DNA from: Candidatus Nitrospira neomarina
Lineage (GTDB): Bacteria; Nitrospirota; Nitrospiria; Nitrospirales; UBA8639
DNA: 64,000 bases
Assembly: GCF_032051675.1 (NCBI RefSeq)
Contig: NZ_CP116968.1
Span: 186,001 to 250,000, forward strand
Direction of reading: 5' to 3'
The notes beneath the pieces were generated by a model that did no database searches, had not been told where the DNA came from, and saw only the letters and a list, made by a program, of their open reading frames with translations. Below, piece after piece: positions 1 through 64,000 of this stretch. Positions within the stretch are counted from its first letter, which is position 1, and each line of letters begins with the position of its first letter. The position numbers and the translations under genes are program-made.

Positions 1-186
1 CTGGGGGAATATGATGTGGTGGCCATTTTAGAGTTTCCTAATAATCGCGCCGCCATGAAGGCCGGTGTGCTGAATGCCTCAATGGGACATATTCGCATTA
101 AGACAATGCCGGCCGTATCCCGCGATGAGTGGAAATCGGTCCTGAGTGAAACGTGGGGCAAACCCAAAAAGAAGAAGCGAGGGTGA
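1..186 (+). CDS. GYD domain protein, C-terminal part
   Basis: The frame is open from the first base of the window and ends at TGA 184-186, so only the last 61 residues are present. The piece LGEYDVVAILEFPNN followed by an AAMKAG segment resembles the C-terminal half of GYD-domain proteins (small alpha/beta-barrel dimers, function mostly unknown). The tail is very basic (KPKKKKRG), longer and more charged than I expect for the family. The family call rests on the LGEYDxVAI pattern and could be refined only with the missing N-terminus. Confidence 0.7.
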   Translation: MGEYDVVAILEFPNNRAAMKAGVLNASMGHIRIKTMPAVSRDEWKSVLSETWGKPKKKKRG

Positions 187-404
187 CCTGCTCTTCAACT
201 CATGTGGCATCGAGCCGGGCAATACGTGATTTCTCTGATCTCCAAGGGTGAGGCCTAGATTGCCTTCCATTGCGGATCCGTTTCATGGCATGCTCGTGGT
301 TGAGCAGCGAGGCCTTTTGCCCTCACTTTCATGAGACCTTGAGAGCATACTTGTCGGTGATCACCGTTGACGAACAGATTCATCCTGTCGGAAGGAGGTA
401 TCTT

Positions 405-764
405 ATGGGGCCAACGAAAGCTGTCGTAAAGGATTGTGGGATCTATGATGCGAAAACCGGGGATTTGATTAAGGATGGGTTTCCTACCCCTGAGTCGATC
501 CAGGATTATGCTGCTCATCATTATTTAGTGCTCCCTGTGGTCAATAAAGACTGTCAACCGTGGTTGCTTGATGGCCAACCGATTTTTTGCTTACGTGGCA
601 CCCGCTATGAAAACATTAAGGACGAAGTATTGCATCTGGCGCGATGTCCGGACTGTGGCGGTATGGGTATCCGGGATGATGAACCGGTCGTTGAATCCGA
701 TTGCATCCGGTGCGTGTCTTGCGGCCATGAGTTTGATACCCGCTTGGAGATGATGGAAAGTTAG
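405..764 (+). CDS. small zinc-ribbon protein, function unknown
   Basis: A 119-residue protein. I chose ATG 405 over an upstream in-frame ATG at 270 because GAAGGAGG lies 8 bases before it. The N-terminal 75 residues have no motif I recognise. The C-terminal part carries RCPDCGG and, about 20 residues later, DCIRCVSCGHEF, a four-cysteine zinc ribbon in which an extra cysteine makes a C-x2-C-x2-C run. It ends with an acidic, Met-rich tail (EMMES). It is probably cytosolic, with no signal peptide or membrane segment. The next gene downstream on this strand is another small zinc-binding protein, but 328 bases separate them, so co-transcription is uncertain. Confidence 0.75.
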   Translation: MGPTKAVVKDCGIYDAKTGDLIKDGFPTPESIQDYAAHHYLVLPVVNKDCQPWLLDGQPIFCLRGTRYENIKDEVLHLARCPDCGGMGIRDDEPVVESDCIRCVSCGHEFDTRLEMMES

Positions 765-1092
765 AGCGAGGTGTTCGTCCGCGATCCAGTAATGGTTCCT
801 AAGTGTAATCTGATTTCGCCCGGGACGATCATGTTGAATTGCGATTGCCATGAAGGTCACAGGAGACCACTTCGTCTCAGACAATTCGCCTTTGGCTTGA
901 TGAGACTCCCGTCTGTTCAATTCTCTGATGATGCTATTTCCCTCCGAACGTGCATTCAGCCAGGCCCTCCACATTTTCTCTTGGATATGACTCACACTGA
1001 TCTTTGGTGGAATGCCAGTCCTCTCGGTAGATTAGCGGGTATCTCGAATGTCCGGAGATATAACCGCCCCATCCCATTGCCGGAGAAAAGAT
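765..1092. other. intergenic, no gene recognised
   Basis: Open frames cross this stretch on both strands, but their translations look random and none has a ribosome site. The 3' end supplies the leader and GGAGA site of the small zinc protein that follows. Confidence 0.5.
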
Positions 1093-1260
1093 ATGCCCAA
1101 TGCGAAACGGGAAAAGCCCTGCTATTTATGTAAAGAAGCAGGGTCGGAAAGCCTGAGTTATTTGGTGTGCATACAATGCTCCCGGCATTTTTGTCGTCTT
1201 CATGGTGACCCGCAAATGGATGAATGTATTAAATGCCTTGAAGGCAACGAAGAAACCTAG
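1093..1260 (+). CDS. 55-residue AN1-like zinc-binding protein (copy 1)
   Basis: ATG 1093 is preceded by GGAGAAAAGAT. An in-frame ATG at 1048 is possible but has no ribosome site, and the paralogue at 5059 starts at the equivalent residue. Metal ligands are spaced C10-x2-C13-x12-C26-x2-C29-x4-C34-x2-H37-x7-C45-x2-C48. This is close to the AN1 zinc finger, with the last HxC pair replaced by CxxC, and should bind two zinc ions. Invariant pieces shared with the copy at 5059 include AKREK, RHFC, HGDP, DEC and CLEG. There is no membrane segment. The cellular role is unknown; AN1 domains in eukaryotes occur in stress-associated proteins, but nothing here shows a similar job. Confidence 0.8.
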   Translation: MPNAKREKPCYLCKEAGSESLSYLVCIQCSRHFCRLHGDPQMDECIKCLEGNEET

Positions 1261-1394
1261 AGGGGGCAGTTGAAAAAAGCCGGGCTTTCACCATAGCTGG
1301 ACCTGAAGAGGGCTTCGAAAAGTTTGTGGTGAGCGGGGCAGGGTGCGCAGTACGAACAGGGGTTATACCCCTAAGCCCGTAATGCAATCTGACA

Positions 1395-2252
1395 TTAGAG
1401 GCGAGCGTCCCGAGTTTCCGGCGTCTCCAGGCTAATCCGGCCCAGCGTGCCATTGCGGAATTCCGTCAAGAGAATTTTCGCCGCTTTTTCCCGATCCAAT
1501 TCTCCGCCCTTTCCTTTCCGCAGACAGCCGCGTTTTGTGGCGATGGCTTCCAGGACGCCCGTACTATCCAGTCCGTCTGTGAGGAAGCCATAGCGTTTCG
1601 TCAGCAAAGTCGGGTAGCGCGCGAGAAGGATGGTGACAAGAAACTCGGCGATTTCTTCCTCGACCATCACCTTGGCGGTGACGGCATGGATGGTTGCGAG
1701 CATGAGGCCCACATGGGGGTCTTCGATTTTTGGCCACAAGAGGCCGGGTGAGTCAATGAGCGTCATGTGGTCGTTCAGGGTGTGGCGTTGCTGGACTTTC
1801 GTCACGGCAGGTTCGTTGCCGACTTTTGCGAGACGGCGTTTGAGCAGGCTATTCATGAGCGTGGATTTGCCGACGTTGGGGATGCCCATGATCAGCATGC
1901 GAAGCGGCTTGCTGGCGCTGTGACGATGCGGGGCCAGGAGCTGACAAAGCCCGGGCACTTTGGCGGCCTGGCCGGCCTGGTGACAGGAGAGGGCGACGGC
2001 ATTGACGTCTGGTTCCCGGTTGAATTCGTTCAACCAGGCTTGAGTGACGGCGGGGTCGGCGAGATCGGCTTTGTTGAGCACCTTCAAGCAGGGACGCTGG
2101 CGGTGCAGCCGCAGTTCCGTGATCAACGGGTTGCTGCTGGCGTCCGGCATGCGCGCATCCAGTATTTCGACGAGGACATCGATGGCCTCCATCGCTTTGG
2201 CCGCTTCCTTGCGCGCGACATTCATGTGGCCGGGAAACCATTGTATGGACAT
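1395..2252 (-). CDS. rbgA: ribosome biogenesis GTPase RbgA/YlqF
   Basis: A 285-residue cytosolic GTPase of the circularly permuted YlqF/RbgA family, which acts late in assembly of the large ribosomal subunit. The protein opens with the family signature SIQWFPGHM. The G motifs come in permuted order: G4 as LNKADLAD near residue 60, then G1 as GIPNVGKSTLMN near residue 125, and G3 as DSPG near residue 168. The C-terminal helical region carries DREKAAKILLTEFRNG. Length is normal for the family (about 280-300). The next gene on this strand is the helicase upstream, ending 29 bases before, so the two may be co-transcribed. Confidence 0.93.
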   Translation of the reverse strand: MSIQWFPGHMNVARKEAAKAMEAIDVLVEILDARMPDASSNPLITELRLHRQRPCLKVLNKADLADPAVTQAWLNEFNREPDVNAVALSCHQAGQAAKVPGLCQLLAPHRHSASKPLRMLIMGIPNVGKSTLMNSLLKRRLAKVGNEPAVTKVQQRHTLNDHMTLIDSPGLLWPKIEDPHVGLMLATIHAVTAKVMVEEEIAEFLVTILLARYPTLLTKRYGFLTDGLDSTGVLEAIATKRGCLRKGKGGELDREKAAKILLTEFRNGTLGRISLETPETRDARL

Positions 2253-2281
2253 AGGGAAGGGGCTTCCTGGTAAAAATGACC

Positions 2282-3889
2282 TCAGAGCGGATAGATCTTA
2301 TGGACCCATTGCATGACTTTATGGAGTTCCGATTCGGTCATGGCGGCACGGGATTTCCGAAACTTCGAATAGACGGCCCGATTGACCGTCCCATGAGACA
2401 GTTTCCGCGATTGCTCGTGCGCACGGACATGCTGTTCGATTTTTTTTCGCAATCGATCTAATCGTTCTTTCGGGGTCTCCTGGTGCATTTCTGTTTGGCC
2501 CTGTGTCGCCAGGTTCGCCCACAGCCCTTGATTGCGCATTTCAAGAACGCCGGACCGTAGGGGTTGGATACTTGATTCCGCCCGCTCCGTTGGGAGAAGG
2601 CCCTGGGCATCGGGGTATGTCCCTTCTCCGGGGACCTGTGTCGATGAGGGGCTGTCGGCGATTGCGGTTGTGCGTTGGGCCAGAATGTATCCCAGGCATT
2701 CCCGGAATGGCCGGTCGTCCGGAGCGTAGATATAGGCCCGTTGCTCGGCATAAGGTCCCGCCAGCGGATCCATGCGTGTGGCTCGATGAACGACCTGTTC
2801 GATCCATGGCTTGGTCCGGATATGGGTCAAGCAGATAAGATGGGTAATGGCCGGCACATCCAAACCTTCATAGGCCATGGCCACCGTAATCAGGCAATCC
2901 ACGGCTCCGCTACCCTGTCGTTTAAACGCTTTGATGGCTTGATAGGCTGCCGTGGAATCCTCACTCGTGGCAATTCTGGCCGGCACACCTCGTTCCTGGA
3001 GCCAGGCCGTATACTTTTGCGCCTGCTCAATGTTCGCGGCCACCACCAGCAGCTTCGAGCGGGAATGGGTGGTGCGATGTACCTGCCAGTCTTTCACGCC
3101 CGTGCTCAAGAGTTCCAGGGCTGCTTCCGTCTTCAGCGCCGTCAGGAGTGCTGCTGCCGTCTGCTTTCCGGCGTGCGCCAGACTTTCGACATGGTGCTCG
3201 GTTCCCTGAGCGTCCAACCAGGTTGCCTGACAGTTCGCGTAATGGACGGTCAAATCAATACAGGCATGTTCCCGCAACGCATCGGCTAAGGTGTAGTGGA
3301 TGACGGCTCGGGATTTCGTGCTGTCCCAGTCAAGCCGGTTTCCCCGGTCGGTGGTGGAATACGGCAGAAAGGCTATCGGTGTGCCTTCACCACGTTCGAA
3401 GGTTCCGCTCATCAACACTCGCAGAACCGCCCGGTCATAAAGGGGCTGAATCGCCTCATGCCATAGTCCGCCCTCTTCGAGATGATGCGGTTCATCCAGA
3501 ACGAGGATATACCGCTTGCGGCGGAATTCTTTGGCGTTGATCTTGCGGGTATCGGCAGCCAGGGCCTGATAGGTTGTGACATAGGCCGCACATCCTCTTG
3601 TTGGATGTTCCTGGTTGGTGGTCATCATGGCTTCCAGCCGATGGCCTAAGAGAGCCCGGTGACTGGGATCCTGGAAACCTCGCGCACCCTGATCCTGTAA
3701 GACGCTACGCGGGACAATCCAGCATAGGGCGTCGGCAATGGCTGGAATCAAGCGGGACGCCAGTATCTGAGGCAGCAGGCTTTTGCCTCCACCGGGTGTA
3801 ACAGCACAGACAATGTCTGTCAGTCCTCGCCCGCTTAAAATGTGGTCGCAGATGTCCGCTAATTCCTTCTGGTGCCGCCGTAGCTCCAT
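2282..3889 (-). CDS. SF2 DEAD/DEAH-type helicase
   Basis: A 535-residue superfamily 2 nucleic-acid helicase. Motifs seen in order: a Q-like start (RRHQKELAD), Walker A TPGGGKSLLPQ near residue 32, Walker B LDEPHHLEEGG near residue 130, SAT-like MSGTF near residue 160, and in the second RecA domain the segments VAMAYEGLDVPA and QVVHRATRMDP (motif VI). The C-terminal 130 residues are charged and low in recognisable features. It starts 2 bases after the stop of the small zinc-ribbon gene and uses GAGGGAT as ribosome site inside the junction, so the two are translationally close. The substrate is unknown; the architecture recalls stand-alone helicases in plasmids and accessory islands rather than UvrB or RecG. 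Confidence 0.82.
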   Translation of the reverse strand: MELRRHQKELADICDHILSGRGLTDIVCAVTPGGGKSLLPQILASRLIPAIADALCWIVPRSVLQDQGARGFQDPSHRALLGHRLEAMMTTNQEHPTRGCAAYVTTYQALAADTRKINAKEFRRKRYILVLDEPHHLEEGGLWHEAIQPLYDRAVLRVLMSGTFERGEGTPIAFLPYSTTDRGNRLDWDSTKSRAVIHYTLADALREHACIDLTVHYANCQATWLDAQGTEHHVESLAHAGKQTAAALLTALKTEAALELLSTGVKDWQVHRTTHSRSKLLVVAANIEQAQKYTAWLQERGVPARIATSEDSTAAYQAIKAFKRQGSGAVDCLITVAMAYEGLDVPAITHLICLTHIRTKPWIEQVVHRATRMDPLAGPYAEQRAYIYAPDDRPFRECLGYILAQRTTAIADSPSSTQVPGEGTYPDAQGLLPTERAESSIQPLRSGVLEMRNQGLWANLATQGQTEMHQETPKERLDRLRKKIEQHVRAHEQSRKLSHGTVNRAVYSKFRKSRAAMTESELHKVMQWVHKIYPL

Positions 3890-3891
3890 AC

Positions 3892-4119
3892 TTATCCCTC
3901 GGCCATCTCCAATGGCGTCCTGGGATGCTCAGGGATTCGACGGGCTTTGTTGCCCTTTTGGGATGGAGGAACCGGCGATTTTGAGCGATTACTCGCACTC
4001 ACGGGATCCTCAATGTTTCCGCATTGGAGGCAACGGTCCATGAGGACTAACTGACTGCTGCCCTCTCTATCATAGACGGACTCTTTCACAATCAGTCCAC
4101 CGCATCGCTTACAGGCCAT
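3892..4119 (-). CDS. 75-residue zinc-ribbon protein next to helicase
   Basis: Start placed at ATG 4119 (MACKRCGG) because GGAAG lies 6 bases upstream; a longer frame to 4149 lacks a ribosome site. The sequence carries two CxxC knuckles, ACKRCGG at residues 2-8 and RCLQCGNIED about 24 residues later, then a basic, proline-rich disordered tail. This is a typical single zinc ribbon. Two bases separate it from the helicase, so the pair is almost certainly one transcript, and the zinc protein may assist nucleic-acid binding. That role is inference. Confidence 0.75.
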   Translation of the reverse strand: MACKRCGGLIVKESVYDREGSSQLVLMDRCLQCGNIEDPVSASNRSKSPVPPSQKGNKARRIPEHPRTPLEMAEG

Positions 4120-5058
4120 AAAGAACTTCCTTTCTTCAAAAAAAGACATGTGTTGTGACAGGGTGGTGCCTCATGTTGTTCGAGTCCTTCCCTGAGATCT
4201 TCCCTGATCTGATGTCGGGCATTCCCGACGACTGAAGCCCGAAATCACTCCTAATTAAGAAACAGGCGACCGGTACCAAGGGACAAAGCGGTACCGGAAG
4301 GTTTTCTTGTTCCCCATTCCTCTGTGAATCATTGAGAAAATTGCAATTGATGCTTGTGAAATGCACATGGAGAGCGAAGCGGTTTTCTCTCTCTTAGGGA
4401 TCCAACAGTTGATGGCATGAACCCGGAAATAATGGGTCAGTGTCACGCTCTTTGCCGGCATGTGGCCATACTCATAAAGGCCACCGTAGGGGAATTACCT
4501 GATCTGTAGCAATTTCTGCCTTTGCCTTTCGTGAATATTTTTAAAATAAGTAAGAACTTTTCCAAACAGGGACCATTTCAGGATGGGTAGACATACCCAA
4601 AATGTCGACAATTTGCAATCGAATAATGACGCGCTGCCTGAAAAATTACGCGATCCGTAGGATCGCAATCCCACATACATTCCGCAGAAGGCCAGAGATG
4701 CCTTTGGGGGTAGGGGTCAGATTGTAAACCCATCCTCTGCAGGAGGCCAAGACCCCTGGGAATTTTCCCCCTCCATCCTGTAGAAGGAGTAGAAGTGTCA
4801 AAGGTTCGTGAAACATTGCCAGAGGGTTCGATCATGCGGTAGGCTCCCCCTCCCTGTTACGGATCAGCGTCCGCTCCCCTCGTCATTGCGAGATGCACGC
4901 CCTCCCTGACATCCATGTCAATTGTATGAAGATGGTCTAAGGCCACTCTTGGCCAACGCACTGAAATCCTTGGCGCCGTGTCTGTGTCTTCCGCGCGTGG
5001 CTTGTGCGCCCGATGTCTTGAGATTCTTTGAAAAGATTGCCCTGTAAGGAGAAGATTG
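4120..5058. other. 939-base intergenic region
   Basis: No coding frame here looks protein-like and no frame has a convincing ribosome site. The region separates the minus-strand helicase pair from the plus-strand zinc protein at 5059. It shows several T- or C-rich patches but no clear hairpin terminator or repeat that I could confirm by eye. Confidence 0.5.
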
Positions 5059-5226
5059 ATGCCAAAAGCGAAACGAGAAAAGAATTGTTATGTGTGTGAA
5101 AATGCGGATTTAATTCGAATGAGTTTTATGACCTGCCGGCAATGCGCCCGTCATTTTTGTAGCCGTCATGGTGACCCAAAATTGGATGAATGTACCAATT
5201 GTCTTGAGGGTGATGAGGAAACCTAG
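5059..5226 (+). CDS. 55-residue AN1-like zinc-binding protein (copy 2)
   Basis: Paralogue of the gene at 1093: same length, with 33 of 55 residues identical by direct comparison, and all eight putative zinc ligands (C10, C13, C26, C29, C34, H37, C45, C48) at identical positions. AAGGAGAAG precedes ATG 5059. The differences lie mainly in the loop between C13 and C26, which suggests selection on the metal site rather than on that loop. The gene stands alone, with no close neighbour on its strand. Function unknown. Confidence 0.8.
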   Translation: MPKAKREKNCYVCENADLIRMSFMTCRQCARHFCSRHGDPKLDECTNCLEGDEET

Positions 5227-5459
5227 ACTGGTTTACCAAGCGATAAGTTAATGTTGAATCTCATCGTAACATTATTCCTCAGATGAAAAGTCCGGGGCCA
5301 TATGCCCTGGCACGGAAGGTCTCGCCTGCGAGCTGAGTTTTTTTTGCAAGTGTTCAAAATTATGTGCGTTTCCCCGGTGTCCTGAGGGGGCGAGGCCCCC
5401 CCTGGCATAGATCATCCGGTTGATCTACAATAAAGTTCGCTCTCAGTTGGGAGGACGCC

Positions 5460-6941
5460 GTGATGGTCGCTCCCGTTTATGTTCCCCAAGGCGGTGTGGC
5501 TGATGGCCGCTTGTTTGCGGTACGGGGATTTCCTATAGCCTGCGTGCCTCTTTCAGTTCTTTCTCTTTTCCTATTTTCAATTTTCCCCTGTTTCCGATCT
5601 GCTTCTCCGACGGTTCTCCGCACAATCCTCAGACTCGGTCTCCTGTTAAGTCTGGGACAGGTTTTCCTGTTGGTGCCTGGCAATCTCCAGGCGACAGAAT
5701 TCTTTCCCAATCTTTCGCAGGCTCATCTCGAGCACGGGCAGCATCTGCTAAACCGCGGAAATCTGGATGAGGCCCTTTCGGCGTTTCAGTCCGCCATCAC
5801 CCTGGCTCCTGATAATGCCGACGCACACTATAACGCGGCTTATGTGTTGGGACGAAAAGGCTTTACGGAGAGTGCCATTCATGCTTACCGTGAGGCGGTC
5901 CGGTTACTTCCCGAGGACTCCCGTTCTGCTGATGCCTATGTCAATCTGGCCTACGCGCTTGAGCAGGCTGGTGATCTTGACCAGGCCATTCTTGCCTGGC
6001 GCTCCGCATTGCGATTAAATCCGGCACAGGTCCCTGCTCAACGCAATCTTGAATTAGCCCTCAGGCACAAACACCAGGTTGACCGTGTTGTCGCGGCGTG
6101 GCAGGAGACGGCCAGGTTACACCCTGACGAAGCGCTGATTCATGCCAGCCTTGGGACGGCGTTAGGGCAATCGGGAGATGTTGAGGGGGAAATTCAGGCA
6201 TGGCGGGAAGCGATTCGTCTCCAACCCGATCAGGCCATGGCCTATGTGGGCCTCGGCATCGCGCTGGGACAGAAAGAAAATCTGACGGGAGAAATTGCCG
6301 CCTATCAGGAAGCGATCAGGCGACAGCCCGATGACCAGGATATCGCCCCGGCATATTTTAATCTGGCCTATGCCCTTGGGAAAACCGGTCGATTCGAAGA
6401 GGCCGTCAGCGCCTGGCGGAAGGCCATTCAACTCAGGCATGGTGCCGAGGTTCATGGCCGGCTGGAGTGGTTGATCGGAAAGCGGGACTTGGTCGATCAC
6501 ATGATTTCTGCCTGGAAGAACGTGATCCGTCAGCGCCCAGACGATGCCGGAGCATGGATGCGCCTGGGGCTTGCTCTCGGTCAGAAAGACGACCTTGAAG
6601 GGGAGTTAGCGGCTTATCGCCATGCCATCGGTCTGCACCCCTCCGGGTCCATTCTTGGTGAGGCCTATGGTTATTTGGGTGATGCCTTGACCCGAAGCGG
6701 GGCTTGGCAGGAAGCAGTCGAAGTCTACCAGACACTTGTCGACCTTCGTCCCGATGATTCCCATTCGAAACACCGCTTGAGTGCCGCTCGCCGACAGTTG
6801 GGTCTCGCCTTCCTCAAACACGGGGCCTTGGACCGGGCAATTCAAGAACTGCGATTGACCTTACAACTCAACCCGAACGATGAACAGGCGAAAACAGCGC
6901 TCACCGATGCATTAGACAGGAAGGAGGCTCATCGGGACTGA
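5460..6941 (+). CDS. secreted or membrane-anchored TPR protein
   Basis: About 493 residues. GTG 5460 and ATG 5463 are both served by GGGAGGA; I kept the first. Two hydrophobic stretches lie near the N-terminus (around residues 28-48 and 60-80), the second resembling a signal peptide ending near NLQATEF. The rest is roughly ten to eleven tetratricopeptide repeats with canonical pieces such as GNLDEALSAFQSAITLAP and GDLDQAILAWRSALRLNP, some shortened. TPR arrays are protein-binding scaffolds; with export signals this one probably acts at the membrane or in the periplasm. The partner is unknown. No operon partner follows within 900 bases. Confidence 0.82.
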   Translation: MMVAPVYVPQGGVADGRLFAVRGFPIACVPLSVLSLFLFSIFPCFRSASPTVLRTILRLGLLLSLGQVFLLVPGNLQATEFFPNLSQAHLEHGQHLLNRGNLDEALSAFQSAITLAPDNADAHYNAAYVLGRKGFTESAIHAYREAVRLLPEDSRSADAYVNLAYALEQAGDLDQAILAWRSALRLNPAQVPAQRNLELALRHKHQVDRVVAAWQETARLHPDEALIHASLGTALGQSGDVEGEIQAWREAIRLQPDQAMAYVGLGIALGQKENLTGEIAAYQEAIRRQPDDQDIAPAYFNLAYALGKTGRFEEAVSAWRKAIQLRHGAEVHGRLEWLIGKRDLVDHMISAWKNVIRQRPDDAGAWMRLGLALGQKDDLEGELAAYRHAIGLHPSGSILGEAYGYLGDALTRSGAWQEAVEVYQTLVDLRPDDSHSKHRLSAARRQLGLAFLKHGALDRAIQELRLTLQLNPNDEQAKTALTDALDRKEAHRD

Positions 6942-7841
6942 GTCATGTCTCCGTGACCGGTCTCAATGCCAAAAAACTTCGAGCTTTCACCTCACCCCTG
7001 AGTTCAATCGTCTTTCCTGCCATATTTTGTGCGCCGGGAGCGTTGAAAAAATTTCCCCAGCGGCGTTTACTGCCTTTGCCGGATTGGCTAACCGTAGGCA
7101 GGTCGCCCGTGTGTCATATTCGCCCATTCACCTGTACGATCCGGCTACCAAAAAGTGTCGCCTCTAGCGAACGTCACAAACAATATTGCGGCCTAGTTGG
7201 ACGAGCCCTTTTTCCCCCCTCATTGCTCTTTATGACCATGCCATAATATAGCTGGGCTTAAAACTGATGGAAATTTGAATTATTCAATGGTTCCACACTC
7301 AAATCGTTTCCTGACTCCCGTCTTTGATCTGTTCTATTCTCTCAGCTAGAGAAGGTGAAGTGTACAGCGCTTCTATGAAGTTCCCCATCGCATGGTCAAT
7401 TCTTTTAATCTGTAGGCGTAAACACAAGGGTAGTCAGAACACTTATGGCAAAAAAAAATAGACGGATATCTCAACTGTCTTGACGGATTGTGGTAGTCGG
7501 GTTTCCCTGATCAACACAGATTGTGTTTAAAGGGGGGAACATTTACAATGACCGCGCTTACCCCATTGGAAAGGTCACTGGGCATTGTTTCAAGATCACC
7601 TGATCTATGTGCCTGTGACAATATTCTGAAAGGACATTTCCGGAGTACGGCCAGGTTCCTGTAGGAAGCATAAGCCATGGATTGTACTCTACAGTATTTC
7701 CTCTCTCTCCAATTCTGGCAGTCCTTCACTTCCCATTTTCCTAAAACATTTGACTCTTTCTTGTCATTATTTGCCGGACGTATCGTCTGGGAAAGTCTGT
7801 CGAGATGAACCCGTACAAGCTCCCGACTGTAAGGGCCAGGT
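6942..7841. other. 900-base intergenic region
   Basis: I see no gene. Frames on both strands are short, with unlikely composition and no ribosome site. The last part is the leader of the hybrid kinase. An in-frame stop at 7830-7832 blocks any N-terminal extension of that kinase. Confidence 0.5.
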
Positions 7842-10721
7842 TTGCCCGTGAGTGAAGAACATTTCCGCAAAATTATTGAGGGAGTGGGAATTTCCATCTG
7901 GGAGGAAGATTTCAGCCACGTCAAAATGTTGGTCGATGCCCTTGCTGCCGAAGGCGTGCGAGATTTTCGTCGCTATTTTGTTGAACATCCGGATGTGGTG
8001 GAACGGGCCATTGGGCTTGTTCGCATTCTTGATGTGAACCCGGCTTCGGTCAGGATGTTTGGTGCGACAAGCCGTGGGGAACTTTTGCAATCGCTTCATC
8101 AGATTTTCCTGCCGGAGACCCGCCAGGTGTTTTTTGAGGAATTGGTCAGCATTGCTGAACATCAACAGTTTTTTGAATCGGAAACGGTCCTGAAAACGCT
8201 ACGGGGTGACCGTCTCCATGCCTTGCTCACCATCACCTTCCCTCCCCCCGATCAATCGTTTGATCGCATAGTGGTAACCCTGACGGACATTACGAAACGC
8301 AAACGTGCGGAAGAAGCTCTGCGCGAAAGCGAGGAGCGTTACCGCTCGCTGACGGCGGCGATCACGTCTTTAGTCTGGACCACCGATGCCAAGGGCCGGT
8401 TTGTAACCCCTCAACCGGGGTGGACTGCCTATACCGGCCAGGCCTGGGAACAATTGCGGGAATACGGTTGGAATGAGGCTACTCATCCCGATGACCGGGA
8501 GACCATTCAACGCGTCTGGAATGCAGCCTGCATTTCTGAAACGTCCTTTGAATTCTCCGGGCGGTTGTGGCATGCCTCAAGCCATGCCTATCGTCATGTC
8601 GAAACACGGGGTGTGCCGATCCGGAATGCGGACGGTACGGTGCGGGAATGGATCGGTAAATGCCTTGACGTGGAAGACCGTACACAAGCCGAAAAAGCCC
8701 TGCAGGAGAGCGAACATCGATTCAGCAAATTCATGCGACATCTGCCCGGCCTAGCCTGGATCAAGGATTTGCAGGGACATTATGTATACGCCAATGAGAC
8801 TGCGGAACTGGTGTTTCAGACTCCGCGGGAGCGGCTCTATGGAAGAACCGATAAGGAAATATTTCCTCAGGACGTCGCTGACCAATTTAAAGAAAACGAC
8901 CGGCAGGCGTTAATCAGCGAAACGGGTGTGCAGGTGGTTGAGACGCTCAAGCATCAGGATGGGGTGCTCCATCATGCGATTGTGAGCAAATTTCCCATAC
9001 TGGGGGCCGATGGGCGACCGGTCCTGATCGGCGGAATGGCTATTGACATTACCGCGCGGAAGCAGGCTGAGCAGTTGCTCCTGGAAAGCGAAAGTGAGGC
9101 GCGCCGTCTTTTAGCGCTGAATCAGACAATCATGATGAATATGGGGGAGGGTCTGTACACCCTCGACTCCCAGGGTCTCGTCACCTATGTGAATCCGGAG
9201 GCAGAGCGATTATTGGGATGGACGTCCGGAGAATTACTTGGTCGCTCGATGCACCAGATGGCACATTACCAGTATCCGGACGGTTCACCATTTCCGATAG
9301 AAGAATGCGCGGGTTTTCAAGTTTTACGCAACGGCAAAGTCTTGAGAGACTTCGAAGATACCTTCATCAGAAAAGACGGGAGCTATTTTCCGGTGTCCTA
9401 TTCCTCCTCACCCCTGCGTGACCAGAATGGCAAGATTGCAGGTATCGTCATCGTTTTTCAGGATATTTCCGAGCGGAAGCAGGCTGAGGAGAATTTGCGA
9501 CGTTGGAAGGATGAATTGGAAGTCCGTGTGCAAACACGAACCGGAGAGTTGCTGTCTTCCAAGAATCGCTTGCGTTCATTGGCCGCTCAACTCAGTTTGA
9601 CCGAAGAGCACCAGCGTCGAAAACTGGCGAGAGATTTGCATGATTATCTCGTTCAATTGCTGGTGGTGGGAAGAATGAAATTACATGAATTAAAGGAGAA
9701 TGTGTCCCTCCCGCCTGAGGCGGAGGTGCTGACCGGGGAAGTGGAGGACGTGCTGCAGCAGGCCTTGACCTATTCGCGAACGACCATCGCGGAATTGAGT
9801 CCTCCCGCCTTGCATGAAACCGGTTTGGCGGAATCATTGAAGTGGCTGGCTGAAATAATGGAAAAACATGGTCTACGGGTAAAGGTCCACACCAGTGACT
9901 ATGAGGCTATCCCTCTGTCCGAGGATCGGGTAATCCTGTTGTTTCAGTCGTTACGCGAATTATTATTTAATGTGCTCAAGCATGCCGGCGTGGATGAGGC
10001 GACAGTTCGGATGTCCTCGGGACAGGTCGGCAAGGTGTGCATTGCGGTGGAGGATCACGGAAAGGGACTGCAAGTTGGGGCGATGCAGCAAGCCATGGAA
10101 CCCGGCCATCTGGGTTTGTTTGCGGTACAGGAGCGGATGGAGGCGATGGGAGGGAGAGTGGAATTCACTTCGGCTCCGGGAAAGGGCACTTCTGTCCGGT
10201 TGGTGTTGCCGATTCACGGGTCTCCAGGAGAGATTGACACGGAATCGCCGCGCGAAAGAAAAATTACACAGTCGCCCGGATCGGAACACACGGCCGTCAA
10301 TCCACAATGCGAAGAGGTCGCTAGCATCGGACAGACTACAGTACAACCACGGATCCGGGTGATGTTAGTCGACGACCATGTGATGTTTCGAAAAGGAATG
10401 CAGAAATTACTGGAGCGATATCCGGATGTCGAAATTGTGGGAGAGGCCAATGATGGAGAGGAAGCGGTGAGGGTGGTCCCTCAGCTCATGCCGGATGTCG
10501 TGGTGATGGATAACAATATGCCCAAACTCAACGGCATTGACGCCACAAGACGGATTTGCCGCGAATGGCCGGCTATTAAGGTCATTGGTTTGTCCATGTA
10601 CGATGAGAAAGAGATTCGGGCGGCGATGCTCGATGCCGGCGCGGTCGATTATCTGCAGAAAAATGGCACCGTCACGGAACTGTACCAAGCTATCTGTGCT
10701 CTGTTCCCACAGCCGACATGA
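7842..10721 (+). CDS. PAS-domain hybrid histidine kinase with receiver domain
   Basis: A 959-residue soluble sensor with no membrane segment. Domains: a PAS-like region from the start (VGISIWEEDFS), then three further PAS units beginning near ERYRSLTAAI, HRFSKFMRHL and LLALNQTIMM. Next comes a HisKA_3 dimerisation domain with the phospho-accepting histidine about residue 600 in ARDLHDYLVQ, then an ATPase domain (LRELLFNVLKHAG, ending with GKGTSVRLVL). The C-terminal receiver has acidic pair DD near 844 and phospho-acceptor Asp about 890 in VVMDNNMPKLNG. The kinase is the NarX/DegS type and the receiver is NarL-like, but no HTH output domain follows. TTG 7842 or GTG 7848 start; both lack a strong ribosome site and a stop precedes them. 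Confidence 0.88.
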   Translation: MPVSEEHFRKIIEGVGISIWEEDFSHVKMLVDALAAEGVRDFRRYFVEHPDVVERAIGLVRILDVNPASVRMFGATSRGELLQSLHQIFLPETRQVFFEELVSIAEHQQFFESETVLKTLRGDRLHALLTITFPPPDQSFDRIVVTLTDITKRKRAEEALRESEERYRSLTAAITSLVWTTDAKGRFVTPQPGWTAYTGQAWEQLREYGWNEATHPDDRETIQRVWNAACISETSFEFSGRLWHASSHAYRHVETRGVPIRNADGTVREWIGKCLDVEDRTQAEKALQESEHRFSKFMRHLPGLAWIKDLQGHYVYANETAELVFQTPRERLYGRTDKEIFPQDVADQFKENDRQALISETGVQVVETLKHQDGVLHHAIVSKFPILGADGRPVLIGGMAIDITARKQAEQLLLESESEARRLLALNQTIMMNMGEGLYTLDSQGLVTYVNPEAERLLGWTSGELLGRSMHQMAHYQYPDGSPFPIEECAGFQVLRNGKVLRDFEDTFIRKDGSYFPVSYSSSPLRDQNGKIAGIVIVFQDISERKQAEENLRRWKDELEVRVQTRTGELLSSKNRLRSLAAQLSLTEEHQRRKLARDLHDYLVQLLVVGRMKLHELKENVSLPPEAEVLTGEVEDVLQQALTYSRTTIAELSPPALHETGLAESLKWLAEIMEKHGLRVKVHTSDYEAIPLSEDRVILLFQSLRELLFNVLKHAGVDEATVRMSSGQVGKVCIAVEDHGKGLQVGAMQQAMEPGHLGLFAVQERMEAMGGRVEFTSAPGKGTSVRLVLPIHGSPGEIDTESPRERKITQSPGSEHTAVNPQCEEVASIGQTTVQPRIRVMLVDDHVMFRKGMQKLLERYPDVEIVGEANDGEEAVRVVPQLMPDVVVMDNNMPKLNGIDATRRICREWPAIKVIGLSMYDEKEIRAAMLDAGAVDYLQKNGTVTELYQAICALFPQPT

Positions 10722-10859
10722 CGCGTTGGATGAGCTGAATCCTGGTGCAAAGGCCATCAACGACAACCTTACCTCATGGTGGTTCTCACCATCGTTCACA
10801 CCGGCCTCCTGCTTGTAGTCCACACTCGGTAATCCTCTTCTATCCAGGTTCTTTTCGCC

Positions 10860-12167
10860 ATGAATGGACCGCTGGTTCCCCCTATACGTAGGCGAAATAT
10901 CAAATTCTTCATGAAATGTCTGCCGGTATTCATGGGGATCATGATGTTGTCAGGCTGTAGCCTGAACTCAGTTCCCACGCCTGATCATACCGGGAACGTC
11001 GATTCAGCAGTCATTGTCGTACCCGGCTATTATGGGACGCAGTTGGTTCGAGAGTCGGATGGCAGTCTGGTGTTTATTACGCTCAGCCAGGTGCTGTTTG
11101 GAGATCAGTCGTTGACCATTCCTGTACCCGGCTTGGGCTTTCAAAAAACGATTGATCTGCAACCTGAGGGCATCTTTGAGGCATTTCGCGTCGTCCCGCT
11201 TGTCTATTCCATTGATGTGTATGGCTCCCTCCTGGACCGACTACGGGTTTCCAAACCTAGGGGCGGGGAGGTAATTCCCTTTACCTATGATTGGCGGGGG
11301 GACCTCATGCATGCCGTCAGAAGCTTTGATGGCCTTATCCGCAGACTTCGGGATCAAGGCAAGAAAGATATTTCTGTTGTTGCCCATAGTATGGGTGGCC
11401 TGATTGTCAGCTACTATTTACGGTATGGCACACAGAATATTGACACTGCCGTGGAGACCTGGGAAGGAGCAGGGGAGATCAGCCGCGTGGTGATGGCCGG
11501 GGTGCCATTCCTTGGAGCCATGAACTCGTTTCGAAACATGAACTATGGGGCGACCTTCGGTTGGAACTCCTCTCTGCTCAGCTACGAGGCTTATGCGTCT
11601 TTCCCGGCCAGTTACTATCTTTTACCGATTGCCGAGTCTGATGAACTGCTTACTCCGGAACTGAAGCTCTTGCACGGGGTGATAAGAAATGCCGGACAGT
11701 GGCAACAGTCCGAATGGGGGCTGCTCAAGAATAAACAAACCTTATCCAAAGAAGTCATTGATGGGCGGGCCGCCTACCTGTCCTTTTGGCTTCGTCGATC
11801 GGAACAGTTTTTGGAACGGCTTCACGCACCTCTCTCTACGCCAAGCCCACATCAACCCTCCCTTCTGTACCTGTATGCGACAGGCACATCGACCTTGGCC
11901 AAAGGGGTGTGGACGGGAAACCCTGGGAAGGGCCCTGATTCCCTGTTGTTTGAGGATCCCGACTTGGTAGCCGCAGGTTCTGCAGGGAATCATCCCACTG
12001 TCTATGCGGATGGAGATGGAACGGTGACGGTGTCATCCGCTTGGCTTCCGGCAGCCTATCGTCAGAGCTTTCAGCCCACCATACGGGACTATGAAGTTGG
12101 ACATACCGAATTGGTCACGACCCCGGATATCCAAGACGATATCATAAAATTCCTCGATAGACGGTAA
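10860..12167 (+). CDS. lipoprotein with lipase/acyltransferase (LCAT-like) fold
   Basis: 435 residues. The N-terminus has a basic start, a hydrophobic run and the lipobox LSGC, so the mature protein should be a lipid-anchored envelope lipoprotein. The alpha/beta hydrolase core begins with VIVVPGYYGTQLV (oxyanion strand) and has the nucleophile elbow AHSMGGLIVSYY, with a candidate acid in DGDGTV and His in the final VGHTEL segment. This order matches lecithin-cholesterol acyltransferase/PGAP1-like enzymes, which act on phospholipid or sterol acyl esters. The substrate cannot be read from the sequence. A shorter start at 10911 is possible. The gene follows the hybrid kinase by about 140 bases. 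Confidence 0.82.
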   Translation: MNGPLVPPIRRRNIKFFMKCLPVFMGIMMLSGCSLNSVPTPDHTGNVDSAVIVVPGYYGTQLVRESDGSLVFITLSQVLFGDQSLTIPVPGLGFQKTIDLQPEGIFEAFRVVPLVYSIDVYGSLLDRLRVSKPRGGEVIPFTYDWRGDLMHAVRSFDGLIRRLRDQGKKDISVVAHSMGGLIVSYYLRYGTQNIDTAVETWEGAGEISRVVMAGVPFLGAMNSFRNMNYGATFGWNSSLLSYEAYASFPASYYLLPIAESDELLTPELKLLHGVIRNAGQWQQSEWGLLKNKQTLSKEVIDGRAAYLSFWLRRSEQFLERLHAPLSTPSPHQPSLLYLYATGTSTLAKGVWTGNPGKGPDSLLFEDPDLVAAGSAGNHPTVYADGDGTVTVSSAWLPAAYRQSFQPTIRDYEVGHTELVTTPDIQDDIIKFLDRR

Positions 12168-12600
12168 AGGCAAACCTCCCCCTGAATAATAGATGCAGGG
12201 CTCATTATTGTGTGGTTGAGTATGCGTGGAAAAACTTTGTGACCAACTGAGAATTCTCAAACATAACTTTTTGGCATAGGAATTATTCGTGGCCTTGTAT
12301 CTTTCTCTGGATCCGAAACCGGGGGCTCCCTTACGGGCCTTCTGGCTTTAGCTGTCGGAAGCAGGATTGCGGGTAATCTGATGATGCTTGCTGCGGCCAG
12401 GAATGTGATGATTCCCAGCGGGCGGAGCAAAAAGGGTACACCTTGAGTTTCAGGACTTTTGCCTGGATCGAAGTGCCGTTGACGATTCTCCAAAGGCTGG
12501 TCTATGCCGTGTATGTTGAATGGGGTGTGGGGTAGGAGAGTGTTGCAAAAAACTCCATCACCCGCTTCATGCGTTACAGCGATGCTGTGCGGCAAAACGT
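12168..12600. other. 433-base intergenic region
   Basis: This is the space between the convergent lipase and cytochrome genes. One 112-codon minus-strand frame (12257-12595) exists, but it lacks a ribosome site and domain-like content, so I do not call it a gene. Confidence 0.5.
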
Positions 12601-12951
12601 TTACGGTGAGAGTGCACGGATGTAATGCACCAGGTCCAGGACCTGTTCATCGGTGAAGGTGTCCGCCCAGCCATGCATTTCGCCTCCCCCTTTTTTGATC
12701 ATAGAAAAGAGTTCCTGGTTGGATTTGTTCTGTGTCATTTGCGAGGTCAAATTGGCAGGATCCTGTTCCAGGAAAGGACGTAGGACGCCTCTCCCGTCCC
12801 TCTGAGGACCATGACAATCTTGACAATATTGTTGGAAGAGCGCTTTGCCGGGTTGGGCCTCCTCTTCCATAGCTAGAGCCTGGAGAAAGGGTATCAGGCT
12901 CATGATCGTCGAGATGAGGATCGCGCCCACAGATGAGTGTAAAGGTTTCAT
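12601..12951 (-). CDS. monoheme cytochrome c
   Basis: A 116-residue class I-type cytochrome c with one CxxCH heme site (CQDCHG) about 15 residues into the mature part, and a candidate axial methionine in EMHGW, followed by the usual C-terminal helix (DEQVLDLVHYIRAL). ATG 12951 gives a clean signal peptide ending near LQALAMEE; an upstream in-frame ATG at 13017 has a G-rich stretch before it, so the exact start is uncertain. It is exported to the periplasm, where heme is attached. It shares the MHGW motif and C-terminal helix pattern with the cytochrome at 13686, and the IPT/TIG gene lies between them on the same strand. Confidence 0.87.
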   Translation of the reverse strand: MKPLHSSVGAILISTIMSLIPFLQALAMEEEAQPGKALFQQYCQDCHGPQRDGRGVLRPFLEQDPANLTSQMTQNKSNQELFSMIKKGGGEMHGWADTFTDEQVLDLVHYIRALSP

Positions 12952-13112
12952 GTGGATTAAAATCAAGATAAAGGGTTCAGAGCCCCACATCTTTAAAAAC
13001 CTTAGGGGCCTATCCATCGTCACCCCCCAGTGGCCTCCTTGCCATTTGGCACCTCTTGTTCCACCGGGAACCTTTTTGCTGTTGATCAATACTGATCCGC
13101 TGCGTTTAGGGT

Positions 13113-13553
13113 CTATTCCTTTTTCTGGATGAGCACCGCGGACCGTACCGCACCGCCACCGGTCTCCACATTCACAAAAATTATTCCTGTGGAAAGGTTG
13201 TCGGGCGCCGTTGCTTCTATTCTATCATTTCCCTTGAGGGTGAAATCCTTCGCATTTTCGTACCCGAATGTGACCGAGTGCAGGCATTCTTTTTTTTGCC
13301 CAAAATCTTCTCCAATGATGACCACTTTAGCACCTGCCTGAAATTCATCGGGTTCAATTTTTGTAATTTTTGGCCGGCGACTTGGGTCGCAAACCGGATC
13401 CGCCTTGATTGTTTCTTCACTAGAGACCGAAGGTGATTCGGTGGTAGCCATTTGGGAGGGAAGGCCTGATTGGGCTTTTGCTTCGGTCATCCAGAGGATG
13501 TCGAATCCGGTAAGGGGTCCCATCATGATAAGGAGTAGAATTGTAAGTCTCAT
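13113..13553 (-). CDS. secreted IPT/TIG-domain protein
   Basis: 146 residues from ATG 13553, which has AGAGAGGA 6 bases upstream. A hydrophobic signal segment (LTILLLIMMGPLTGF) is followed by a Ser/Thr-rich linker. The C-terminal half holds an immunoglobulin-like IPT/TIG domain: PKITKIEPDEFQAGAKVVI, then GEDFG, and a closing strand GIIFVNVETGGG. Such domains bind proteins or sugars and are rarely catalytic. It sits between two cytochrome c genes on the same strand with gaps of 132-161 bases, which suggests it may scaffold a small periplasmic electron-transfer group. That is inference. Confidence 0.78.
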   Translation of the reverse strand: MRLTILLLIMMGPLTGFDILWMTEAKAQSGLPSQMATTESPSVSSEETIKADPVCDPSRRPKITKIEPDEFQAGAKVVIIGEDFGQKKECLHSVTFGYENAKDFTLKGNDRIEATAPDNLSTGIIFVNVETGGGAVRSAVLIQKKE

Positions 13554-13685
13554 AAGAATTCCTCTCTGGTATAAAAATGAGAAACAAGCCATACCTACTT
13601 CAAGGATGGTGTATTTAACCCTGAGTGAATCCCCTAAAGCTAGCCCTCTCTTAAAGATTTAAGGCGGTCCTTTTTCCACCAAATT

Positions 13686-14051
13686 TTAAGGCACCGGAGG
13701 TTCATAAGGCGCCAGTCGTCTGATGTAGGCGGTGACCGCGCGGATTTCTTCGACACTGAGCTTGTCCCACCACCCGTGCATAGGACTGAAGGCCAATCCC
13801 CAGATGATTGCTGAACGAAGGTCCGTCTCCGATTTGGCCCGGGATTCCATGCGTTGAAAATTAGCGGGCGGGACGAGGAGCCCGGAAGCGTCCGGTCCAT
13901 CGCCTTTTCCCTGGATACCGTGGCACCTCACGCAGTGGGCCTGATACACAATTTCGCCTTGCAAGGGATCGACTTGCGGTTCCTGGGCTCCAGTGGGTAT
14001 GGCCCACCCGATCAGCAGTAATAAACTCCAAACCATGATGCGAGCTTTCAT
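13686..14051 (-). CDS. monoheme cytochrome c
   Basis: 121 residues from ATG 14051, preceded by AAGGAGAG. The signal peptide (MVWSLLLLIGWAIPTGA) is followed by a single heme site CVRCHG, and a candidate axial Met in FSPMHGWWDKLS. The C-terminal helix EEIRAVTAYIRRLAP resembles its paralogue at 12601. It is a periplasmic electron carrier. The redox partners are unknown. It is probably the first gene of a three-gene minus-strand cluster. Longer in-frame starts up to 14123 lack a ribosome site. Confidence 0.87.
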   Translation of the reverse strand: MKARIMVWSLLLLIGWAIPTGAQEPQVDPLQGEIVYQAHCVRCHGIQGKGDGPDASGLLVPPANFQRMESRAKSETDLRSAIIWGLAFSPMHGWWDKLSVEEIRAVTAYIRRLAPYEPPVP

Positions 14052-14611
14052 GAGATGTCTCTCCTTGTGAGTGTCCATAAGGCATAATTCGGGTGGGACC
14101 CGGGATGCGAAAGCGGTCCTCATTTTTTTTTAATTTGTGATGTCTTGGGTTTGTGGCGCGGACCTTGTGAATCCATTGCTTGTGTGACGCGAATCCATAT
14201 AATTGATAAATCCAAGATTCATGCCGCCGTGTGTGATCGAATCTTCCAGTATAGGAAAGAACGAAAATGTCACCCACAAGAAAAATTTTGGTGTAGTTGT
14301 CTATTTATTGTATGGGAAAGCAGGTTGAAAATGTCCCATCCTGCCACATAACGAAAGCGTTGATCCGTCCCACTTTGCCCCAATCCACATAGTAGAGGTG
14401 ATGATTTTTCATCTCAGGTTTGTTGAATTCGGGAAGGGAAATGTCCCATCAGGCAGCTTGCCAAAGGCGGGATATTGCCCACAGTCGGTTTAGATTGCAG
14501 ACTTTAGAATGTCACGGGTGGCGTGAAGTCACGGGGTGAACGCTTTTGTCTGGGCTTCGTGGGAGCGGCGCTGATATATGAGCTGTCTTGCTTGGGGAGA
14601 AAGAAACAATA
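14052..14611. other. 560-base intergenic region
   Basis: No gene recognised. It contains two short similar motifs, AAATGTCCCATCCTGCC near 14329 and AAATGTCCCATCAGGC near 14440, that may be a degenerate direct repeat. The promoter of the minus-strand cytochrome cluster is expected here but I could not fix it. Confidence 0.4.
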
Positions 14612-14740
14612 TTATTGGATCAATGTCTCATTCACGGTTGAAAAAAGTCGATTAATCAGTTCGCCCGATAGAGAACCGACGGCTGTAGCCACCAGGGCTG
14701 ACAATAGGATGCCGATGAAAATGATGAAGAGAAACCTCAT
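14612..14740 (-). CDS. 42-residue single-pass membrane protein
   Basis: A tiny gene with an excellent ribosome site: AAGGAG six bases before ATG 14740. The protein begins MRFLFIIFIGILLSALVA, a hydrophobic helix of about 20 residues, and ends with a short polar tail (GELINRLFSTVNETLIQ). It is expected in the inner membrane. I do not recognise the family. It belongs to a set of comparable tiny membrane proteins in the next 9 kb (18680, 21119, 23149) that flank chaperone and protease genes. Confidence 0.65.
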   Translation of the reverse strand: MRFLFIIFIGILLSALVATAVGSLSGELINRLFSTVNETLIQ

Positions 14741-15251
14741 GAAGGGCTCCTTATTTTGATGATGGCCGTGCCGTACGGCTTGATTGTTGGATGGTCTCAT
14801 TGAGCTATTCCATTATTTACTTGAGTGCCAATAGACCAGGTAAAATTCAAATGATTTTCGATTCAATGGAGCGCTGTATTGGCTACAATGTATAGCTGGG
14901 GTGAGACTGACATGAATATGCCTCAAAAGATGGGGAATTAAGGTCTGGTGTGTGTCGACTAAAAAGTCCGGAGAAGTTTCGGCATTGAGGGGGAGACAAA
15001 CCGGATAGAGGTTTGGGACATTCCAGGTAGAAACTGACAAAGAGAAAAGTGAAGAGCCGGATTCCCTTCTCGGCTTGGTTTCTTAGATGATTGGCCACAC
15101 CGGTTGGCGCGGCAATCGCTCTGTATTCATATTCGAAATATACAAGAGGGCGGGGAGGAAGACCTATCGTTCTCTGATCGGCGGTTAGGGTGGGTGGGCT
15201 AAGTGAGTCGATCTTAAGCGTTGTTCTCCAGAACTAAGGCATCGCTGGAGT
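14741..15251. other. 511-base intergenic region
   Basis: No gene recognised. Minus-strand frames of 60-75 codons occur but have no ribosome site and implausible composition. The region precedes the 42-residue membrane protein and follows the cbpM stop. Confidence 0.45.
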
Positions 15252-15578
15252 CTACTGGTTGGAAAGATTGTGGATCTGTTGTTCCAGTTCTTCGATGCGG
15301 TCTAACAATTCCAAAGCCACGCTGACTCCCGGCCAGTTAATCCCTAAGTCTCGATGTAACCGGAGCCCCCGGCTTAAGCGGTCAATGGCGTCTTCGGGAA
15401 ACAACACCATCCCTTCCGGGTCCGGTTCCGGTGGTTGAATAATTTCCCATTGCAAACAGACCTCCAGCATGTCTTCACCGATCCCTAATCGGGTACAGAC
15501 TTCTTCACGGCGTATTCTTCCAAAGGTGATGATTTCCGCGGTAACCTGTTCTAAGGATGGATCCGAGTCGTCAGTCAT
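15252..15578 (-). CDS. cbpM: chaperone modulator CbpM
   Basis: 108 residues from ATG 15578, which lies inside the last codons of cbpA (8-base overlap ATGACTGA) with GAGG seven bases upstream, so translation is coupled. The MerR-like N-terminal part (ITFGRIRREEVCTRLGIGE) and the C-terminal coiled coil (LELLDRIEELEQQIHNL) match CbpM, which binds the J-domain of CbpA and inhibits its stimulation of DnaK. Gene order cbpA-cbpM is the same as in E. coli. The middle contains INWPGVSVALE, typical of the family. Confidence 0.88.
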   Translation of the reverse strand: MTDDSDPSLEQVTAEIITFGRIRREEVCTRLGIGEDMLEVCLQWEIIQPPEPDPEGMVLFPEDAIDRLSRGLRLHRDLGINWPGVSVALELLDRIEELEQQIHNLSNQ

Positions 15579-16530
15579 TAGCGGCCTCACGAAGAAGAGT
15601 TGAACGGGGGTCAGGATGATCGAACTTCGCTAATTGCTCATAGAGTTGTTGTTCCTCGGAGGAAGGAGTCTCAGGGGTGACGATGTCCAGAACCACAAAT
15701 TGATCTCCATGCCCTCCTGTTCGTTTGGGCAGTCCCTTGCCCTTTAATCGCATTCGTTGTTGGGATTGGCTCCTGGCGGGAACTTTCAGACGGACTGTTC
15801 CTGATAACGTGGGTACCTGAATGTCGGTGCCCAATACGGCCTCCCACGGCCAAAGCGGGAGAGTGACCACAATATCTGAATCTTTGCGTTGAAAGACGGG
15901 ATGAGGGGCAATTTGTACATGAAAGAATAAATCCCCTGGTGGCCCTCCTCCGCGACCGGGCGCGCCTTTTCCTTTCACCCGAAGACGTTCGCCATCGCGA
16001 ACTCCGGCTGGAATGCGAACTTCGATTGAGCGAGGGGTTCCCCCGGCATCAGAAAGATTTAAGGCGCGGCGCGTGCCGGTAAAGGCTTCCCGGAGTGAGA
16101 TCGGCAGATTGGCTTCCAGGTCGGCACCCGCCATCGCGAAGCCGCGAAAACCGGCCCCTTCCCGTTGAGCCCCCTGCCGGAACATGTTCTCAAAAATATC
16201 ACTGAAATCAGCGCCTCCCTGAGTAAATCCACCAGGTCCTCCACCCGGATACGCCCCACCGCCCTGTTGGCGGGCCCGTTCATAGGCCTCGGCTTCCTTC
16301 CAGTTCATGCCGTATTGATCATATTTTTTTCTATTATCCTCATCCCCTAAAATTTCATAGGCTTCATTCAGCTCTTTGAATTTCTTTTCCATTTCCACTT
16401 TTTTTTCACCGGGATGTAAATCCGGATGATATTGGCGTGCCAACCGACGATAGGCGTTTTTGAGCTCTTTGGCGTCAACGTTTTTTTTGACCCCCAGGAT
16501 GTCGTAAAGATCGCGTTGTGCAGATGCCAT
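15571..16530 (-). CDS. cbpA: DnaJ-family co-chaperone CbpA
   Basis: 319 residues: J-domain at about 7-72 with the HPD motif in RQYHPDLHPGE, a Gly-rich linker (GGGAYPGGGPGGF), then two beta-sandwich substrate domains and a C-terminal helix. There is no Cys-rich zinc region, which separates it from DnaJ and places it with CbpA/DjlA-like type B co-chaperones. It stimulates DnaK ATPase and, in E. coli, binds curved DNA in stationary phase. Ribosome site AAGGAT precedes ATG 16530; the complementary GUCCUU lies 13 nt further upstream in the leader and could mask it. It is first in the operon with cbpM. Confidence 0.92.
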   Translation of the reverse strand: MASAQRDLYDILGVKKNVDAKELKNAYRRLARQYHPDLHPGEKKVEMEKKFKELNEAYEILGDEDNRKKYDQYGMNWKEAEAYERARQQGGGAYPGGGPGGFTQGGADFSDIFENMFRQGAQREGAGFRGFAMAGADLEANLPISLREAFTGTRRALNLSDAGGTPRSIEVRIPAGVRDGERLRVKGKGAPGRGGGPPGDLFFHVQIAPHPVFQRKDSDIVVTLPLWPWEAVLGTDIQVPTLSGTVRLKVPARSQSQQRMRLKGKGLPKRTGGHGDQFVVLDIVTPETPSSEEQQLYEQLAKFDHPDPRSTLLREAAND

Positions 16531-17012
16531 AGATAAAAATCCTTGACTAGGTTAAGAAAGGACCAAGCTCATGGAAAACAACAAGCCTGCTTAATCTGTC
16601 AAGCTAACGTGTTTCTACAAAAGAATACAATAGACAACTTTTCTGAAAAGCATTCTATCGCATTCATGAAGGAAGCTGAATACACATCGGTGGTTTTATG
16701 GACAGTGAAGGCGATTGGTGTGACGAATGAACTTCGGGGATGAAAATTTCTCATTGTGGAATGTGAGGGCGAGGGATGTCATACCAAGGAGAATCTCTTC
16801 TCATTTGACCGGAGATTGCTGTAGTGGCAGAGCACTACGTTGTCTGTGGGCTGGCCTTATTGGGTAATTCCGTATCGCCAATTTGGACGCCTATTTTTAA
16901 AGCTGGTTTCCAGCTATCGCCAATACGTGTCGTGGTCCACCTTTAACTTTGGAACGACCACAGGAACGTCCAATTTGATCTCCCGAATCTATAAAATACT
17001 CATAACTACGTT
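16531..17012. other. 482-base intergenic region upstream of cbpA
   Basis: It holds the cbpA leader and probably its promoter. I could not match a heat-shock sigma factor consensus with confidence. A plus-strand frame of 66 codons at 16543 has no ribosome site and I do not count it as a gene. Confidence 0.45.
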
Positions 17013-18551
<1,539 letters not shown>

Positions 18552-18679
18552 TGGACCTCACGAAGACAATTCGACTCTGTGAAAAGAATCCTCCTACAAG
18601 CAATCGTGTTTCCCATCAATAAGGACAAAGCCTTAAAGCTCTAAAACATTCAAACGTTTGTGTGTGTTTCCTGGTTAGG

Positions 18680-18769
18680 TCATTCAAAAAATCCAATGAA
18701 CCATTTCAGAATCAGCGCATTGATAAATATGATCACTCCAATACACGCAATGATAAGCAATTCGAACAT
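18680..18769 (-). CDS. 29-residue membrane peptide
   Basis: A very short gene with a textbook ribosome site, AGGAGG six bases before ATG 18769. The product is almost wholly hydrophobic: MFELLIIACIGVIIF, then INALILKWFIGFFE, one transmembrane helix with an acidic end. The stop is at 18680-18682, 128 bases before the htrA start on the same strand, so it may be transcribed ahead of htrA. It could modulate an envelope protein, as many bacterial peptides of this size do, but I recognise no family. Confidence 0.6.
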   Translation of the reverse strand: MFELLIIACIGVIIFINALILKWFIGFFE

Positions 18770-19360
18770 GGGGCACCTCCTGTCATTTCCCGCGTAGGGA
18801 GTCGAGTCAATAGGATGCCGGATGCCGCGCTGTTGCACCAGTGAAACGCTCCTGAATATTTCTGAAATAAGACCAAACAATCCTGGAGTCAAGAGACCGA
18901 CGTTATAGAAATCCCGTTATCCGGAAACGTTCTTGATCCATTATCCGGCTTCAAGGATAATTGAACGAAGAGCGTATTCGGGGATTCCCGACATTGAATT
19001 TTTTAGGATTAACTTATGAAGATAGGCCGTTTGAATTCATCAAGACTGGGAACCCACGAAAAGAAAATTATTCATGGGGAATATATGAAATTCCCATAGA
19101 CGGATCTGCGATTAGGAGGACAGATAGAGTAACTTGACTTCATAAGAAAGCATGATTATTTAAACACTTAAAGCCATCATATAATGGGTAATTGGCTTTT
19201 TAATAATTAATACGCACGTAACCCCAAGAATGTAAAAGGGAACTTTGGAGGTCAAAAGTATATTTTGAAATAGGAGTCCATGTGGGGCTATTTGCGTTGA
19301 ATCGGCAGTGGGAAGAGGGTTGAGGGTTACGTTTGGGAAATTGAAAAGGTGTCTGACGAT
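18770..19360. other. 591-base intergenic region
   Basis: A divergent space between the 29-residue gene (minus) and the conserved gene at 19361 (plus). No gene is seen apart from a promoter-like sequence at 19134-19162. Confidence 0.45.
19134..19162 (+). promoter_or_regulatory. candidate promoter
   Basis: TTGACT and TATTTA are separated by 17 bases. The flanks (CTTGACTT and GATTATTTAAA) match the candidate promoter at 23067 almost exactly. The gene downstream starts about 200 bases later, so the leader would be long. Confidence 0.35.
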
Positions 19361-19825
19361 ATGGACAGCCTTTGGTCGCTATTTCAATGCTGCAGGAAAT
19401 ATAAATGCTGGCGCTGGATGAACCTTATTCCACAAGGGACAATTCTTGTGGCCACGCCTTTTATTTATGCGATGATCATCCCTTTGTTGGTTTTTGATTT
19501 CTGTGTGGAATTGTATCAGCGGGTGGTTTTCCCTTTACTCGGACTCCCGCTCCTATCACGTCGAGAGTATATCCGGCTTGACCGGCATCGTCTTCCCTAT
19601 CTGAATCCTATTCAGAAAGCCGGTTGTTTGTATTGTGGCTATGCCAATGGATTACTCCAATATGCCTCTCGAATTGCAGCCGAAACAGAAAAAGTGTTCT
19701 GTCCCATCCAACACCAGAGGGGCGGGAAATTTCATTCACCGTCTCATCACATCGATTTTGCTCCTTATGGAGATGCCAAAGAATTCCAAAAAAAATGGGA
19801 ATCTAACGGACATGCAATGCCTTGA
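19361..19825 (+). CDS. conserved membrane-associated protein with CxYCxY motif
   Basis: 154 residues from ATG 19361; a GTG at 19349 is the alternative. There is a hydrophobic segment at about 20-45 (ILVATPFIYAMIIPLLVFDF), then a conserved-looking core: FPLLGLPLLSRREYIRLDR, LPYLNPIQKAGCLYCGYANG and a later VFCPIQH. I recall uncharacterised proteins of this length with LNxxxKxxCxYCxYANG followed by WCPIKH in several Gram-negative groups, so this is likely a real family. The three cysteines plus His could bind a metal. The function is unknown. The LysR gene follows on the same strand by 255 bases. Confidence 0.72.
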   Translation: MDSLWSLFQCCRKYKCWRWMNLIPQGTILVATPFIYAMIIPLLVFDFCVELYQRVVFPLLGLPLLSRREYIRLDRHRLPYLNPIQKAGCLYCGYANGLLQYASRIAAETEKVFCPIQHQRGGKFHSPSHHIDFAPYGDAKEFQKKWESNGHAMP

Positions 19826-20080
19826 TCTCCAATTCGATGTGATTAACTGAGTCCGGTCAGGGGAAACACCTCCCTCACGTGACCTTTGGCTTGTGCTCCG
19901 GCGTCTTTGTATTTTCTCTACTCTCTCAGGAGGCTTTTGAGGAATTATTTGGACCAACACGAAATGGTTGGGAAAATTGGAGGGATATACGTCACGAGCT
20001 AGATGTGGCTACAAAAGCCTTGTTTTGGATAAGAGTCGTGAAATTGCCTGAACCATTCTTCAGTGAGAGATTCCTATCCG

Positions 20081-20992
20081 ATGGATTGGCTTAATTATCA
20101 CCACCTTCTGTATTTTTGGGAAGTGGCTCGAAAGGGAAGCATTAAAGAAGCCTGCGAAGAACTGCACGTCACGCAACCCACGATCAGTAGCCAACTGCAA
20201 GCATTAGAAGAGTCTCTGGGGCAACAACTTTTTATTCGACGGCCGCGTCGTCTTCTTCTCACGGAAGCCGGTCGTCTGGTTTTTCGCTATGCGGATGAAA
20301 TTTTCTCGCTGGGTCGTGAGATGACCCAGGCGCTGAGCGGACACCCGCCTGATCGTCCGATCCGGCTCATGGTGGGAGTGATAGACTCCCTGCCCAAAAT
20401 GGTCGTCTATGAACTTCTGGCGGCGGCTTTCAAGTCAGAAAGTCCGACTCAGATTGTTTGCGAAGAAGGAAAGCTTGAACGCCTCCTGGCGGATTTAGTC
20501 ATTCATGAACTTGATGTGGTTCTGGCCGATACCCCGATTCCTTCGACTCTTCGGGTTCAAGCCTATAATCATCTTCTTGGCGAATCCGGCGTATGTTTTT
20601 TTGCGACGTCAGAATTGGCCAAGGTTTATCGAAAGGGGTATCCGAAGTCCTTACATTCAGCACCTTTCTTATTACCCAAAGCCAATACCGTCCTTCGCCA
20701 GGATTTAGAAAATTGGTTTGCTCTTCATGATGTTCATCCGAAACTGGTGGGAGAGTTTGAAGATAGTGCCATGCAAAAGGCCTTTGGGCAGGCAGGAAAG
20801 GGGATTTTCCCCGGTTCCTCCATCATGAAGGCTGAAATTTGTCGCCAGTACCAGGTGGAGGTGGTGGGAGATGCGGGTCAGGTTAAGCAACGATTCTATG
20901 CGCACACAGTCGATCGCCGGATTAAACACCCGTCAGTGCTAGCGATTTCAGAATTGGCCAAACAAAGAACATTTGGATTGGCTGGAAAATAA
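20081..20992 (+). CDS. LysR-family regulator, NhaR type
   Basis: 303 residues from ATG 20081 (MDWLNYHHLLYFW, the typical NhaR start); a GTG at 20063 is less likely. The HTH domain covers about residues 4-63 with GSIKEACEELHVTQPTISSQ as recognition region, followed by a periplasmic-binding-protein-like effector domain containing RLMVGVIDSLPKMVV and LDVVLADTPIP. NhaR in E. coli activates the Na+/H+ antiporter gene nhaA in response to sodium and also pga genes. No nhaA lies in this window, so the target here is open. An almost perfect palindrome follows the stop codon. Confidence 0.88.
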   Translation: MDWLNYHHLLYFWEVARKGSIKEACEELHVTQPTISSQLQALEESLGQQLFIRRPRRLLLTEAGRLVFRYADEIFSLGREMTQALSGHPPDRPIRLMVGVIDSLPKMVVYELLAAAFKSESPTQIVCEEGKLERLLADLVIHELDVVLADTPIPSTLRVQAYNHLLGESGVCFFATSELAKVYRKGYPKSLHSAPFLLPKANTVLRQDLENWFALHDVHPKLVGEFEDSAMQKAFGQAGKGIFPGSSIMKAEICRQYQVEVVGDAGQVKQRFYAHTVDRRIKHPSVLAISELAKQRTFGLAGK

Positions 20993-21007
20993 GGGAATGA
21001 TGGGAAA

Positions 21008-21104
21008 GAGCCGGACCGGTCATGTGATAATTTACTTTTGTGGAGATGACGTTGTCCTTCTTGTCCCAAGAGAAATGCTCTGTTCATAACATGAGGTCCG
21101 GCTC
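21008..21104. repeat. long interrupted palindrome between convergent genes
   Basis: GAGCCGGACC at 21008-21017 is perfectly complementary to GGTCCGGCTC at 21095-21104. The symmetry extends outward into GGGA/TCCC and inward through TCATGT. It lies between the LysR stop (20992) and the stop of the convergent 43-residue gene (21119). It could be a bidirectional terminator-like hairpin or the remains of a small palindromic element. Confidence 0.55.
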
Positions 21105-21118
21105 CCTCCCTCATCCGA

Positions 21119-21250
21119 CTATGCCACTTTTTTTCTCGTATGGAGGGACCCGGGTTTATGTTCGGTATCCTCCTTGAAGGAAGCCCAAATTGCGGCACTC
21201 CACATCACAAACATGAGCGTCAGCATGGCGATGATTGCTTCTCCTAACAT
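21119..21250 (-). CDS. 43-residue single-pass membrane protein
   Basis: AAGGAGG lies six bases before ATG 21250. The product starts MLGEAIIAMLTLMFVMWSAA, a Met-rich hydrophobic helix, and ends in a hydrophilic basic tail (HKPGSLHTRKKVA), giving a likely N-out/C-in single-pass inner-membrane protein. It is not related in sequence to the other tiny membrane proteins here, but it shares their design and strong ribosome site. No family recognised. Confidence 0.62.
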   Translation of the reverse strand: MLGEAIIAMLTLMFVMWSAAIWASFKEDTEHKPGSLHTRKKVA

Positions 21251-21401
21251 GCTCATCCTCCTTTCGATTTCGTGATGAATCCCACTCCTCCGTTTTTGAA
21301 AAGGTACTCTCCAGTCATTCCAATCGATTTCTAATACTCATTGCAATGAAAGCCATTCTTACTCACAACCCATTCAGACAATCCACTTCATCACCGTTTA
21401 T

Positions 21402-21860
21402 TCATGATGGACTCTCACTGTGCGAGCGTAAGCGAGAAGTATCACGCGAAGTAGGGGTCGTGTCTTCTAAATCAGAGGGACTGCCTTGAGGCACCTGTTC
21501 CTGAGCCGCCAATCGTGAGGCTTCATCTCGATGCCAGGCCACTTGATCCTGAAGGGCACTAACCTTTTGTAAGGTTGTCCCGATAATTCTCTTGAGGCCA
21601 TCCCGGTGAAAACCCTTGGTATCCAAGTAGGGCTTCTTCTCGTACTTGGCGACTTTTTGATTCAACTCCCTCACTTTGGCCGCCAAGTCTGCGGCTTCTT
21701 GTTCGAGTTTTTGAGCCTGGGTCAGGTGAAACTCGGCCGTATTAGTTGGCCATTTTATGGAATCAGCCTGAAACGAAGACTTCGTCGTTCCAGCATACGT
21801 ATAGCCCACCGCTCCAACCGTGAAGATCAGTGCCGCGAATAACATTATGATGTGCTTCAT
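21402..21860 (-). CDS. secreted coiled-coil protein
   Basis: 152 residues from ATG 21860, preceded by GGAAGGAGG. The signal peptide runs through MLFAALIFTVGAVGYTYA, giving a periplasmic protein. The middle is a long helix with heptad-like spacing (AQKLEQEAADLAAKVRELNQ) and many Lys/Glu pairs, then KVSALQDQVAWHRDEASRLA. The C-terminal 25 residues are Ser/Thr-rich and disordered. The repeated A/E/L/H pattern resembles small periplasmic helical stress proteins, but no family can be named. It lies upstream of the 43-residue membrane gene on the same strand. Confidence 0.7.
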   Translation of the reverse strand: MKHIIMLFAALIFTVGAVGYTYAGTTKSSFQADSIKWPTNTAEFHLTQAQKLEQEAADLAAKVRELNQKVAKYEKKPYLDTKGFHRDGLKRIIGTTLQKVSALQDQVAWHRDEASRLAAQEQVPQGSPSDLEDTTPTSRDTSRLRSHSESPS

Positions 21861-22121
21861 CGTTTGACCTCCTTCCTTTGAGTTGAGGATCTGAATGCTC
21901 AATTTTCATTTCCCATGCCATGTCTTGCATCATCGGTTCGACTACTCTTTTATCATCCCTTCTACAAAATAAGATAAGCCCTAAAAGCATAGAGACAAAT
22001 TGAAAAAAATTATAAATAGAATCGAAAAAATCAATCCATGGTTCCCTATATTGGCCGTTTAAGTCCTACGGCAATGAACGAAAAAACTCCTTCTGGAATA
22101 ATTGAAAAAGGAGGCAATTAC

Positions 22122-22193
22122 ATGTCAGGTAAAACTGAACGATATGGAGTGGGGCCTATATCTGAGAGCGGATCATGCAATAATGCCCGTTGA
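22122..22193 (+). CDS. possible 23-residue peptide
   Basis: AAAGGAGG is followed 7 bases later by ATG 22122, an ideal ribosome site, and the frame runs 23 codons to TGA 22191. The product (starting MSGKTERYGVG) is polar with no recognised motif. It may be a truncated gene or a leader peptide. Called mainly on the ribosome site. Confidence 0.3.
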   Translation: MSGKTERYGVGPISESGSCNNAR

Positions 22194-22236
22194 TGCCGGA
22201 AGAATAATGATCAGGGGAAACTATGTTTGCCATATT

Positions 22237-22266
22237 CGGCAGTGGGCGTTGTCCTGCCCACTGCCG
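22237..22266 (-). terminator. strong hairpin downstream of hsp20
   Basis: An 11-bp perfect stem (CGGCAGTGGGC with its complement) surrounds an 8-base loop, 30 bases beyond the hsp20 stop codon. There is no T-run on either side, so it may stabilise the mRNA 3' end or act as a weak or factor-dependent terminator. Confidence 0.5.
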
Positions 22267-22295
22267 GGCCACAAACTGAACCAGGGTGGAAATCC

Positions 22296-22832
22296 TTACG
22301 TTATGGCAATTTTACGCACAGCCGGTTTTGCGCCTGGATCTTTGGCGATGGTGATGGTCAAGACGCCATTCTTAAATTTTGCTTCGACGTTATTTTCATC
22401 CGCATCCGTTGGTAGAGACAGCATCCGTTGAAAGGAACCGTACGAACGCTCGACTCGGTGATAGTGTTTATTCTTGTCTTCTTGCTCAGATCGCTTTTCG
22501 CCTTGAATCATCAGGGTGCCATCCGCGAGCGTCAGATGAATATCCTTCTCGGCAACGCCTGGCACTTCCAACGTAATGATGTACTCCTTTTCTCCTTCCC
22601 CGATATCCACCTGAGGTAAAATCAAACCACCACCTCGATTTCCGTTTTCTTTTCCTCCCGCCCATAGAGGGAATCCTTGGAAGACGTTGTCAAACAGTTG
22701 GTCGAGGTCGCGATGGAACCGAGCCAGAGGATGGTCGGTCGACCTGGATACGTTCTGGCTTCGTGCTGATTGAGATTGTTCTTCCTCTTTTTTGAACCAA
22801 TTCCAGGGGGTTAGAAGATTTTTGAGTTCCAT
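22296..22832 (-). CDS. small heat-shock protein Hsp20
   Basis: 178 residues with an alpha-crystallin domain at about 70-165: PQVDIGEGEKEYIITLEVPG at its start, LADGTLMIQGEK in the middle, and FKNGVLTITI near its end, with a conserved Gly-x-Leu (NGVLTI). The N-terminal arm (WNWFKKEEEQSQS and HRDLDQLFDNVFQGF) is typical of bacterial class B-like sHSPs. It holds unfolded proteins without ATP for DnaK-DnaJ. AAAGGAGG precedes ATG 22832, but the leader can pair with this site (see the separate element). Promoter-like boxes lie at 22960-22989. Confidence 0.94.
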   Translation of the reverse strand: MELKNLLTPWNWFKKEEEQSQSARSQNVSRSTDHPLARFHRDLDQLFDNVFQGFPLWAGGKENGNRGGGLILPQVDIGEGEKEYIITLEVPGVAEKDIHLTLADGTLMIQGEKRSEQEDKNKHYHRVERSYGSFQRMLSLPTDADENNVEAKFKNGVLTITIAKDPGAKPAVRKIAIT

Positions 22833-22842
22833 AATTCAGGTC

Positions 22843-22861
22843 CTCCTTTCGTCTAAAAGAA
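22843..22861 (-). promoter_or_regulatory. putative fourU-like RNA thermometer of hsp20
   Basis: In the mRNA the leader segment UUCUUUU pairs completely with AAAGGAG (seven pairs, two of them G-U) across a five-base loop AGACG, and so masks the ribosome site right before the hsp20 start. FourU thermometers, known from Salmonella agsA (also a small heat-shock gene), use the same U-rich strand against AGGA. Confidence 0.5.
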
Positions 22862-22959
22862 TTTCATTAAAGGTGTTTCTTTACTGCCATACCGGTTATA
22901 AGCTCATAATCAAATATTGAGACACGGGCATCTGTCATGTGTTCAGTACCACTAGCTTA

Positions 22960-22989
22960 TATATAGAGAGCTAATTCATCTTTCATCAA
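22960..22989 (-). promoter_or_regulatory. candidate hsp20 promoter
   Basis: On the minus strand TTGATG and TATATA are 18 bases apart, and an overlapping CTTGACTTT box lies just upstream. Transcription from here gives a leader of roughly 120 bases. Not a heat-shock sigma factor consensus. Confidence 0.35.
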
Positions 22990-23066
22990 AGTCAAGTTTT
23001 TGGGCGGGGGTAGGATATCAGGACCTCAAAGTCCAGTAGGGCATAGAGTGCACCATTTTATCTCTC

Positions 23067-23094
23067 TTGACTTTTTGGGACTTGAGATTATTTA
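23067..23094 (+). promoter_or_regulatory. candidate promoter of the 55-residue gene
   Basis: TTGACT and TATTTA with 16 bases between, followed by the 23149 start about 55 bases later. The box CTTGACTT and the GATTATTTAAA around the -10 recur at 19134. Confidence 0.45.
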
Positions 23095-23148
23095 AAAAGC
23101 GACCATAAGAAATGATTAAAAAGTTCCCATGAGAAGGAGGTGAATGTT

Positions 23149-23316
23149 ATGGGTGGTATTATTGAAGGCGTGCTTGCCATTATGGGACTAACGGCGGGTG
23201 TGATCGTAGCCCTCACAGCTTTGTTAGTTGGAGATGCTCCAAGCTCATCAGAGCTGAAAGGGGCTTACCGAAAATCCCGTACCATTCTCCCCAGTGATGA
23301 GCGGGTTGCTGCCTAA
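23149..23316 (+). CDS. 55-residue membrane protein
   Basis: GAAGGAGG precedes ATG 23149 by about 9 bases. Residues 1-28 form a Gly/Ala/Val-rich hydrophobic helix (AIMGLTAGVIVALTALLVG). The rest is polar and basic (SELKGAYRKSRTILPSDER), so a single-pass inner-membrane peptide with a cytosolic tail is likely. It has its own promoter candidate at 23067 and a strong terminator at 23329, so it is a monocistronic unit. The divergent hsp20 gene shares the upstream region, which hints at stress-linked control. Family not recognised. Confidence 0.7.
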   Translation: MGGIIEGVLAIMGLTAGVIVALTALLVGDAPSSSELKGAYRKSRTILPSDERVAA

Positions 23317-23328
23317 CGCAGATTTTCA

Positions 23329-23352
23329 GGCCCGCTTAATAGCGGGCCTTTA
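23329..23352 (+). terminator. rho-independent terminator
   Basis: A GGCCCGC stem with loop TTAATA and its exact complement GCGGGCC, followed by TTTATT. It ends the 55-residue membrane gene. Confidence 0.85.
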
Positions 23353-23416
23353 TTGATTTTCTTTCTTCCTCGTTCCTGTTCCTGCTTCGGCCAAGAGAGA
23401 AAGGAGGATGTCAATT

Positions 23417-23734
23417 ATGAAAAGATTTATCGTCGTTGCAACAGTTGTGATAAATATATTGTTGAGTGTGTCACTGGCATTCGGAAATCCCGGTCTACTT
23501 CCAAAGCATCCGGGCTATCCCATGGGTGATTTCAAAGATCCCGTTTTAGGCATGCCGACGGCGAATGACCCGGGACAGAGTCCACCATCACCTGAAGAGT
23601 CATTGAAACAAGCCGCGGCGTTTCATGATGCTCATGCCACCAACCCCATGAATGAGACTCGACCAAATATCGTGTATGACGTGCAGAAGACTGTCCCTAT
23701 GGGATCTGCTCACAATGATAAGAGTAAAAAGTGA
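23417..23734 (+). CDS. small secreted protein, function unknown
   Basis: 105 residues from ATG 23417, with AAGGAGG nine bases upstream (an ATG at 23408 sits too close to that site). A clean signal peptide (VVINILLSVSLAFG) is followed by a proline- and glycine-rich segment (KHPGYPMGDFKDPVLGMP), a helical piece with His residues (AAAFHDAHATNP) and a polar tail. It is expected in the periplasm or outside the cell. No domain recognised. It is closed by its own hairpin terminator at 23794. Confidence 0.68.
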   Translation: MKRFIVVATVVINILLSVSLAFGNPGLLPKHPGYPMGDFKDPVLGMPTANDPGQSPPSPEESLKQAAAFHDAHATNPMNETRPNIVYDVQKTVPMGSAHNDKSKK

Positions 23735-23793
23735 ATGACGGTATGACAAGTACCCATGTCACCATCAATCTGGAGTCAGGAACAGGGGTATTG

Positions 23794-23823
23794 AAAGAGG
23801 GGATCTTTTGATCCCCTCTTTTT
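23794..23823 (+). terminator. rho-independent terminator
   Basis: A GAGGGGATC stem with loop TTTT and the matching GATCCCCTC, followed by TTTTT. The A-rich 5' side means it could also act on the minus strand for the gene whose stop is at 23895. Confidence 0.85.
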
Positions 23824-23894
23824 ATGAGGAATGGTCAAAAGGAATGAGAAGCTGAAAGATTTCCGTTGGCGAGGGCATGCGGTACACCCACCGG

Positions 23895-24575
23895 CTAAGG
23901 GGTCAGAAAAGCCCGGCGAAGGGCCACCAGAAATTCATTAATGCGCGGTAAATCTCGTTCATTTCCGCAGCCAGCAATTAATTGCTCTGCCTGTGCGGTG
24001 AGTTCTTCCCCCCAATCCATCACGTCTCCTAATCGGTATTGTCCATTTTTGATGCGAGACAGCCGTTCTCCTGCCGATGTGTCCGTAATGCGGATGTGAA
24101 AGCTTCCTGATTTGAGCAATTCACCCAGATTGTAGAGAACCCGGATATAGGCGGCTGCATACTTTGCCGGACGTCCATCTTTCTTATCCAGCAATTTGGT
24201 GCGTTGATTGTTGGCATAGTTGGTAAAGGCCTCGAAGGCAATTCGGGGCGACCAAAGCGCCGGCAGCAGCATGCGCAGTTGTTCTCCCCATGCATCAGCT
24301 GTGATGACGGGGGCCACCAGCGTTTCAAGAATCAGGGGATGGCCTTGTGTCCCCAGCAGAAGAAATTGTCCGACCTCCCAAGCCGTTTCATCACCATCAC
24401 CTTTCGTCCACTGCGAGCCGGAATATTTAAATCCCAACTGAAACATCTCCTCCGTCGGAATGACATAGACACGACGGTAGTCCCGGTCGCTCTTGTCGGA
24501 TGCCAAGCCATGGGCATGAGAGCCCACGAGAACTTTGAGAAGAGTATGTGTACGGTCGTCGGTGTGAGGATTCAT
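23895..24575 (-). CDS. nucleotidyltransferase (MNT-like) domain protein
   Basis: 226 residues from ATG 24575; a longer TTG start at 24620 would overlap the neighbouring gene. The motif LVGSHAHGLASDKSDRDYRRV (GSxxxG followed by SDxDxR) is the signature of the polymerase-beta-like nucleotidyltransferase superfamily in the YcgL/COG3541-like group found in phages and bacteria. The two acidic residues of DKSDRDY would bind metal. A helical C-terminal half follows with KYAAAYIRVLYNLGELL. The substrate is unknown (possibly nucleotide transfer to a protein or RNA). It is 25 bases downstream of the MgtC-type gene and probably transcribed with it. Confidence 0.72.
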   Translation of the reverse strand: MNPHTDDRTHTLLKVLVGSHAHGLASDKSDRDYRRVYVIPTEEMFQLGFKYSGSQWTKGDGDETAWEVGQFLLLGTQGHPLILETLVAPVITADAWGEQLRMLLPALWSPRIAFEAFTNYANNQRTKLLDKKDGRPAKYAAAYIRVLYNLGELLKSGSFHIRITDTSAGERLSRIKNGQYRLGDVMDWGEELTAQAEQLIAGCGNERDLPRINEFLVALRRAFLTP

Positions 24576-24600
24576 GACCTTTCGTTTCGACTCTCTATCG

Positions 24601-25893
24601 TTAAGGGTGTGTGAACCCAAAGACGGTCAGGATCAGACCGCCGGTTATCAAAATGGCGATCATTCCAGGCGCCACATATTTCATGAGCGGTTTTCCCCCA
24701 AACCATCCTGCTAAAAGAATTTTCAGGATCGTATTGGTCATGGCTGCCAGGGTGATGGCCGTGGCGGCTGTCCAGGCCAGCAGTCCGTCCTGCTGTAACC
24801 GGACGATTGACAACATGATGGCATCGACGTCGGTGGTACCGGCTAAGAGGCTGGACGCATACAACCCTTGATCGCCCAGGTAGGTCTGGGCGGCTTTCGA
24901 GATGAACAAGACTCCGGCATACAATACACCAAATCCCAGGGCCGGACGTAATTCGAATGGATTGCGGTGGGAGACGTCCGGACCATCCGCGGGTGTACGT
25001 TGCGCTTTGCCATATAAGATGAAACTCATGACATACCCGCAGACGGCCATGCCCCCCAAAGGCGCGAGCAGCATCAGGAACAAATCCGGTTGAAGGAGGC
25101 TCACGATCACCAGCATCCTGGCAAACATAGTGCTGGATGCCCCGAGGATGGCCATCGCTCCAGGCAGGGCCAGTCGCGGATGGTCCCCCGCTTGTGTGGC
25201 CATGCTGATGGTGACGGCGGTGGATGAGACGAAGCCTCCCACGATGCCTGTCGTGGCAAGGCCTTTATTTGAGCCGATGATGCGAGTGCAGAGATATCCC
25301 AAAAAACTGATGCCCGCAATGAGCACGACCATGATGCCGGTATGAAAGGGGTTGAGGACATTCAGAGGACCGAATGTGCGGTTGGGGAGGAGAGGCAAGA
25401 CGACGAGGGCTAAAATGACAAATTTGGCGGTGGCATAGATATCATCATCGGACACTTGTTGCACCACATGATGCAGTCGTTCTTTTAACGACAACAAGGC
25501 CATGACGACTCCGGCGCTTCCGACGATGAGGAGATACCGATGGGGGGCGTCAAGCGGAAGGGCAGGGAGTAAGGCGAGAACACCCAGGAGAAAGGTGATC
25601 AAGGCTGCCAGTGGAGTAATGATTCCCGGTGGCTCCTTCCGACCCCATTCCTTTTCATACGCCACAGCCAGGAGCACGCCAAGAATCAGGAGAGCGGCAA
25701 TAATGGGCCATACGCCAAGGGTTTGGGAGATAAACGCCGACATGGCTCCGGCAAGGGCAATTAAGGGAAAGGTTCGTACGCCGCCGATGCCGGTTTTGCG
25801 CTCTACGCTCAGATCCTGCTGACGTTCCAAGCCAATCAAGGCCCCTGCGGCAAGGGCTATGAGAAAGCCGAGAAAAGATTCTTCAATAGTCAT
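24601..25893 (-). CDS. MgtC/SapB and DUF4010 membrane protein
   Basis: 430 residues from ATG 25893, with many hydrophobic helices (about 12). The N-terminal MgtC/SapB part starts with FLIALAAGALIGLERQQ and the glycine/arginine signature GIGGVRTFPLI. The C-terminal DUF4010 part contains VGGFVSSTAVTISMAT and SSLLAGTTDVDAIMLSI, which are typical of this two-domain family. MgtC proteins modulate ATP synthase and magnesium homeostasis in pathogens; environmental two-domain relatives are uncharacterised. A longer N-terminus up to 25968 is open but has no better ribosome site. Confidence 0.86.
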   Translation of the reverse strand: MTIEESFLGFLIALAAGALIGLERQQDLSVERKTGIGGVRTFPLIALAGAMSAFISQTLGVWPIIAALLILGVLLAVAYEKEWGRKEPPGIITPLAALITFLLGVLALLPALPLDAPHRYLLIVGSAGVVMALLSLKERLHHVVQQVSDDDIYATAKFVILALVVLPLLPNRTFGPLNVLNPFHTGIMVVLIAGISFLGYLCTRIIGSNKGLATTGIVGGFVSSTAVTISMATQAGDHPRLALPGAMAILGASSTMFARMLVIVSLLQPDLFLMLLAPLGGMAVCGYVMSFILYGKAQRTPADGPDVSHRNPFELRPALGFGVLYAGVLFISKAAQTYLGDQGLYASSLLAGTTDVDAIMLSIVRLQQDGLLAWTAATAITLAAMTNTILKILLAGWFGGKPLMKYVAPGMIAILITGGLILTVFGFTHP

Positions 25894-26223
25894 CACGTTC
25901 AGATCTTTTTGAAACAGAAAGTTCAAAGAAACAGAATGAGAACTCTCATCTATTTGCTGTTCATCCAATACTCACTCAATAGGATGTGAGAAGCAAGAAA
26001 CGGGCTCAAAAGAAAATGCCTCGGCGGCGATGAATGGTACCTGGGCGGGTGAATGGCCCGGTTTTGTTTTCAGAACTTTTCAAGGTATTCTGAGATCCGG
26101 TTCCTCCACAGACCTGAAGGTTCAAAGAAAGATGGAGGCACCCCACCATTCCTCGTGGTTTTTTATTGGCTCTGTGAAAGGTATCAAAGACTTTCCGGCA
26201 TGCTGAAGTCCAAGGTTCCCCAC
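25894..26223. other. 330-base divergent intergenic region
   Basis: The space between the DUF4010 gene (minus) and gamma-glutamyltransferase (plus). The frame of the latter is open back to 26053 but that extension has no signal-peptide character and no ribosome site. Confidence 0.4.
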
Positions 26224-27981
26224 ATGAACACTACACCTCATTGGGCACTGGCAGGTAAGACATACCTGGCATGGATAGTGTGTTTTTGTGTGTTGGTGGG
26301 GAGTGTCTTGGATGACGGGTTGGCGCAAGATACACCCATCTTTACCCACCGGGAAATCTTTCATCCCGTCTATGCCGAACATGGAATGGTCGTCAGTCAA
26401 GAGGCCATGGCAACCCGTGTGGGTGTGGACATATTAAAAGCCGGAGGGAATGCGATTGACGCCGCAGTCGCAGTGGGATTTGCGCTGGCTGTCACGCTTC
26501 CTCAGGCCGGGAATCTCGGGGGAGGCGGGTTTATGCTGATTTACGCAGCAGAGAAGCCTGTCGCGATGGCCCTCGACTACCGTGAAGTCGCTCCTGCTGC
26601 CTCATCGCCACAGATGTTTCTTGATGGAGAAGGCATGGTAGACCAGTCACGCCTTCGCTACAGCCATCAATCTGTCGGCGTTCCCGGCACGGTCGCGGGT
26701 TTGGTGGAAGCGATTGAAACATATGGTACCCTTTCTCTGCAGGCCGTGCTGGCTCCGGCAATTCAACTTGCCAGGGAGGGGATCATCGTCTCCGCTGATT
26801 TGGCGGCAGCGATGCACGAGCATGCGACACAGCTTTCTCGGTGGCCCTCCACTCGCCGCATTTTTTTTCAGCCGGATGGGACGATGTACCGGTCCGGGGA
26901 TCGGTTGATCCAGAACGATCTGGCGTGGTCGCTTCAACAAATTTCCGAGCAGGGGTCAGATGCATTTTATGACGGTCCAATCGCGGAGCGTGTGAGCGCC
27001 GAGATGCGTGCCCACGGAGGATTGATGACCAAAGAAGATTTGGGTCGCTACCGTGCGGTCTGGCGGCAACCGCTGAGGGGAACGTATCGCGGGTATGACA
27101 TTGTGTCGATGCCTCCGCCCAGTTCCGGGGGCGTTCATTTGATACAAATGCTGAACATCCTGGAACACGAACCACTCAAGATATTCGGCCACAATAGCGC
27201 CAGGACTATTCACTGGCTGGTTGAGAGTATGAAGCTGGCTTATGCAGACCGGAGCCAATGGCTGGGCGATCCTGAATTCGTCGAAGTGCCCGTGCAAGGT
27301 CTGATCTCCAAGGCCTATGCGAAACATTTACATACTTCCATTGATCCGCAGAAAGCTCGCCCTTCATCAAGTATTCGGTCCTCCAACCCTTTGCCTTACG
27401 AGGGGCGGGATACCACACACTTTTCGGTCATGGATAAAGAGGGTAATATCGTGTCGAGCACCTATACTATCAATTTCAGCTTTGGCAGCGGCATTGTGGC
27501 CGAGGGAACCGGAATTCTTTTGAACAATGAAATGGATGATTTTGTGGCGAAGCCGGGAACGCCCAATGTCTACGGCCTGATGGGTTCGGCGGCCAATGCG
27601 ATTGAACCCGGAAAGCGCCCTGTCTCCTCAATGACGCCGACCTTGGTTTTACACAATGAAAAACCCTTCCTGGCCACCGGAAGCCCCGGAGGAAGTCATA
27701 TCATCACCACGACCCTTCAACTTATTTTAAACGTCATTGATCATGACATGAACGTGGCCTCTGCCACCGCAGCGCCCCGTGTCCATCATCAATGGATGCC
27801 CGACGAAGTGCGAGTGGAACGCGGATTGAGTCCGGACACCCTGATCCTTCTTGAACAATGGGGTCACACCATTACGATCGGGGAAACCATGGGCGGGGCT
27901 CAAAGCATTCTGAAGGGGCCGCAGGGGCTCTATGGGGCATCCGATCCTCGCAAACCCGACTCTCTGGCCGCCGGGTATTAA
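26224..27981 (+). CDS. ggt: gamma-glutamyltransferase
   Basis: About 585 residues from ATG 26224 (AAGG eight bases upstream), with a signal-type hydrophobic stretch (TYLAWIVCFCVLVGSVL) that exports it to the periplasm. It is an N-terminal nucleophile hydrolase made as one chain and cleaved before the Thr in GRDTTHFSVMD (about residue 397), which becomes the catalytic N-terminus of the small subunit. Other family marks are GNAIDAAVAVGFAL, GNLGGGGFM, PPPSSGGVHL and GILLNNEMDDF. It breaks down glutathione and transfers gamma-glutamyl groups. Confidence 0.93.
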   Translation: MNTTPHWALAGKTYLAWIVCFCVLVGSVLDDGLAQDTPIFTHREIFHPVYAEHGMVVSQEAMATRVGVDILKAGGNAIDAAVAVGFALAVTLPQAGNLGGGGFMLIYAAEKPVAMALDYREVAPAASSPQMFLDGEGMVDQSRLRYSHQSVGVPGTVAGLVEAIETYGTLSLQAVLAPAIQLAREGIIVSADLAAAMHEHATQLSRWPSTRRIFFQPDGTMYRSGDRLIQNDLAWSLQQISEQGSDAFYDGPIAERVSAEMRAHGGLMTKEDLGRYRAVWRQPLRGTYRGYDIVSMPPPSSGGVHLIQMLNILEHEPLKIFGHNSARTIHWLVESMKLAYADRSQWLGDPEFVEVPVQGLISKAYAKHLHTSIDPQKARPSSSIRSSNPLPYEGRDTTHFSVMDKEGNIVSSTYTINFSFGSGIVAEGTGILLNNEMDDFVAKPGTPNVYGLMGSAANAIEPGKRPVSSMTPTLVLHNEKPFLATGSPGGSHIITTTLQLILNVIDHDMNVASATAAPRVHHQWMPDEVRVERGLSPDTLILLEQWGHTITIGETMGGAQSILKGPQGLYGASDPRKPDSLAAGY

Positions 27982-28047
27982 GCTGACAATGTCAATTTAG
28001 GGGGAGTACAGTATTTATCTCAATCACCCTCAACGCAGGAGGTGGGT

Positions 28048-28494
28048 ATGCTTGTACGTGAAGTGATGTCCACAGGAGTGTTGACGGCGTTTCCGACGGA
28101 CTCGGTTCGAACGGTTGTGATAAAAATGTTGAGTCGGCATTGCGGGGCGATCCCAGTCATTGATCAACAAGAGAATCTGGTCGGGTTGGTGGCTCTTCGA
28201 GACGTGATATTACCGCTTTTCCCGAATTTTGGTGACTATATCCATGACAATGTTCACAGCCGGGATTTCACCGAGATGGAGGAAGGATATCCGGAAGCCC
28301 TGAAAAAAAAGGTTGAAGAGGTGATGAGCCGGAATCCTATGACCGTCTCGCCCTCCATGCCGATTTTAGAGGCCGCTTCCTACATGGGCGTGAAGAATTT
28401 CAGGAGAATCCCCGTCGCGGAAAACGGCAAACTGATGGGAATGGTCAGCATCGGCGATATCAATCGTGGCCTGTTTTTCGAGCGAGGGTGTTAG
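28048..28494 (+). CDS. CBS-domain pair protein
   Basis: 148 residues from ATG 28048 with AGGAGG five bases upstream; the upstream in-frame GTG 28042 overlaps that site. Two CBS domains: the first around VREVMSTGVLTAFPTDSVRT and IPVIDQQENLVGLVALRDV, the second around VEEVMSRNPMTVSPSMPILE and RIPVAENGKLMGMVSIGDI. Tandem CBS modules bind adenosyl ligands such as AMP or ATP and act as energy sensors. The stop codon TAG lies within the left end of a palindromic element, so the natural C-terminus may have been changed by its insertion. Confidence 0.9.
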   Translation: MLVREVMSTGVLTAFPTDSVRTVVIKMLSRHCGAIPVIDQQENLVGLVALRDVILPLFPNFGDYIHDNVHSRDFTEMEEGYPEALKKKVEEVMSRNPMTVSPSMPILEAASYMGVKNFRRIPVAENGKLMGMVSIGDINRGLFFERGC

Positions 28495-28659
28495 GAGCCT
28501 TTCGGACTTAGGAAGAATCGGCTGCAACAGTGTCTCAGCTGTCCATATTTCACCGCTTTCTTGGCCCATAGTCACCACTATGGGCCTGCGAAATCGTCAA
28601 AATCTGGCCTCGCTCAGCCGCTGTTTCGCTTTCGATCCCCTAAGTCCGACAGACTCCTA
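28491..28659. mobile_element. MITE-like palindromic element (about 169 bp)
   Basis: Terminal inverted repeats of about 21 bp: 19 of 21 positions match between the left end (TAGGAGCCTTTCGGACTTAGG region at 28492) and the complement of the right end at 28637. A perfect 10-bp stem GGCCCATAGT with loop CACC lies at the centre (28563-28586). Inner arms also pair imperfectly. No coding potential. This is the build of a non-autonomous element moved by a transposase in trans. Confidence 0.65.
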
Positions 28660-28664
28660 GGGCT

Positions 28665-29669
28665 TTACAGCACATGTAAGACTCCCGCGCCCTGGATGGT
28701 TCCGGCCTTTAATTGTTGGAGTGCCAGATTGGCTTCCTCTAATTGGAAGGGAACCGTGTGGGTGTGAATGGGAATGGCAGCGGCAGCCTCTAACAGGTCC
28801 AATCCATCCTGGCGGGTGTTGGCAGTGACGCTTTGGAGTGTCCGCTCCTGAAACAGATCGAGTGTATAATCCAAGGATGGAATGGGGGTCATGTAGATGC
28901 CGGCCAAGGCGAGTGTGCCGCCTTTTTCCAATGCCCGAAGTGCCGGAGGCACCAGCTCACCCGCCGGGGCAAACATGATCGCTGAGTGAAGAGAGTTTGG
29001 TGGCATCTCTGAGGCCGTCCCGACCCACACCGCTCCCAGTTGACGAGCCAGGGTGCGATGTTCTTCCCGTAAGGAACAGACGTAGACTTCACAACCCCAA
29101 TGCCGGGCGATTTGAATTGTAATATGGGCGGAGCCACCGAATCCGTACAAGCCCAGTCGCTGTCCGGGTTTCACCTGACTGCGGCGTAAGGCACGAAAGC
29201 CGATGATGCCGGCACACAAGAGCGGGGCGGCCTCTTCGTCCGTAAACACGGATGGAATAGGGTAGGCGAATTGTTCAGAGACCAGTGCGTATTCGGCATA
29301 CCCACCGTGGACGTGATAACCGGTGAAGGTGGCCTGTGCGCACAGATTTTCCCGCCCTGCCTTGCAGAATTCACAGGCCCCGCAGGTTCCCTGGAGCCAA
29401 GCGATTCCTACTCGATCACCTTCTTTGATCTGTTTGACTCCTTGTCCCACTCGATCCACGATACCGACGGTTTCATGTCCAGGGACAATGGGACGCATAG
29501 ACGGGGGCAGTTCGCCTTCGATGACGTGCAGATCAGTGCGGCACACTCCGCAGACATGAACCTTGACGCGAACTTGTCCGGGACCCGGCGCAGGTTTGGG
29601 GATATCGCGAGCCCGTAAAGGACCCGTCGCGACATCGGCGTCCTGTTCGAGGATCATGGCATTCATCAT
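28665..29669 (-). CDS. zinc-dependent alcohol dehydrogenase
   Basis: 334 residues; AGGAGT precedes ATG 29669 and a second Met. It is a medium-chain dehydrogenase: the catalytic zinc site begins with VCGVCRTDLHV and GHETVG, and the structural zinc loop has four cysteines (TCGACEFCKAGRENLC). The Rossmann part begins LGLYGFGGSAHITIQIA. Alcohols are oxidised with NAD(P) to aldehydes, in the propanol-preferring or AdhP-like group; the zinc-binding alcohol dehydrogenase family name is safer than a substrate. It stands alone beside the MITE-like element. Confidence 0.88.
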   Translation of the reverse strand: MMNAMILEQDADVATGPLRARDIPKPAPGPGQVRVKVHVCGVCRTDLHVIEGELPPSMRPIVPGHETVGIVDRVGQGVKQIKEGDRVGIAWLQGTCGACEFCKAGRENLCAQATFTGYHVHGGYAEYALVSEQFAYPIPSVFTDEEAAPLLCAGIIGFRALRRSQVKPGQRLGLYGFGGSAHITIQIARHWGCEVYVCSLREEHRTLARQLGAVWVGTASEMPPNSLHSAIMFAPAGELVPPALRALEKGGTLALAGIYMTPIPSLDYTLDLFQERTLQSVTANTRQDGLDLLEAAAAIPIHTHTVPFQLEEANLALQQLKAGTIQGAGVLHVL

Positions 29670-30182
29670 GCACTCCTATGCGGTGAAAATGTAGATTGTC
29701 CCATTCAGGCATTGGACGAACTGGTGATGATAATCTATCCAGAATTGTCATTCTGAGCCAGCGGCGAAGAATCTGTGCCCAGATGAAGCCGCCGCATCAG
29801 AATACAAAGTCGTCTTTGTGGATCGAGTTCTGCATTCCTTTTCCTTCTCGTCATGCCCCACTTTCGTGATCGGGAATTCATCTTGACCCTAGCTCCGAGA
29901 GATCACGGCCAAGGACCCGGTGATGACGGCAGAGTTGTTGTTCTGAGCAAGTGGCGGAGAATCTGTGCCCGGGTAGAGCCACGATATCATAAAACACAAT
30001 CCGGTCCGAGTTTTACCTCACTCGTGTTTGTGTTAGATGTGATCGCACTGTTTCGAGAAATCATTGGACAACTGTGTCGTTAAATTGATACGTACTTCGG
30101 GCATCATCGAGTCGGTTCTGTCTACCAGGGCCTCATCATATCGTATCCGTCGAGACAGGTGAAGGGCAGTTAAGAACACAGC
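29670..30182. other. 513-base intergenic region with diverged direct repeat
   Basis: Two similar segments (29745-29811 and 29934-30000) both contain TTCTGAGC, GCGGaGAATCTGTGCCC-type sequence and GAGCC or AAGCC. They look like two diverged copies of one short unit. No gene is evident. MtgA starts just after. Confidence 0.45.
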
Positions 30183-30965
30183 ATGAAGCGATCAAGGTCG
30201 AAAGCCACAAAAACCCGTCGCCCAAAACCTCTCTGGAATATCGGTTCGCAGAGAAAGCCTCGTGTTCGGCGATTCCGGTGGATTCGTATCATTCCATTTA
30301 AAGCGATATTTATTATTCTCGGCCTTTATGTGTTATTTGAGATTCTCACCTTTCCGTTTCTCTCGATCGCCCGGTTGCCCACGGAAAATCCCACAGAGTC
30401 CGCGTTGATGCGGCAACGCATCGACGAAGCACATGCTCAAGGCACCACGCTGAAAATCGATTACCGATGGACGCCGCTCTCAAGCATTCCGCGTCACGTT
30501 CGTATGGCCATTCTGGTATCCGAGGATGGAGCATTTTATTCTCATACCGGCGTGGATTGGCATGAGGTCCTGGAATCTATTGAAACCAATTTGGAGAAAG
30601 GACGGATTGTTCGGGGGGGCTCAACCATAACCCAGCAATTGGCCAAGAACTTATACCTCTCGACCTCCAGGGATCCGATTCGCAAAGGTAAAGAACTTCT
30701 CATTACCTGGATATTGGAATCGACCTTGAGTAAAAAACGTATCCTTGAACTCTACCTCAATATCATTGAATGGGGACCAGGCGTGTTTGGCATTGAAGCC
30801 GCTGCTCAACGCTATTTCCATAAACCGGCCTCGCGGCTTTCTATGGATGAGGGCGCCCGCCTGGCAGCGGTTATTCCCAGCCCCCTTCGGCACCAACCCA
30901 CGGAGACCACATCATACGTGGAAAAGAAAAAAGAACTCATCCTCCGTCGTATGTCAGTGCGATAA
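30183..30965 (+). CDS. mtgA: monofunctional peptidoglycan glycosyltransferase MtgA
   Basis: 260 residues: a basic N-terminus, one membrane helix at about 38-58 (IPFKAIFIILGLYVLFEIL), then a family 51 glycosyltransferase domain. Catalytic motif 1 is VSEDGAFYSHTGVDW (Glu of EDxxF), motif 2 GGSTITQQLAKNLYLS, and motif 4 SKKRILELYLNIIEWG. It polymerises lipid II into glycan strands at the outer face of the inner membrane and has no transpeptidase domain. No clear ribosome site precedes ATG 30183. Diverged copies of its 3' end occur at 31684 and 49418, both beside toxin-antitoxin loci. Confidence 0.93.
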   Translation: MKRSRSKATKTRRPKPLWNIGSQRKPRVRRFRWIRIIPFKAIFIILGLYVLFEILTFPFLSIARLPTENPTESALMRQRIDEAHAQGTTLKIDYRWTPLSSIPRHVRMAILVSEDGAFYSHTGVDWHEVLESIETNLEKGRIVRGGSTITQQLAKNLYLSTSRDPIRKGKELLITWILESTLSKKRILELYLNIIEWGPGVFGIEAAAQRYFHKPASRLSMDEGARLAAVIPSPLRHQPTETTSYVEKKKELILRRMSVR

Positions 30966-31027
30966 CTAGACAAGAATTTTCGAAACGACCGTGGGGAAGG
31001 CACGCCATGGACTCTGACGGCGGATTT

Positions 31028-31282
31028 TTAGTAGTGGAAGCGCAACTGGGCGATTAAGAGTGCGTCTCCCTCTATTCGATAGACCATGCGATGCTCATCA
31101 GTTATGCGGCGGGACCAGAATCCTGAAAGTGCATGCTTCAATGGTTCGGGTTTACCTATACCTGTGAAGGGATCGCGTTGTGTCTCCCGTATTAATTTGT
31201 TGATTCGTTCGACCATGCGTTTGTCCTGCTTCTGCCAATAGAGATAGTCTTCCCATCCTTCGTCAGCAAATATCAGCTTCAC
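31028..31282 (-). CDS. yoeB: YoeB-type toxin (mRNA interferase)
   Basis: 84 residues, the same length as E. coli YoeB, with all catalytic residues at the expected positions: Glu46 in KPEPLKH, Arg65 in ITDEHRMVY and His83-Tyr84 at the end (RFHY). YoeB binds the ribosome and cleaves mRNA in the A-site. The gene overlaps the antitoxin by 4 bases (ATGA), as is normal for this pair. Nothing is missing, so it is likely functional, in contrast to the decayed toxin genes at 48-49 kb. Confidence 0.93.
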   Translation of the reverse strand: MKLIFADEGWEDYLYWQKQDKRMVERINKLIRETQRDPFTGIGKPEPLKHALSGFWSRRITDEHRMVYRIEGDALLIAQLRFHY

Positions 31283-31530
31283 TTGGCCAACTTCCGCTCA
31301 ACGCCCTTGCCGGCGTTCAATTGGGCGGCGGCCGAAAGGAGGCGTTTGGCGTTGGCGGGCGTACGCAAGAGATAGGCGGTTTCCTCTAACGCCTTATAAT
31401 CTTCGAGCGAAAGCATCACGACAGACTGCTCTCCGTTGCGGGTGATGATCAAAGGTTCATGGTCGTTGCACACTCGGTCCATGGCACTGGCCAGGTTTGC
31501 ACGAATAGTAGTATACGTCACGGCATCCAT
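31279..31530 (-). CDS. yefM: YefM-type antitoxin (Phd/YefM family)
   Basis: 83 residues from ATG 31530, preceded by GGAGG. The DNA-binding N-terminal half starts VTYTTIRANLASAMDRVCND and has EPLIITRNGEQSVVMLSLEDY, the Phd/YefM signature. The C-terminal part binds and neutralises YoeB. An inverted TGTACA repeat lies just upstream (31549-31566), so autorepression by the YefM-YoeB complex is expected. Confidence 0.92.
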   Translation of the reverse strand: MDAVTYTTIRANLASAMDRVCNDHEPLIITRNGEQSVVMLSLEDYKALEETAYLLRTPANAKRLLSAAAQLNAGKGVERKLAK

Positions 31531-31548
31531 AGTTATGTTCCTCCAATA

Positions 31549-31566
31549 TGTACAGGTAACTGTACA
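31549..31566 (-). promoter_or_regulatory. yefM-yoeB operator
   Basis: A perfect palindrome TGTACAG-GTAA-CTGTACA directly before the antitoxin's ribosome site. Its two TGTACA cores are 12 bases apart centre to centre, the geometry reported for the E. coli YefM-YoeB operator. Confidence 0.7.
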
Positions 31567-31683
31567 GTCAGATGAAAAGTTTGTCTAGAGTGACAATTCG
31601 GTTGGTCTATCGGGAAGACTTTTAAGTCCCTGAGTATAATCAAGGCGACTTCATAAAAACTTTCGTTTTCTCTCCCTGTTTTG

Positions 31684-31803
31684 CTGGCTCGGCTTTCTAT
31701 GTATGAGTGCGCTCGCATAGCATGGGTGATTCACAGTCCGCTTCGGCACCTACCGAAACCACGCCATATGTGGAAATGAAAAAAGAGCTGATCGTATGGA
31801 GGA
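31684..31803 (+). pseudogene. remnant of an mtgA 3' end
   Basis: In frame, codons 31690-31746 read RLSMYECARIAWVIHSPLRH, matching RLSMDEGARLAAVIPSPLRH of MtgA at 12 or more aligned positions. After a small deletion the next frame reads TETTPYVEMKKELI, matching TETTSYVEKKKELI. A frameshift and the missing remainder make it non-coding. It lies on the far side of the yefM-yoeB pair, so that pair sits between the intact mtgA 3' end and this remnant. Confidence 0.75.
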
Positions 31804-31949
31804 ACTTCATTATGTCTAGCGGGTTAAAGGCACGTCCAAGGAGTAGAACGGGTGCTATCCTTTCCCACACAGGACAGACCAGGAAAAGATTATTCATACC
31901 GTCCCAGACCTTACTCTGGCTCTCCGTTCGATCGTCAACGATATGGGGT

Positions 31950-33683
31950 CTATGGTGTCGTAAATTGCGTAATTTTACAGCTTGGTGAATCGGGTAGAAA
32001 GGGCATTCCTGGACGGAACTGCTCGGCGCATTGCTTGATTGCCAGTGCAGCATCAGCAGTCCCTTGGTCAAAGGTGATCTGCCCGGGCGTCATCCAGATC
32101 GGCGATGTGGCGGAGTGTGGATGCTTATTATCCTGTGAACGGGCTGTGGCCTTGATACCTAAATCAAGCGCCGTGCCATTGTTCCCGACGATGCCGGTGT
32201 TACTCACGTTGTTGACCCCCATGCGATGACAGCCGTTGCATTGATTGTCGCTGACCTCGACCTTATAGGCTTTCCACGAGGCGAAATCAGCGCCGACAAA
32301 GGAATAGGGCTCGGGGTCGCTGTTGAAGGTGATATCACCCGTACCGGGCAGCTGGTTAGGGCCTGATATCTGGGCGAGATACGGGGATCGGATGATTGGC
32401 CCATTGTCATGGCAACTGACACAGGGGAATTTGCTGTTGACAATTTGTGAGGGTGTCATCCAGAAAGCTGGATTGCCCACCCCCTTGGAAGGCGCCTTGA
32501 CCTTCCCATCATGGCTCAAGTGAAAGCCTTCTTCCAGTGCCCCCTGATAGAAACACGTTTTGCCATTGACTTTATTGTGCTGGATGATTGCCACGTCGCC
32601 ATACTGCCCTTGGGATAGGCCCATCTTTCGAGCATGCGCCACCACATAGGCGTCTGGCGTATTGATCAGCACCCGAAAACGGCTCCCACGATCGCATTTT
32701 CCGTTTAGCACGTTCGGACGATCACAGGTTCCGTCTGGATAGGTCGCGGTAGCCGGAGTGAGATGATCGGTTGGAACCGTTGTCCCCAAAGGGCTATCGA
32801 CATCAAAATCGGGAACAGACACGCCGATGGCCTGATCGCATTCCCTGGCAAAGGCTGCAAGGACATCCGTTCCTCCCGGTGTGGTTAGGAGGCCTGGCCA
32901 ATTCCCGGCAACAGGCGCAGGATAGCCGAATCCTCCCCCACTTTGATCGTCGGCACGATCAGCCACAACGTCATACCGCATATACTGATTGCCCTTAAAG
33001 AAATAGACAACCGACTTCCCCTCGATCTCCGTAGGCCAGGCCACCGCACCGTCGATTCCACCTGGAAACTTGAAATTTGGCCAATTGCCCGCAATGGGCT
33101 TCGGGTAGCCCGGGTCAGCCCGATGTCTCTTCACATCAAAGCGGATGTACTGATCATCCCGGAAAAAGTACGCGACGGTCCTGCCGCTTCTCGGGACAGG
33201 CCAAACCACAACGGCATCCACCCGATCTGTCCAGATCCCAGGCCACTTCAATGAGATCGGCTGAGGGTAGGCCCGGCCGGCGCCATCCGCCGCATCAGCC
33301 CGATCAGCATCCACGTCATACCTCATGAACTGATGGCCTTTGAAGAAGTAGGCGACCGTCTTGATTTCTGCTCCCCCCGGAGGCGGCGCAGGCCAGAAGA
33401 CTGCCGCGTCCATGTTCTCCTCAAAAAGTCCAGGCCAGATGTTCCGGATGGGGCGAGGGTACGCATTGCCACTGCCATCGTCACTGTCCGCCCTGTCTTG
33501 GGCGATGTCGTATCGGGCATATTCACTTCCCTGGAAGAAATAGACCTTGCCGTTATTCCAGACCACCGGCACCAGTTTTCCTGAACCGGTCAACTGAGCC
33601 CAAACGTCCACTGTCCCACAGAAACTCACCGCGATGAGCATTCCGCAGAGCGTTGACAGGAAAATTTCACGAGACATTCTCAT
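31950..33683 (-). CDS. secreted hemopexin-repeat protein with two heme c motifs
   Basis: 577 residues with signal peptide (MLIAVSFCGTVDVWAQ). Residues about 35-290 hold four hemopexin-like blades, each with YFFxGxxYxRYD and a later P-x-P-I...WPGL: VYFFQGSEYARYD, AYFFKGHQFMRYD, AYFFRDDQYIRFD and VYFFKGNQYMRYD. The C-terminal half is different and carries two CxxCH sites, FPCVSCHDNGP and NQCNGCHRMGV, so a di-heme cytochrome c is likely. Export to the periplasm fits heme attachment. Hemopexin propellers bind ligands or matrix and are uncommon next to c-type heme in one chain. AAAGGGAT precedes ATG 33683. Confidence 0.82.
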   Translation of the reverse strand: MRMSREIFLSTLCGMLIAVSFCGTVDVWAQLTGSGKLVPVVWNNGKVYFFQGSEYARYDIAQDRADSDDGSGNAYPRPIRNIWPGLFEENMDAAVFWPAPPPGGAEIKTVAYFFKGHQFMRYDVDADRADAADGAGRAYPQPISLKWPGIWTDRVDAVVVWPVPRSGRTVAYFFRDDQYIRFDVKRHRADPGYPKPIAGNWPNFKFPGGIDGAVAWPTEIEGKSVVYFFKGNQYMRYDVVADRADDQSGGGFGYPAPVAGNWPGLLTTPGGTDVLAAFARECDQAIGVSVPDFDVDSPLGTTVPTDHLTPATATYPDGTCDRPNVLNGKCDRGSRFRVLINTPDAYVVAHARKMGLSQGQYGDVAIIQHNKVNGKTCFYQGALEEGFHLSHDGKVKAPSKGVGNPAFWMTPSQIVNSKFPCVSCHDNGPIIRSPYLAQISGPNQLPGTGDITFNSDPEPYSFVGADFASWKAYKVEVSDNQCNGCHRMGVNNVSNTGIVGNNGTALDLGIKATARSQDNKHPHSATSPIWMTPGQITFDQGTADAALAIKQCAEQFRPGMPFLPDSPSCKITQFTTP

Positions 33684-34194
33684 AGCGTGATCCCTTTCTG
33701 ACCTTACTTATCCATTGCGCACATTCCGCTCATTTCCTCATTCCCAAACATGCTCTGTGTTGCTCGAATAAGCAAAACCCATTCCCCTCAAAACGGGTGT
33801 GCGAGAGAGACTCTTCCGGTATCTGATTGATAGCTCCTACTGCCACCAGACTTCACATCCTTGCTGATACGTCTGCTCTCAATTCCACATGCGTTGCGCG
33901 TATCAATGACGATACACGTCGTATCGAATCAGATACCTATTCACTTATGGGCGACCGCCCTTGAATTTCAAAAATCCTTGCGCCCAAATTTCTGTTACTC
34001 ATGTGAGTTTTATTTACCCTTAGAATTTAGGGGAGGCCGGAGGGAAAAGGAGGGGTCAGATTCCGTTTTTGTCGGTCTGGGGGGAAGTCTGTTTTTGAGA
34101 GTTTGGTGCAGGATAAGGTGGGCGGAAGAAAGATTAATCAGATTTATCAGAGTTAGCGCGGAGGTTCACGAGTCGTGAGCCTATCTATGGGTAT
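33684..34194. other. 511-base intergenic region with inverted repeat
   Basis: GGTATCTGATT at 33818-33828 and its exact complement at 33927-33937 enclose about 100 bases in which further GTATC/GATAC boxes alternate (33898-33936). No gene seen. It may be the control region of the hemopexin-cytochrome gene. Confidence 0.5.
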
Positions 34195-35448
34195 CTACTT
34201 TTTTCTCTTTTGAGGTTTTCTTGTTTTCTTTTTTTTATTTTCCTCTTCCTCCTCAATTTCTTTTATCAGCTCTTCCAAGCTGAGTTCCCCGCTGGGATGT
34301 GTCACCGTAAAGGCATAATCCTTTTTTGTAATTTTGACGACATCGATCTCTTGATCTAAAAACGCCTGAATCTCCTCAAGTCGGACCTTTTCTTCTTTGC
34401 TGCAGAAAGAAATCGCAATCCCCTTTTTGACGCCACGCCCGGTTCTACCCACACGATGCACGTAGTTTTCTGCCTTATCCGGCAGGTCATAGTTCAACAC
34501 ATAATGAACATCCGGAATGTCGATTCCGCGTGCGCTGACATCTGTGGCGATTAAAACCTGACAAGCCCCTGATTTAAAAGCGTTCATGACCGCTGTCCGG
34601 TCACGCTGATCTTTTTCCCCATGAATGGTCAGCGTTTCTCTTCCGACACGACCCATCGCCTTGGCAACCCGTTCAGCGCGCACCCGCGTCCGGACAAACA
34701 CGATGACCCGGCTTTCAGGATTATCGGACAGGAACCGCTCCAGGAAAAACCGTTTATCATCCATTTCAACGAACATCACATAGTGAGAGACATTTTTAGA
34801 GACACGATTGTCCGGCGAGATTTGAATCCGGATAGCCGAATGTCTCACCTGAGAATACGCCAGTTTTTTGATCTCGGCATTAATGGTTGCCGAAAAAAAG
34901 AGCGTTTGATGGTTGTGGGGCAGCTTTTTTTTGATCGCATGAATATCACCAATAAATCCGAGATCCAGCATGTGATCAGCTTCATCCAGCACAAGGGTTT
35001 GGAGCCGGTCCAGCAGAACATACCCCTGACTGATCAGATCAAACAGCCGGCCGGGTGTTGCAATGAGCACATCAATGCCATTCTGAAGTGTTTGTATCTG
35101 CGGGTCCTGCTCCACGCCCCCATACATGGCAAATGCCTTGACCTTGGTCTGTTTAGAAAGCTGGGCAAAGACTTCTCCAATCTGCATCGCCAGTTCGTGC
35201 GTCGGAACCATGACAATACATTGGATCCCATTGGAGCGTTGACTCCTTTTCCACTGGTCAATCTGATTGATGATCGGGATGGCAAATGCTGCCGTTTTCC
35301 CCGTTCCTGTTTGGGCGATGGCCAGAACATCTTCCCCCGCCATGATCGAGGGCATGGCTTTAAATTGGATGTCCGTGGTTTTCACAAATCCGAGTCGCGA
35401 CAGGTTGTTTTTCAAAGCTTCTGAAATGGGATATTTTGCAAACTTCAT
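34195..35448 (-). CDS. DEAD-box RNA helicase, RhlE type
   Basis: 417 residues. Motifs in order: Q motif region (LGFVKTTDIQFKAMP), Walker A AQTGTGKTAAF, PTHELAMQ, TPGRLFD, DEAD in VLDEADHMLDLGF, SAT in FFSATIN, then VFVRTRVRAER, TDVSARGIDIPDV and HRVGRTGR. The basic, Lys/Arg-rich tail of about 40 residues ends KKKKTRKPQKRKK and would bind RNA. Such proteins unwind short duplexes in ribosome assembly and RNA decay, often in cold stress. No operon partner is close. Confidence 0.94.
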   Translation of the reverse strand: MKFAKYPISEALKNNLSRLGFVKTTDIQFKAMPSIMAGEDVLAIAQTGTGKTAAFAIPIINQIDQWKRSQRSNGIQCIVMVPTHELAMQIGEVFAQLSKQTKVKAFAMYGGVEQDPQIQTLQNGIDVLIATPGRLFDLISQGYVLLDRLQTLVLDEADHMLDLGFIGDIHAIKKKLPHNHQTLFFSATINAEIKKLAYSQVRHSAIRIQISPDNRVSKNVSHYVMFVEMDDKRFFLERFLSDNPESRVIVFVRTRVRAERVAKAMGRVGRETLTIHGEKDQRDRTAVMNAFKSGACQVLIATDVSARGIDIPDVHYVLNYDLPDKAENYVHRVGRTGRGVKKGIAISFCSKEEKVRLEEIQAFLDQEIDVVKITKKDYAFTVTHPSGELSLEELIKEIEEEEENKKKKTRKPQKRKK

Positions 35449-35600
35449 GGTGTTTCAATACCTCTACTTCTCATCAACTCCGGCGCAACAAGTGTGAATT
35501 ATTCTGATTTTGGACTGTGCCCCAGTCTACTCGGAAATGATCAGACAGGCAAAAAAACATTAGGGAGAAGAAAAGTGCTTGGGATCAGATCCTGCCATGT

Positions 35601-35700
35601 AACAGCACATTGTTCCGCCTGAGGATAGTTGAGTGAAGCCCAAAGGAGATTTCGTCATATCCAGGCATTTCCACATTTTCCCTTTCAGCAATGTGCTGAT
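35601..35700. repeat. dispersed repeat copy 1 with inverted repeat
   Basis: CAGCACATTG at 35603-35612 and CAATGTGCTG at 35689-35698 are exact complements. Within this unit GGATAGTTGAGTGAAG and flanking bases recur at 49559-49618 at about 65 percent identity over 60 bases by eye. Confidence 0.45.
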
Positions 35701-35738
35701 GAATAGCATGCTCTTTAGCTGATTAAGTAGCCCCTCTC

Positions 35739-38700
35739 TCACTCCGCAACGATGGCTTCCGGTTCATTCGGAACTTTTACGGGGGAAGGCGAGTTGACCG
35801 TAACGGTGAACATGCCCAACACATCCTCCACGACCAGATAGAGACAGGGGATAAGCACGAGCATGATGGCGGTGGCAAAGAGAATTCCAAATCCCAATGA
35901 AATGGCCATGGGTATCATGAACCGGGCCTGACGGGACGTTTCGAAAATCATGGGACCCAATCCGCCGAAGGTGGTGAGGGTGGTCAACAGAATGGGCCGG
36001 AACCGGCGGATGCCTGCCTGGCAGATGGCCTCAAAGGCATTATGTCCTTCCCGCCGTCTGGTATTGGCATAGTCAATCATGATTAAGGAGTCATTGACGA
36101 CCACTCCGCCAAGCGCAATGATCCCCATCATACTGATGATGCTGATGTTGTAACCCATGATCATATGCCCGATCACCGCACCAACCAATCCGAACGGAAT
36201 GGATGTCATCACAATGGCCGGTTGAAGGTAACTTCGAAACGGCACGGCAAGCAACACATAAATCAGGATCAATGCCAGTGTCGAACTATAGAGAAAACTC
36301 TGAAGCGCATCTCGCATATCGGCCTGGCGTCCTTCGAAGCTGTAACTGAGGCCGGGATAATCACGAAGCAGGGCCGGAAGCACGTCGCTTTTCAGTTTAT
36401 TCAGGACAAGGTTGGTTTCCTTTGCGGGTTGGACATTCGCGGTAACGGTTACGGTGCGGTGTCCGTCCCGACGGGTGATTTCCCGAAACGCCCGGCCTTT
36501 TTCGACCGTCGCAACCTGATACAACGGCACGTGTGGACCGGCAGGCGTTCGAATCACCAGATTTTCCACGTGGTATTCGCTCGAGCGCTCCGACTCCGGG
36601 AATCGCACCAGTACTTTGATCTCGTTTCGCCCTCGTTGCTGGCGAAGGGCTTCCGATCCGTAAAACGCGTTGCGGGCTTGGCTGGCGATATCTCCGGCGG
36701 TGAGGCCGAGGCTGCGGGCCTCCTCTTTGATGCGAAAGTCCAGTTGGGGTTTTCCTGGATAATACCCGTCGTCCACGTCTTTCACACTGCCGAATTCAGC
36801 CAGACGGTCGGCCAAATCGGTGCTCGCCTTATCGAGCATGGCAATATTCCGATGGCTGAGTTCAACACTGATCCCGGCACCGCGCCCGGGTCCCCCGCTA
36901 TCCGCTTCAAACCGCAGGTATTCCACTCCCGGGAAATCCGGAGTGTGTTCCCTCCAGAGTGTGGTCAATTCGCTGGTGCTGAGCGGACGATGATTCGCAT
37001 CCGGCAAATAGGCGCGAACGTCGATGGTGTTTTCCAGCACCAGCGCAAAGGTGCCGTTGGTAATATGTTGTCCCGGATACTGGTCGATCACCTCTTGCAC
37101 GGAACGGATCAACCCGTCCCGGACCCGGATCATTTCCTCGGGAGGACTTCCAAAAGGAAGCGCGGCTGTGGCCTTGGCAAAATCAGCCTCAACGGTGGGC
37201 ATGAGAATAAAGCCCATGCGTCCGCTAAATGGATAGGCCAGGACGATGGCAAAAATCCCGAACCCGATGGCAATCGTCAAGTAGCGGTGAGTAATGGCCC
37301 GGCGGAGAAAAGGACCGTAGGTCCGTTCGACGAATCGGGAAAACCATGCACTGAACCGTTGTTGGGTGTGATGCAGGGTTCTGCCGATCGTGCCGGTCGG
37401 ATTGGTACCGGAATGTGCCAGATGGGCTGGAAGGACGAATAAGGCTTCGACCCAGGAAATAATGAAGGCGGTCGAGACCACGACGGGAATCACAGCCCAG
37501 ATTTTCCCGAAGGATCCGGGCATAAACATCAGCGGCAGGAAGGCCACGATATTCGTCAGAATGCTGAAGCTGATGGGAATGGCAATATCCCGTGCTCCCA
37601 GGATGGCTGCTTCACTGAAGGATTTGCCGCGTTGCCGGTATTCATAAATGTTTTCTCCGGCAATAATGGCATCATCCACGACAATCCCGAGCGCAATAAT
37701 GAATGCAAAGAGGGAGACCATATTGATAGACACGTCCATGGCCGGCAGAAAGAGCATGGCCCCTAAAAATGACGTCGGGATTCCCACCGTCACCCAGAAC
37801 GCCAGTTTGTATTCCAAAAACAGGGTGAGGATAGCCAGGACCAGTAACAATCCGAGAAATCCATTCTTCAGCAGAAGCGTCAGGCGTTGATAATAGATTT
37901 CCGACCGGTCTTTGAGAATGGTGTAATGGATGGAGTCCGGCAGATCAGGAATAATACGGGCCATCGCCGCGCGTGCGCTTTCCGACACACCGATCGGAGT
38001 TTGATCTCCCACTCGATAAATTTCGATGCCAATGGCACGTGCGCCGTTAAATGTGGCATACGTTTCGCTTTCCTGGAATCCTTCCGACACGTGGGCGATA
38101 TCTCCCAGACGCAAGAGCGTTCCCGTTTGGTTGGCAATGATAGGAATGTCGGCAAAGTCTGATGCCCAATCACGTCGTTCCTGTACCCGCAATAGGATTT
38201 CGCCACTGGAGGTTTCCACGCTTCCACCCGATCGATCAAGTGCGGTCGCGGCTATGGTTTGTGCGATGTCCTCCAATGTCAGTCCATAGGCCCGGAGGTC
38301 TTCTTGAGGCACCTCCACATGAATTTCATATGCCCGCGCGCCTTCAAGGTCGACTTGCGTAATCCCGGGTTCTTGTAAGAGACGGTCCCGAACCTGCTCG
38401 GCGACTTCACGAAGCGTCCATTCCGAGACGTCGCCATACAACTGAAGCGTCAGGACGTCGCGACGACGGGTGTCCAAGGTCACACGCGGCTTTTCCGTAT
38501 CTTCGGGAAAGGTGACGATGCGGCTGACCGCCTGCTGAATGTCCTGATAGACTTTTTGATTGTTGGACTTGGCCAGGAGTTCGACGACGACCGTTCCCTG
38601 ATTTTCCGCGGCCGTGGCCCGGATCTCGTTTACGCCCTCCAGACCACGCACCCCTTCCTCGATCGCCAGGATCACCCCGTGTTCGACTTCTTCGGGACTC

Positions 38701-38900
38701 GCGCCCGGAAACGGAACGGTGATGGTGACGGTGTCTTCTTCAAATTCGGGAAAGACCTCCTGCTTTATGTGGGAGGCCATAAACAGTCCACCCAAAAGTA
38801 ACGTCAACATGAGCAGGTTGGGCGTGACCCGGTTGTGCACCATCCAGGCCAGAGGGCCGGATTCCCGCTGAGGTGGAGACCAGGAAGGGTTAGGTTCCAT
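35739..38900 (-). CDS. RND efflux pump, inner-membrane transporter
   Basis: 1053 residues, normal for the hydrophobe/amphiphile RND class: the N-terminal helix (LMLTLLLGGLFMASHIKQE), porter domains starting FPEFEEDTVTITVPFPG, a first helical block with GIVVDDAIIAGENIYEY (paired Asp for proton relay), a second large periplasmic domain and a C-terminal helical block. It uses the proton gradient to export compounds through a MFP and an outer-membrane channel. Substrates cannot be told; the DD pair argues against a heavy-metal (CusA-like) type. It overlaps the MFP gene by 11 bases as the third gene of the operon. Confidence 0.94.
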   Translation of the reverse strand: MEPNPSWSPPQRESGPLAWMVHNRVTPNLLMLTLLLGGLFMASHIKQEVFPEFEEDTVTITVPFPGASPEEVEHGVILAIEEGVRGLEGVNEIRATAAENQGTVVVELLAKSNNQKVYQDIQQAVSRIVTFPEDTEKPRVTLDTRRRDVLTLQLYGDVSEWTLREVAEQVRDRLLQEPGITQVDLEGARAYEIHVEVPQEDLRAYGLTLEDIAQTIAATALDRSGGSVETSSGEILLRVQERRDWASDFADIPIIANQTGTLLRLGDIAHVSEGFQESETYATFNGARAIGIEIYRVGDQTPIGVSESARAAMARIIPDLPDSIHYTILKDRSEIYYQRLTLLLKNGFLGLLLVLAILTLFLEYKLAFWVTVGIPTSFLGAMLFLPAMDVSINMVSLFAFIIALGIVVDDAIIAGENIYEYRQRGKSFSEAAILGARDIAIPISFSILTNIVAFLPLMFMPGSFGKIWAVIPVVVSTAFIISWVEALFVLPAHLAHSGTNPTGTIGRTLHHTQQRFSAWFSRFVERTYGPFLRRAITHRYLTIAIGFGIFAIVLAYPFSGRMGFILMPTVEADFAKATAALPFGSPPEEMIRVRDGLIRSVQEVIDQYPGQHITNGTFALVLENTIDVRAYLPDANHRPLSTSELTTLWREHTPDFPGVEYLRFEADSGGPGRGAGISVELSHRNIAMLDKASTDLADRLAEFGSVKDVDDGYYPGKPQLDFRIKEEARSLGLTAGDIASQARNAFYGSEALRQQRGRNEIKVLVRFPESERSSEYHVENLVIRTPAGPHVPLYQVATVEKGRAFREITRRDGHRTVTVTANVQPAKETNLVLNKLKSDVLPALLRDYPGLSYSFEGRQADMRDALQSFLYSSTLALILIYVLLAVPFRSYLQPAIVMTSIPFGLVGAVIGHMIMGYNISIISMMGIIALGGVVVNDSLIMIDYANTRRREGHNAFEAICQAGIRRFRPILLTTLTTFGGLGPMIFETSRQARFMIPMAISLGFGILFATAIMLVLIPCLYLVVEDVLGMFTVTVNSPSPVKVPNEPEAIVAE

Positions 38901-40113
38901 GGGGAGTCACTGATGTGTCCGAACGGCTGGTATTCAGGCGAATGGGCATTCCATTCGTGGGGGCGGAAATGTCGGTGACCACTAAGCGGTCTCCCGTTTC
39001 CAGACCTTCAGAAATATAGACCGCATGTTGGCCGCGATAGGCGATCGTCACCTGACGAATTTCCAGTGTATTGTCGGTATTCATGAGCCACACGGTGTCC
39101 TGATCATGGATCCAGCGACGATCCACCTTGGCCAGCCGGCTGAGTTTCTCACCCTGAATTTCAGCGCGAAGATACGAACCGAGCAGCACGCGAGGCAGCG
39201 GCGCATGCTGTGCTTGAAGATTCAAAGGGTCTTGAATGGCCACCAGCAGTCTAGCCATTCGCCCGTTGGGTTCAAGATCGGTCAGCAACCGGACCACCCG
39301 GCCCGTCCGAAATTTTTCTTTTCCCCACACATTTTCCTGGAAGAGTTTGACGGCGGACCCTGGTTCATCAGGGGTGCGAGGAATCGTGATCCAACGTAAT
39401 TGAGCCATGGGGATCGCTAACTCAACCCAATATTCTTTCGTCCCCGCAATTGTCACGAGATCAGTGGTGGTGGTCACATAGGTCCCGAGATCGACGTGAT
39501 GGCGAACGACGGTTGACTCAAACGGGGCTTTGATGACGGTGCGGGCCAGCGCGAGCTTTGCGGATTGCAGGGCCGCCGCGGCCGCATCCACGTCGGCTTT
39601 CATCGCGCGCAGTTGCGGGAGGCGAAGGACCAGGGCTTTTTCCTGGTCGTTGATTGTTGCACCCAATAAATCGAACTCTTGCTTGGCAACGACCTGGTTG
39701 CCCTCTTCGAGGAGAAGAGCCACGCGGGCCTTCGCCAGATCGGATTGTCGTTGGCGGACAGCCAGCGCATAATCCGCCGGTTCCAAGCGAAGAATGGTTT
39801 CCTGTGCGTTGAATCGACCGCCGGGAACGAGTTCAGGGTTGACGGAAATGATCTTCCCGTTCACCTGTGACCGGAGTGTGATTTGATGAACAGGCTGGAC
39901 TTGTCCCCAAGCCTCGATGGTCAGCATCTGTGTGGTTACATTGATTTCAACGGTTTCCACCAGACGGGGCTGCCTGGGTTTGGGATGACGTTCAGGTTGT
40001 GGGGCGGTCTGGACGATCGAAAACGCAATGCCTCCAGCCAGCGCCAGGATCAGAACAGGCAGGACCGCCTTCACCAGGATCAGTCGTATGTTGGAATGGG
40101 ATGGGGGTACCAT
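38890..40113 (-). CDS. RND membrane fusion protein
   Basis: 407 residues: N-terminal membrane helix (AVLPVLILALAGGIAFSIV), a barrel-sandwich half beginning VHQITLRSQVNGKIISVNPEL, a long alpha-helical hairpin (QRQSDLAKARVALLLEEG to DVDAAAAALQSAKLAL), the return half APFESTVVRHHVDLGTYV, then a beta-barrel and membrane-proximal domain (ETGDRLVVTDI). It couples the inner-membrane pump to the channel. No good ribosome site precedes ATG 40113, so translation probably depends on the preceding gene, 27 bases away. Confidence 0.92.
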   Translation of the reverse strand: MVPPSHSNIRLILVKAVLPVLILALAGGIAFSIVQTAPQPERHPKPRQPRLVETVEINVTTQMLTIEAWGQVQPVHQITLRSQVNGKIISVNPELVPGGRFNAQETILRLEPADYALAVRQRQSDLAKARVALLLEEGNQVVAKQEFDLLGATINDQEKALVLRLPQLRAMKADVDAAAAALQSAKLALARTVIKAPFESTVVRHHVDLGTYVTTTTDLVTIAGTKEYWVELAIPMAQLRWITIPRTPDEPGSAVKLFQENVWGKEKFRTGRVVRLLTDLEPNGRMARLLVAIQDPLNLQAQHAPLPRVLLGSYLRAEIQGEKLSRLAKVDRRWIHDQDTVWLMNTDNTLEIRQVTIAYRGQHAVYISEGLETGDRLVVTDISAPTNGMPIRLNTSRSDTSVTPHGT

Positions 40114-40140
40114 GAGTCGGGCGTTTGTCGGGAGGAATCC

Positions 40141-41571
40141 CTATCCGGTGGAAATGGTTAATTGACGGATTTCAGGTTTAGTCATGGGCCACCCGCCGGC
40201 CAGAGCCTTGGCCAGATCAACCCGAAAATCTATGAGCGTCCGCCGGGCGGTCAGGATCTCGCGTTCAAGCTCCTGTTGACTGTTCAGGGCATTGAGCACG
40301 TCCAGATAGGCGGTTGCACCATTCAGATACCGGGCTCGCAAGCGTTCGATGACCTGGGTGGCGATGTGGAACTGATCTTCCAGGCTGGAGGTTTTTGCCC
40401 GTTGTTGTGTTTCACGAATCAGGGCATTTTCGACCTCCTGGAAGGCTTGAAGGACCGTGAATTCGTAGTTGTGAAGGACTTCAGACCGAGCGGCTTTGTT
40501 CAGATCGACTTGCGCCGCCCTCGCCCCCGCATTAAAGATCGGTGCGACGATTTGTGCCGATACGGTGGCTAACCAATTGGCAAACAGTCCTCCCGGAGCG
40601 GCGGCAAAGGATCCGCTGGTCAGGGTTGGGGTGAGATTGGTGGTTATCGACCCGGCAAGATCAATGCGCGGGAAACGTTCGGCAATGGCGGCCGCAACAC
40701 GCGCATCGGCGGCCTGTACCTGGTAAAACGTGGCTTGCACATCAGGGCGCCGTTGAATGAGCTCACCGGGTAGGCCGGTACTCGGCAATGGGGGAAGACG
40801 TATCAGCGCCTGATTGTCGGGGATCTCCAGAGACTTGGGCGGTTTCCCAAGAAGAATGGCAAGTTGATGGCTCAGCGTTCCAATTTGCGCGCGGACATCT
40901 TTGGTTTTTCCACGCGTTTGTTCCACTAATTGTTTCTGTCGCAGGACGTCGGCCGCTGCGGCCACGCCCTGTCGGAACCGCAAGGTGACTAATTGCAGGA
41001 CTTTCTCGTTGGTCGCTATCTGTTTCTCCAGCAACGCCAGTTGGCCTCGTTGTTCGAGCAGGTTATACCAGGTTTTCGCCATTTGACTCGATAAGGTGAT
41101 CGCGGCGACGGTTAAATCGGCCTGACTGGCTTGTGCGTCGAAGTTCGCCGCACTTCCGAAAGCCCGGACCCGTCCCCACAGGTCCAGCTCATAGGCCACC
41201 GATACTCCTACAGCAAAACGATCCGTTTGCGTGCCTAAATCCGTGCGGCTCCGGCTGGCGGTGCTGTTTCCGTTTAAGAATGGAAAGCGGGGGGCTCCAT
41301 CACGCACCGCAATGGCTTCCGCCTGTCGCAGGCGGTCCCAGGTGGCCAACAGAGTGGGGTTGTCTTCCAGCGCACGTTCAATCAACCGGTCCAGGGCCTC
41401 GTCTTCAAAGGCTTCCCACCATTTGTCCGGCAACGCCTGCTGGCCGGAAAGGGAAAAGGAATCGGGCGGCTGAATTTTCAATTCAATGGGTTGTGGGTCG
41501 AACAGACATCCGGTAATCAGCATCAGGAAAATGCCTGTGAGGATGGCGCGACCATATTGGAGGGTATTCAT
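40141..41571 (-). CDS. outer-membrane efflux lipoprotein (NodT family)
   Basis: 476 residues. The signal sequence ends in lipobox LITGC, as in TolC-like lipoproteins of the NodT family. Two homologous halves follow, each with the long helices of the trimeric tunnel: DRLIERALEDNPTLLATWDR and later ALNSQQELEREILTARRTLI. The motif QRRPDVQATFYQVQAADARV is typical of the family. It is the first gene of the minus-strand efflux operon (channel, MFP, pump) and divergent from the two-component genes at 41904. Confidence 0.92.
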   Translation of the reverse strand: MNTLQYGRAILTGIFLMLITGCLFDPQPIELKIQPPDSFSLSGQQALPDKWWEAFEDEALDRLIERALEDNPTLLATWDRLRQAEAIAVRDGAPRFPFLNGNSTASRSRTDLGTQTDRFAVGVSVAYELDLWGRVRAFGSAANFDAQASQADLTVAAITLSSQMAKTWYNLLEQRGQLALLEKQIATNEKVLQLVTLRFRQGVAAAADVLRQKQLVEQTRGKTKDVRAQIGTLSHQLAILLGKPPKSLEIPDNQALIRLPPLPSTGLPGELIQRRPDVQATFYQVQAADARVAAAIAERFPRIDLAGSITTNLTPTLTSGSFAAAPGGLFANWLATVSAQIVAPIFNAGARAAQVDLNKAARSEVLHNYEFTVLQAFQEVENALIRETQQRAKTSSLEDQFHIATQVIERLRARYLNGATAYLDVLNALNSQQELEREILTARRTLIDFRVDLAKALAGGWPMTKPEIRQLTISTG

Positions 41572-41806
41572 ACGATGTTGCGGATGAGGAGGAAAATATT
41601 TTCTGATCCCTTTATGCCTTTATGGATGATACTTGTCTGAACTTCATGTGACCGAAGATGAAATACGTCTTTTTGTTTGGTCTTGATGACGAACACGATT
41701 CATCCAGATGAAAGCCGTTTCACCCCCATGTTTCCTTGTTCGGTCAGTATACCCAGGAAATTTCTCTGAAATTTTTCCTTATCCTTCTTTTTTGTAAGAA
41801 AACCTG

Positions 41807-41881
41807 ACAGAATTCTGTTTTGACAAACTTTGATACAATTTTTTTTCCCCCACACCCGGTACCGGCGTCATAATAATGACG
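41807..41881. promoter_or_regulatory. cluster of palindromes in divergent promoter region
   Basis: Within 75 bases lie ACAGAATTCTGT (41807-41818), CCGGTACCGG (41856-41865) and CGTCAT-AATA-ATGACG (41866-41881), all perfect. They sit between the efflux operon and its divergent response-regulator gene, a natural place for an operator. A TTGACA and a TACAAT occur between them, but their spacing is wrong for one promoter. Confidence 0.45.
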
Positions 41882-41903
41882 AAGGGTGATCTTGAGGAGC
41901 CAT

Positions 41904-42623
41904 ATGGATTCGTTACCGCATCTTCTTGTCGTTGACGATCAGCCGGATATCCGCAATCCGCTTTCAAGCTATCTCACGCAAAAAGGCTTTCGGCTGAGTG
42001 TGGCTGGAAGCGCGGCGGAAGCCCGGAAAATTCTCGAGACCAGCGCCATCGACCTCGTCGTGCTGGATATCATGATGCCGGGAGAAGACGGTCTCTCTCT
42101 TTGCCGTCATTTACGTGAAACAAAGGACATTCCCATCATTTTGCTCACGGCCATGGCGGAAGAAACGGACCGCGTGATCGGGTTGGAAATGGGTGCGGAT
42201 GATTATGTCGTCAAGCCGTTTAATCCCAGGGAATTGTTGGCACGAATCAAATCCGTGCTCCGGCGGGCGAATAGTCTGCCATGGAAGGAACGGCGCATTG
42301 CGGAAAAAACCATTCGATTCGACCGATGGGTCTTACAGATTTCGCAACGGGAACTCATCGGAGAGGATGGCGTGGCCATTCCGCTCAGCACCGGGGAATT
42401 CGTGCTGTTGAGGGTGTTCCTGAATCATCCACGCATGGTGTTGACTCGTGATCAATTACTCGACCTCACCCGCCATCGCGCGGGCGATGTGTTCGATCGC
42501 AGTATCGACAATCAGGTCAGCCGGTTGCGAAAAAAGATTGAAATCGATCCCAAGCTACCCTCCTTGATTAAAACGGTGTGGGGAGGGGGATACACATTCA
42601 CCGCAGAGGTCACTGTACATTGA
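41904..42623 (+). CDS. OmpR-family response regulator
   Basis: 239 residues from ATG 41904 (GAGGAG four bases upstream; a GTG at 41886 is not needed). Receiver domain with acidic pair Asp11-Asp12 and phosphoacceptor Asp55 in LVVLDIMMPG, conserved Thr in LLTAMAEE and Lys in DYVVKPFNPREL. The C-terminal winged helix (GEFVLLRVFLNHPRMVLTRDQ to FDRSIDNQVSRLRKKIE) is typical of the OmpR/PhoB family. It pairs with the downstream kinase (overlapping starts and stops) and probably controls the divergent efflux operon. Confidence 0.93.
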   Translation: MDSLPHLLVVDDQPDIRNPLSSYLTQKGFRLSVAGSAAEARKILETSAIDLVVLDIMMPGEDGLSLCRHLRETKDIPIILLTAMAEETDRVIGLEMGADDYVVKPFNPRELLARIKSVLRRANSLPWKERRIAEKTIRFDRWVLQISQRELIGEDGVAIPLSTGEFVLLRVFLNHPRMVLTRDQLLDLTRHRAGDVFDRSIDNQVSRLRKKIEIDPKLPSLIKTVWGGGYTFTAEVTVH

Positions 42624-44089
42624 AACCGGGCCTGCAAGTTTTCAGGCGTGTGTTGCCGAAACGGCTGACCAGTCAGATGATTGGACTTCTGCTCGCGGCT
42701 CTCGTCATGGCGCAAGTGGCCAACTTCCTTATCTTTACCGATGAACGTCGTGCGGCGATTCGATCTGTCGAGCGGACTCAAATTCTCGAGCGAACCGCTT
42801 CTCTCATTGATCTCATTGAACACAGTCCATCCGGTTTGCACGATCGCATGGTCCAAGCCGCCAGTTCACGAAAATTGTACTACTGGTTGTCGGATACCAG
42901 TCAGATTCCTCAAGCCATGCAACAAGGCGACCATGAGTGGATCAGCCGTCTTACGGATTTGCTCAGCAAAAATGATGTATCTGAGCTGCGGTTCATGCTT
43001 CCCCCACAGGACGGGTCATGGAAAAAGACCATAGGGGAGGCGCCGGAAGGCGCTCAGAATTCCATCCTGCGCAATAAAACCTCCGGCCCGTCCTTTCCTC
43101 TTCCGCTCTCTGAATTTGATGCCCCGGGCCTGCTGATTTCTGCGCGTCTCCAGGATGGCCGGTGGCTGAATGCCGGCATGGGGATCACCCCATCCCTGGG
43201 CCGTTGGGCGCTACCGACACTCATTTCGATGGTCCTTGCCGGTGGTAGTATCTGCCTGATTGTGGTGTTCATGGTGCAACGCCTTACGCGTCCGCTTCAA
43301 CAACTTACAGAAGTCGCGGAGCGGGTTGGTCGCGGGGAATCCATCACGCCCATTCCGGAAGACGGTCCCGTCGATATTCAGCAGACCATCCGCGCGTTTA
43401 ACCGCATGTACGAACGACTTCAACGGTTTGTCCAGGATCGCACGAGAATGCTGGCGGCCATCAGTCACGATTTACGCTCTCCCATTACCTCTCTTCGACT
43501 GCAAGTGGAATTGATGAAGGACCAGGAAGCCAGAGGCAAGATGCTGGATACATTGGATGACATGCAACGGATGACCGAAGCCACCCTGGCCTTCGCCCGG
43601 GACGAGGCCTCGACGGAAGTATCGCGTTCGGTGGACCTCAGTGCCTTAATCGATAGTCTTTGTCAGGATCTGGCTGATATGGGCATGGATGTGAAATTCG
43701 AGAGTGCGCAGAAAACGCCATATACCTGCCGCCCCATCAGCCTCAAACGGGCCCTTCGGAATCTCATTGAAAATGCCGTGAGCTATGGAGGACGGGTCGA
43801 GGTCAAGCTTCGACAGCACGACACGGAATTTCAAATTATGATTCAAGATAGCGGCCCGGGAATTCCGGAGCAGGATTTTGAACGGGTTTTTCAGCCGTTT
43901 GTGCGGCTGGAGGAATCCCGCAATAAACAAACCGGAGGCATCGGTCTTGGCATGGCCATCGCTCGATCCATCGTTCGCAATCATGGCGGGGATATCAGTT
44001 TGGCCAACCTCCCGGGCGGTGGCTTGACGGTGACGATCCATCTGCCGACATCGCCCCTTTCCCAAGCCGCCGATCAAACCTACGCCTAA
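42620..44089 (+). CDS. EnvZ-like sensor histidine kinase
   Basis: About 489 residues if TTG 42620 (overlapping the regulator's stop as TTGA) is the start; a GTG at 42578 would give 503. Membrane helices: about 17-37 (IGLLLAALVMAQVANFLIF) and 195-220 (TLISMVLAGGSICLIVVFMV), enclosing a periplasmic domain, then HAMP, the HisKA domain with His about 283 in AAISHDLRSPITSL, and HATPase with LRNLIENAVSYG, DSGPGIPEQDF and GGIGLGMAIARSIV. It senses an envelope signal and phosphorylates the regulator at 41904. Confidence 0.92.
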   Translation: MKPGLQVFRRVLPKRLTSQMIGLLLAALVMAQVANFLIFTDERRAAIRSVERTQILERTASLIDLIEHSPSGLHDRMVQAASSRKLYYWLSDTSQIPQAMQQGDHEWISRLTDLLSKNDVSELRFMLPPQDGSWKKTIGEAPEGAQNSILRNKTSGPSFPLPLSEFDAPGLLISARLQDGRWLNAGMGITPSLGRWALPTLISMVLAGGSICLIVVFMVQRLTRPLQQLTEVAERVGRGESITPIPEDGPVDIQQTIRAFNRMYERLQRFVQDRTRMLAAISHDLRSPITSLRLQVELMKDQEARGKMLDTLDDMQRMTEATLAFARDEASTEVSRSVDLSALIDSLCQDLADMGMDVKFESAQKTPYTCRPISLKRALRNLIENAVSYGGRVEVKLRQHDTEFQIMIQDSGPGIPEQDFERVFQPFVRLEESRNKQTGGIGLGMAIARSIVRNHGGDISLANLPGGGLTVTIHLPTSPLSQAADQTYA

Positions 44090-44179
44090 GCTTGCAATGA
44101 AATATGTTCCGTGATGGACGTATCGAATCGTTCAAGTACAAAGATTTTAACATTCCCCGCCTCCGATTTTTTTTGTCCC

Positions 44180-44215
44180 ACATCTTGACTTATTTTATCG
44201 GTTGAAGAAGAATTC
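44180..44215 (+). repeat. dispersed TTGACTTAT motif, copy A of four
   Basis: The unit CATCTTGACTTATTTTATCG plus GTTGAAGAAGAATTCG recurs in diverged form at 44983, 47204 and 48827. It lies 60-100 bases before the cupin gene. Confidence 0.45.
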
Positions 44216-44278
44216 GCCGCTGATTTTTTCTACTGCAATGGTTAACCATTTACTTCATACACTGGAGGTCATGACACC

Positions 44279-44734
44279 ATGAAGCCGCAACCCTTTATTG
44301 TCTCACCCGATAACTACGAACCCGCTTTGAATGTGATTGGCACGAAGGTGACCGTGCTTGCGTCAAACGACGCAACACAAGGCTATGAGATCACTCTGCA
44401 GCAGGGCGATGAAGGAATGGGTCCGCCCCTGCATAGTCACGCCTGGGACGAGTCCTTCTTTGTCCTTAAAGGGCAGATCGAATTCAGTTATGACAACAAG
44501 ACGGTCATGTGCCTGCCGGGCACGCTGGTGCATGTACCCGCCGGTACCGTGCACGGCTTTCGCTACGGCCCGGGCGGCGGAGAGATGTTCGAACTCACCG
44601 GTCAGGGCAGCATGGCCACCCGAATGTTCACCGCCTTCAACAGGGAAATTCCTCCAGGCCCTCCAGACATTCCCAAGGTGTTGGAGGTCCTCAAGCAAAA
44701 CGGCGTCACCGTCGCAAGCCAGGTGGAGGTATAG
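44279..44734 (+). CDS. cupin-domain protein
   Basis: 151 residues; GGAGG lies ten bases before ATG 44279. A single cupin barrel: motif 1 PPLHSHAWDESFFVLKG gives two His and one Glu ligand, motif 2 PGTLVHVPAGTVHGFR gives the third His. Such proteins hold one metal ion and act as dioxygenases, isomerases or binding proteins; this one is not specific enough for a reaction. The C-terminal EIPPGPPDIPKVLEVLKQNG helix is common in quercetinase-like proteins. It is the first gene after the two-component system. Confidence 0.85.
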   Translation: MKPQPFIVSPDNYEPALNVIGTKVTVLASNDATQGYEITLQQGDEGMGPPLHSHAWDESFFVLKGQIEFSYDNKTVMCLPGTLVHVPAGTVHGFRYGPGGGEMFELTGQGSMATRMFTAFNREIPPGPPDIPKVLEVLKQNGVTVASQVEV

Positions 44735-44982
44735 CAGAACGAAAGACTGAGAAGTACGCCCAAAGGCTGGATGGGTTATCCGACACACCCGCACGGGCGC
44801 GTATTCACGTTCGGGTTGAGCGTTGAGCGGCCGGGAATACTGGGGACGTCAAACCTGCTGGCGAGGGTGTTTCTGAGTTACGGATTGATTATGGTCCTGA
44901 TTACCGGGTGAATTTTATAAAGCGCGGGAGTCAGCTGGTTCCTGAAAGGGAGCGCGATTTGGGATTCTTCTTTTGCCGTCTC

Positions 44983-45018
44983 ACAACTTGACTTACTTCT
45001 TTGATTGCCTAAAAATCC
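44983..45018 (+). repeat. dispersed TTGACTTA motif, copy B
   Basis: CACAACTTGACTTACTTC then TTTGATTGCCTAAAAATCC, aligning with copies A, C and D. Confidence 0.4.
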
Positions 45019-45062
45019 TCCAAGAACATTTCAATCTGATGTTTGGGCCTTGTGGCCGGCGA

Positions 45063-45113
45063 AGCGGATGGTTTAACTCATCCGCATTGAATGGGCCGGG
45101 TAAACCATCCGCT
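45063..45113. repeat. 13-bp perfect inverted repeat
   Basis: AGCGGATGGTTTA (45063-45075) and TAAACCATCCGCT (45101-45113) enclose 25 bases. No T-run follows, so it is not a simple terminator. Confidence 0.55.
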
Positions 45114-45310
45114 AAAGATCGTCCGTGTCTGGAACCGCTTGTCAGCTACCTACCGTGACCGAAAGGTAGGCTCGAATCCATAGGCCTCCGATCCGCCGCT
45201 CAGCCGTGGACTTTGTGAGGGCTTTTCATGCGTCAAATATCTCAAAGCTCCATATGTGGCTTTCCCTCCATGGTCGTCATATTTCTGGTTTCAGAAAAGG
45301 AGAACGGCAC

Positions 45311-45838
45311 ATGAAACAAGCCAATGCCGGTTTCAGTCTCATAGGGGTGCTGGTTGTATTGGCGATCATTTTTGTGATCTTTGCCGCCATCGAGACGTAT
45401 TCGCTTACTGGAGGGGCAACTCCCGAGACACTGACCATTGACGGTCCTGAAACATTGGTTGACGGACAAACCGGCGTATACACGCTCACCGTGGATCTCG
45501 ACGGTAAACCTGAAACTCCGCGGGAATTTACCATTCGAATTGATGAAGATGACTTTTTCGACGATACGTTGGACGAATTACTCGTAAAAGTTAATGTTGC
45601 AGATGATACGGAATCCGTACCTTTCGATCTCACTTGCAAGGATTTGACGGTCAGCCGTAGGAGTTTTAATCTCGTTGGAGACAAGGGCACATCAAACAAT
45701 GAGGCGACCCACGGTGTCCACGCCGAATACGGACGGGGTACGCTATTCTTCGATCTCACCAGCAAGGAGAACTTCGATATTGATTGCGTGCTCACCGAGG
45801 AAGAGCTCGAGAGTGGTTCCAATGAAGGTAATCAGTAG
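45311..45838 (+). CDS. pilin-like secreted protein
   Basis: 175 residues from ATG 45311 with AAGGAG eight bases upstream. The N-terminus KQANAGFSLIGVLVVLAI resembles the type IV prepilin signal: short basic leader, Gly before the cleavage site, then FSLI and a long hydrophobic helix. The mature residue 5, normally Glu, is Gly here. After the helix comes an acidic beta-rich domain (ETLTIDGPETLVDGQTGVY, then IDEDDFFDD). Glu5 aids pilin assembly; only some minor pseudopilins such as GspK lack it. No other pilus or secretion genes lie nearby. Confidence 0.65.
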   Translation: MKQANAGFSLIGVLVVLAIIFVIFAAIETYSLTGGATPETLTIDGPETLVDGQTGVYTLTVDLDGKPETPREFTIRIDEDDFFDDTLDELLVKVNVADDTESVPFDLTCKDLTVSRRSFNLVGDKGTSNNEATHGVHAEYGRGTLFFDLTSKENFDIDCVLTEEELESGSNEGNQ

Positions 45839-45914
45839 CGGTTGAGTTGCACATACAAGTTGGATTTATGAAGCCCCTATAAGGCAAAAAATTGCAGAAA
45901 GAAGAGGTGATGGA

Positions 45915-46913
45915 ATGCGTGCGTGGTTAATGGATGATTATGAAGATGTTGAAAACTTGCGGCTCGGCGAAGTGCCGGATCCACAACCGGGTCCGGCACA
46001 AGTGGTGATGAGGGTGAAATTTGCCGCACTGAACCCGGCTGATGCATTCCTTGCGCGAAAGATGTACCCGGCCAATCCATCGCTTCCTCACATTCTTGGG
46101 CGTGATGGGGTGGGAGAAGTGGAAGCGGTCGGACCAGGCGTAGAAAACGTGCACGTAGGCGAGACCGTTGGGATCTTGCGTTGCGAGGTGGGTGTAGAGC
46201 AGTGGGGAACGCTTGCTGAGAAAGTGGTGGTTCCGGCCAAAAGTGTGACTCGTACCCCTACCGGCTGGTCGGATGAAGAAATGGCCGGGGCTCCGTTGGT
46301 CTTTTTGACCGCCTGGCAAGCGTTGACTCAATGGGCCGATCCCCCGGCACCGCCATCTGCGAAATCTGTCCTTCTCGTGACCGGGGCCTCCGGCGGTGTC
46401 GGTGTGGCATCGGTGCTGCTAGGGAAATCGATGAATCTGACGGTGGTGGCCCTCTCGCGTAGCGCGAAAAAGAGAGCAAAATTGCAAAAACTTGGAGCTG
46501 ATTTCGTGTTCGACCCGATGGACGGCAATCTCGTGAAGTCTGTGACGGCGGCATTGAACCCGCGCATGGTCGATCTCGCAGTGGATAACGTGGGAGGCGC
46601 GCTGCTTCCTCAGGTGGTGGCTTTGCTTGGGTATGGCGGACGGATCAGCGTCGTCGGCCGGAGCGGAGGAATGGTGCCGAAGTTCAACACGGCGACCCTG
46701 TTTTTTCACCGTAATCGAATAGGCGGAGTCTCGGTTGGAGACTATACCGCTCCGGAAGCGCATGAGGCATGGGAACAGATCGTCGGTCGATTGGATGCCA
46801 TGGGGCAGCGGCCCCAGGTGGACACCATTGTCCCTTTCGAAGAGGTGAAGACGGGGTTTGACCGATTGGCCAAGGGTCCGATGGGAAAAGTGCTGGTGCA
46901 GGTGGCTGACTAA
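45915..46913 (+). CDS. NADPH:quinone oxidoreductase-like dehydrogenase
   Basis: 332 residues of the medium-chain dehydrogenase family without structural zinc cysteines. N-terminal catalytic part: LNPADAFLARKMYPANPSLP and GRDGVGEVEAVGPGVENVHVG; the nucleotide-binding part has VTGASGGVGVASVLLGKS and VALSRSAKKRAKLQKLGAD. Zinc-free members reduce quinones or enones with NADPH. The ribosome site is AAGAGG about 7 bases before ATG 45915. It stands 76 bases after the pilin-like gene on the same strand. Confidence 0.87.
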   Translation: MRAWLMDDYEDVENLRLGEVPDPQPGPAQVVMRVKFAALNPADAFLARKMYPANPSLPHILGRDGVGEVEAVGPGVENVHVGETVGILRCEVGVEQWGTLAEKVVVPAKSVTRTPTGWSDEEMAGAPLVFLTAWQALTQWADPPAPPSAKSVLLVTGASGGVGVASVLLGKSMNLTVVALSRSAKKRAKLQKLGADFVFDPMDGNLVKSVTAALNPRMVDLAVDNVGGALLPQVVALLGYGGRISVVGRSGGMVPKFNTATLFFHRNRIGGVSVGDYTAPEAHEAWEQIVGRLDAMGQRPQVDTIVPFEEVKTGFDRLAKGPMGKVLVQVAD

Positions 46914-47484
46914 GGACGAAATGGCTACATCCCGGCCGCCGTCTGTGTGAAACACCGGCACCGAAGATGTATGTCGAGGCGGTCTCTACCTTTCTCCTCG
47001 GTTAAGCGTAAAATACTATATCGTCACGGCCATTATGCAACCGATTGGCTCTGGATTAAGTTAACCCAAAATAAAAAACCACAGGGCCAGACGATCAAGG
47101 ATAAGATGAGAGAAAAAAAGGAGATTGACGATTCCAATTGAAGATCTTTAGGGAGGCTCTACGCTCCTTCCCTTCCAATAATCCTGTTCATTTTCCCTTT
47201 CCTCCAACTTGCTTTATTTCGTCGATTGAATAAGAATTCGTCCGGTTATGCCAGGGTTCGTCCCGGCAGCCGAGGTCCTTTTGTTGTGGCAAAAGGACCC
47301 AAAACCAATTTCCCCCAGGTCGGCCTCTTTTGATTGTGCGGACGCAGGCAACGGAAGGGCGGCCCAATTCGCCAGGTTAAGACAAGGTCCGCCTATTGAT
47401 TTGATCATCCGCCCGGTTGGCCGATCTGCAGGGAGTGGGGGCATTGTAGATAGTCATTGCTGTCGATTCCATAAGGAGGAGGCC
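46914..47484. other. 571-base intergenic region
   Basis: No gene recognised. A long frame (47248-47484) continues into the next gene, but that gene's ribosome site and Rossmann start lie at 47485. Copy C of the dispersed motif lies at 47204-47240. Confidence 0.45.
47204..47240 (+). repeat. dispersed TTGACTTAT motif, copy C
   Basis: CCAACTTGCTTTATTTCG followed by TCGATTGAATAAGAATTCG; the second half is almost the same as in copy A. Confidence 0.4.
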
Positions 47485-48114
47485 ATGAATATCTTGATCC
47501 TTGGTGCCACTCGTGGTATCGGACGGCAACTTCTTGAGCAGGCGTTGACCGCCGGGCATACGGTCATCGCCTTGGTTCGCAATCCCCAAAATCTTTCTTC
47601 ACAGAATGAGCGGCTGAGAGTAATCAAAGGCGACATTCTTGATCCGGAATCAGTCGGGCTTGCGATGGCTGGTCAGGAGGCGGTGTGCTGCACGATTGGC
47701 GTAAAAGTTCCATGGTTCCGGGTGACGGTTTTCTCGGAGGGAACCAAGAATGTCCTTGGGGCCATGAAAAACAGCGGGGTCAAGCGTTTGATCTGTGTGA
47801 CGGGTATTGGTGCCGGAGAAAGCAAGGGACATGGTGGCTTTTTTTATGACTCCATCTTTTTGCCTTTCTTACTTAGAACCATCTACGCCGATAAAGATCG
47901 CCAGGAATCACTGATCAAAGCAAGTTTAGTAGACTGGACGATTGTCAGGCCGGGTTTTTTGACCAACGGGCCTTTAACAGAACGCTTTCGCGTGTTGACT
48001 GATCTGAGCGGAGTCACGGCAGGCAAGATCTCCCGTGCTGATGTGGCCCACTTTATGTTGAAAGAGCTTCAGTCCAAACACTATCTCAGACAAACACCGT
48101 TATTGACTTATTAG
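47485..48114 (+). CDS. NAD(P)-binding protein of the atypical SDR/NmrA type
   Basis: 209 residues from ATG 47485, with AAGGAGGAGG just upstream. It opens with MNILILGATRGIGRQLLEQA (GxxGxxG dinucleotide motif), followed by VIALVRNPQNLSS, ILDPESVGLAMAGQEAVCCT and ICVTGIGAGESKGHGGFFYD. The catalytic YxxxK of classical SDRs is absent, as in the NmrA/SDR_a5-like sensor and reductase group. It probably binds NADPH, with an unknown substrate. It lies just before the run of decayed genes. Confidence 0.86.
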   Translation: MNILILGATRGIGRQLLEQALTAGHTVIALVRNPQNLSSQNERLRVIKGDILDPESVGLAMAGQEAVCCTIGVKVPWFRVTVFSEGTKNVLGAMKNSGVKRLICVTGIGAGESKGHGGFFYDSIFLPFLLRTIYADKDRQESLIKASLVDWTIVRPGFLTNGPLTERFRVLTDLSGVTAGKISRADVAHFMLKELQSKHYLRQTPLLTY

Positions 48115-48220
48115 CCGGAAAAAAGATGTGTTGCCGATACACATAAGCTGTGATAATGAATTCGGAATAACGGGACCAACAGGTTTCATAGTAATCAAAA
48201 ACACAGAAAAATAAGGCCGT

Positions 48221-48325
48221 ATGCAGCAAATTGTTTCACCCGATAATGTCACAGTTTCTTATGAGAGGTATGGTAGCGGCCCGCCGTTGGTTCTTGTGCA
48301 TGGGTCCTTCAGTAAGGAGAGTTGA
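48221..48325 (+). pseudogene. N-terminal stub of an alpha/beta hydrolase
   Basis: 34 codons starting MQQIVSPDNVTVSYERYG and then GPPLVLVHG, the exact start of alpha/beta hydrolases (oxyanion HG), before the frame ends at TGA 48323 where the rest of the gene is missing. The remaining 250 or so residues are gone. Confidence 0.7.
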
Positions 48326-48366
48326 AGGCTTAGGTAGGCTGGGTACATATTAAAAGAGAGGTGGCC

Positions 48367-48600
48367 ATGGGTATTGTAACAGACAAATTACTTGAAGAAG
48401 CTCTTTTGCTTCCGGCTGACGAACGGGCGAGTCTTGTAGAAAAGCTTCTTTAGAGCTTAAATCTGCCAACTGAAGCTGAATTTCATCGGCTGTGGATCGA
48501 GGAAGCAGAACGACGGGTTTCTCAGATCGAAGCAGGTGAGGTTGAAGTCATCCCGGGCGAACAAGTCTTCGCAAGGATTCGAGCGAAATATCAACGATGA
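48367..48600 (+). pseudogene. addiction-module antitoxin with in-frame amber stop
   Basis: GAGAGG five bases before ATG 48367. The frame reads VTDKLLEEALLLPADERASL and then TAG at codon 29 (48451-48453), after which the same frame continues with AEFHRLWIEEAERRVSQIEA and VIPGEQVFARIRAKYQR to TGA 48598. The whole matches the putative addiction module antitoxin family of about 75 residues (PF09720 type) apart from the stop. It overlaps the toxin start by 4 bases (ATGA). Confidence 0.82.
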
Positions 48601-48878
48601 GGTTCAGCTTTCATCCTGAAGCGGAAGCTGAATACGATCAAGCAGTTGCCTTCTATGCAGCCAAACAAAGCGGACTTGGTCTTAGCCTTGCCGATGAAGT
48701 TTTAGTGGCCGTTATCAGAATTCTTTATTCTATAGTGGGGCATTTCTTGCTCCCCAAATACCCTCTTTTAAACGAAAAACGTCAAACAAATTTTTTCGAC
48801 AATTCCCCGGTCTGTTTTGCAGATCTACAACTTGACTTATCCTCTCAATGGACCAAGAATCTCATTGTATTATTCTAG
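48597..48878 (+). pseudogene. ParE/RelE-type toxin, truncated
   Basis: The first 43 codons (FSFHPEAEAEYDQAVAFYAA, then SGLGLSLADEVLVAVIRIL) fit the ParE/RelE toxins that pair with this antitoxin family. From about base 48726 the translation changes to an unrelated Phe/Leu-rich sequence, without the C-terminal strands that carry the toxin's function. Copy D of the dispersed motif lies inside this foreign tail, so the break may reflect a deletion or insertion. Confidence 0.75.
48827..48863 (+). repeat. dispersed TTGACTTAT motif, copy D
   Basis: ACAACTTGACTTATCCTCTC then AATGGACCAAGAATCTC, inside the tail of the truncated toxin frame. Confidence 0.4.
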
Positions 48879-48971
48879 CCGGTGAGTGAAGTGTTAATGC
48901 ATGTGAAAAGAGGGTGATGTGGGGACCTTCTATTTACTCATGTCCTCTAGATACATTAATGGGGTGATGTC

Positions 48972-49220
48972 ATGAAACTTAAGGTAATTATTCATGAAGC
49001 GGAGGAAGGAGGCTACTGGGCGGAAGTTCCCTCCATTCCAGGGTGCGCGACTCAGGGGAAGACATTCGATGACCTTCTCCGAAACATCTACGAGGCGGTT
49101 GAGGGATGTTTGTCCCTTGATTTAAAGGAGGTTGAGATAACAGAAAAAGACATAGTCATGGAGAATTGCGGTGTGAAAGCCGTTTCAGGGAAGACTTTCG
49201 CAAAGCTCCTTGAGAAGTAA
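48972..49220 (+). CDS. hicB: HicB antitoxin, frameshifted into hicA
   Basis: 82 residues. The first 67 match HicB (UPF0150 fold): [20 protein letters not shown] and [19 protein letters not shown]. At 49161-49167 the bases GAGAATTGCGG contain one A too many: with it removed the frame reads MEIAV and TGA, the normal HicB end. Because of the extra base the protein runs on into the hicA frame and gains 15 residues ([15 protein letters not shown]) before stopping at the ochre codon 49218. The DNA-binding or inhibitory fold may still work. Confidence 0.8.
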
Positions 49221-49379
49221 GGTTGGGAATCACGAAGAACAAAAGGAAGCCATCACATTTACGTTAAAGAAGGAGACCCTGCCAGAATATCGGTTCCTAT
49301 ACATGGAAATAATGCACTGAAAATGGGTCTGCTAAAACACCTTATGAAGATTGCCGGAATTGACGAAAGCGAGCTGTAA
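49173..49379 (+). pseudogene. hicA: hicA toxin with in-frame ochre stop
   Basis: From GTG 49173 the frame reads [15 protein letters not shown], then TAA (49218-49220), then GWESRRTKGSHHIYVKEGD and ARISVPIHGNNALKMGLLKH up to IAGIDESEL and TAA 49377. Both halves are an ordinary HicA (double-stranded RNA-binding-like RNase with the GSHHIY histidine), so the toxin is interrupted only by the nonsense codon. Toxin production would need stop-codon readthrough. Confidence 0.85.
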
Positions 49380-49417
49380 ATTTCCCGATTTGCTGAGCCT
49401 TCGTAAATGTGTGGCCT

Positions 49418-49492
49418 TTCCTATCCCGCCACGACACAAACCCGAAAACATGTCGTACCAGGAAAAGAAAAAATCTCATCCTCCGCCGTTTG
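49418..49492 (+). pseudogene. degenerate copy of the mtgA 3' end
   Basis: GTCGTACCAGGAAAAGAAAA and TCTCATCCTCCGCCG match the mtgA end (ATCATACGTGGAAAAGAAAA, CTCATCCTCCGTCG) with a 2-base gap; similarity continues to the left through ACAAACCC. It begins about 40 bases after the dead hicA. Confidence 0.6.
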
Positions 49493-49558
49493 GTCACCCG
49501 CTAACTCGGGAGATCAAAGGAATCTTTGAGTGTTTCTGTGGTCAGGTCTTGCTAGGTG

Positions 49559-49618
49559 ACAGCGAATGGGCACGCTGTGGGATAGTTGAGTGAAGACGAA
49601 ACCGGATTGCGTGATTGC
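49559..49618. repeat. dispersed repeat copy 2
   Basis: Contains GGATAGTTGAGTGAAG as at 35623, with further flanking similarity on both sides. Confidence 0.4.
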
Positions 49619-49676
49619 AAAACCTGACCTCAGAAATCTAACCCCCTTTTTTAAGATCCATTGGGGGTGATCTTTT

Positions 49677-50735
49677 ATGAAACGAGAAAGGTTTAAGGTA
49701 AGGCGAGTTTTCATTTTTGGTGCTGGCGCCTCTCATGGTGCAACAGCAGGTCGGAGTACGGTGGATAGAATCGCTCCGCTTGATAGGGATTTTTGTAATA
49801 GAATCGACGGTCTGAATATTCAAAGGCCGCAGTGGGTTAATGAAGCTCGCGATTATGTTTTAAAGGAGTGGAGGGATCATTCGAAGTTTTCTGACCAGGG
49901 TTTAGAGTACGCTATTCAAATTCAGATTTCACACCTTGAATTTATTGACGCGATCCATCCACGTCGGCGGAGGAGTTCCGTTGATCCCAAAACCTATCTC
50001 AATCAGCTTTCCCACCTTATATGCTTCGTTCTCCGGAAATGTCGAGAAAAAAATGGTGGTCCATATCAAAGGATAATAAATAACGTGGTCGGCTCGGCGA
50101 AAGACGCATCTAACGTTCAAGATCGGTTCATTACTTTTAACTATGATGATTTAATTGATATTCAGTTGTTAAAGAAGTTCAATGTCGCCGAAGTTTATTT
50201 CGATAATTTGAAAAGAAGCAAAACGGAATCAAAGAAAAGATCACTTAAATTTGATGACCCACTTTTAATCAAACTTCACGGATCTATCAACTGGCGGTGT
50301 TCGCAAACAGATTTTGAAAATTTAATTGGTGCATTATCAAATAGTAGCGGCTCTTTCGAAATTCCAAAGGTTTGGTATGCTAAATCAGGAACGCCTACAC
50401 CAAAAGAAGATTCTTCACCTTTAATTATGCCCCCGCTTCCAATTAAGCCAATTACCCACATCAAGTTGTTTTGCTTCTTATGGACAAAGGCGTACGAATA
50501 TCTGCACGAAGCCGAAGAGTTAATCATTTGTGGGTATTCACTCCCAGAAGCCGATCGGTTGGCACAGTCGTTGTTTTCTGGGTTTACAAATCAGAAAGTT
50601 AAGAAAATTACAGTTGTAGATCCAAATCCGGCCATTCTTAGTAAGTGGAGAAACCTACTTCGCCGAAAAAATGTAAATTCAAAATGTGAATGGATTTATT
50701 ATGAAAATGTTGATGAGTTTGCTGGGCGTCTATAA
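49677..50735 (+). CDS. SIR2-like NAD-dependent protein, possible defence effector
   Basis: 352 residues; GGGGTGA six bases before ATG 49677. The SIR2-type Rossmann fold is marked by GAGASHG at 15-21, TFNYDD at 153-158 (the invariant Asn155 and Asp157) and KLHGS at 199-203 (catalytic His201), with GYSLPEAD at 286-293 closing the fold. All NAD-site residues are present. The sequence is much richer in A and T than its neighbours and Lys/Asn-rich, suggesting transfer. SIR2 domains in Thoeris, DSR and SIR2-HerA degrade NAD+ when phage infects; this protein has no visible partner gene and no large sensor domain. Confidence 0.75.
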   Translation: MKRERFKVRRVFIFGAGASHGATAGRSTVDRIAPLDRDFCNRIDGLNIQRPQWVNEARDYVLKEWRDHSKFSDQGLEYAIQIQISHLEFIDAIHPRRRRSSVDPKTYLNQLSHLICFVLRKCREKNGGPYQRIINNVVGSAKDASNVQDRFITFNYDDLIDIQLLKKFNVAEVYFDNLKRSKTESKKRSLKFDDPLLIKLHGSINWRCSQTDFENLIGALSNSSGSFEIPKVWYAKSGTPTPKEDSSPLIMPPLPIKPITHIKLFCFLWTKAYEYLHEAEELIICGYSLPEADRLAQSLFSGFTNQKVKKITVVDPNPAILSKWRNLLRRKNVNSKCEWIYYENVDEFAGRL

Positions 50736-50865
50736 GATGAGAGGTTTGTGTGTGAGCGAGAGAAGATAAAAGGCTAACCTCTCCCGAATTTCATGGGCAT
50801 TCTTAATTCCGTAGTGTGAATGTCTACCCGAGGGGTGGTTTCCAATGCTTAAGAGATATTAAGAC

Positions 50866-51894
50866 ATGACGAACACCATCCACCAGATTGGTGTGATCAC
50901 CGGAGATCCCAGACTGGCTGATCCGACGAAGCGCAATGCGCAATATAATGAGGAGGATACGGCGACGCACAATGCGATGAAGGCGGCCTTTCAGGAGCTT
51001 TCCAACTATACGTTTTTGTTTTATGACGACCATGCCCGTCTGTTTGAGCAGCTTCAGCAAGACCCTCCGGATCTAGTCGTCAATTTTTGCGATACGGGGT
51101 TTCGCAATGTGCCCGCTCAGGAACTTAACATTCCTGCGTATCTGGAGATGCTGGGGATTCGGTATACCGGCGCGCCGCCCTCGGCCATGGTTATCTGTTT
51201 TGATAAAGCGATTGTCCGGCTCGTGGCCCAATCGCATGGCGTCCCGGTTCCGTGGGAGTACTTCATTGACTCTAAAAACTCGCTCGAAGCCTTGCCGGAT
51301 TTTTATCCTGCGCTGATTAAACCCAATGCGGCTGACGGGAGTGTGGGCATTACGAAGGATGCCGTGGTCCGGTCGCCGGAGGAAGCGCGAACGTATCTGG
51401 ACTGGTTGCGCTCGACACTTCCCGGCCGTGATGCGCTGATGCAGGAATATCTCCCCGGCCCGGAATACGGCATCGGCGTCATCGGCAATCTTGAAAATGA
51501 TTTCTGTATCCTGCCTCCCCTGGAAGTTGATTTCTCGCGTCTTCCCGCTGGACTTGATCCGATTTTGTCCTTTGAGTCAAAGGCCTACCCCGACTCGCCC
51601 TATTGGACAGACATTAAATTTAAACAGGCTGTCCTCGATCCGGGTCTTGAGGGTCAGATGAAAGACTGGGTGCGAACCTTGTTCAGGAGGTTTGGGCTGC
51701 GCGACTATGCACGGTTTGATTTTCGCGTCGGGTCGGATGGTATGCCGAAGCTGATGGAGGTCAATCCGAATCCGGCCTGGGCTTACGACGGAAAGCTGGC
51801 CTTTATGGCGGGTTTTGCGGGAATCAAATATGGAGAGATGTTACACACGATTCTTCAGGCGGCCATCAACCGGATGTCTGTCGCAACCAGTTAG
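50866..51894 (+). CDS. ATP-grasp ligase of the D-Ala-D-Ala ligase type
   Basis: 342 residues. N-terminal domain (QIGVITGDPRLADPTKRNAQ), central FDKAIVRLVAQSHGVPVPWE, ATP-binding segment ALIKPNAADGSVGITKDAVV, then the metal and substrate part with ARFDFRVGSDGMPKLMEVNP. Two carboxylates (FDFR and MEVNPN) bind magnesium as in D-Ala-D-Ala ligase. The usual Ddl substrate residues are not obvious, so the amino acids it joins are unknown. It converges on the hydrolase gene; the stop codons overlap by 4 bases. Confidence 0.8.
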   Translation: MTNTIHQIGVITGDPRLADPTKRNAQYNEEDTATHNAMKAAFQELSNYTFLFYDDHARLFEQLQQDPPDLVVNFCDTGFRNVPAQELNIPAYLEMLGIRYTGAPPSAMVICFDKAIVRLVAQSHGVPVPWEYFIDSKNSLEALPDFYPALIKPNAADGSVGITKDAVVRSPEEARTYLDWLRSTLPGRDALMQEYLPGPEYGIGVIGNLENDFCILPPLEVDFSRLPAGLDPILSFESKAYPDSPYWTDIKFKQAVLDPGLEGQMKDWVRTLFRRFGLRDYARFDFRVGSDGMPKLMEVNPNPAWAYDGKLAFMAGFAGIKYGEMLHTILQAAINRMSVATS

Positions 51895-53927
51895 AGAAGC
51901 GACCGGGGGATTGCCAGCGCCCAGTCATGTCGTTTGATGAGTTGATCGCCATGATAGGCTTCCAATTCTCCCGCAAACTGAAAGGTTTCGGTCGTGGCGG
52001 TGAGCCGTGTCCGACACTCCAGCCAAATCGACCAGTCCCGCCGTTTCAAGTGGGCGGTCTGTGTTAATTCCGTCTGAGCCGACAACGCATCTGTTTCAAG
52101 AATGCGATACCGTTTAAAGAGGGTGTACCCCACATCGAGATCGATCTCTTCAATCCTGGCGTGAGATGCGCCGTCAAATTCTCCCCCGTCACTCCGTAAT
52201 GTGTAGACCATTTCGTTGCTGGCGAGATCGATCTCAATGGTTCGCCGCATGCTGAGTTGCCGGAGTTTTTTATGCGGGGTGCCGGGCGCAGCTTCGGGTG
52301 GCCCGAACGGCCGTAGGGCTTCGTCTTCCTGGCGGGGAGGTCGCACAGGTAGAGTCACATTGCTCATCCCGGTCCGGACGGTCATTGTCACAGGAAAGGG
52401 TGGCGGCCAGGCAATCGGCCAGTAACTGGTGGACAGAGCGAGCCTGATCCGGGAGCCCGGAGGGAACGCATGGGCGAAGTCGTTGAGTTGCACACGTACT
52501 TGATACCATTTGCCTGGCTCCAGGGGTTGGGGTGTTTCATGACTCTCGCGATGTGTGAGATTCAACAGCCCGTACGTGACACGCAGAACGGACCCGTCGG
52601 GAGCGACTTCTCCGAGACGGACAGCGATCATCGCAACCGTTTGATTGACGCACAGATCCAGTTCCACGACCGGTGCGCCTAAGACCTCAAGTCGTTCAGT
52701 GAGGGGATCACTATCGAAGACGAGCGACCCGCCATCGTCGGGTCGTTGATCCCGCGGCATTTCTCCATCCGCGCCGAATCCGCACCATTCTCCGGACCGG
52801 ACCCCGGTTGTCTGGGGTGAGCAAAACGACAACTCCGTGGATTTCTCAGGAATAGGAGAGAGATGTCCCGGTTCCAGAAACCACCGTTGTTCGCTGATGC
52901 GAGGGCTCGGCCAGGTCTCTTCCGCTACCCATCTGCCGGGCCATACGGCGTATTGGGGTTGCGGCGTCTGACTCTCTTGCATCCATACCCGAAAAGCGGG
53001 TTCATCCATGATTCCTGTCTTCTTCCCCTTCAGCCAGTGGTCCCACCACCGGACGGCTTCCTGCAAAAAGCCGATGGCCGGGCCGGGGACGCCGTCCTGC
53101 GGAAAGACATGGGCCCAGGGACCGATGAGCGATTTTTTCGGACAGGAGAGATGGCTCATCAATCGGGGGATGGCATTGGTATAGCCATCGGCCCAGCCTC
53201 CGATGGCATAGACCGGGCAGCGAATGGCGTCGTAGTTTTCGCACACCGACCCGTGTTTCCAATAATTATCTCGCGCTTGGTGTCGCATCCAGACCACGGG
53301 AAACGGTTCGAGATTGTTTAATCGTTGCTGCCACATCTCCCACCATTGGTCGCCGACAATTTCCGGATCGGGCGGCAGTGCCGAGTACAGCGTCAGCATG
53401 GAACCCCATTGCATATTTTCGTTCAGGAGGCAGCCGCCCATATAATGCGCGTCATCAGCGTACCGGTCATCCGTTGAACACAAGGTAATGATGGCTTTCA
53501 AATGAGACGGATTTCTGGCGGCGACCTGGAGCGCATTAAATCCGCCCCACGAAATCCCCATCATCCCGATCGCGCCCGAACACCAGGGTTGTTTCGCGAT
53601 CCAAGCAATGACTTCCAGTGCGTCGTCATGCTCCTGATGGGAGTATTCATCATGCATGATCCCTTCAGAGTCCCCCGAGCCTCGAATATCCACCCTGATA
53701 CTGGCATACCCATGCGCGGCAAAATACCGATGGATGGGCTCGTCCCGTGATCGCATAAAGTCCCGTTTGCGATAGGGGAGGTATTCAAAAATGGCCGGAA
53801 CCGGCTCCGTATCTGCTGACTTCGGCAACCAGATGCGTGCGGCGATCCGGCATCCGTCCGACATCGTAATCCAGGTGTTCTCGATTTCGGTAATGCGGTC
53901 GAGGATGGTGTAATCGATGAGCATCAC
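51891..53927 (-). CDS. CocE/NonD-type serine hydrolase (S15 peptidase family)
   Basis: 678 residues without a clear signal peptide. The N-terminal hydrolase domain has the nucleophile in GMMGISWGGFNALQVAA, and the candidate His in LIGPWAHVFPQ; the C-terminal jelly-roll (X-Pro dipeptidyl peptidase C domain) begins around LVFDSDPLTERLEVLGAP with GSRIRLALSTSYWP. Members cleave acyl or Xaa-Pro bonds, for example cocaine esterase and alpha-amino acid ester hydrolase. It starts 27 bases after the end of the ATP-grasp-like gene upstream on the same strand. Confidence 0.88.
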   Translation of the reverse strand: MMLIDYTILDRITEIENTWITMSDGCRIAARIWLPKSADTEPVPAIFEYLPYRKRDFMRSRDEPIHRYFAAHGYASIRVDIRGSGDSEGIMHDEYSHQEHDDALEVIAWIAKQPWCSGAIGMMGISWGGFNALQVAARNPSHLKAIITLCSTDDRYADDAHYMGGCLLNENMQWGSMLTLYSALPPDPEIVGDQWWEMWQQRLNNLEPFPVVWMRHQARDNYWKHGSVCENYDAIRCPVYAIGGWADGYTNAIPRLMSHLSCPKKSLIGPWAHVFPQDGVPGPAIGFLQEAVRWWDHWLKGKKTGIMDEPAFRVWMQESQTPQPQYAVWPGRWVAEETWPSPRISEQRWFLEPGHLSPIPEKSTELSFCSPQTTGVRSGEWCGFGADGEMPRDQRPDDGGSLVFDSDPLTERLEVLGAPVVELDLCVNQTVAMIAVRLGEVAPDGSVLRVTYGLLNLTHRESHETPQPLEPGKWYQVRVQLNDFAHAFPPGSRIRLALSTSYWPIAWPPPFPVTMTVRTGMSNVTLPVRPPRQEDEALRPFGPPEAAPGTPHKKLRQLSMRRTIEIDLASNEMVYTLRSDGGEFDGASHARIEEIDLDVGYTLFKRYRILETDALSAQTELTQTAHLKRRDWSIWLECRTRLTATTETFQFAGELEAYHGDQLIKRHDWALAIPRSLL

Positions 53928-53954
53928 AAATCTCTGAGTTTTTCGACAGTCTGT

Positions 53955-54926
53955 TTAATGCCGTTCCGCAACCGAGTCGCGGATAGTTTTGGGAGCGGGG
54001 AGGCGATTGGGTTGAAACTGATGGGTGGACCAAAAACTCAGCGCCAGCTTTTTTCTGACTTCGAATCCCGTTTCAAGATCCCAGCAGTTGACGATAGCCA
54101 GACGAAATCCGCCAGGGGGCATGGAGTGATCTTTCGGAGGTTTTTCTTCATGGAATGTGATTTGAATGCTGGAGACCTGTGGTGTTTGGCACAATTGAGC
54201 GATCACGTCTTTGGGTGGATGCTGATAATGGACACCATGGGCGCCAAACAAGACGACACTGTACCCTTCCTGTCGTTGGGAATCATCGAAATGCCATTGT
54301 TCTTTGGCATACAGCCGCACGAGCGATTCAATCCAACCGGTCCCGTACAAATCCGGCCATTGGTCTGCGAATCGTAAATGCACCTCGATGATTTTGCCGC
54401 CGATCGTCTCAAAGTTGATCATGCCGGTGTACCCGGCCAGATGCCGGTGCAGCCAGTCCCCACAGTAGGCTTCGATGGTTGGAAATGGCGTTGCCAACAC
54501 CGTCCAATAATCGAACATTCCTCCTTCCAGCGGTTTGCCGGTGGCATGTCGCCACCAATGGGGTTCGCCCTCCACCACGGCGACGTCGCTGGACACATGA
54601 TCCCCCTGAAGTAACGGCATCCACATGTGCCCCGGTCGTTCCAAATGTTTGTATTCCTTTAACGAGCGTAAGACACGGCTTCCCGCACCCATGCCTCGCA
54701 TGTTGTAAATCGGTTTTGAAAACACGGGAAAGAAGGATGGATCCAACCCGTGCGGAGCACACGGCAGGTTCTGGCTCTCGGCAATCATCAGTTTGTTATA
54801 GATCCACTTGTATTGTGGGTACCACGCCCAGGCGTCGCCGTCTTCGGTAGGGATGTTGACTTCCGGCGGGCATGGAATGCCCTCGAAATACTGCATGCGC
54901 CAGGGGTCGGCTTCACAAATCGGCAT
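53955..54926 (-). CDS. uncharacterised protein with ATP-grasp-like C-terminal motif
   Basis: 323 residues, AAAGGAT about ten bases before ATG 54926. Trp- and Tyr-rich N-terminus (AWAWYPQYKWIYNKLMIAES). The segment YTGMINFETIGGKIIEVHLR looks like the metal-binding end of an ATP-grasp fold (acidic Glu in NFE, EVH in place of ExN). No clear Walker-type ATP loop is visible. It is upstream of CocE in the same minus-strand unit. With the opposite ATP-grasp gene at 50866 this suggests a small ligase-hydrolase module for a peptide-like compound, but that is speculation. Confidence 0.6.
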   Translation of the reverse strand: MPICEADPWRMQYFEGIPCPPEVNIPTEDGDAWAWYPQYKWIYNKLMIAESQNLPCAPHGLDPSFFPVFSKPIYNMRGMGAGSRVLRSLKEYKHLERPGHMWMPLLQGDHVSSDVAVVEGEPHWWRHATGKPLEGGMFDYWTVLATPFPTIEAYCGDWLHRHLAGYTGMINFETIGGKIIEVHLRFADQWPDLYGTGWIESLVRLYAKEQWHFDDSQRQEGYSVVLFGAHGVHYQHPPKDVIAQLCQTPQVSSIQITFHEEKPPKDHSMPPGGFRLAIVNCWDLETGFEVRKKLALSFWSTHQFQPNRLPAPKTIRDSVAERH

Positions 54927-55402
54927 GCTCGTTTCATCCTTTCATAATGTATCCGACATGGAACCCCTACCATACTAATTGAGATAAAGTCATGCAATAC
55001 AATTGTTTGCTTCCGTCGGAGGCAGGTTCATCCCATTGGCTTATTCCCGGGAGATTCTCTTTTCTAAGCTTTCAACCATCCCCCACAACTAATCTTTTGA
55101 ACAATCGCACAGCTCTCCGGTGACTTCTCCTGCCAGATCAGCCACAAATGGAAATAACCCAACAACCAATTTTGTTCATAAGGGTCCTCAGATTTTTCTG
55201 CGACCAGACGAATCCCCGGTCGAAAAGAGAAAAGTATCCATTCCAATCAGAATGATAATGTTTCATGATGTCAGGAGTCCTGTCCAAATTTTTTGAACTC
55301 TCAGGTAGTTCGAAGAAAGAATCGATAAATCTGAGTAGGTCATCGGAATACATCCATTCTTTTACCCATCATAACGATCACCTTTAATAGAGAGGATCTC
55401 CC
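54927..55402. other. 476-base intergenic region, possible gene remains
   Basis: Two overlapping minus-strand frames (55138-55353 and 55064-55246) give fairly protein-like sequence in different frames but no clear ribosome site, perhaps a frameshifted gene relic. Part of this sequence (AAAAGTATCCATTCCAATC near 55228) recurs with few changes near 58192. Confidence 0.35.
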
Positions 55403-55807
55403 ATGAGTTTTTTTAGCAAAATTCTAAATAAGCTCGGTTTCAGCGGTTCCGAAGCACAGGCTGCTCCTGCCCCAGAGTCACCTGGCCAAAAACCCCCGGC
55501 TCCGCAGGCCGCCCCGGCTTCTCCTGCTCCTTCACCTGGAACCACGGAGGTGGATGTCAAAGGAAAACTTGAAGGTCTTGCAGCCTCAAACCCCCAAAAG
55601 CTTAATTGGAAAACGTCGATTGTGGATCTGCTCAAGCTCCTGGATCTCGATAGCAGCCTGGCGGCTCGTAAGGAACTGGCAACCGAACTTGGGTGTCCTG
55701 CAGACAAGATGAAGGATTCCGCGCAGATGAATATGTGGCTCCACAAGACGGTGCTCCAAAAACTTGCCGAGAATGGGGGCAATATTCCGAAGGAACTTTT
55801 AGACTAG
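55403..55807 (+). CDS. DUF3597-family protein
   Basis: 134 residues; GAGAGGAT five bases before ATG 55403. It opens with MSFFSKILNKLGF, has a Pro/Ala-rich linker (APAPESPGQKPPAPQAAPAS) and then the DUF3597 domain (DVKGKLEGLAASNPQKLNWK, TSIVDLLKLLDLDSS, ELGCPADKMKDSAQMNMWLH, ending NGGNIPKELLD). This family has a LysM-like or helical fold and unknown function, and is found in many Gram-negatives. No membrane segment; probably cytosolic. No neighbour on the same strand is close. Confidence 0.87.
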   Translation: MSFFSKILNKLGFSGSEAQAAPAPESPGQKPPAPQAAPASPAPSPGTTEVDVKGKLEGLAASNPQKLNWKTSIVDLLKLLDLDSSLAARKELATELGCPADKMKDSAQMNMWLHKTVLQKLAENGGNIPKELLD

Positions 55808-56230
55808 TGGCGTGAGGAACTAGAAGAACGAGACCTGCCTATGGAGGCATTTGCTGAAATCGAAGTCGGTGAACATCCAGTGCAAAGGATTTTGATTCAG
55901 CTGGGGTCACTAAGGAGTCTGATCTGATGGCCGGGTAAGGCATAGGATGCCGTGGAATCCCCACTTCATCTATGAGCACCGCCATATCGGTAAAACTTCC
56001 GACGTTCGTGATTATTTTTGATATCTGGGATGTGACGGTTTTCGTCGATTCACTAGAAGCTGCGCCGCCTGAGATGGATGCAACTCACCGGCTTCTTTAG
56101 TCTACCCCCTTGCCAGGCTTGAAAAGTGATGCAGTGCAAACGCGCCACACTTCTTATTCAAGAGGGATGGTGGGGATGATCGATGATGCGGAATCGTATG
56201 TCACCGCTGTGAGACGTAAAGGTATCAGAC
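55808..56230. other. 423-base intergenic region, likely degenerate
   Basis: No intact gene. The right end may contain further frameshifted codons of the channel fragment that begins at 56231. Confidence 0.4.
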
Positions 56231-56422
56231 GTGGACAAGGCCGGCATCGATATGCCGTATGAGACGCAGGTCCAGCTATTTCATGATCAAACGGAAAGTA
56301 TGGACGGTGATCGCGCTACGCAGCGCCAAGGATGGCCTGCACCCAAGGACGGAACGACCCAGCCAGGCTGGAAAGCAGAGGCAACGCAGCGAGAGGCACT
56401 CACCATAAAATCATCGCAATAA
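56231..56422 (+). pseudogene. C-terminal fragment of an MscS-type channel
   Basis: The 63-codon frame contains DKAGIDMPYETQVQLFHDQ followed by TESMDGDRATQRQGWPAP, which matches the C-terminal end of a subgroup of MscS mechanosensitive channels (GIDMPxxTQVxLFHDQTE and GDRxRQREGWP). The membrane helices and beta domain are not present upstream. The next MscS-type gene in the window (62330) belongs to a different subgroup. Confidence 0.65.
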
Positions 56423-56678
56423 GGCGCAAACGTTTTCGCCAGGCCACGAGAGTCGCCACCTATGTCCATGATAGACCGAGGGGGAGTACAACTAGGCAAG
56501 CCCTCTGAGGTAGAGATCTAAAATCATGTTAGTCCCACGGAACGAGGAAAAGAGAGACGAATCAAAATGACTCCTCTTGAAGCTGTGGGGTATCGAGAGA
56601 AAATTATAGAAATCTGGAATTATTTCACGAATATGCCATGAACCTAGCAAGGTCCTTGGCTCCAGCAAAAAGGAAATA
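56423..56678. other. 256-base intergenic region
   Basis: Nothing recognised except the leader of yjbQ with AAGGA near its end. Confidence 0.4.
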
Positions 56679-57086
56679 ATGGATACTTTACAAGTGCAAA
56701 CAAAGAACCTCAAGGATATTGTGGATCTCACTCCGAAACTGAATAGGATCATCCAAAATGCGGATTTTCAGAATGGCTTGTGCCACGTTTTTCTCCCTCA
56801 TACCACTGCGGCCCTGACAACTGGAGAAATCGGAGAAGGCACGGAAAAAGACTTACTCGAAGTCGCCGAAAAAATCATCCCTCAGATTAGATTCCGTCAT
56901 GCCCATGATCCCTCCCATGCGTGGTCTCATATGGCGGCCTCCCTGATCGGAGCGTCCCTGACTTTGCCCGTGATGGATGGTGAGTTGCGTGTAGGCACCT
57001 GGCAATCGGTGTTATTGGTAGAACTCGATGGCCCGCGGGAACGCCAGCTCGTGGTGGGCTTAGCTCCTACAGCGGGAAGCCAATGA
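56679..57086 (+). CDS. YjbQ-family protein
   Basis: 135 residues of the UPF0047/YjbQ family, about the usual length. Family residues: FLPHTTAALTTGE, HAHDPSHAWSHMAASLIG and ELRVGTWQSVLLVELDGPRE. The three histidines near the centre probably bind a metal or phosphate. E. coli YjbQ has a weak thiamine-phosphate synthase activity but its physiological role is unsettled. AAGGA precedes ATG 56679. No operon partner. Confidence 0.92.
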   Translation: MDTLQVQTKNLKDIVDLTPKLNRIIQNADFQNGLCHVFLPHTTAALTTGEIGEGTEKDLLEVAEKIIPQIRFRHAHDPSHAWSHMAASLIGASLTLPVMDGELRVGTWQSVLLVELDGPRERQLVVGLAPTAGSQ

Positions 57087-57163
57087 CATTGAGAATTCCA
57101 GGTTGAGGGGAATGTGAAATGGCCTTCATGCGTGAGCATAGTGGCCCAGGGCAAAATCATGGG

Positions 57164-57712
57164 TTACCGGATTCCTAACATCCAGGATCTGTCCTGGAAG
57201 TTTTTCAAGTCCTCAACTGCTTGAATTCCAATCCTCATTGCATCATGAAGCAGATCACGAAGTTCCGTGGTCAATTCCAACAAGGCAGGCCTGTCAATGT
57301 CCTTTGAGCCTGTCGTGATGTTGTCCTTCATCTCCTCAAGGGCATGGATATCCTCAATAACGGATTTCGCTTTGGTGTAAAAATCTGCAACGGCAGCACT
57401 CCGATCTGTCAGCAAACCGATTTTATTCGCTAAGCTATTAAACACCGGGAAATAATTTTCGGAAATTCTTGGTGAAAAAATATCGTTGGCGGTCAGCTGA
57501 TGGGCCGGGTCGGAAAGTTTCTGAATGATTTTTTCAAGATGTTGCAGGTACCGTCGTTTTAAGACAATTTCGATGATGGCGGCGATCTCTCCCTGTATGG
57601 CAAGGGCGATGCCTTTGCCTTCTTTGAAGGTGGCGTATCGCCTGACGGCTGCATTGATGACGCCCCCAAGCAGCGCTCCGAGGAGAAGCCAGATCACAGC
57701 ATTGTCTCTCAT
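57164..57712 (-). CDS. membrane-anchored helical protein, function unknown
   Basis: 182 residues: an N-terminal membrane helix (AVIWLLLGALLGGVINAAV) followed by a helix-rich cytosolic domain containing ALAIQGEIAAIIEIVLKRRY, then long helices (ALEEMKDNITTGSKD and LLELTTELRDLLHDAMR). No family recognised. Convergent to yjbQ, so probably a single-gene unit. Its ribosome site is weak (AGGAATGC). Confidence 0.6.
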   Translation of the reverse strand: MRDNAVIWLLLGALLGGVINAAVRRYATFKEGKGIALAIQGEIAAIIEIVLKRRYLQHLEKIIQKLSDPAHQLTANDIFSPRISENYFPVFNSLANKIGLLTDRSAAVADFYTKAKSVIEDIHALEEMKDNITTGSKDIDRPALLELTTELRDLLHDAMRIGIQAVEDLKNFQDRSWMLGIR

Positions 57713-58319
57713 GCATTCCTTTTTTTTATGCGGAGAAGAGTTGTCCCGGAGGGTTTTCCTCCCGGGTCTTCTTAAATTAGAACTTTACGGGACTTTTTGC
57801 AAGATTCTGCCGGGAACGGTTAGATGCCTCACTGCCTTTCCCATCTTTCCAGATCCACAACTGATCGTATTCTCCCAATTAAGAGGAACCCGCTTTTGGT
57901 CTTCTCACCTGGGTGCAGATCATCCCTTTGTTCAGGATGACCCTCCCATCGCAGAGAACCCCATTCACGGGTTGTTCGTGAAGGAGAAAAAGGGATTGAG
58001 TGATATCTCATGCTGCAATGGTTCGGAATTACTTGTTCCTGGGAAGAGCCTCTTAGTCGACCGGGTTGATCATTACTGTCGCTTGCCAGAGTCGTTATCT
58101 CACAAGTGAAGAAATTTTTCTGAGGTCTGGAAACGGTTCAATATGAGGGCTGGAGATGGCATGGGAACAGACGAATTTTCTAATGGAAATGGAAAAGTAT
58201 CCATTTCAATCCATTGAGAACGTCATTTTATAATGTAAATGCCGGGCAACGTCTCTGAGGTGTTAAGGCTTAACGCATTGCACTTCAGGATTAATTGGGC
58301 ATAGAGGGCTGAAAATCGT
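57713..58319. other. 607-base intergenic region
   Basis: No gene recognised. The end contains GAGGG nine bases before the GTG start of topoisomerase IB, and a sequence near 58192 related to that at 55228. Confidence 0.45.
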
Positions 58320-59435
58320 GTGACAGCTAAGGCATCACCTGCACCCGTAGATCATCCGATTATTTCGGCGAAAGCTGCCGGACTCCGCTATGTCACGGAC
58401 GAGTGCCCGGGGTTGGTCCGAAAACGAACAGGAAAAGGATTTCGTTATGTCGCACATAATGGCAAACACGTCCGTAATCCTGACGTATTAGGGCGCATTA
58501 AGGCTTTGGCCATTCCGCCTGCCTGGCAGGATGTGTGGGTGTGTTTGCACCCGGACGGACACCTTCAGGCGACGGGCCGGGATGCGAGAGGCCGTAAGCA
58601 ATATCGATATCATCCGCAATGGCGGAGAATCCGGGATGAGGTTAAATATGAACATTTGACGGCTTTTGCTCAAGCCTTGCCCCGAATTCGGAGGATCGTC
58701 AAGCGGGATCTTTCTCAAAAAGGTTTACCGCGAACCAAAATTCTGGCGACGGTCGTCCGGCTTCTTGAAACTTCTTTAATTCGAGTCGGGAATGAAGCCT
58801 ATGCGCGTGACAATGAGTCCTTCGGATTAACGACCATGAGGGACCGGCATGTCAATGTGAAGGGCTCTACCCTCACATTTCAATTTAAAGGGAAAAGTGG
58901 TATCGATCATGCCGTCGATCTTACCGATCCGCGGTTAGCGAAAATTGTCAGGCAATCGCAAGAGCTCCCCGGCTATGAACTCTTTCAATATCTCGATGAA
59001 AATGGTGCCAAACAATCCATCGAATCAACCGATGTGAACGCGTATCTCAGGGAGATGACCGGACAGGATTTTACCGCCAAAGATTTTCGCACGTGGGCAG
59101 GGACAGTCCTGGCGGCCAGAGCGCTTCAGGAGTTTCAATCGTTTGACTCCCAGGCTCAGGCAAAACGAAATGTGGTACGGGCCATCGAGTCTGTGGCCAA
59201 ACGACTGGGTAATACGAAAGCGGTCTGTCAGAAATGTTATGTCCACCCTCAAGTGCTGAATGCGTATATGGAAGGCACTCTCCTTCAAACACTTCGCAAA
59301 CGGGTGAATCGGGAGCTTTCTCAATCGCTTCGCGGTTTACCTGCGGAGGAAGCGGCTGTTTTGACGTTGCTTCAACAGCAATTAAAGTCTGAGAAACGGC
59401 CAAACAAGAACACATCCAGGAAGGGAAAGGTGTAA
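58320..59435 (+). CDS. DNA topoisomerase IB (poxvirus type)
   Basis: 371 residues from GTG 58320 with GAGGG nine bases upstream. N-terminal domain: GLRYVTDECPGLVRKRTGKG, then the core with TKILATVVRLLETSLIRVGN and ARDNESFGLTTMRDRHV. The catalytic Tyr is about residue 307 in CQKCYVHPQVL, with Arg and Lys upstream. The enzyme forms a 3'-phosphotyrosyl link and relaxes DNA supercoils without ATP. Bacterial copies occur in scattered soil and environmental groups. The length (371) is a little above the usual 310-350. Confidence 0.92.
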   Translation: MTAKASPAPVDHPIISAKAAGLRYVTDECPGLVRKRTGKGFRYVAHNGKHVRNPDVLGRIKALAIPPAWQDVWVCLHPDGHLQATGRDARGRKQYRYHPQWRRIRDEVKYEHLTAFAQALPRIRRIVKRDLSQKGLPRTKILATVVRLLETSLIRVGNEAYARDNESFGLTTMRDRHVNVKGSTLTFQFKGKSGIDHAVDLTDPRLAKIVRQSQELPGYELFQYLDENGAKQSIESTDVNAYLREMTGQDFTAKDFRTWAGTVLAARALQEFQSFDSQAQAKRNVVRAIESVAKRLGNTKAVCQKCYVHPQVLNAYMEGTLLQTLRKRVNRELSQSLRGLPAEEAAVLTLLQQQLKSEKRPNKNTSRKGKV

Positions 59436-59533
59436 TGCATCGCCGACTGGTTGTCCTTATGTGTCCATTCTCGAACAAATACTCCCGGGGCTCCGACAGA
59501 TCAAATTTTTTACATGATCAGGAGAAAGTTTAA

Positions 59534-60190
59534 ATGATACGAGTGGTAATTTTTGATGTTGATGGCACGCTTATGGATACGAATTATTTACATGTGGAGG
59601 CCTGGGCCCGTGCTTTTTCGGAAGTCAAGCATCCCGTTCCGCGTGCCGCAATCCATCGTCAGATTGGTAAGGGGTCGGACTTGATGCTGGGTGCGCTTCT
59701 TCCGGATGAGGCCATCCACGGACGGGCTAATGAATTACACAGCCAATTTTTTGACGAGTTGAAGGATCATACCTATCCTTTGCCTGGAGCCAAAGAAATC
59801 CTTGCGACCCTCTCATCGCAAGACATCGGCATCTGGCTGGCGACGAGCGCGAAGTCTGAAGAATTGGAACATCATGTTCAAGCACTTGAGGCGAAGGATA
59901 AGCTGGCCGGGCTGGTGTCTTCGGCGGATGTCGACAGTGCGAAACCCGCACCGGATATTTTTCAACTAACTCTGGAGCGGGCTGGATGTTCCCCGAAGGA
60001 GAGCATTGTGGTCGGTGACACGATTTGGGACATTCAATCCGCTCAAGGTTGCGGGCTTCAGACGATTGCGGTCAGAACAGGAGGAGCCTTTAGTCGAGAG
60101 GAACTCCATGCGGCTGGAGCGGTGGCTGTATACCAGGATTGTGCAGAGCTTCTGGCATCCGGGTTTCCCATTACATTTGAGGCGAGGTAG
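59534..60190 (+). CDS. HAD-superfamily phosphatase
   Basis: 218 residues; AGGAG nine bases before ATG 59534. HAD motifs: I FDVDGTLMDTN, II LATSAKSEE (Thr/Ser), III Lys in DSAKPAPDIFQ, IV VVGDTIWDI. The helical cap between motifs I and II (VEAWARAFSEVKHPVP) is like that of phosphoglycolate phosphatase and beta-phosphoglucomutase. A sugar or glycolate phosphate substrate is likely but not fixed. About 100 bases downstream of topoisomerase IB, so transcription with it is possible. Confidence 0.88.
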   Translation: MIRVVIFDVDGTLMDTNYLHVEAWARAFSEVKHPVPRAAIHRQIGKGSDLMLGALLPDEAIHGRANELHSQFFDELKDHTYPLPGAKEILATLSSQDIGIWLATSAKSEELEHHVQALEAKDKLAGLVSSADVDSAKPAPDIFQLTLERAGCSPKESIVVGDTIWDIQSAQGCGLQTIAVRTGGAFSREELHAAGAVAVYQDCAELLASGFPITFEAR

Positions 60191-60230
60191 GAAGTTGGGG
60201 GCTTTCTGGAAACATCACGAGTCAGTGAGG

Positions 60231-60260
60231 AAAAAAACTGTTCCCGACGATCGGGGGAAC
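60231..60260 (-). terminator. rho-independent terminator of glsB
   Basis: On the minus strand GTTCCC...GGGAAC forms a stem (extended by CGA/TCG) followed by AG and seven T residues, beginning 10 bases after the glsB stop. Confidence 0.75.
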
Positions 60261-60270
60261 ATCGCTGACG

Positions 60271-60525
60271 TCATGTGTCCCCACGTCGGGTAATCGCCCG
60301 ATAAAGCCAGAGAAACAGGATGGCCCCGATCACGGCCATCACAAACCCGACGGGATCGTCCTGCCCATACATGCCGACCATTCGCCCGAGCATCCCCCCG
60401 AAGAGCGCCCCAATGATACCGATTGCGACAGTGGCGAGAAATCCTCCAGGATCTTTGCCGGGCATTAAGAGTTTTCCCACTACTCCCACAATTAACCCAA
60501 AAACGATCCAACCGATGACACCCAT
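60271..60525 (-). CDS. GlsB/YeaQ/YmgE-type membrane protein
   Basis: 84 residues with three hydrophobic helices, family signature GWIVFGLIVGVVGKLLMPG at the start, then DPGGFLATVAIGIIGALFGG with glycine-rich helix packing. GlsB/YeaQ proteins are induced by general stress; their biochemical role is not known. It follows the AI-2E transporter by 12 bases on the minus strand and ends in a strong terminator, so the two form one operon. Confidence 0.92.
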   Translation of the reverse strand: MGVIGWIVFGLIVGVVGKLLMPGKDPGGFLATVAIGIIGALFGGMLGRMVGMYGQDDPVGFVMAVIGAILFLWLYRAITRRGDT

Positions 60526-60537
60526 CCTTCACCCCTC

Positions 60538-61659
60538 CTATTTAATGATTGGATTTGCCGGTTCTTTTGGGTGTCCCGATTCTGCTTTAACCAAAAGGCC
60601 GACCTGTTCCTGATAATTTTCACGATAAATTTGGAAGACCGCCAGCGCGATCCCAAGCAGAATGGGACCCAGAAACAATCCGATGAAGCCGAAATACGCG
60701 AGGCCTCCTAATGAGGCGAAGAAGAGAAACAGAACGGGTAAGTCCGCTTTGGATCCGACGAGAAAAGGTTTCAGTAAATTATCCATGAGACCGACCAATC
60801 CGACCCCGATTCCGATCATGACGATGCCTTTCCAAATGGGACCGGTCCATAATAGATACGCGGCCACCGGGGCCCAGACTAATGCCGTTCCGCCAAAAGG
60901 TACCAGAGAAAGAATTGCGCTCAAGGCTCCCAGAAATATGGAAAACGGGACGCCCAGGGCCCAATAGGCAAGCCCTGCCGTGAAACCCTGTGCCAGAGCC
61001 GTGAGAATGGTCCCTTGAACGACGGCGACCATCACATTGTCAAGGCGTTCCATGATGACGGCTTTATAGCTTTCTTCGATCGGGAGCGCTTCGTAAAATG
61101 CACGATAGAGATGATGCCCATCGCGAAACAGGAAGAACAGAGTAAACAGGATCACAAAAAAATCCATGAAGAGATCAAGGGTATTTGTTGCCAGCCCACC
61201 GACACTGGACAGTACGACCCCGCTGACAGCTTTCCCTCCTTCAACCAGGTTCCCCTTAACGTCCCCATAGGCCAGAATCAGTCGGCCCAACAATTCTTGA
61301 GACACATTTCCTATTAGAGGCAGTCTTGCGACAAGTTCAGGCAGTCTTTGCAGTCCACCCTCTTGCACCCATGTCATGGCGAGCTGATAGGCGTTAATGG
61401 TCTCTGTCACCACGAGGAAGACCAAATACGCCACAGGCAAGACGGCAAGTAACATGACACTCAGTGTGCTGAGAGCCGCCGAAGCTGTTGTCCTGTCTCC
61501 CAACTTGCGGGTTAGCCACTGATAGAGAGGATAGAAGAGACGAACCAAGAGCATGGCCCACAAAATGGGTGTCATGAAGGGGGCAAAAATTAAGCCCAGC
61601 ACGTACAGCAGGAGGGAACACAACAGAAGGAAGGCCGCTGAAAGAACTTGTGGAGACAT
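60538..61659 (-). CDS. AI-2E family transporter
   Basis: 373 residues, about eight membrane helices arranged in the AI-2E/PerM way: helices 1-2 near the N-terminus (LLLCSLLLYVLGLIFAPFM, ILWAMLLVRLFYPLYQWL), a large cytosolic and amphipathic middle part (YQLAMTWVQEGGLQRLPELV), then five to six helices including GALSAILSLVPFGGTALVWA and LLKPFLVGSKADLPVLFLFF. Members include PerM and TqsA; substrates are mostly unknown, and quorum signal export is shown for only a few. First gene of the operon with glsB. Confidence 0.92.
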   Translation of the reverse strand: MSPQVLSAAFLLLCSLLLYVLGLIFAPFMTPILWAMLLVRLFYPLYQWLTRKLGDRTTASAALSTLSVMLLAVLPVAYLVFLVVTETINAYQLAMTWVQEGGLQRLPELVARLPLIGNVSQELLGRLILAYGDVKGNLVEGGKAVSGVVLSSVGGLATNTLDLFMDFFVILFTLFFLFRDGHHLYRAFYEALPIEESYKAVIMERLDNVMVAVVQGTILTALAQGFTAGLAYWALGVPFSIFLGALSAILSLVPFGGTALVWAPVAAYLLWTGPIWKGIVMIGIGVGLVGLMDNLLKPFLVGSKADLPVLFLFFASLGGLAYFGFIGLFLGPILLGIALAVFQIYRENYQEQVGLLVKAESGHPKEPANPIIK

Positions 61660-62329
61660 TTATGTTGATGCCGCAAAGGGTGAGGGTATCGACACACCTG
61701 AAGCCGTCCGCTTGGTCGAGGAGGAGGACACAAAGTTCATAATGAGGAATACCTGCATGTTGTACCTCTGCAGTGTAACACTTACCGTCCGCCTAATATT
61801 TGCATTTTAGAAAACTTCTCAGGTTGAAAGGTAGTCAGGCCACTCTCACTCCGATTTATGATAGGAACCGGCCCGTTAATTTATTATAGACAAATCACTA
61901 GGCTCAACTTCTCAAGTATCCACATCCCTATTCGTAGACCCATCAAACACAGAGAGCGTTGTTGACGGATGTTTTCAGATGGCACGACCTGAATTTGTCT
62001 GTTGAAACATTTATAGCGATTAGTGAAGTATAAAAAACAACCTCAACAAGCCGTAAATCATTATCCTTTCGCAAATTGGCGATTTTGCTGAGATTGTTCC
62101 TAATTTCATGTTTGTTTCTTTTCCCCAGTCGCTTATTGCATCACAGAAAGAAGTTGTGTCCTCCTCTACCCAATGTATAATTTCTTTCTCGATTGGAGCA
62201 CCCCTTTTTTAAATCGCTGGATACATTCGGGTCTCGACTGAGACGGTGTTTGTACTTTTCCGGAGTGGTCCGGCAACCTGTTAGTCGGACCCTCAATGAA
62301 TTAGTCAAAGATGGGAAGGACAGGATGTA
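61660..62329. other. 670-base divergent intergenic region
   Basis: No gene recognised. The space between the AI-2E operon (minus) and the BON-MscS gene (plus) is AT-rich in its middle (61,900-62,160) and should contain both promoters. No repeat was confirmed. Confidence 0.45.
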
Positions 62330-63712
62330 ATGTTAATGCACTTCAGATTTTATCCAGTAATCCTCGTATTCCTCAGCATTGTCTTTTGGAGTGCGCGGGT
62401 TGAACCGGTCTGGTCCCAGGAGCCTGTGGATAATACAGAGGCTCCCACAGAGTCACGACCCACCGATACACCAGAGGAAATTGCGGTTGGAGCAGACAAG
62501 GTTGAAGACAGCCTCATCACACAACGGCTTGCGGAGGTTTTTCAGAATTTGCCGGAGCTTGCCAATGTCGACATCGCTGTGAAGGCGGGGGTGGTACGGC
62601 TGACGGGGCATACTTCCACCAAAGAAGCCCACCAACAGGCTCTTGAACTTGCCGAACGCGTAGATGGTGTGGTCAGCGTGACAGATGAAATCACACAAAA
62701 ACGGGAAGTCCGTGAACGGTTGACCGTCGTGCAGGAAAAAATGGTTGACCAACTCAATAATTTTATCTCCTATTTGCCACTCCTGATCATCGGCTTCACG
62801 GTATTTCTTCTATTCTGGTTCCTCGCATCCTTTTTGACCAAATGGGATAACCTGTATGAAAGAATTACTCCACATGCGTTTTTACAATCCTTAGCCAAAC
62901 AAATCGTCAAAGGGACCGTCATATTTATAGGCTTTGTGGCCATGCTGGAAATCCTGGACGCCACAGCTCTTTTGGGAACAATCGTTGGTGTCGCGGGAGT
63001 CATGGGCCTGGCCGTCGGTTTTGCCCTCCGAGATACGGTGGAGAACTACATTGCCAGCATTCTGCTGAGTATCAGACAGCCCTTTCGGCCACTGGACCAA
63101 ATTGTCCTGGAAAATTATGAAGGCTTGGTCATGAAACTGACATCGCGGGAGACCATTCTCATGACGCTGGATGGAAATCATGTACGCATACCCAATGCGA
63201 CGGTATACAAAGGCATTATTCTCAATTATTCCCGGAATCCCAAACGGCGTTTTTCCTTTGAGGTCGGTATCGACACCGCTGTCAAAATTGAGGCGGCGTT
63301 GCAACTGGCTATAAAAACTTTAGAGCAAACCGTCGGGGTGATTGCTGATCCTCCGGTCCGGTGTACGGTAGAGAAATTAGGCGATTCGAATGTGATCCTA
63401 AAAATGTTCGCATGGACGACACAGGATCAATACGATTTCGGAAAGGTCAAAAGTGAAGCGATTCGGGCGGTGAAAGAGGCCTTTGATCTGGCCAATTATG
63501 AAATGCCCGAACCCATCTATCGTCTGAAAATGCAGGGAGCTTCCCCTCCCGATGACCAGCCCGTATTTGACCATTCCGAGCAAAAACGGGATGCTCCAGC
63601 ACCTGCTGTGCAGTCAGGTTCTCAGGCCGATGTTACCAAAGATAATCATATTGTTGAGCAAATTTCGAAAGATCGAGCAGACATTAAGGAAAGGGATTTA
63701 CTGAAATCATAG
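62330..63712 (+). CDS. mechanosensitive channel (MscS) with BON domain
   Basis: 460 residues. Signal peptide to about residue 29, a BON domain at about 60-120 (RLAEVFQNLPELANVDIAVK and AERVDGVVSVTDEITQ), then three membrane helices around 145-245 (FISYLPLLIIGFTVFLLFWF), the pore-lining Gly/Ala-rich TM3 (GVAGVMGLAVGFALRDTVEN) and the MscS beta domain (DQIVLENYEGLVMKLTSRET and NHVRIPNATVYKG). BON domains bind membrane or polysaccharide; joined to MscS they may sense envelope strain. The ribosome site AGGAT is weak. The C-terminal 60 residues are polar and disordered. Confidence 0.9.
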   Translation: MLMHFRFYPVILVFLSIVFWSARVEPVWSQEPVDNTEAPTESRPTDTPEEIAVGADKVEDSLITQRLAEVFQNLPELANVDIAVKAGVVRLTGHTSTKEAHQQALELAERVDGVVSVTDEITQKREVRERLTVVQEKMVDQLNNFISYLPLLIIGFTVFLLFWFLASFLTKWDNLYERITPHAFLQSLAKQIVKGTVIFIGFVAMLEILDATALLGTIVGVAGVMGLAVGFALRDTVENYIASILLSIRQPFRPLDQIVLENYEGLVMKLTSRETILMTLDGNHVRIPNATVYKGIILNYSRNPKRRFSFEVGIDTAVKIEAALQLAIKTLEQTVGVIADPPVRCTVEKLGDSNVILKMFAWTTQDQYDFGKVKSEAIRAVKEAFDLANYEMPEPIYRLKMQGASPPDDQPVFDHSEQKRDAPAPAVQSGSQADVTKDNHIVEQISKDRADIKERDLLKS

Positions 63713-63729
63713 ATTCGAAAAACATTCTG

Positions 63730-63746
63730 CCCGCCACACTGGCGGG
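63730..63746 (+). terminator. short hairpin after the MscS gene
   Basis: CCCGCC-ACACT-GGCGGG, a perfect 6-bp stem about 18 bases after the stop codon, without a T-run; a weak or factor-dependent terminator. Confidence 0.4.
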
Positions 63747-63807
63747 AGCAATTACTATATGGTCCACTTTTTTATTTCATTGCGCTTGAAACACATGAGG
63801 AAAAAAT

Positions 63808-64000
63808 ATGAACAAAAATCGGCAACCAGAAGTTGTGGTCATCACAGGGGCTTCTGCAGGAATCGGTCGGGCTACCGTGCGGGCTTTTGCTCAACGGGGT
63901 GCGCATCTGGGTTTGTTGGCTCGTGGTCAGGAGGGGTTGGAAGGAGCTCGTCAGGAAGCCGAAAAGCTTGGGGGACAGGCGATCGTGATTCCCACGGATG
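63808..64000 (+). CDS. short-chain dehydrogenase, N-terminal part
   Basis: GAGG lies eight bases before ATG 63808. The frame is open to the window end (64 codons). It begins with VVVITGASAGIGRATVRAFA, the TGxxxGIG cofactor motif of classical SDRs, followed by GAHLGLLARGQEGLEGARQE. The catalytic YxxxK lies beyond the window. Confidence 0.88.
   Translation, partial: MNKNRQPEVVVITGASAGIGRATVRAFAQRGAHLGLLARGQEGLEGARQEAEKLGGQAIVIPTD

Follow-up and report, generated by a model that had tools for sequence, protein, structure and literature searches.

The gene described here encodes what we regard, with a probability of roughly 0.6, as a secreted, modular redox protein, in which a hemopexin-like propeller serves as the carrier and dock of a di-heme c-type cytochrome domain, and whose function is possibly related to phenols. 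It lies on the minus strand of a 64,000-nucleotide stretch of DNA (the window) from Candidatus Nitrospira neomarina, whose genome is a single contig of 4.8 Mb and whose closest public relatives carry the labels Nitrospira or Nitrospirales. According to the ORF table of the window, the gene starts with ATG, is open throughout and has a product of 577 aa; four hemopexin-like blades and two CxxCH sites in one exported chain, as claimed in the original prediction for this gene, were both borne out (Table 1). Our Pfam analysis identified PF00045 in four stretches, each of them passing individually (84.8 bits against a cut-off of 21.3, E-value 3.8e-24), and matched nothing else in the protein; the di-copper tyrosinase domain (PF00264) is absent from it. 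The structure prediction that had been proposed as a check agrees with this assignment: the AlphaFold model of the chain, with pLDDT values mostly of 65–87 in the propeller region, is similar to the hemopexin propellers of vitronectin and MMP (Foldseek: 7rj9, E-value 3.1e-13, TM-score 0.83 on the target). The N-terminus, MRMSREIFLSTLCGMLIAVSFCGTVDVWA-Q, was judged by eye to be a Sec signal peptide, and its A-Q-L junction is conserved among orthologues while their N-termini vary; the protein is therefore probably exported. The sequence has a signal peptide but reveals no anchor, and a lipoprotein anchor via Cys22 was ruled out, as this Cys is not conserved among the orthologues.

Table 1. Features of the hemopexin–cytochrome gene and its product, in positions of the window.
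Feature	Position	Strand	Basis
Whole gene, apparently monocistronic	31950-33683	-	ORF tables, Pfam, similar neighbours in congeners
Putative signal peptide, residues 1-29, cleavage after VWA	33597-33683	-	sequence reading; low pLDDT
Hemopexin-like four-bladed beta-propeller, residues 30-270	32874-33596	-	PF00045, Foldseek
Di-heme c-type cytochrome domain, residues 271-577	31953-32873	-	homologues, AlphaFold2 model (pTM 0.81)
Heme-binding motif 1, CVSCH, residues 421-425	32409-32423	-	invariant in 73/73
Heme-binding motif 2, CNGCH, residues 482-486	32226-32240	-	invariant in 73/73
Met531 (PIWMTP), putative axial ligand of heme 2	32091-32093	-	Met pattern in 73/73 homologues

A database search for the same architecture, another of the checks proposed, found the full-length hemopexin–di-heme fusion in nine other Nitrospirales assemblies and partial copies in further ones. 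The full-length orthologues, which come from the same genus and from a genus of another family in the order, are 77–95% identical over the whole chain. Conservation of this kind across several assemblies excludes an assembly error as the source of the fusion, which had been named in advance as a finding that would overturn it.

Searches of Pfam and NCBIfam with the C-terminal domain, either alone or via 24 diverse members of the family, gave no significant match. The class I cytochrome c profiles missed it (best E-values among the 24 members 0.025 for PF00034 and 0.012 for PF13442; E-value 0.18, below the cut-off, for the window domain against PF13442), and a sequence profile search of the PDB returned nothing convincing. 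A heme-free AlphaFold2 model, calculated from 73 sequences (pLDDT 76.7, pTM 0.81), places a four-stranded sheet ahead of the heme region and has no clear fold relatives (best Foldseek E-value 1.1, best VIA-align Z-score 3.2), a result for a model that does not establish a new fold. Both CxxCH sites are invariant in all 73 homologous domains; in 20,000 shuffles of residues 271–577, a single CxxCH arose 0.8% of the time and a pair never did. A CxxCH motif in an exported protein marks a c-type cytochrome at the sequence level, and this chain combines such motifs with a signal peptide recognised by eye; we infer that two hemes are covalently attached at these sites. A Met in the context WMxP or xMP is found 36–68 residues past the second CxxCH in 73 of 73 domains. 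Judging from this pattern, heme 2 is likely to be His/Met-ligated, and the Met downstream of CxxCH that is typical of class I cytochromes c is present for this heme only; for the first heme there is no invariant Met or His among the 73 domains that could act as the second ligand. The other invariant residues include R352, Y460 and W470 as well as Cys 282, 320, 330, 377 and 552, with Cys 569 nearly so. Two further Cys, at columns 295 and 351, are both present in 65 of the 73 domains and both missing from the other eight, the rows of hemopexin-fused Nitrospirales, which is the pattern that a disulfide pair would produce.

Across 84,980 species genomes scanned, the di-heme domain was found at 79 loci, which we inspected with flanks of 7 kb. 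At 45 of them, mainly alpha- and betaproteobacterial, the domain constitutes a stand-alone exported protein encoded on the same strand directly after the genes for a molybdopterin hydroxylase and a 2Fe-2S subunit; these neighbours are molybdopterin- and 2Fe-2S-binding by RefSeq annotation, with Pfam agreeing. The other 34 loci have no Mo hydroxylase or 2Fe-2S genes within the 7-kb flanks and consist of fusions, contig-cut fusions, one fragment (L071) and one tandem stand-alone pair. The latter, from an alphaproteobacterial genome bin (L038:5872-8032), comprises tandem di-heme genes with two CxxCH each and no adjoining Mo hydroxylase. In a quick maximum-likelihood tree, which has long branches, the operon forms group together and are separate from the fused forms. 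Exported molybdenum hydroxylases with cytochrome c subunits are exemplified by nicotinate dehydrogenase and AldFGH. In our reading, the di-heme domain and the cytochrome-like third gene found in operons for exported molybdenum hydroxylases go back to a common ancestor. A search of the whole window genome detected no MoCoBD_1 protein; thus, the domain works here without the partner it has elsewhere. Of the surface redox function suggested initially, the extracytoplasmic redox role is supported, given that the free-standing homologues are mostly partners in Mo hydroxylase operons; for a surface location the sequence, with its signal peptide and no anchor, offers no support.

The modules fused to the di-heme domain are mostly propellers or glycan-binding folds. 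Hemopexin is found at the N-terminus of the fusions in Nitrospirales, and one member of this order (G240) carries five tectonin-like repeats, below the Pfam cut-off, at the C-terminus of its di-heme protein. The domain bears BTRD1 repeats in Myxococcaceae, a fucose-lectin propeller of the PHL/PLL type in Archangium (L039, E-value 9e-42), and FG-GAP repeats plus a weak ricin-lectin match in Marinagarivorans, while the long forms of Kofleriaceae and relatives include a PPC domain and an additional, third CxxCH. By analogy, the lectin-like partners suggest a docking role for hemopexin. Proteins of ~1,200 aa, mostly from Myxococcota, that combine the di-heme domain with a third CxxCH and in some cases with PPC form their own branch of the tree (L055, L058, L060, L069, L073, L076, L080, L085, L091, L093, L094).

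The redox module has been exchanged as well. A search with the propeller alone identified a protein from another genus of the same order (G284, locus L130) with the same signal peptide and hemopexin part (79% identity) and, after them, a tyrosinase domain (PF00264, E-value 1.3e-30) that contains the His-rich motifs expected for two coppers. In sister genomes, the hemopexin–cytochrome gene adjoins a divergent pair of ~520-aa genes, and the hemopexin–tyrosinase gene of G284 adjoins orthologues of this pair (84–87% and 41–43% identical to those in L030–L032; the pair in G047 is more distant, at 34% and 26% identity). The DNA similarity between G284 and the sister genomes extends over the neighbour gene and the propeller, at whose end it stops. 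These alignments show that the redox module has been swapped at one locus. The evidence for a link with tyrosinase comprises this single intact locus, one decayed copy of the hemopexin–tyrosinase version (G184) and one neighbouring pair (G394), where the gene for a distant relative of the di-heme domain (hhalign probability 97%) is part of a same-strand run with tyrosinase and HEAT-repeat genes; in G284 and G034, too, the tyrosinase gene is followed by a HEAT gene. Of 233 genomes of the order, 38 encode a tyrosinase, and none was found in the window genome. The site of the hemopexin–cytochrome gene in the window differs from the swap locus, and the ~520-aa paired genes are located elsewhere in genomes of the window lineage. 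These paralogous pairs belong to no Pfam family (L160:7612-9210/9298-10794; L162:10197-11696/7911-10082; L171:6960-8543/5301-6863); in two Nitrospirales genera they adjoin hemopexin genes, and in the window genome they stand by themselves. Other Nitrospirales tyrosinases are fused to a DUF346 (PLL-type) propeller, VWA or dockerin (L164:1716-4169, L165, L163:616-3330, L167:1366-3219).

For heme ligation, docking and the direction of electron flow we infer the following scheme. The signal peptide would export the protein, and the C-terminal domain would receive two hemes from the cytochrome c maturation system. Heme 2 would act as a His/Met electron-transfer heme, and heme 1, for which neither a Met nor a His is conserved as second ligand, would be five-coordinate or carry a variable ligand. 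The hemopexin propeller would serve as a docking or matrix-binding carrier, for which PLL-lectin, tectonin-like or BTRD1 modules stand in elsewhere. Electrons would most likely come from small extracytoplasmic reductants that are probably phenolic or aromatic, and this function would overlap with that of the tyrosinase replacing the di-heme domain on the same carrier in a relative. A phenolic substrate is the weakest step of the scheme, a tentative proposal drawn by analogy from the exchange with tyrosinase and the adjacency to it. Somewhat more doubtful is a broader generalization, by which the C-terminal domain would found an undescribed family of di-heme oxidoreductases, namely secreted phenol-handling enzymes that are functionally interchangeable with tyrosinase, draw on the same propeller carriers (hemopexin and PLL lectin) and are even exchanged for it in place at one chromosomal locus.

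The main rival to this scheme is a peroxidase-like enzyme, i.e. a secreted di-heme protein of the peroxidase or MauG type, in which heme 2 would exchange electrons with an open, five-coordinate heme 1, the site of the reaction with peroxide or substrate. The presence of an invariant Met for heme 2 and of none for heme 1 is consistent with such an enzyme, the invariant R352, Y460 and W470 could line its active site, and the replacement found in G284, a tyrosinase, is itself an enzyme. We nevertheless consider it unlikely: Pfam and NCBIfam gave no match to a di-heme peroxidase or MauG family and Foldseek none to their fold, an absence that by its nature is weak evidence, and the free-standing homologues are found in Mo hydroxylase operons, where a plain electron acceptor is expected.

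The phylogenetic distribution bears on another possibility, a periplasmic electron shuttle that would feed the nitrite-oxidising respiratory chain of Nitrospira, with the propeller docking onto a membrane complex. An exported di-heme protein with a His/Met heme pattern in a nitrifier lineage fits such a function, but its presence is patchy, with the di-heme domain encoded by only 16 of the 236 genomes in the order and by 8 of the 21 sampled within the genus itself, and a tyrosinase has been swapped in within a relative, so that we regard the shuttle as improbable. The 16 genomes of the order include 14 with hemopexin fusions, one with the tectonin-like fusion (G240) and one with the distant relative (G394); three of the 14 fusions are cut by contig ends, and that of G373 (L033) is truncated beside a transposase-like gene.

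Serum hemopexin holds its heme between two propellers, with His ligands provided by the linker and the second propeller. The window protein has a single propeller and no His in the linker, and of the two His residues in its propeller, H187 is conserved in the orthologue alignment and H117 is not, so the two-propeller heme site is lacking. Together with the tyrosinase found on the same propeller, this speaks against heme binding by the hemopexin part, and the best reading is that it acts as a carrier and not as a heme binder. A heme scavenger or carrier, in which hemopexin would bind free heme and the cytochrome part reduce or hold it, has the name and the fold of the propeller in its favor, but on the same grounds (one propeller against two, no linker His, only H187 conserved, a tyrosinase on the same carrier) it is highly improbable. 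Just as improbable is that the CxxCH sites bind metal or form disulfides only: the domain indeed fits no known cytochrome family, but the CxxCH motifs with their His are invariant in 73 domains, the protein is exported, a Met follows the second site, and the operon neighbours are redox enzymes that need an electron acceptor. The same genome also encodes a 788-aa protein (L118:10951-13317, ~391.4–393.8 kb) in which seven hemopexin stretches surround a weakly matching reprolysin-like metallopeptidase domain with the motif HExxHxxGAPDE, a layout that recalls MMP.

In the window, the hemopexin–cytochrome gene stands alone between a DEAD helicase gene and a stretch with a transglycosylase gene and a toxin–antitoxin pair. 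This helicase/transglycosylase-side arrangement is common to congeners; the gene has no conserved operon partner in the window lineage, its neighbours being common within the genus only. The YoeB/YefM-like toxin–antitoxin pair, recognised by eye (31028-31530, minus strand), is flanked by direct repeats of ~107 nt (30834-30941 and 31690-31793, 80–82% identical). The copy at 30834-30941 overlaps the 3' end of the transglycosylase gene (30183-30965), and hence the toxin–antitoxin element seems to have duplicated the end of that gene; the same pair is present in G019 (96% identity). PADLOC matched no defence system, and no Rfam families or tRNA were found within the window. A virus origin was considered and dropped, as one pattern scan gave no viral relative, and so was a plasmid origin, since the plasmid matches are stand-alone distant homologues only.

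Taken as a set, the propellers, the di-heme domain and the tyrosinase look like a plug-and-play secreted redox kit, of which we found no description in the open-access literature. The combination of hemopexin and Nitrospira retrieved there only a review of heme in pathogens, and a lectin domain combined with a diheme cytochrome in a fusion was not found. The analysis reveals an unnamed di-heme domain common to molybdenum hydroxylase operons and to secreted fusions in Nitrospirales, Myxococcota and other bacteria. Some nitrifier lineages, it further suggests, send out redox enzymes that act on organic compounds, and bacterial hemopexin domains can be general carriers instead of heme binders. 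The exchange of a heme module for a copper phenol oxidase, on the same carrier and at the same locus, amounts to a natural experiment, and it makes the function testable by comparison of the heme and tyrosinase versions.

Comparison with known systems delineates what is particular to the window protein. Vitronectin, the C-terminal domains of MMP, serum hemopexin and legume albumins likewise possess four PF00045 repeats and the four-bladed fold, whereas the window protein is bacterial, has a single propeller without the two-domain heme site and is fused to a redox domain. With regard to the cytochrome subunits of Mo hydroxylases, most free-standing homologues of the di-heme domain are likewise encoded by the third gene after the Mo and 2Fe-2S subunits; in contrast, the window protein is encoded by a single gene that is not part of such an operon and has no Cytochrom_C match above threshold. 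Propellers of the type of the PLL/PHL fucose lectins of Photorhabdus (DUF346) are joined both to the same di-heme domain (in L039) and to Nitrospirales tyrosinases, and thus an unrelated, seven-bladed family stands where the window protein has hemopexin. A further counterpart is the hemopexin–tyrosinase of G284, which has its locus in common with the hemopexin–cytochrome genes of sister genomes and differs in its C-terminal half, a di-copper tyrosinase in place of the di-heme domain of the window protein.
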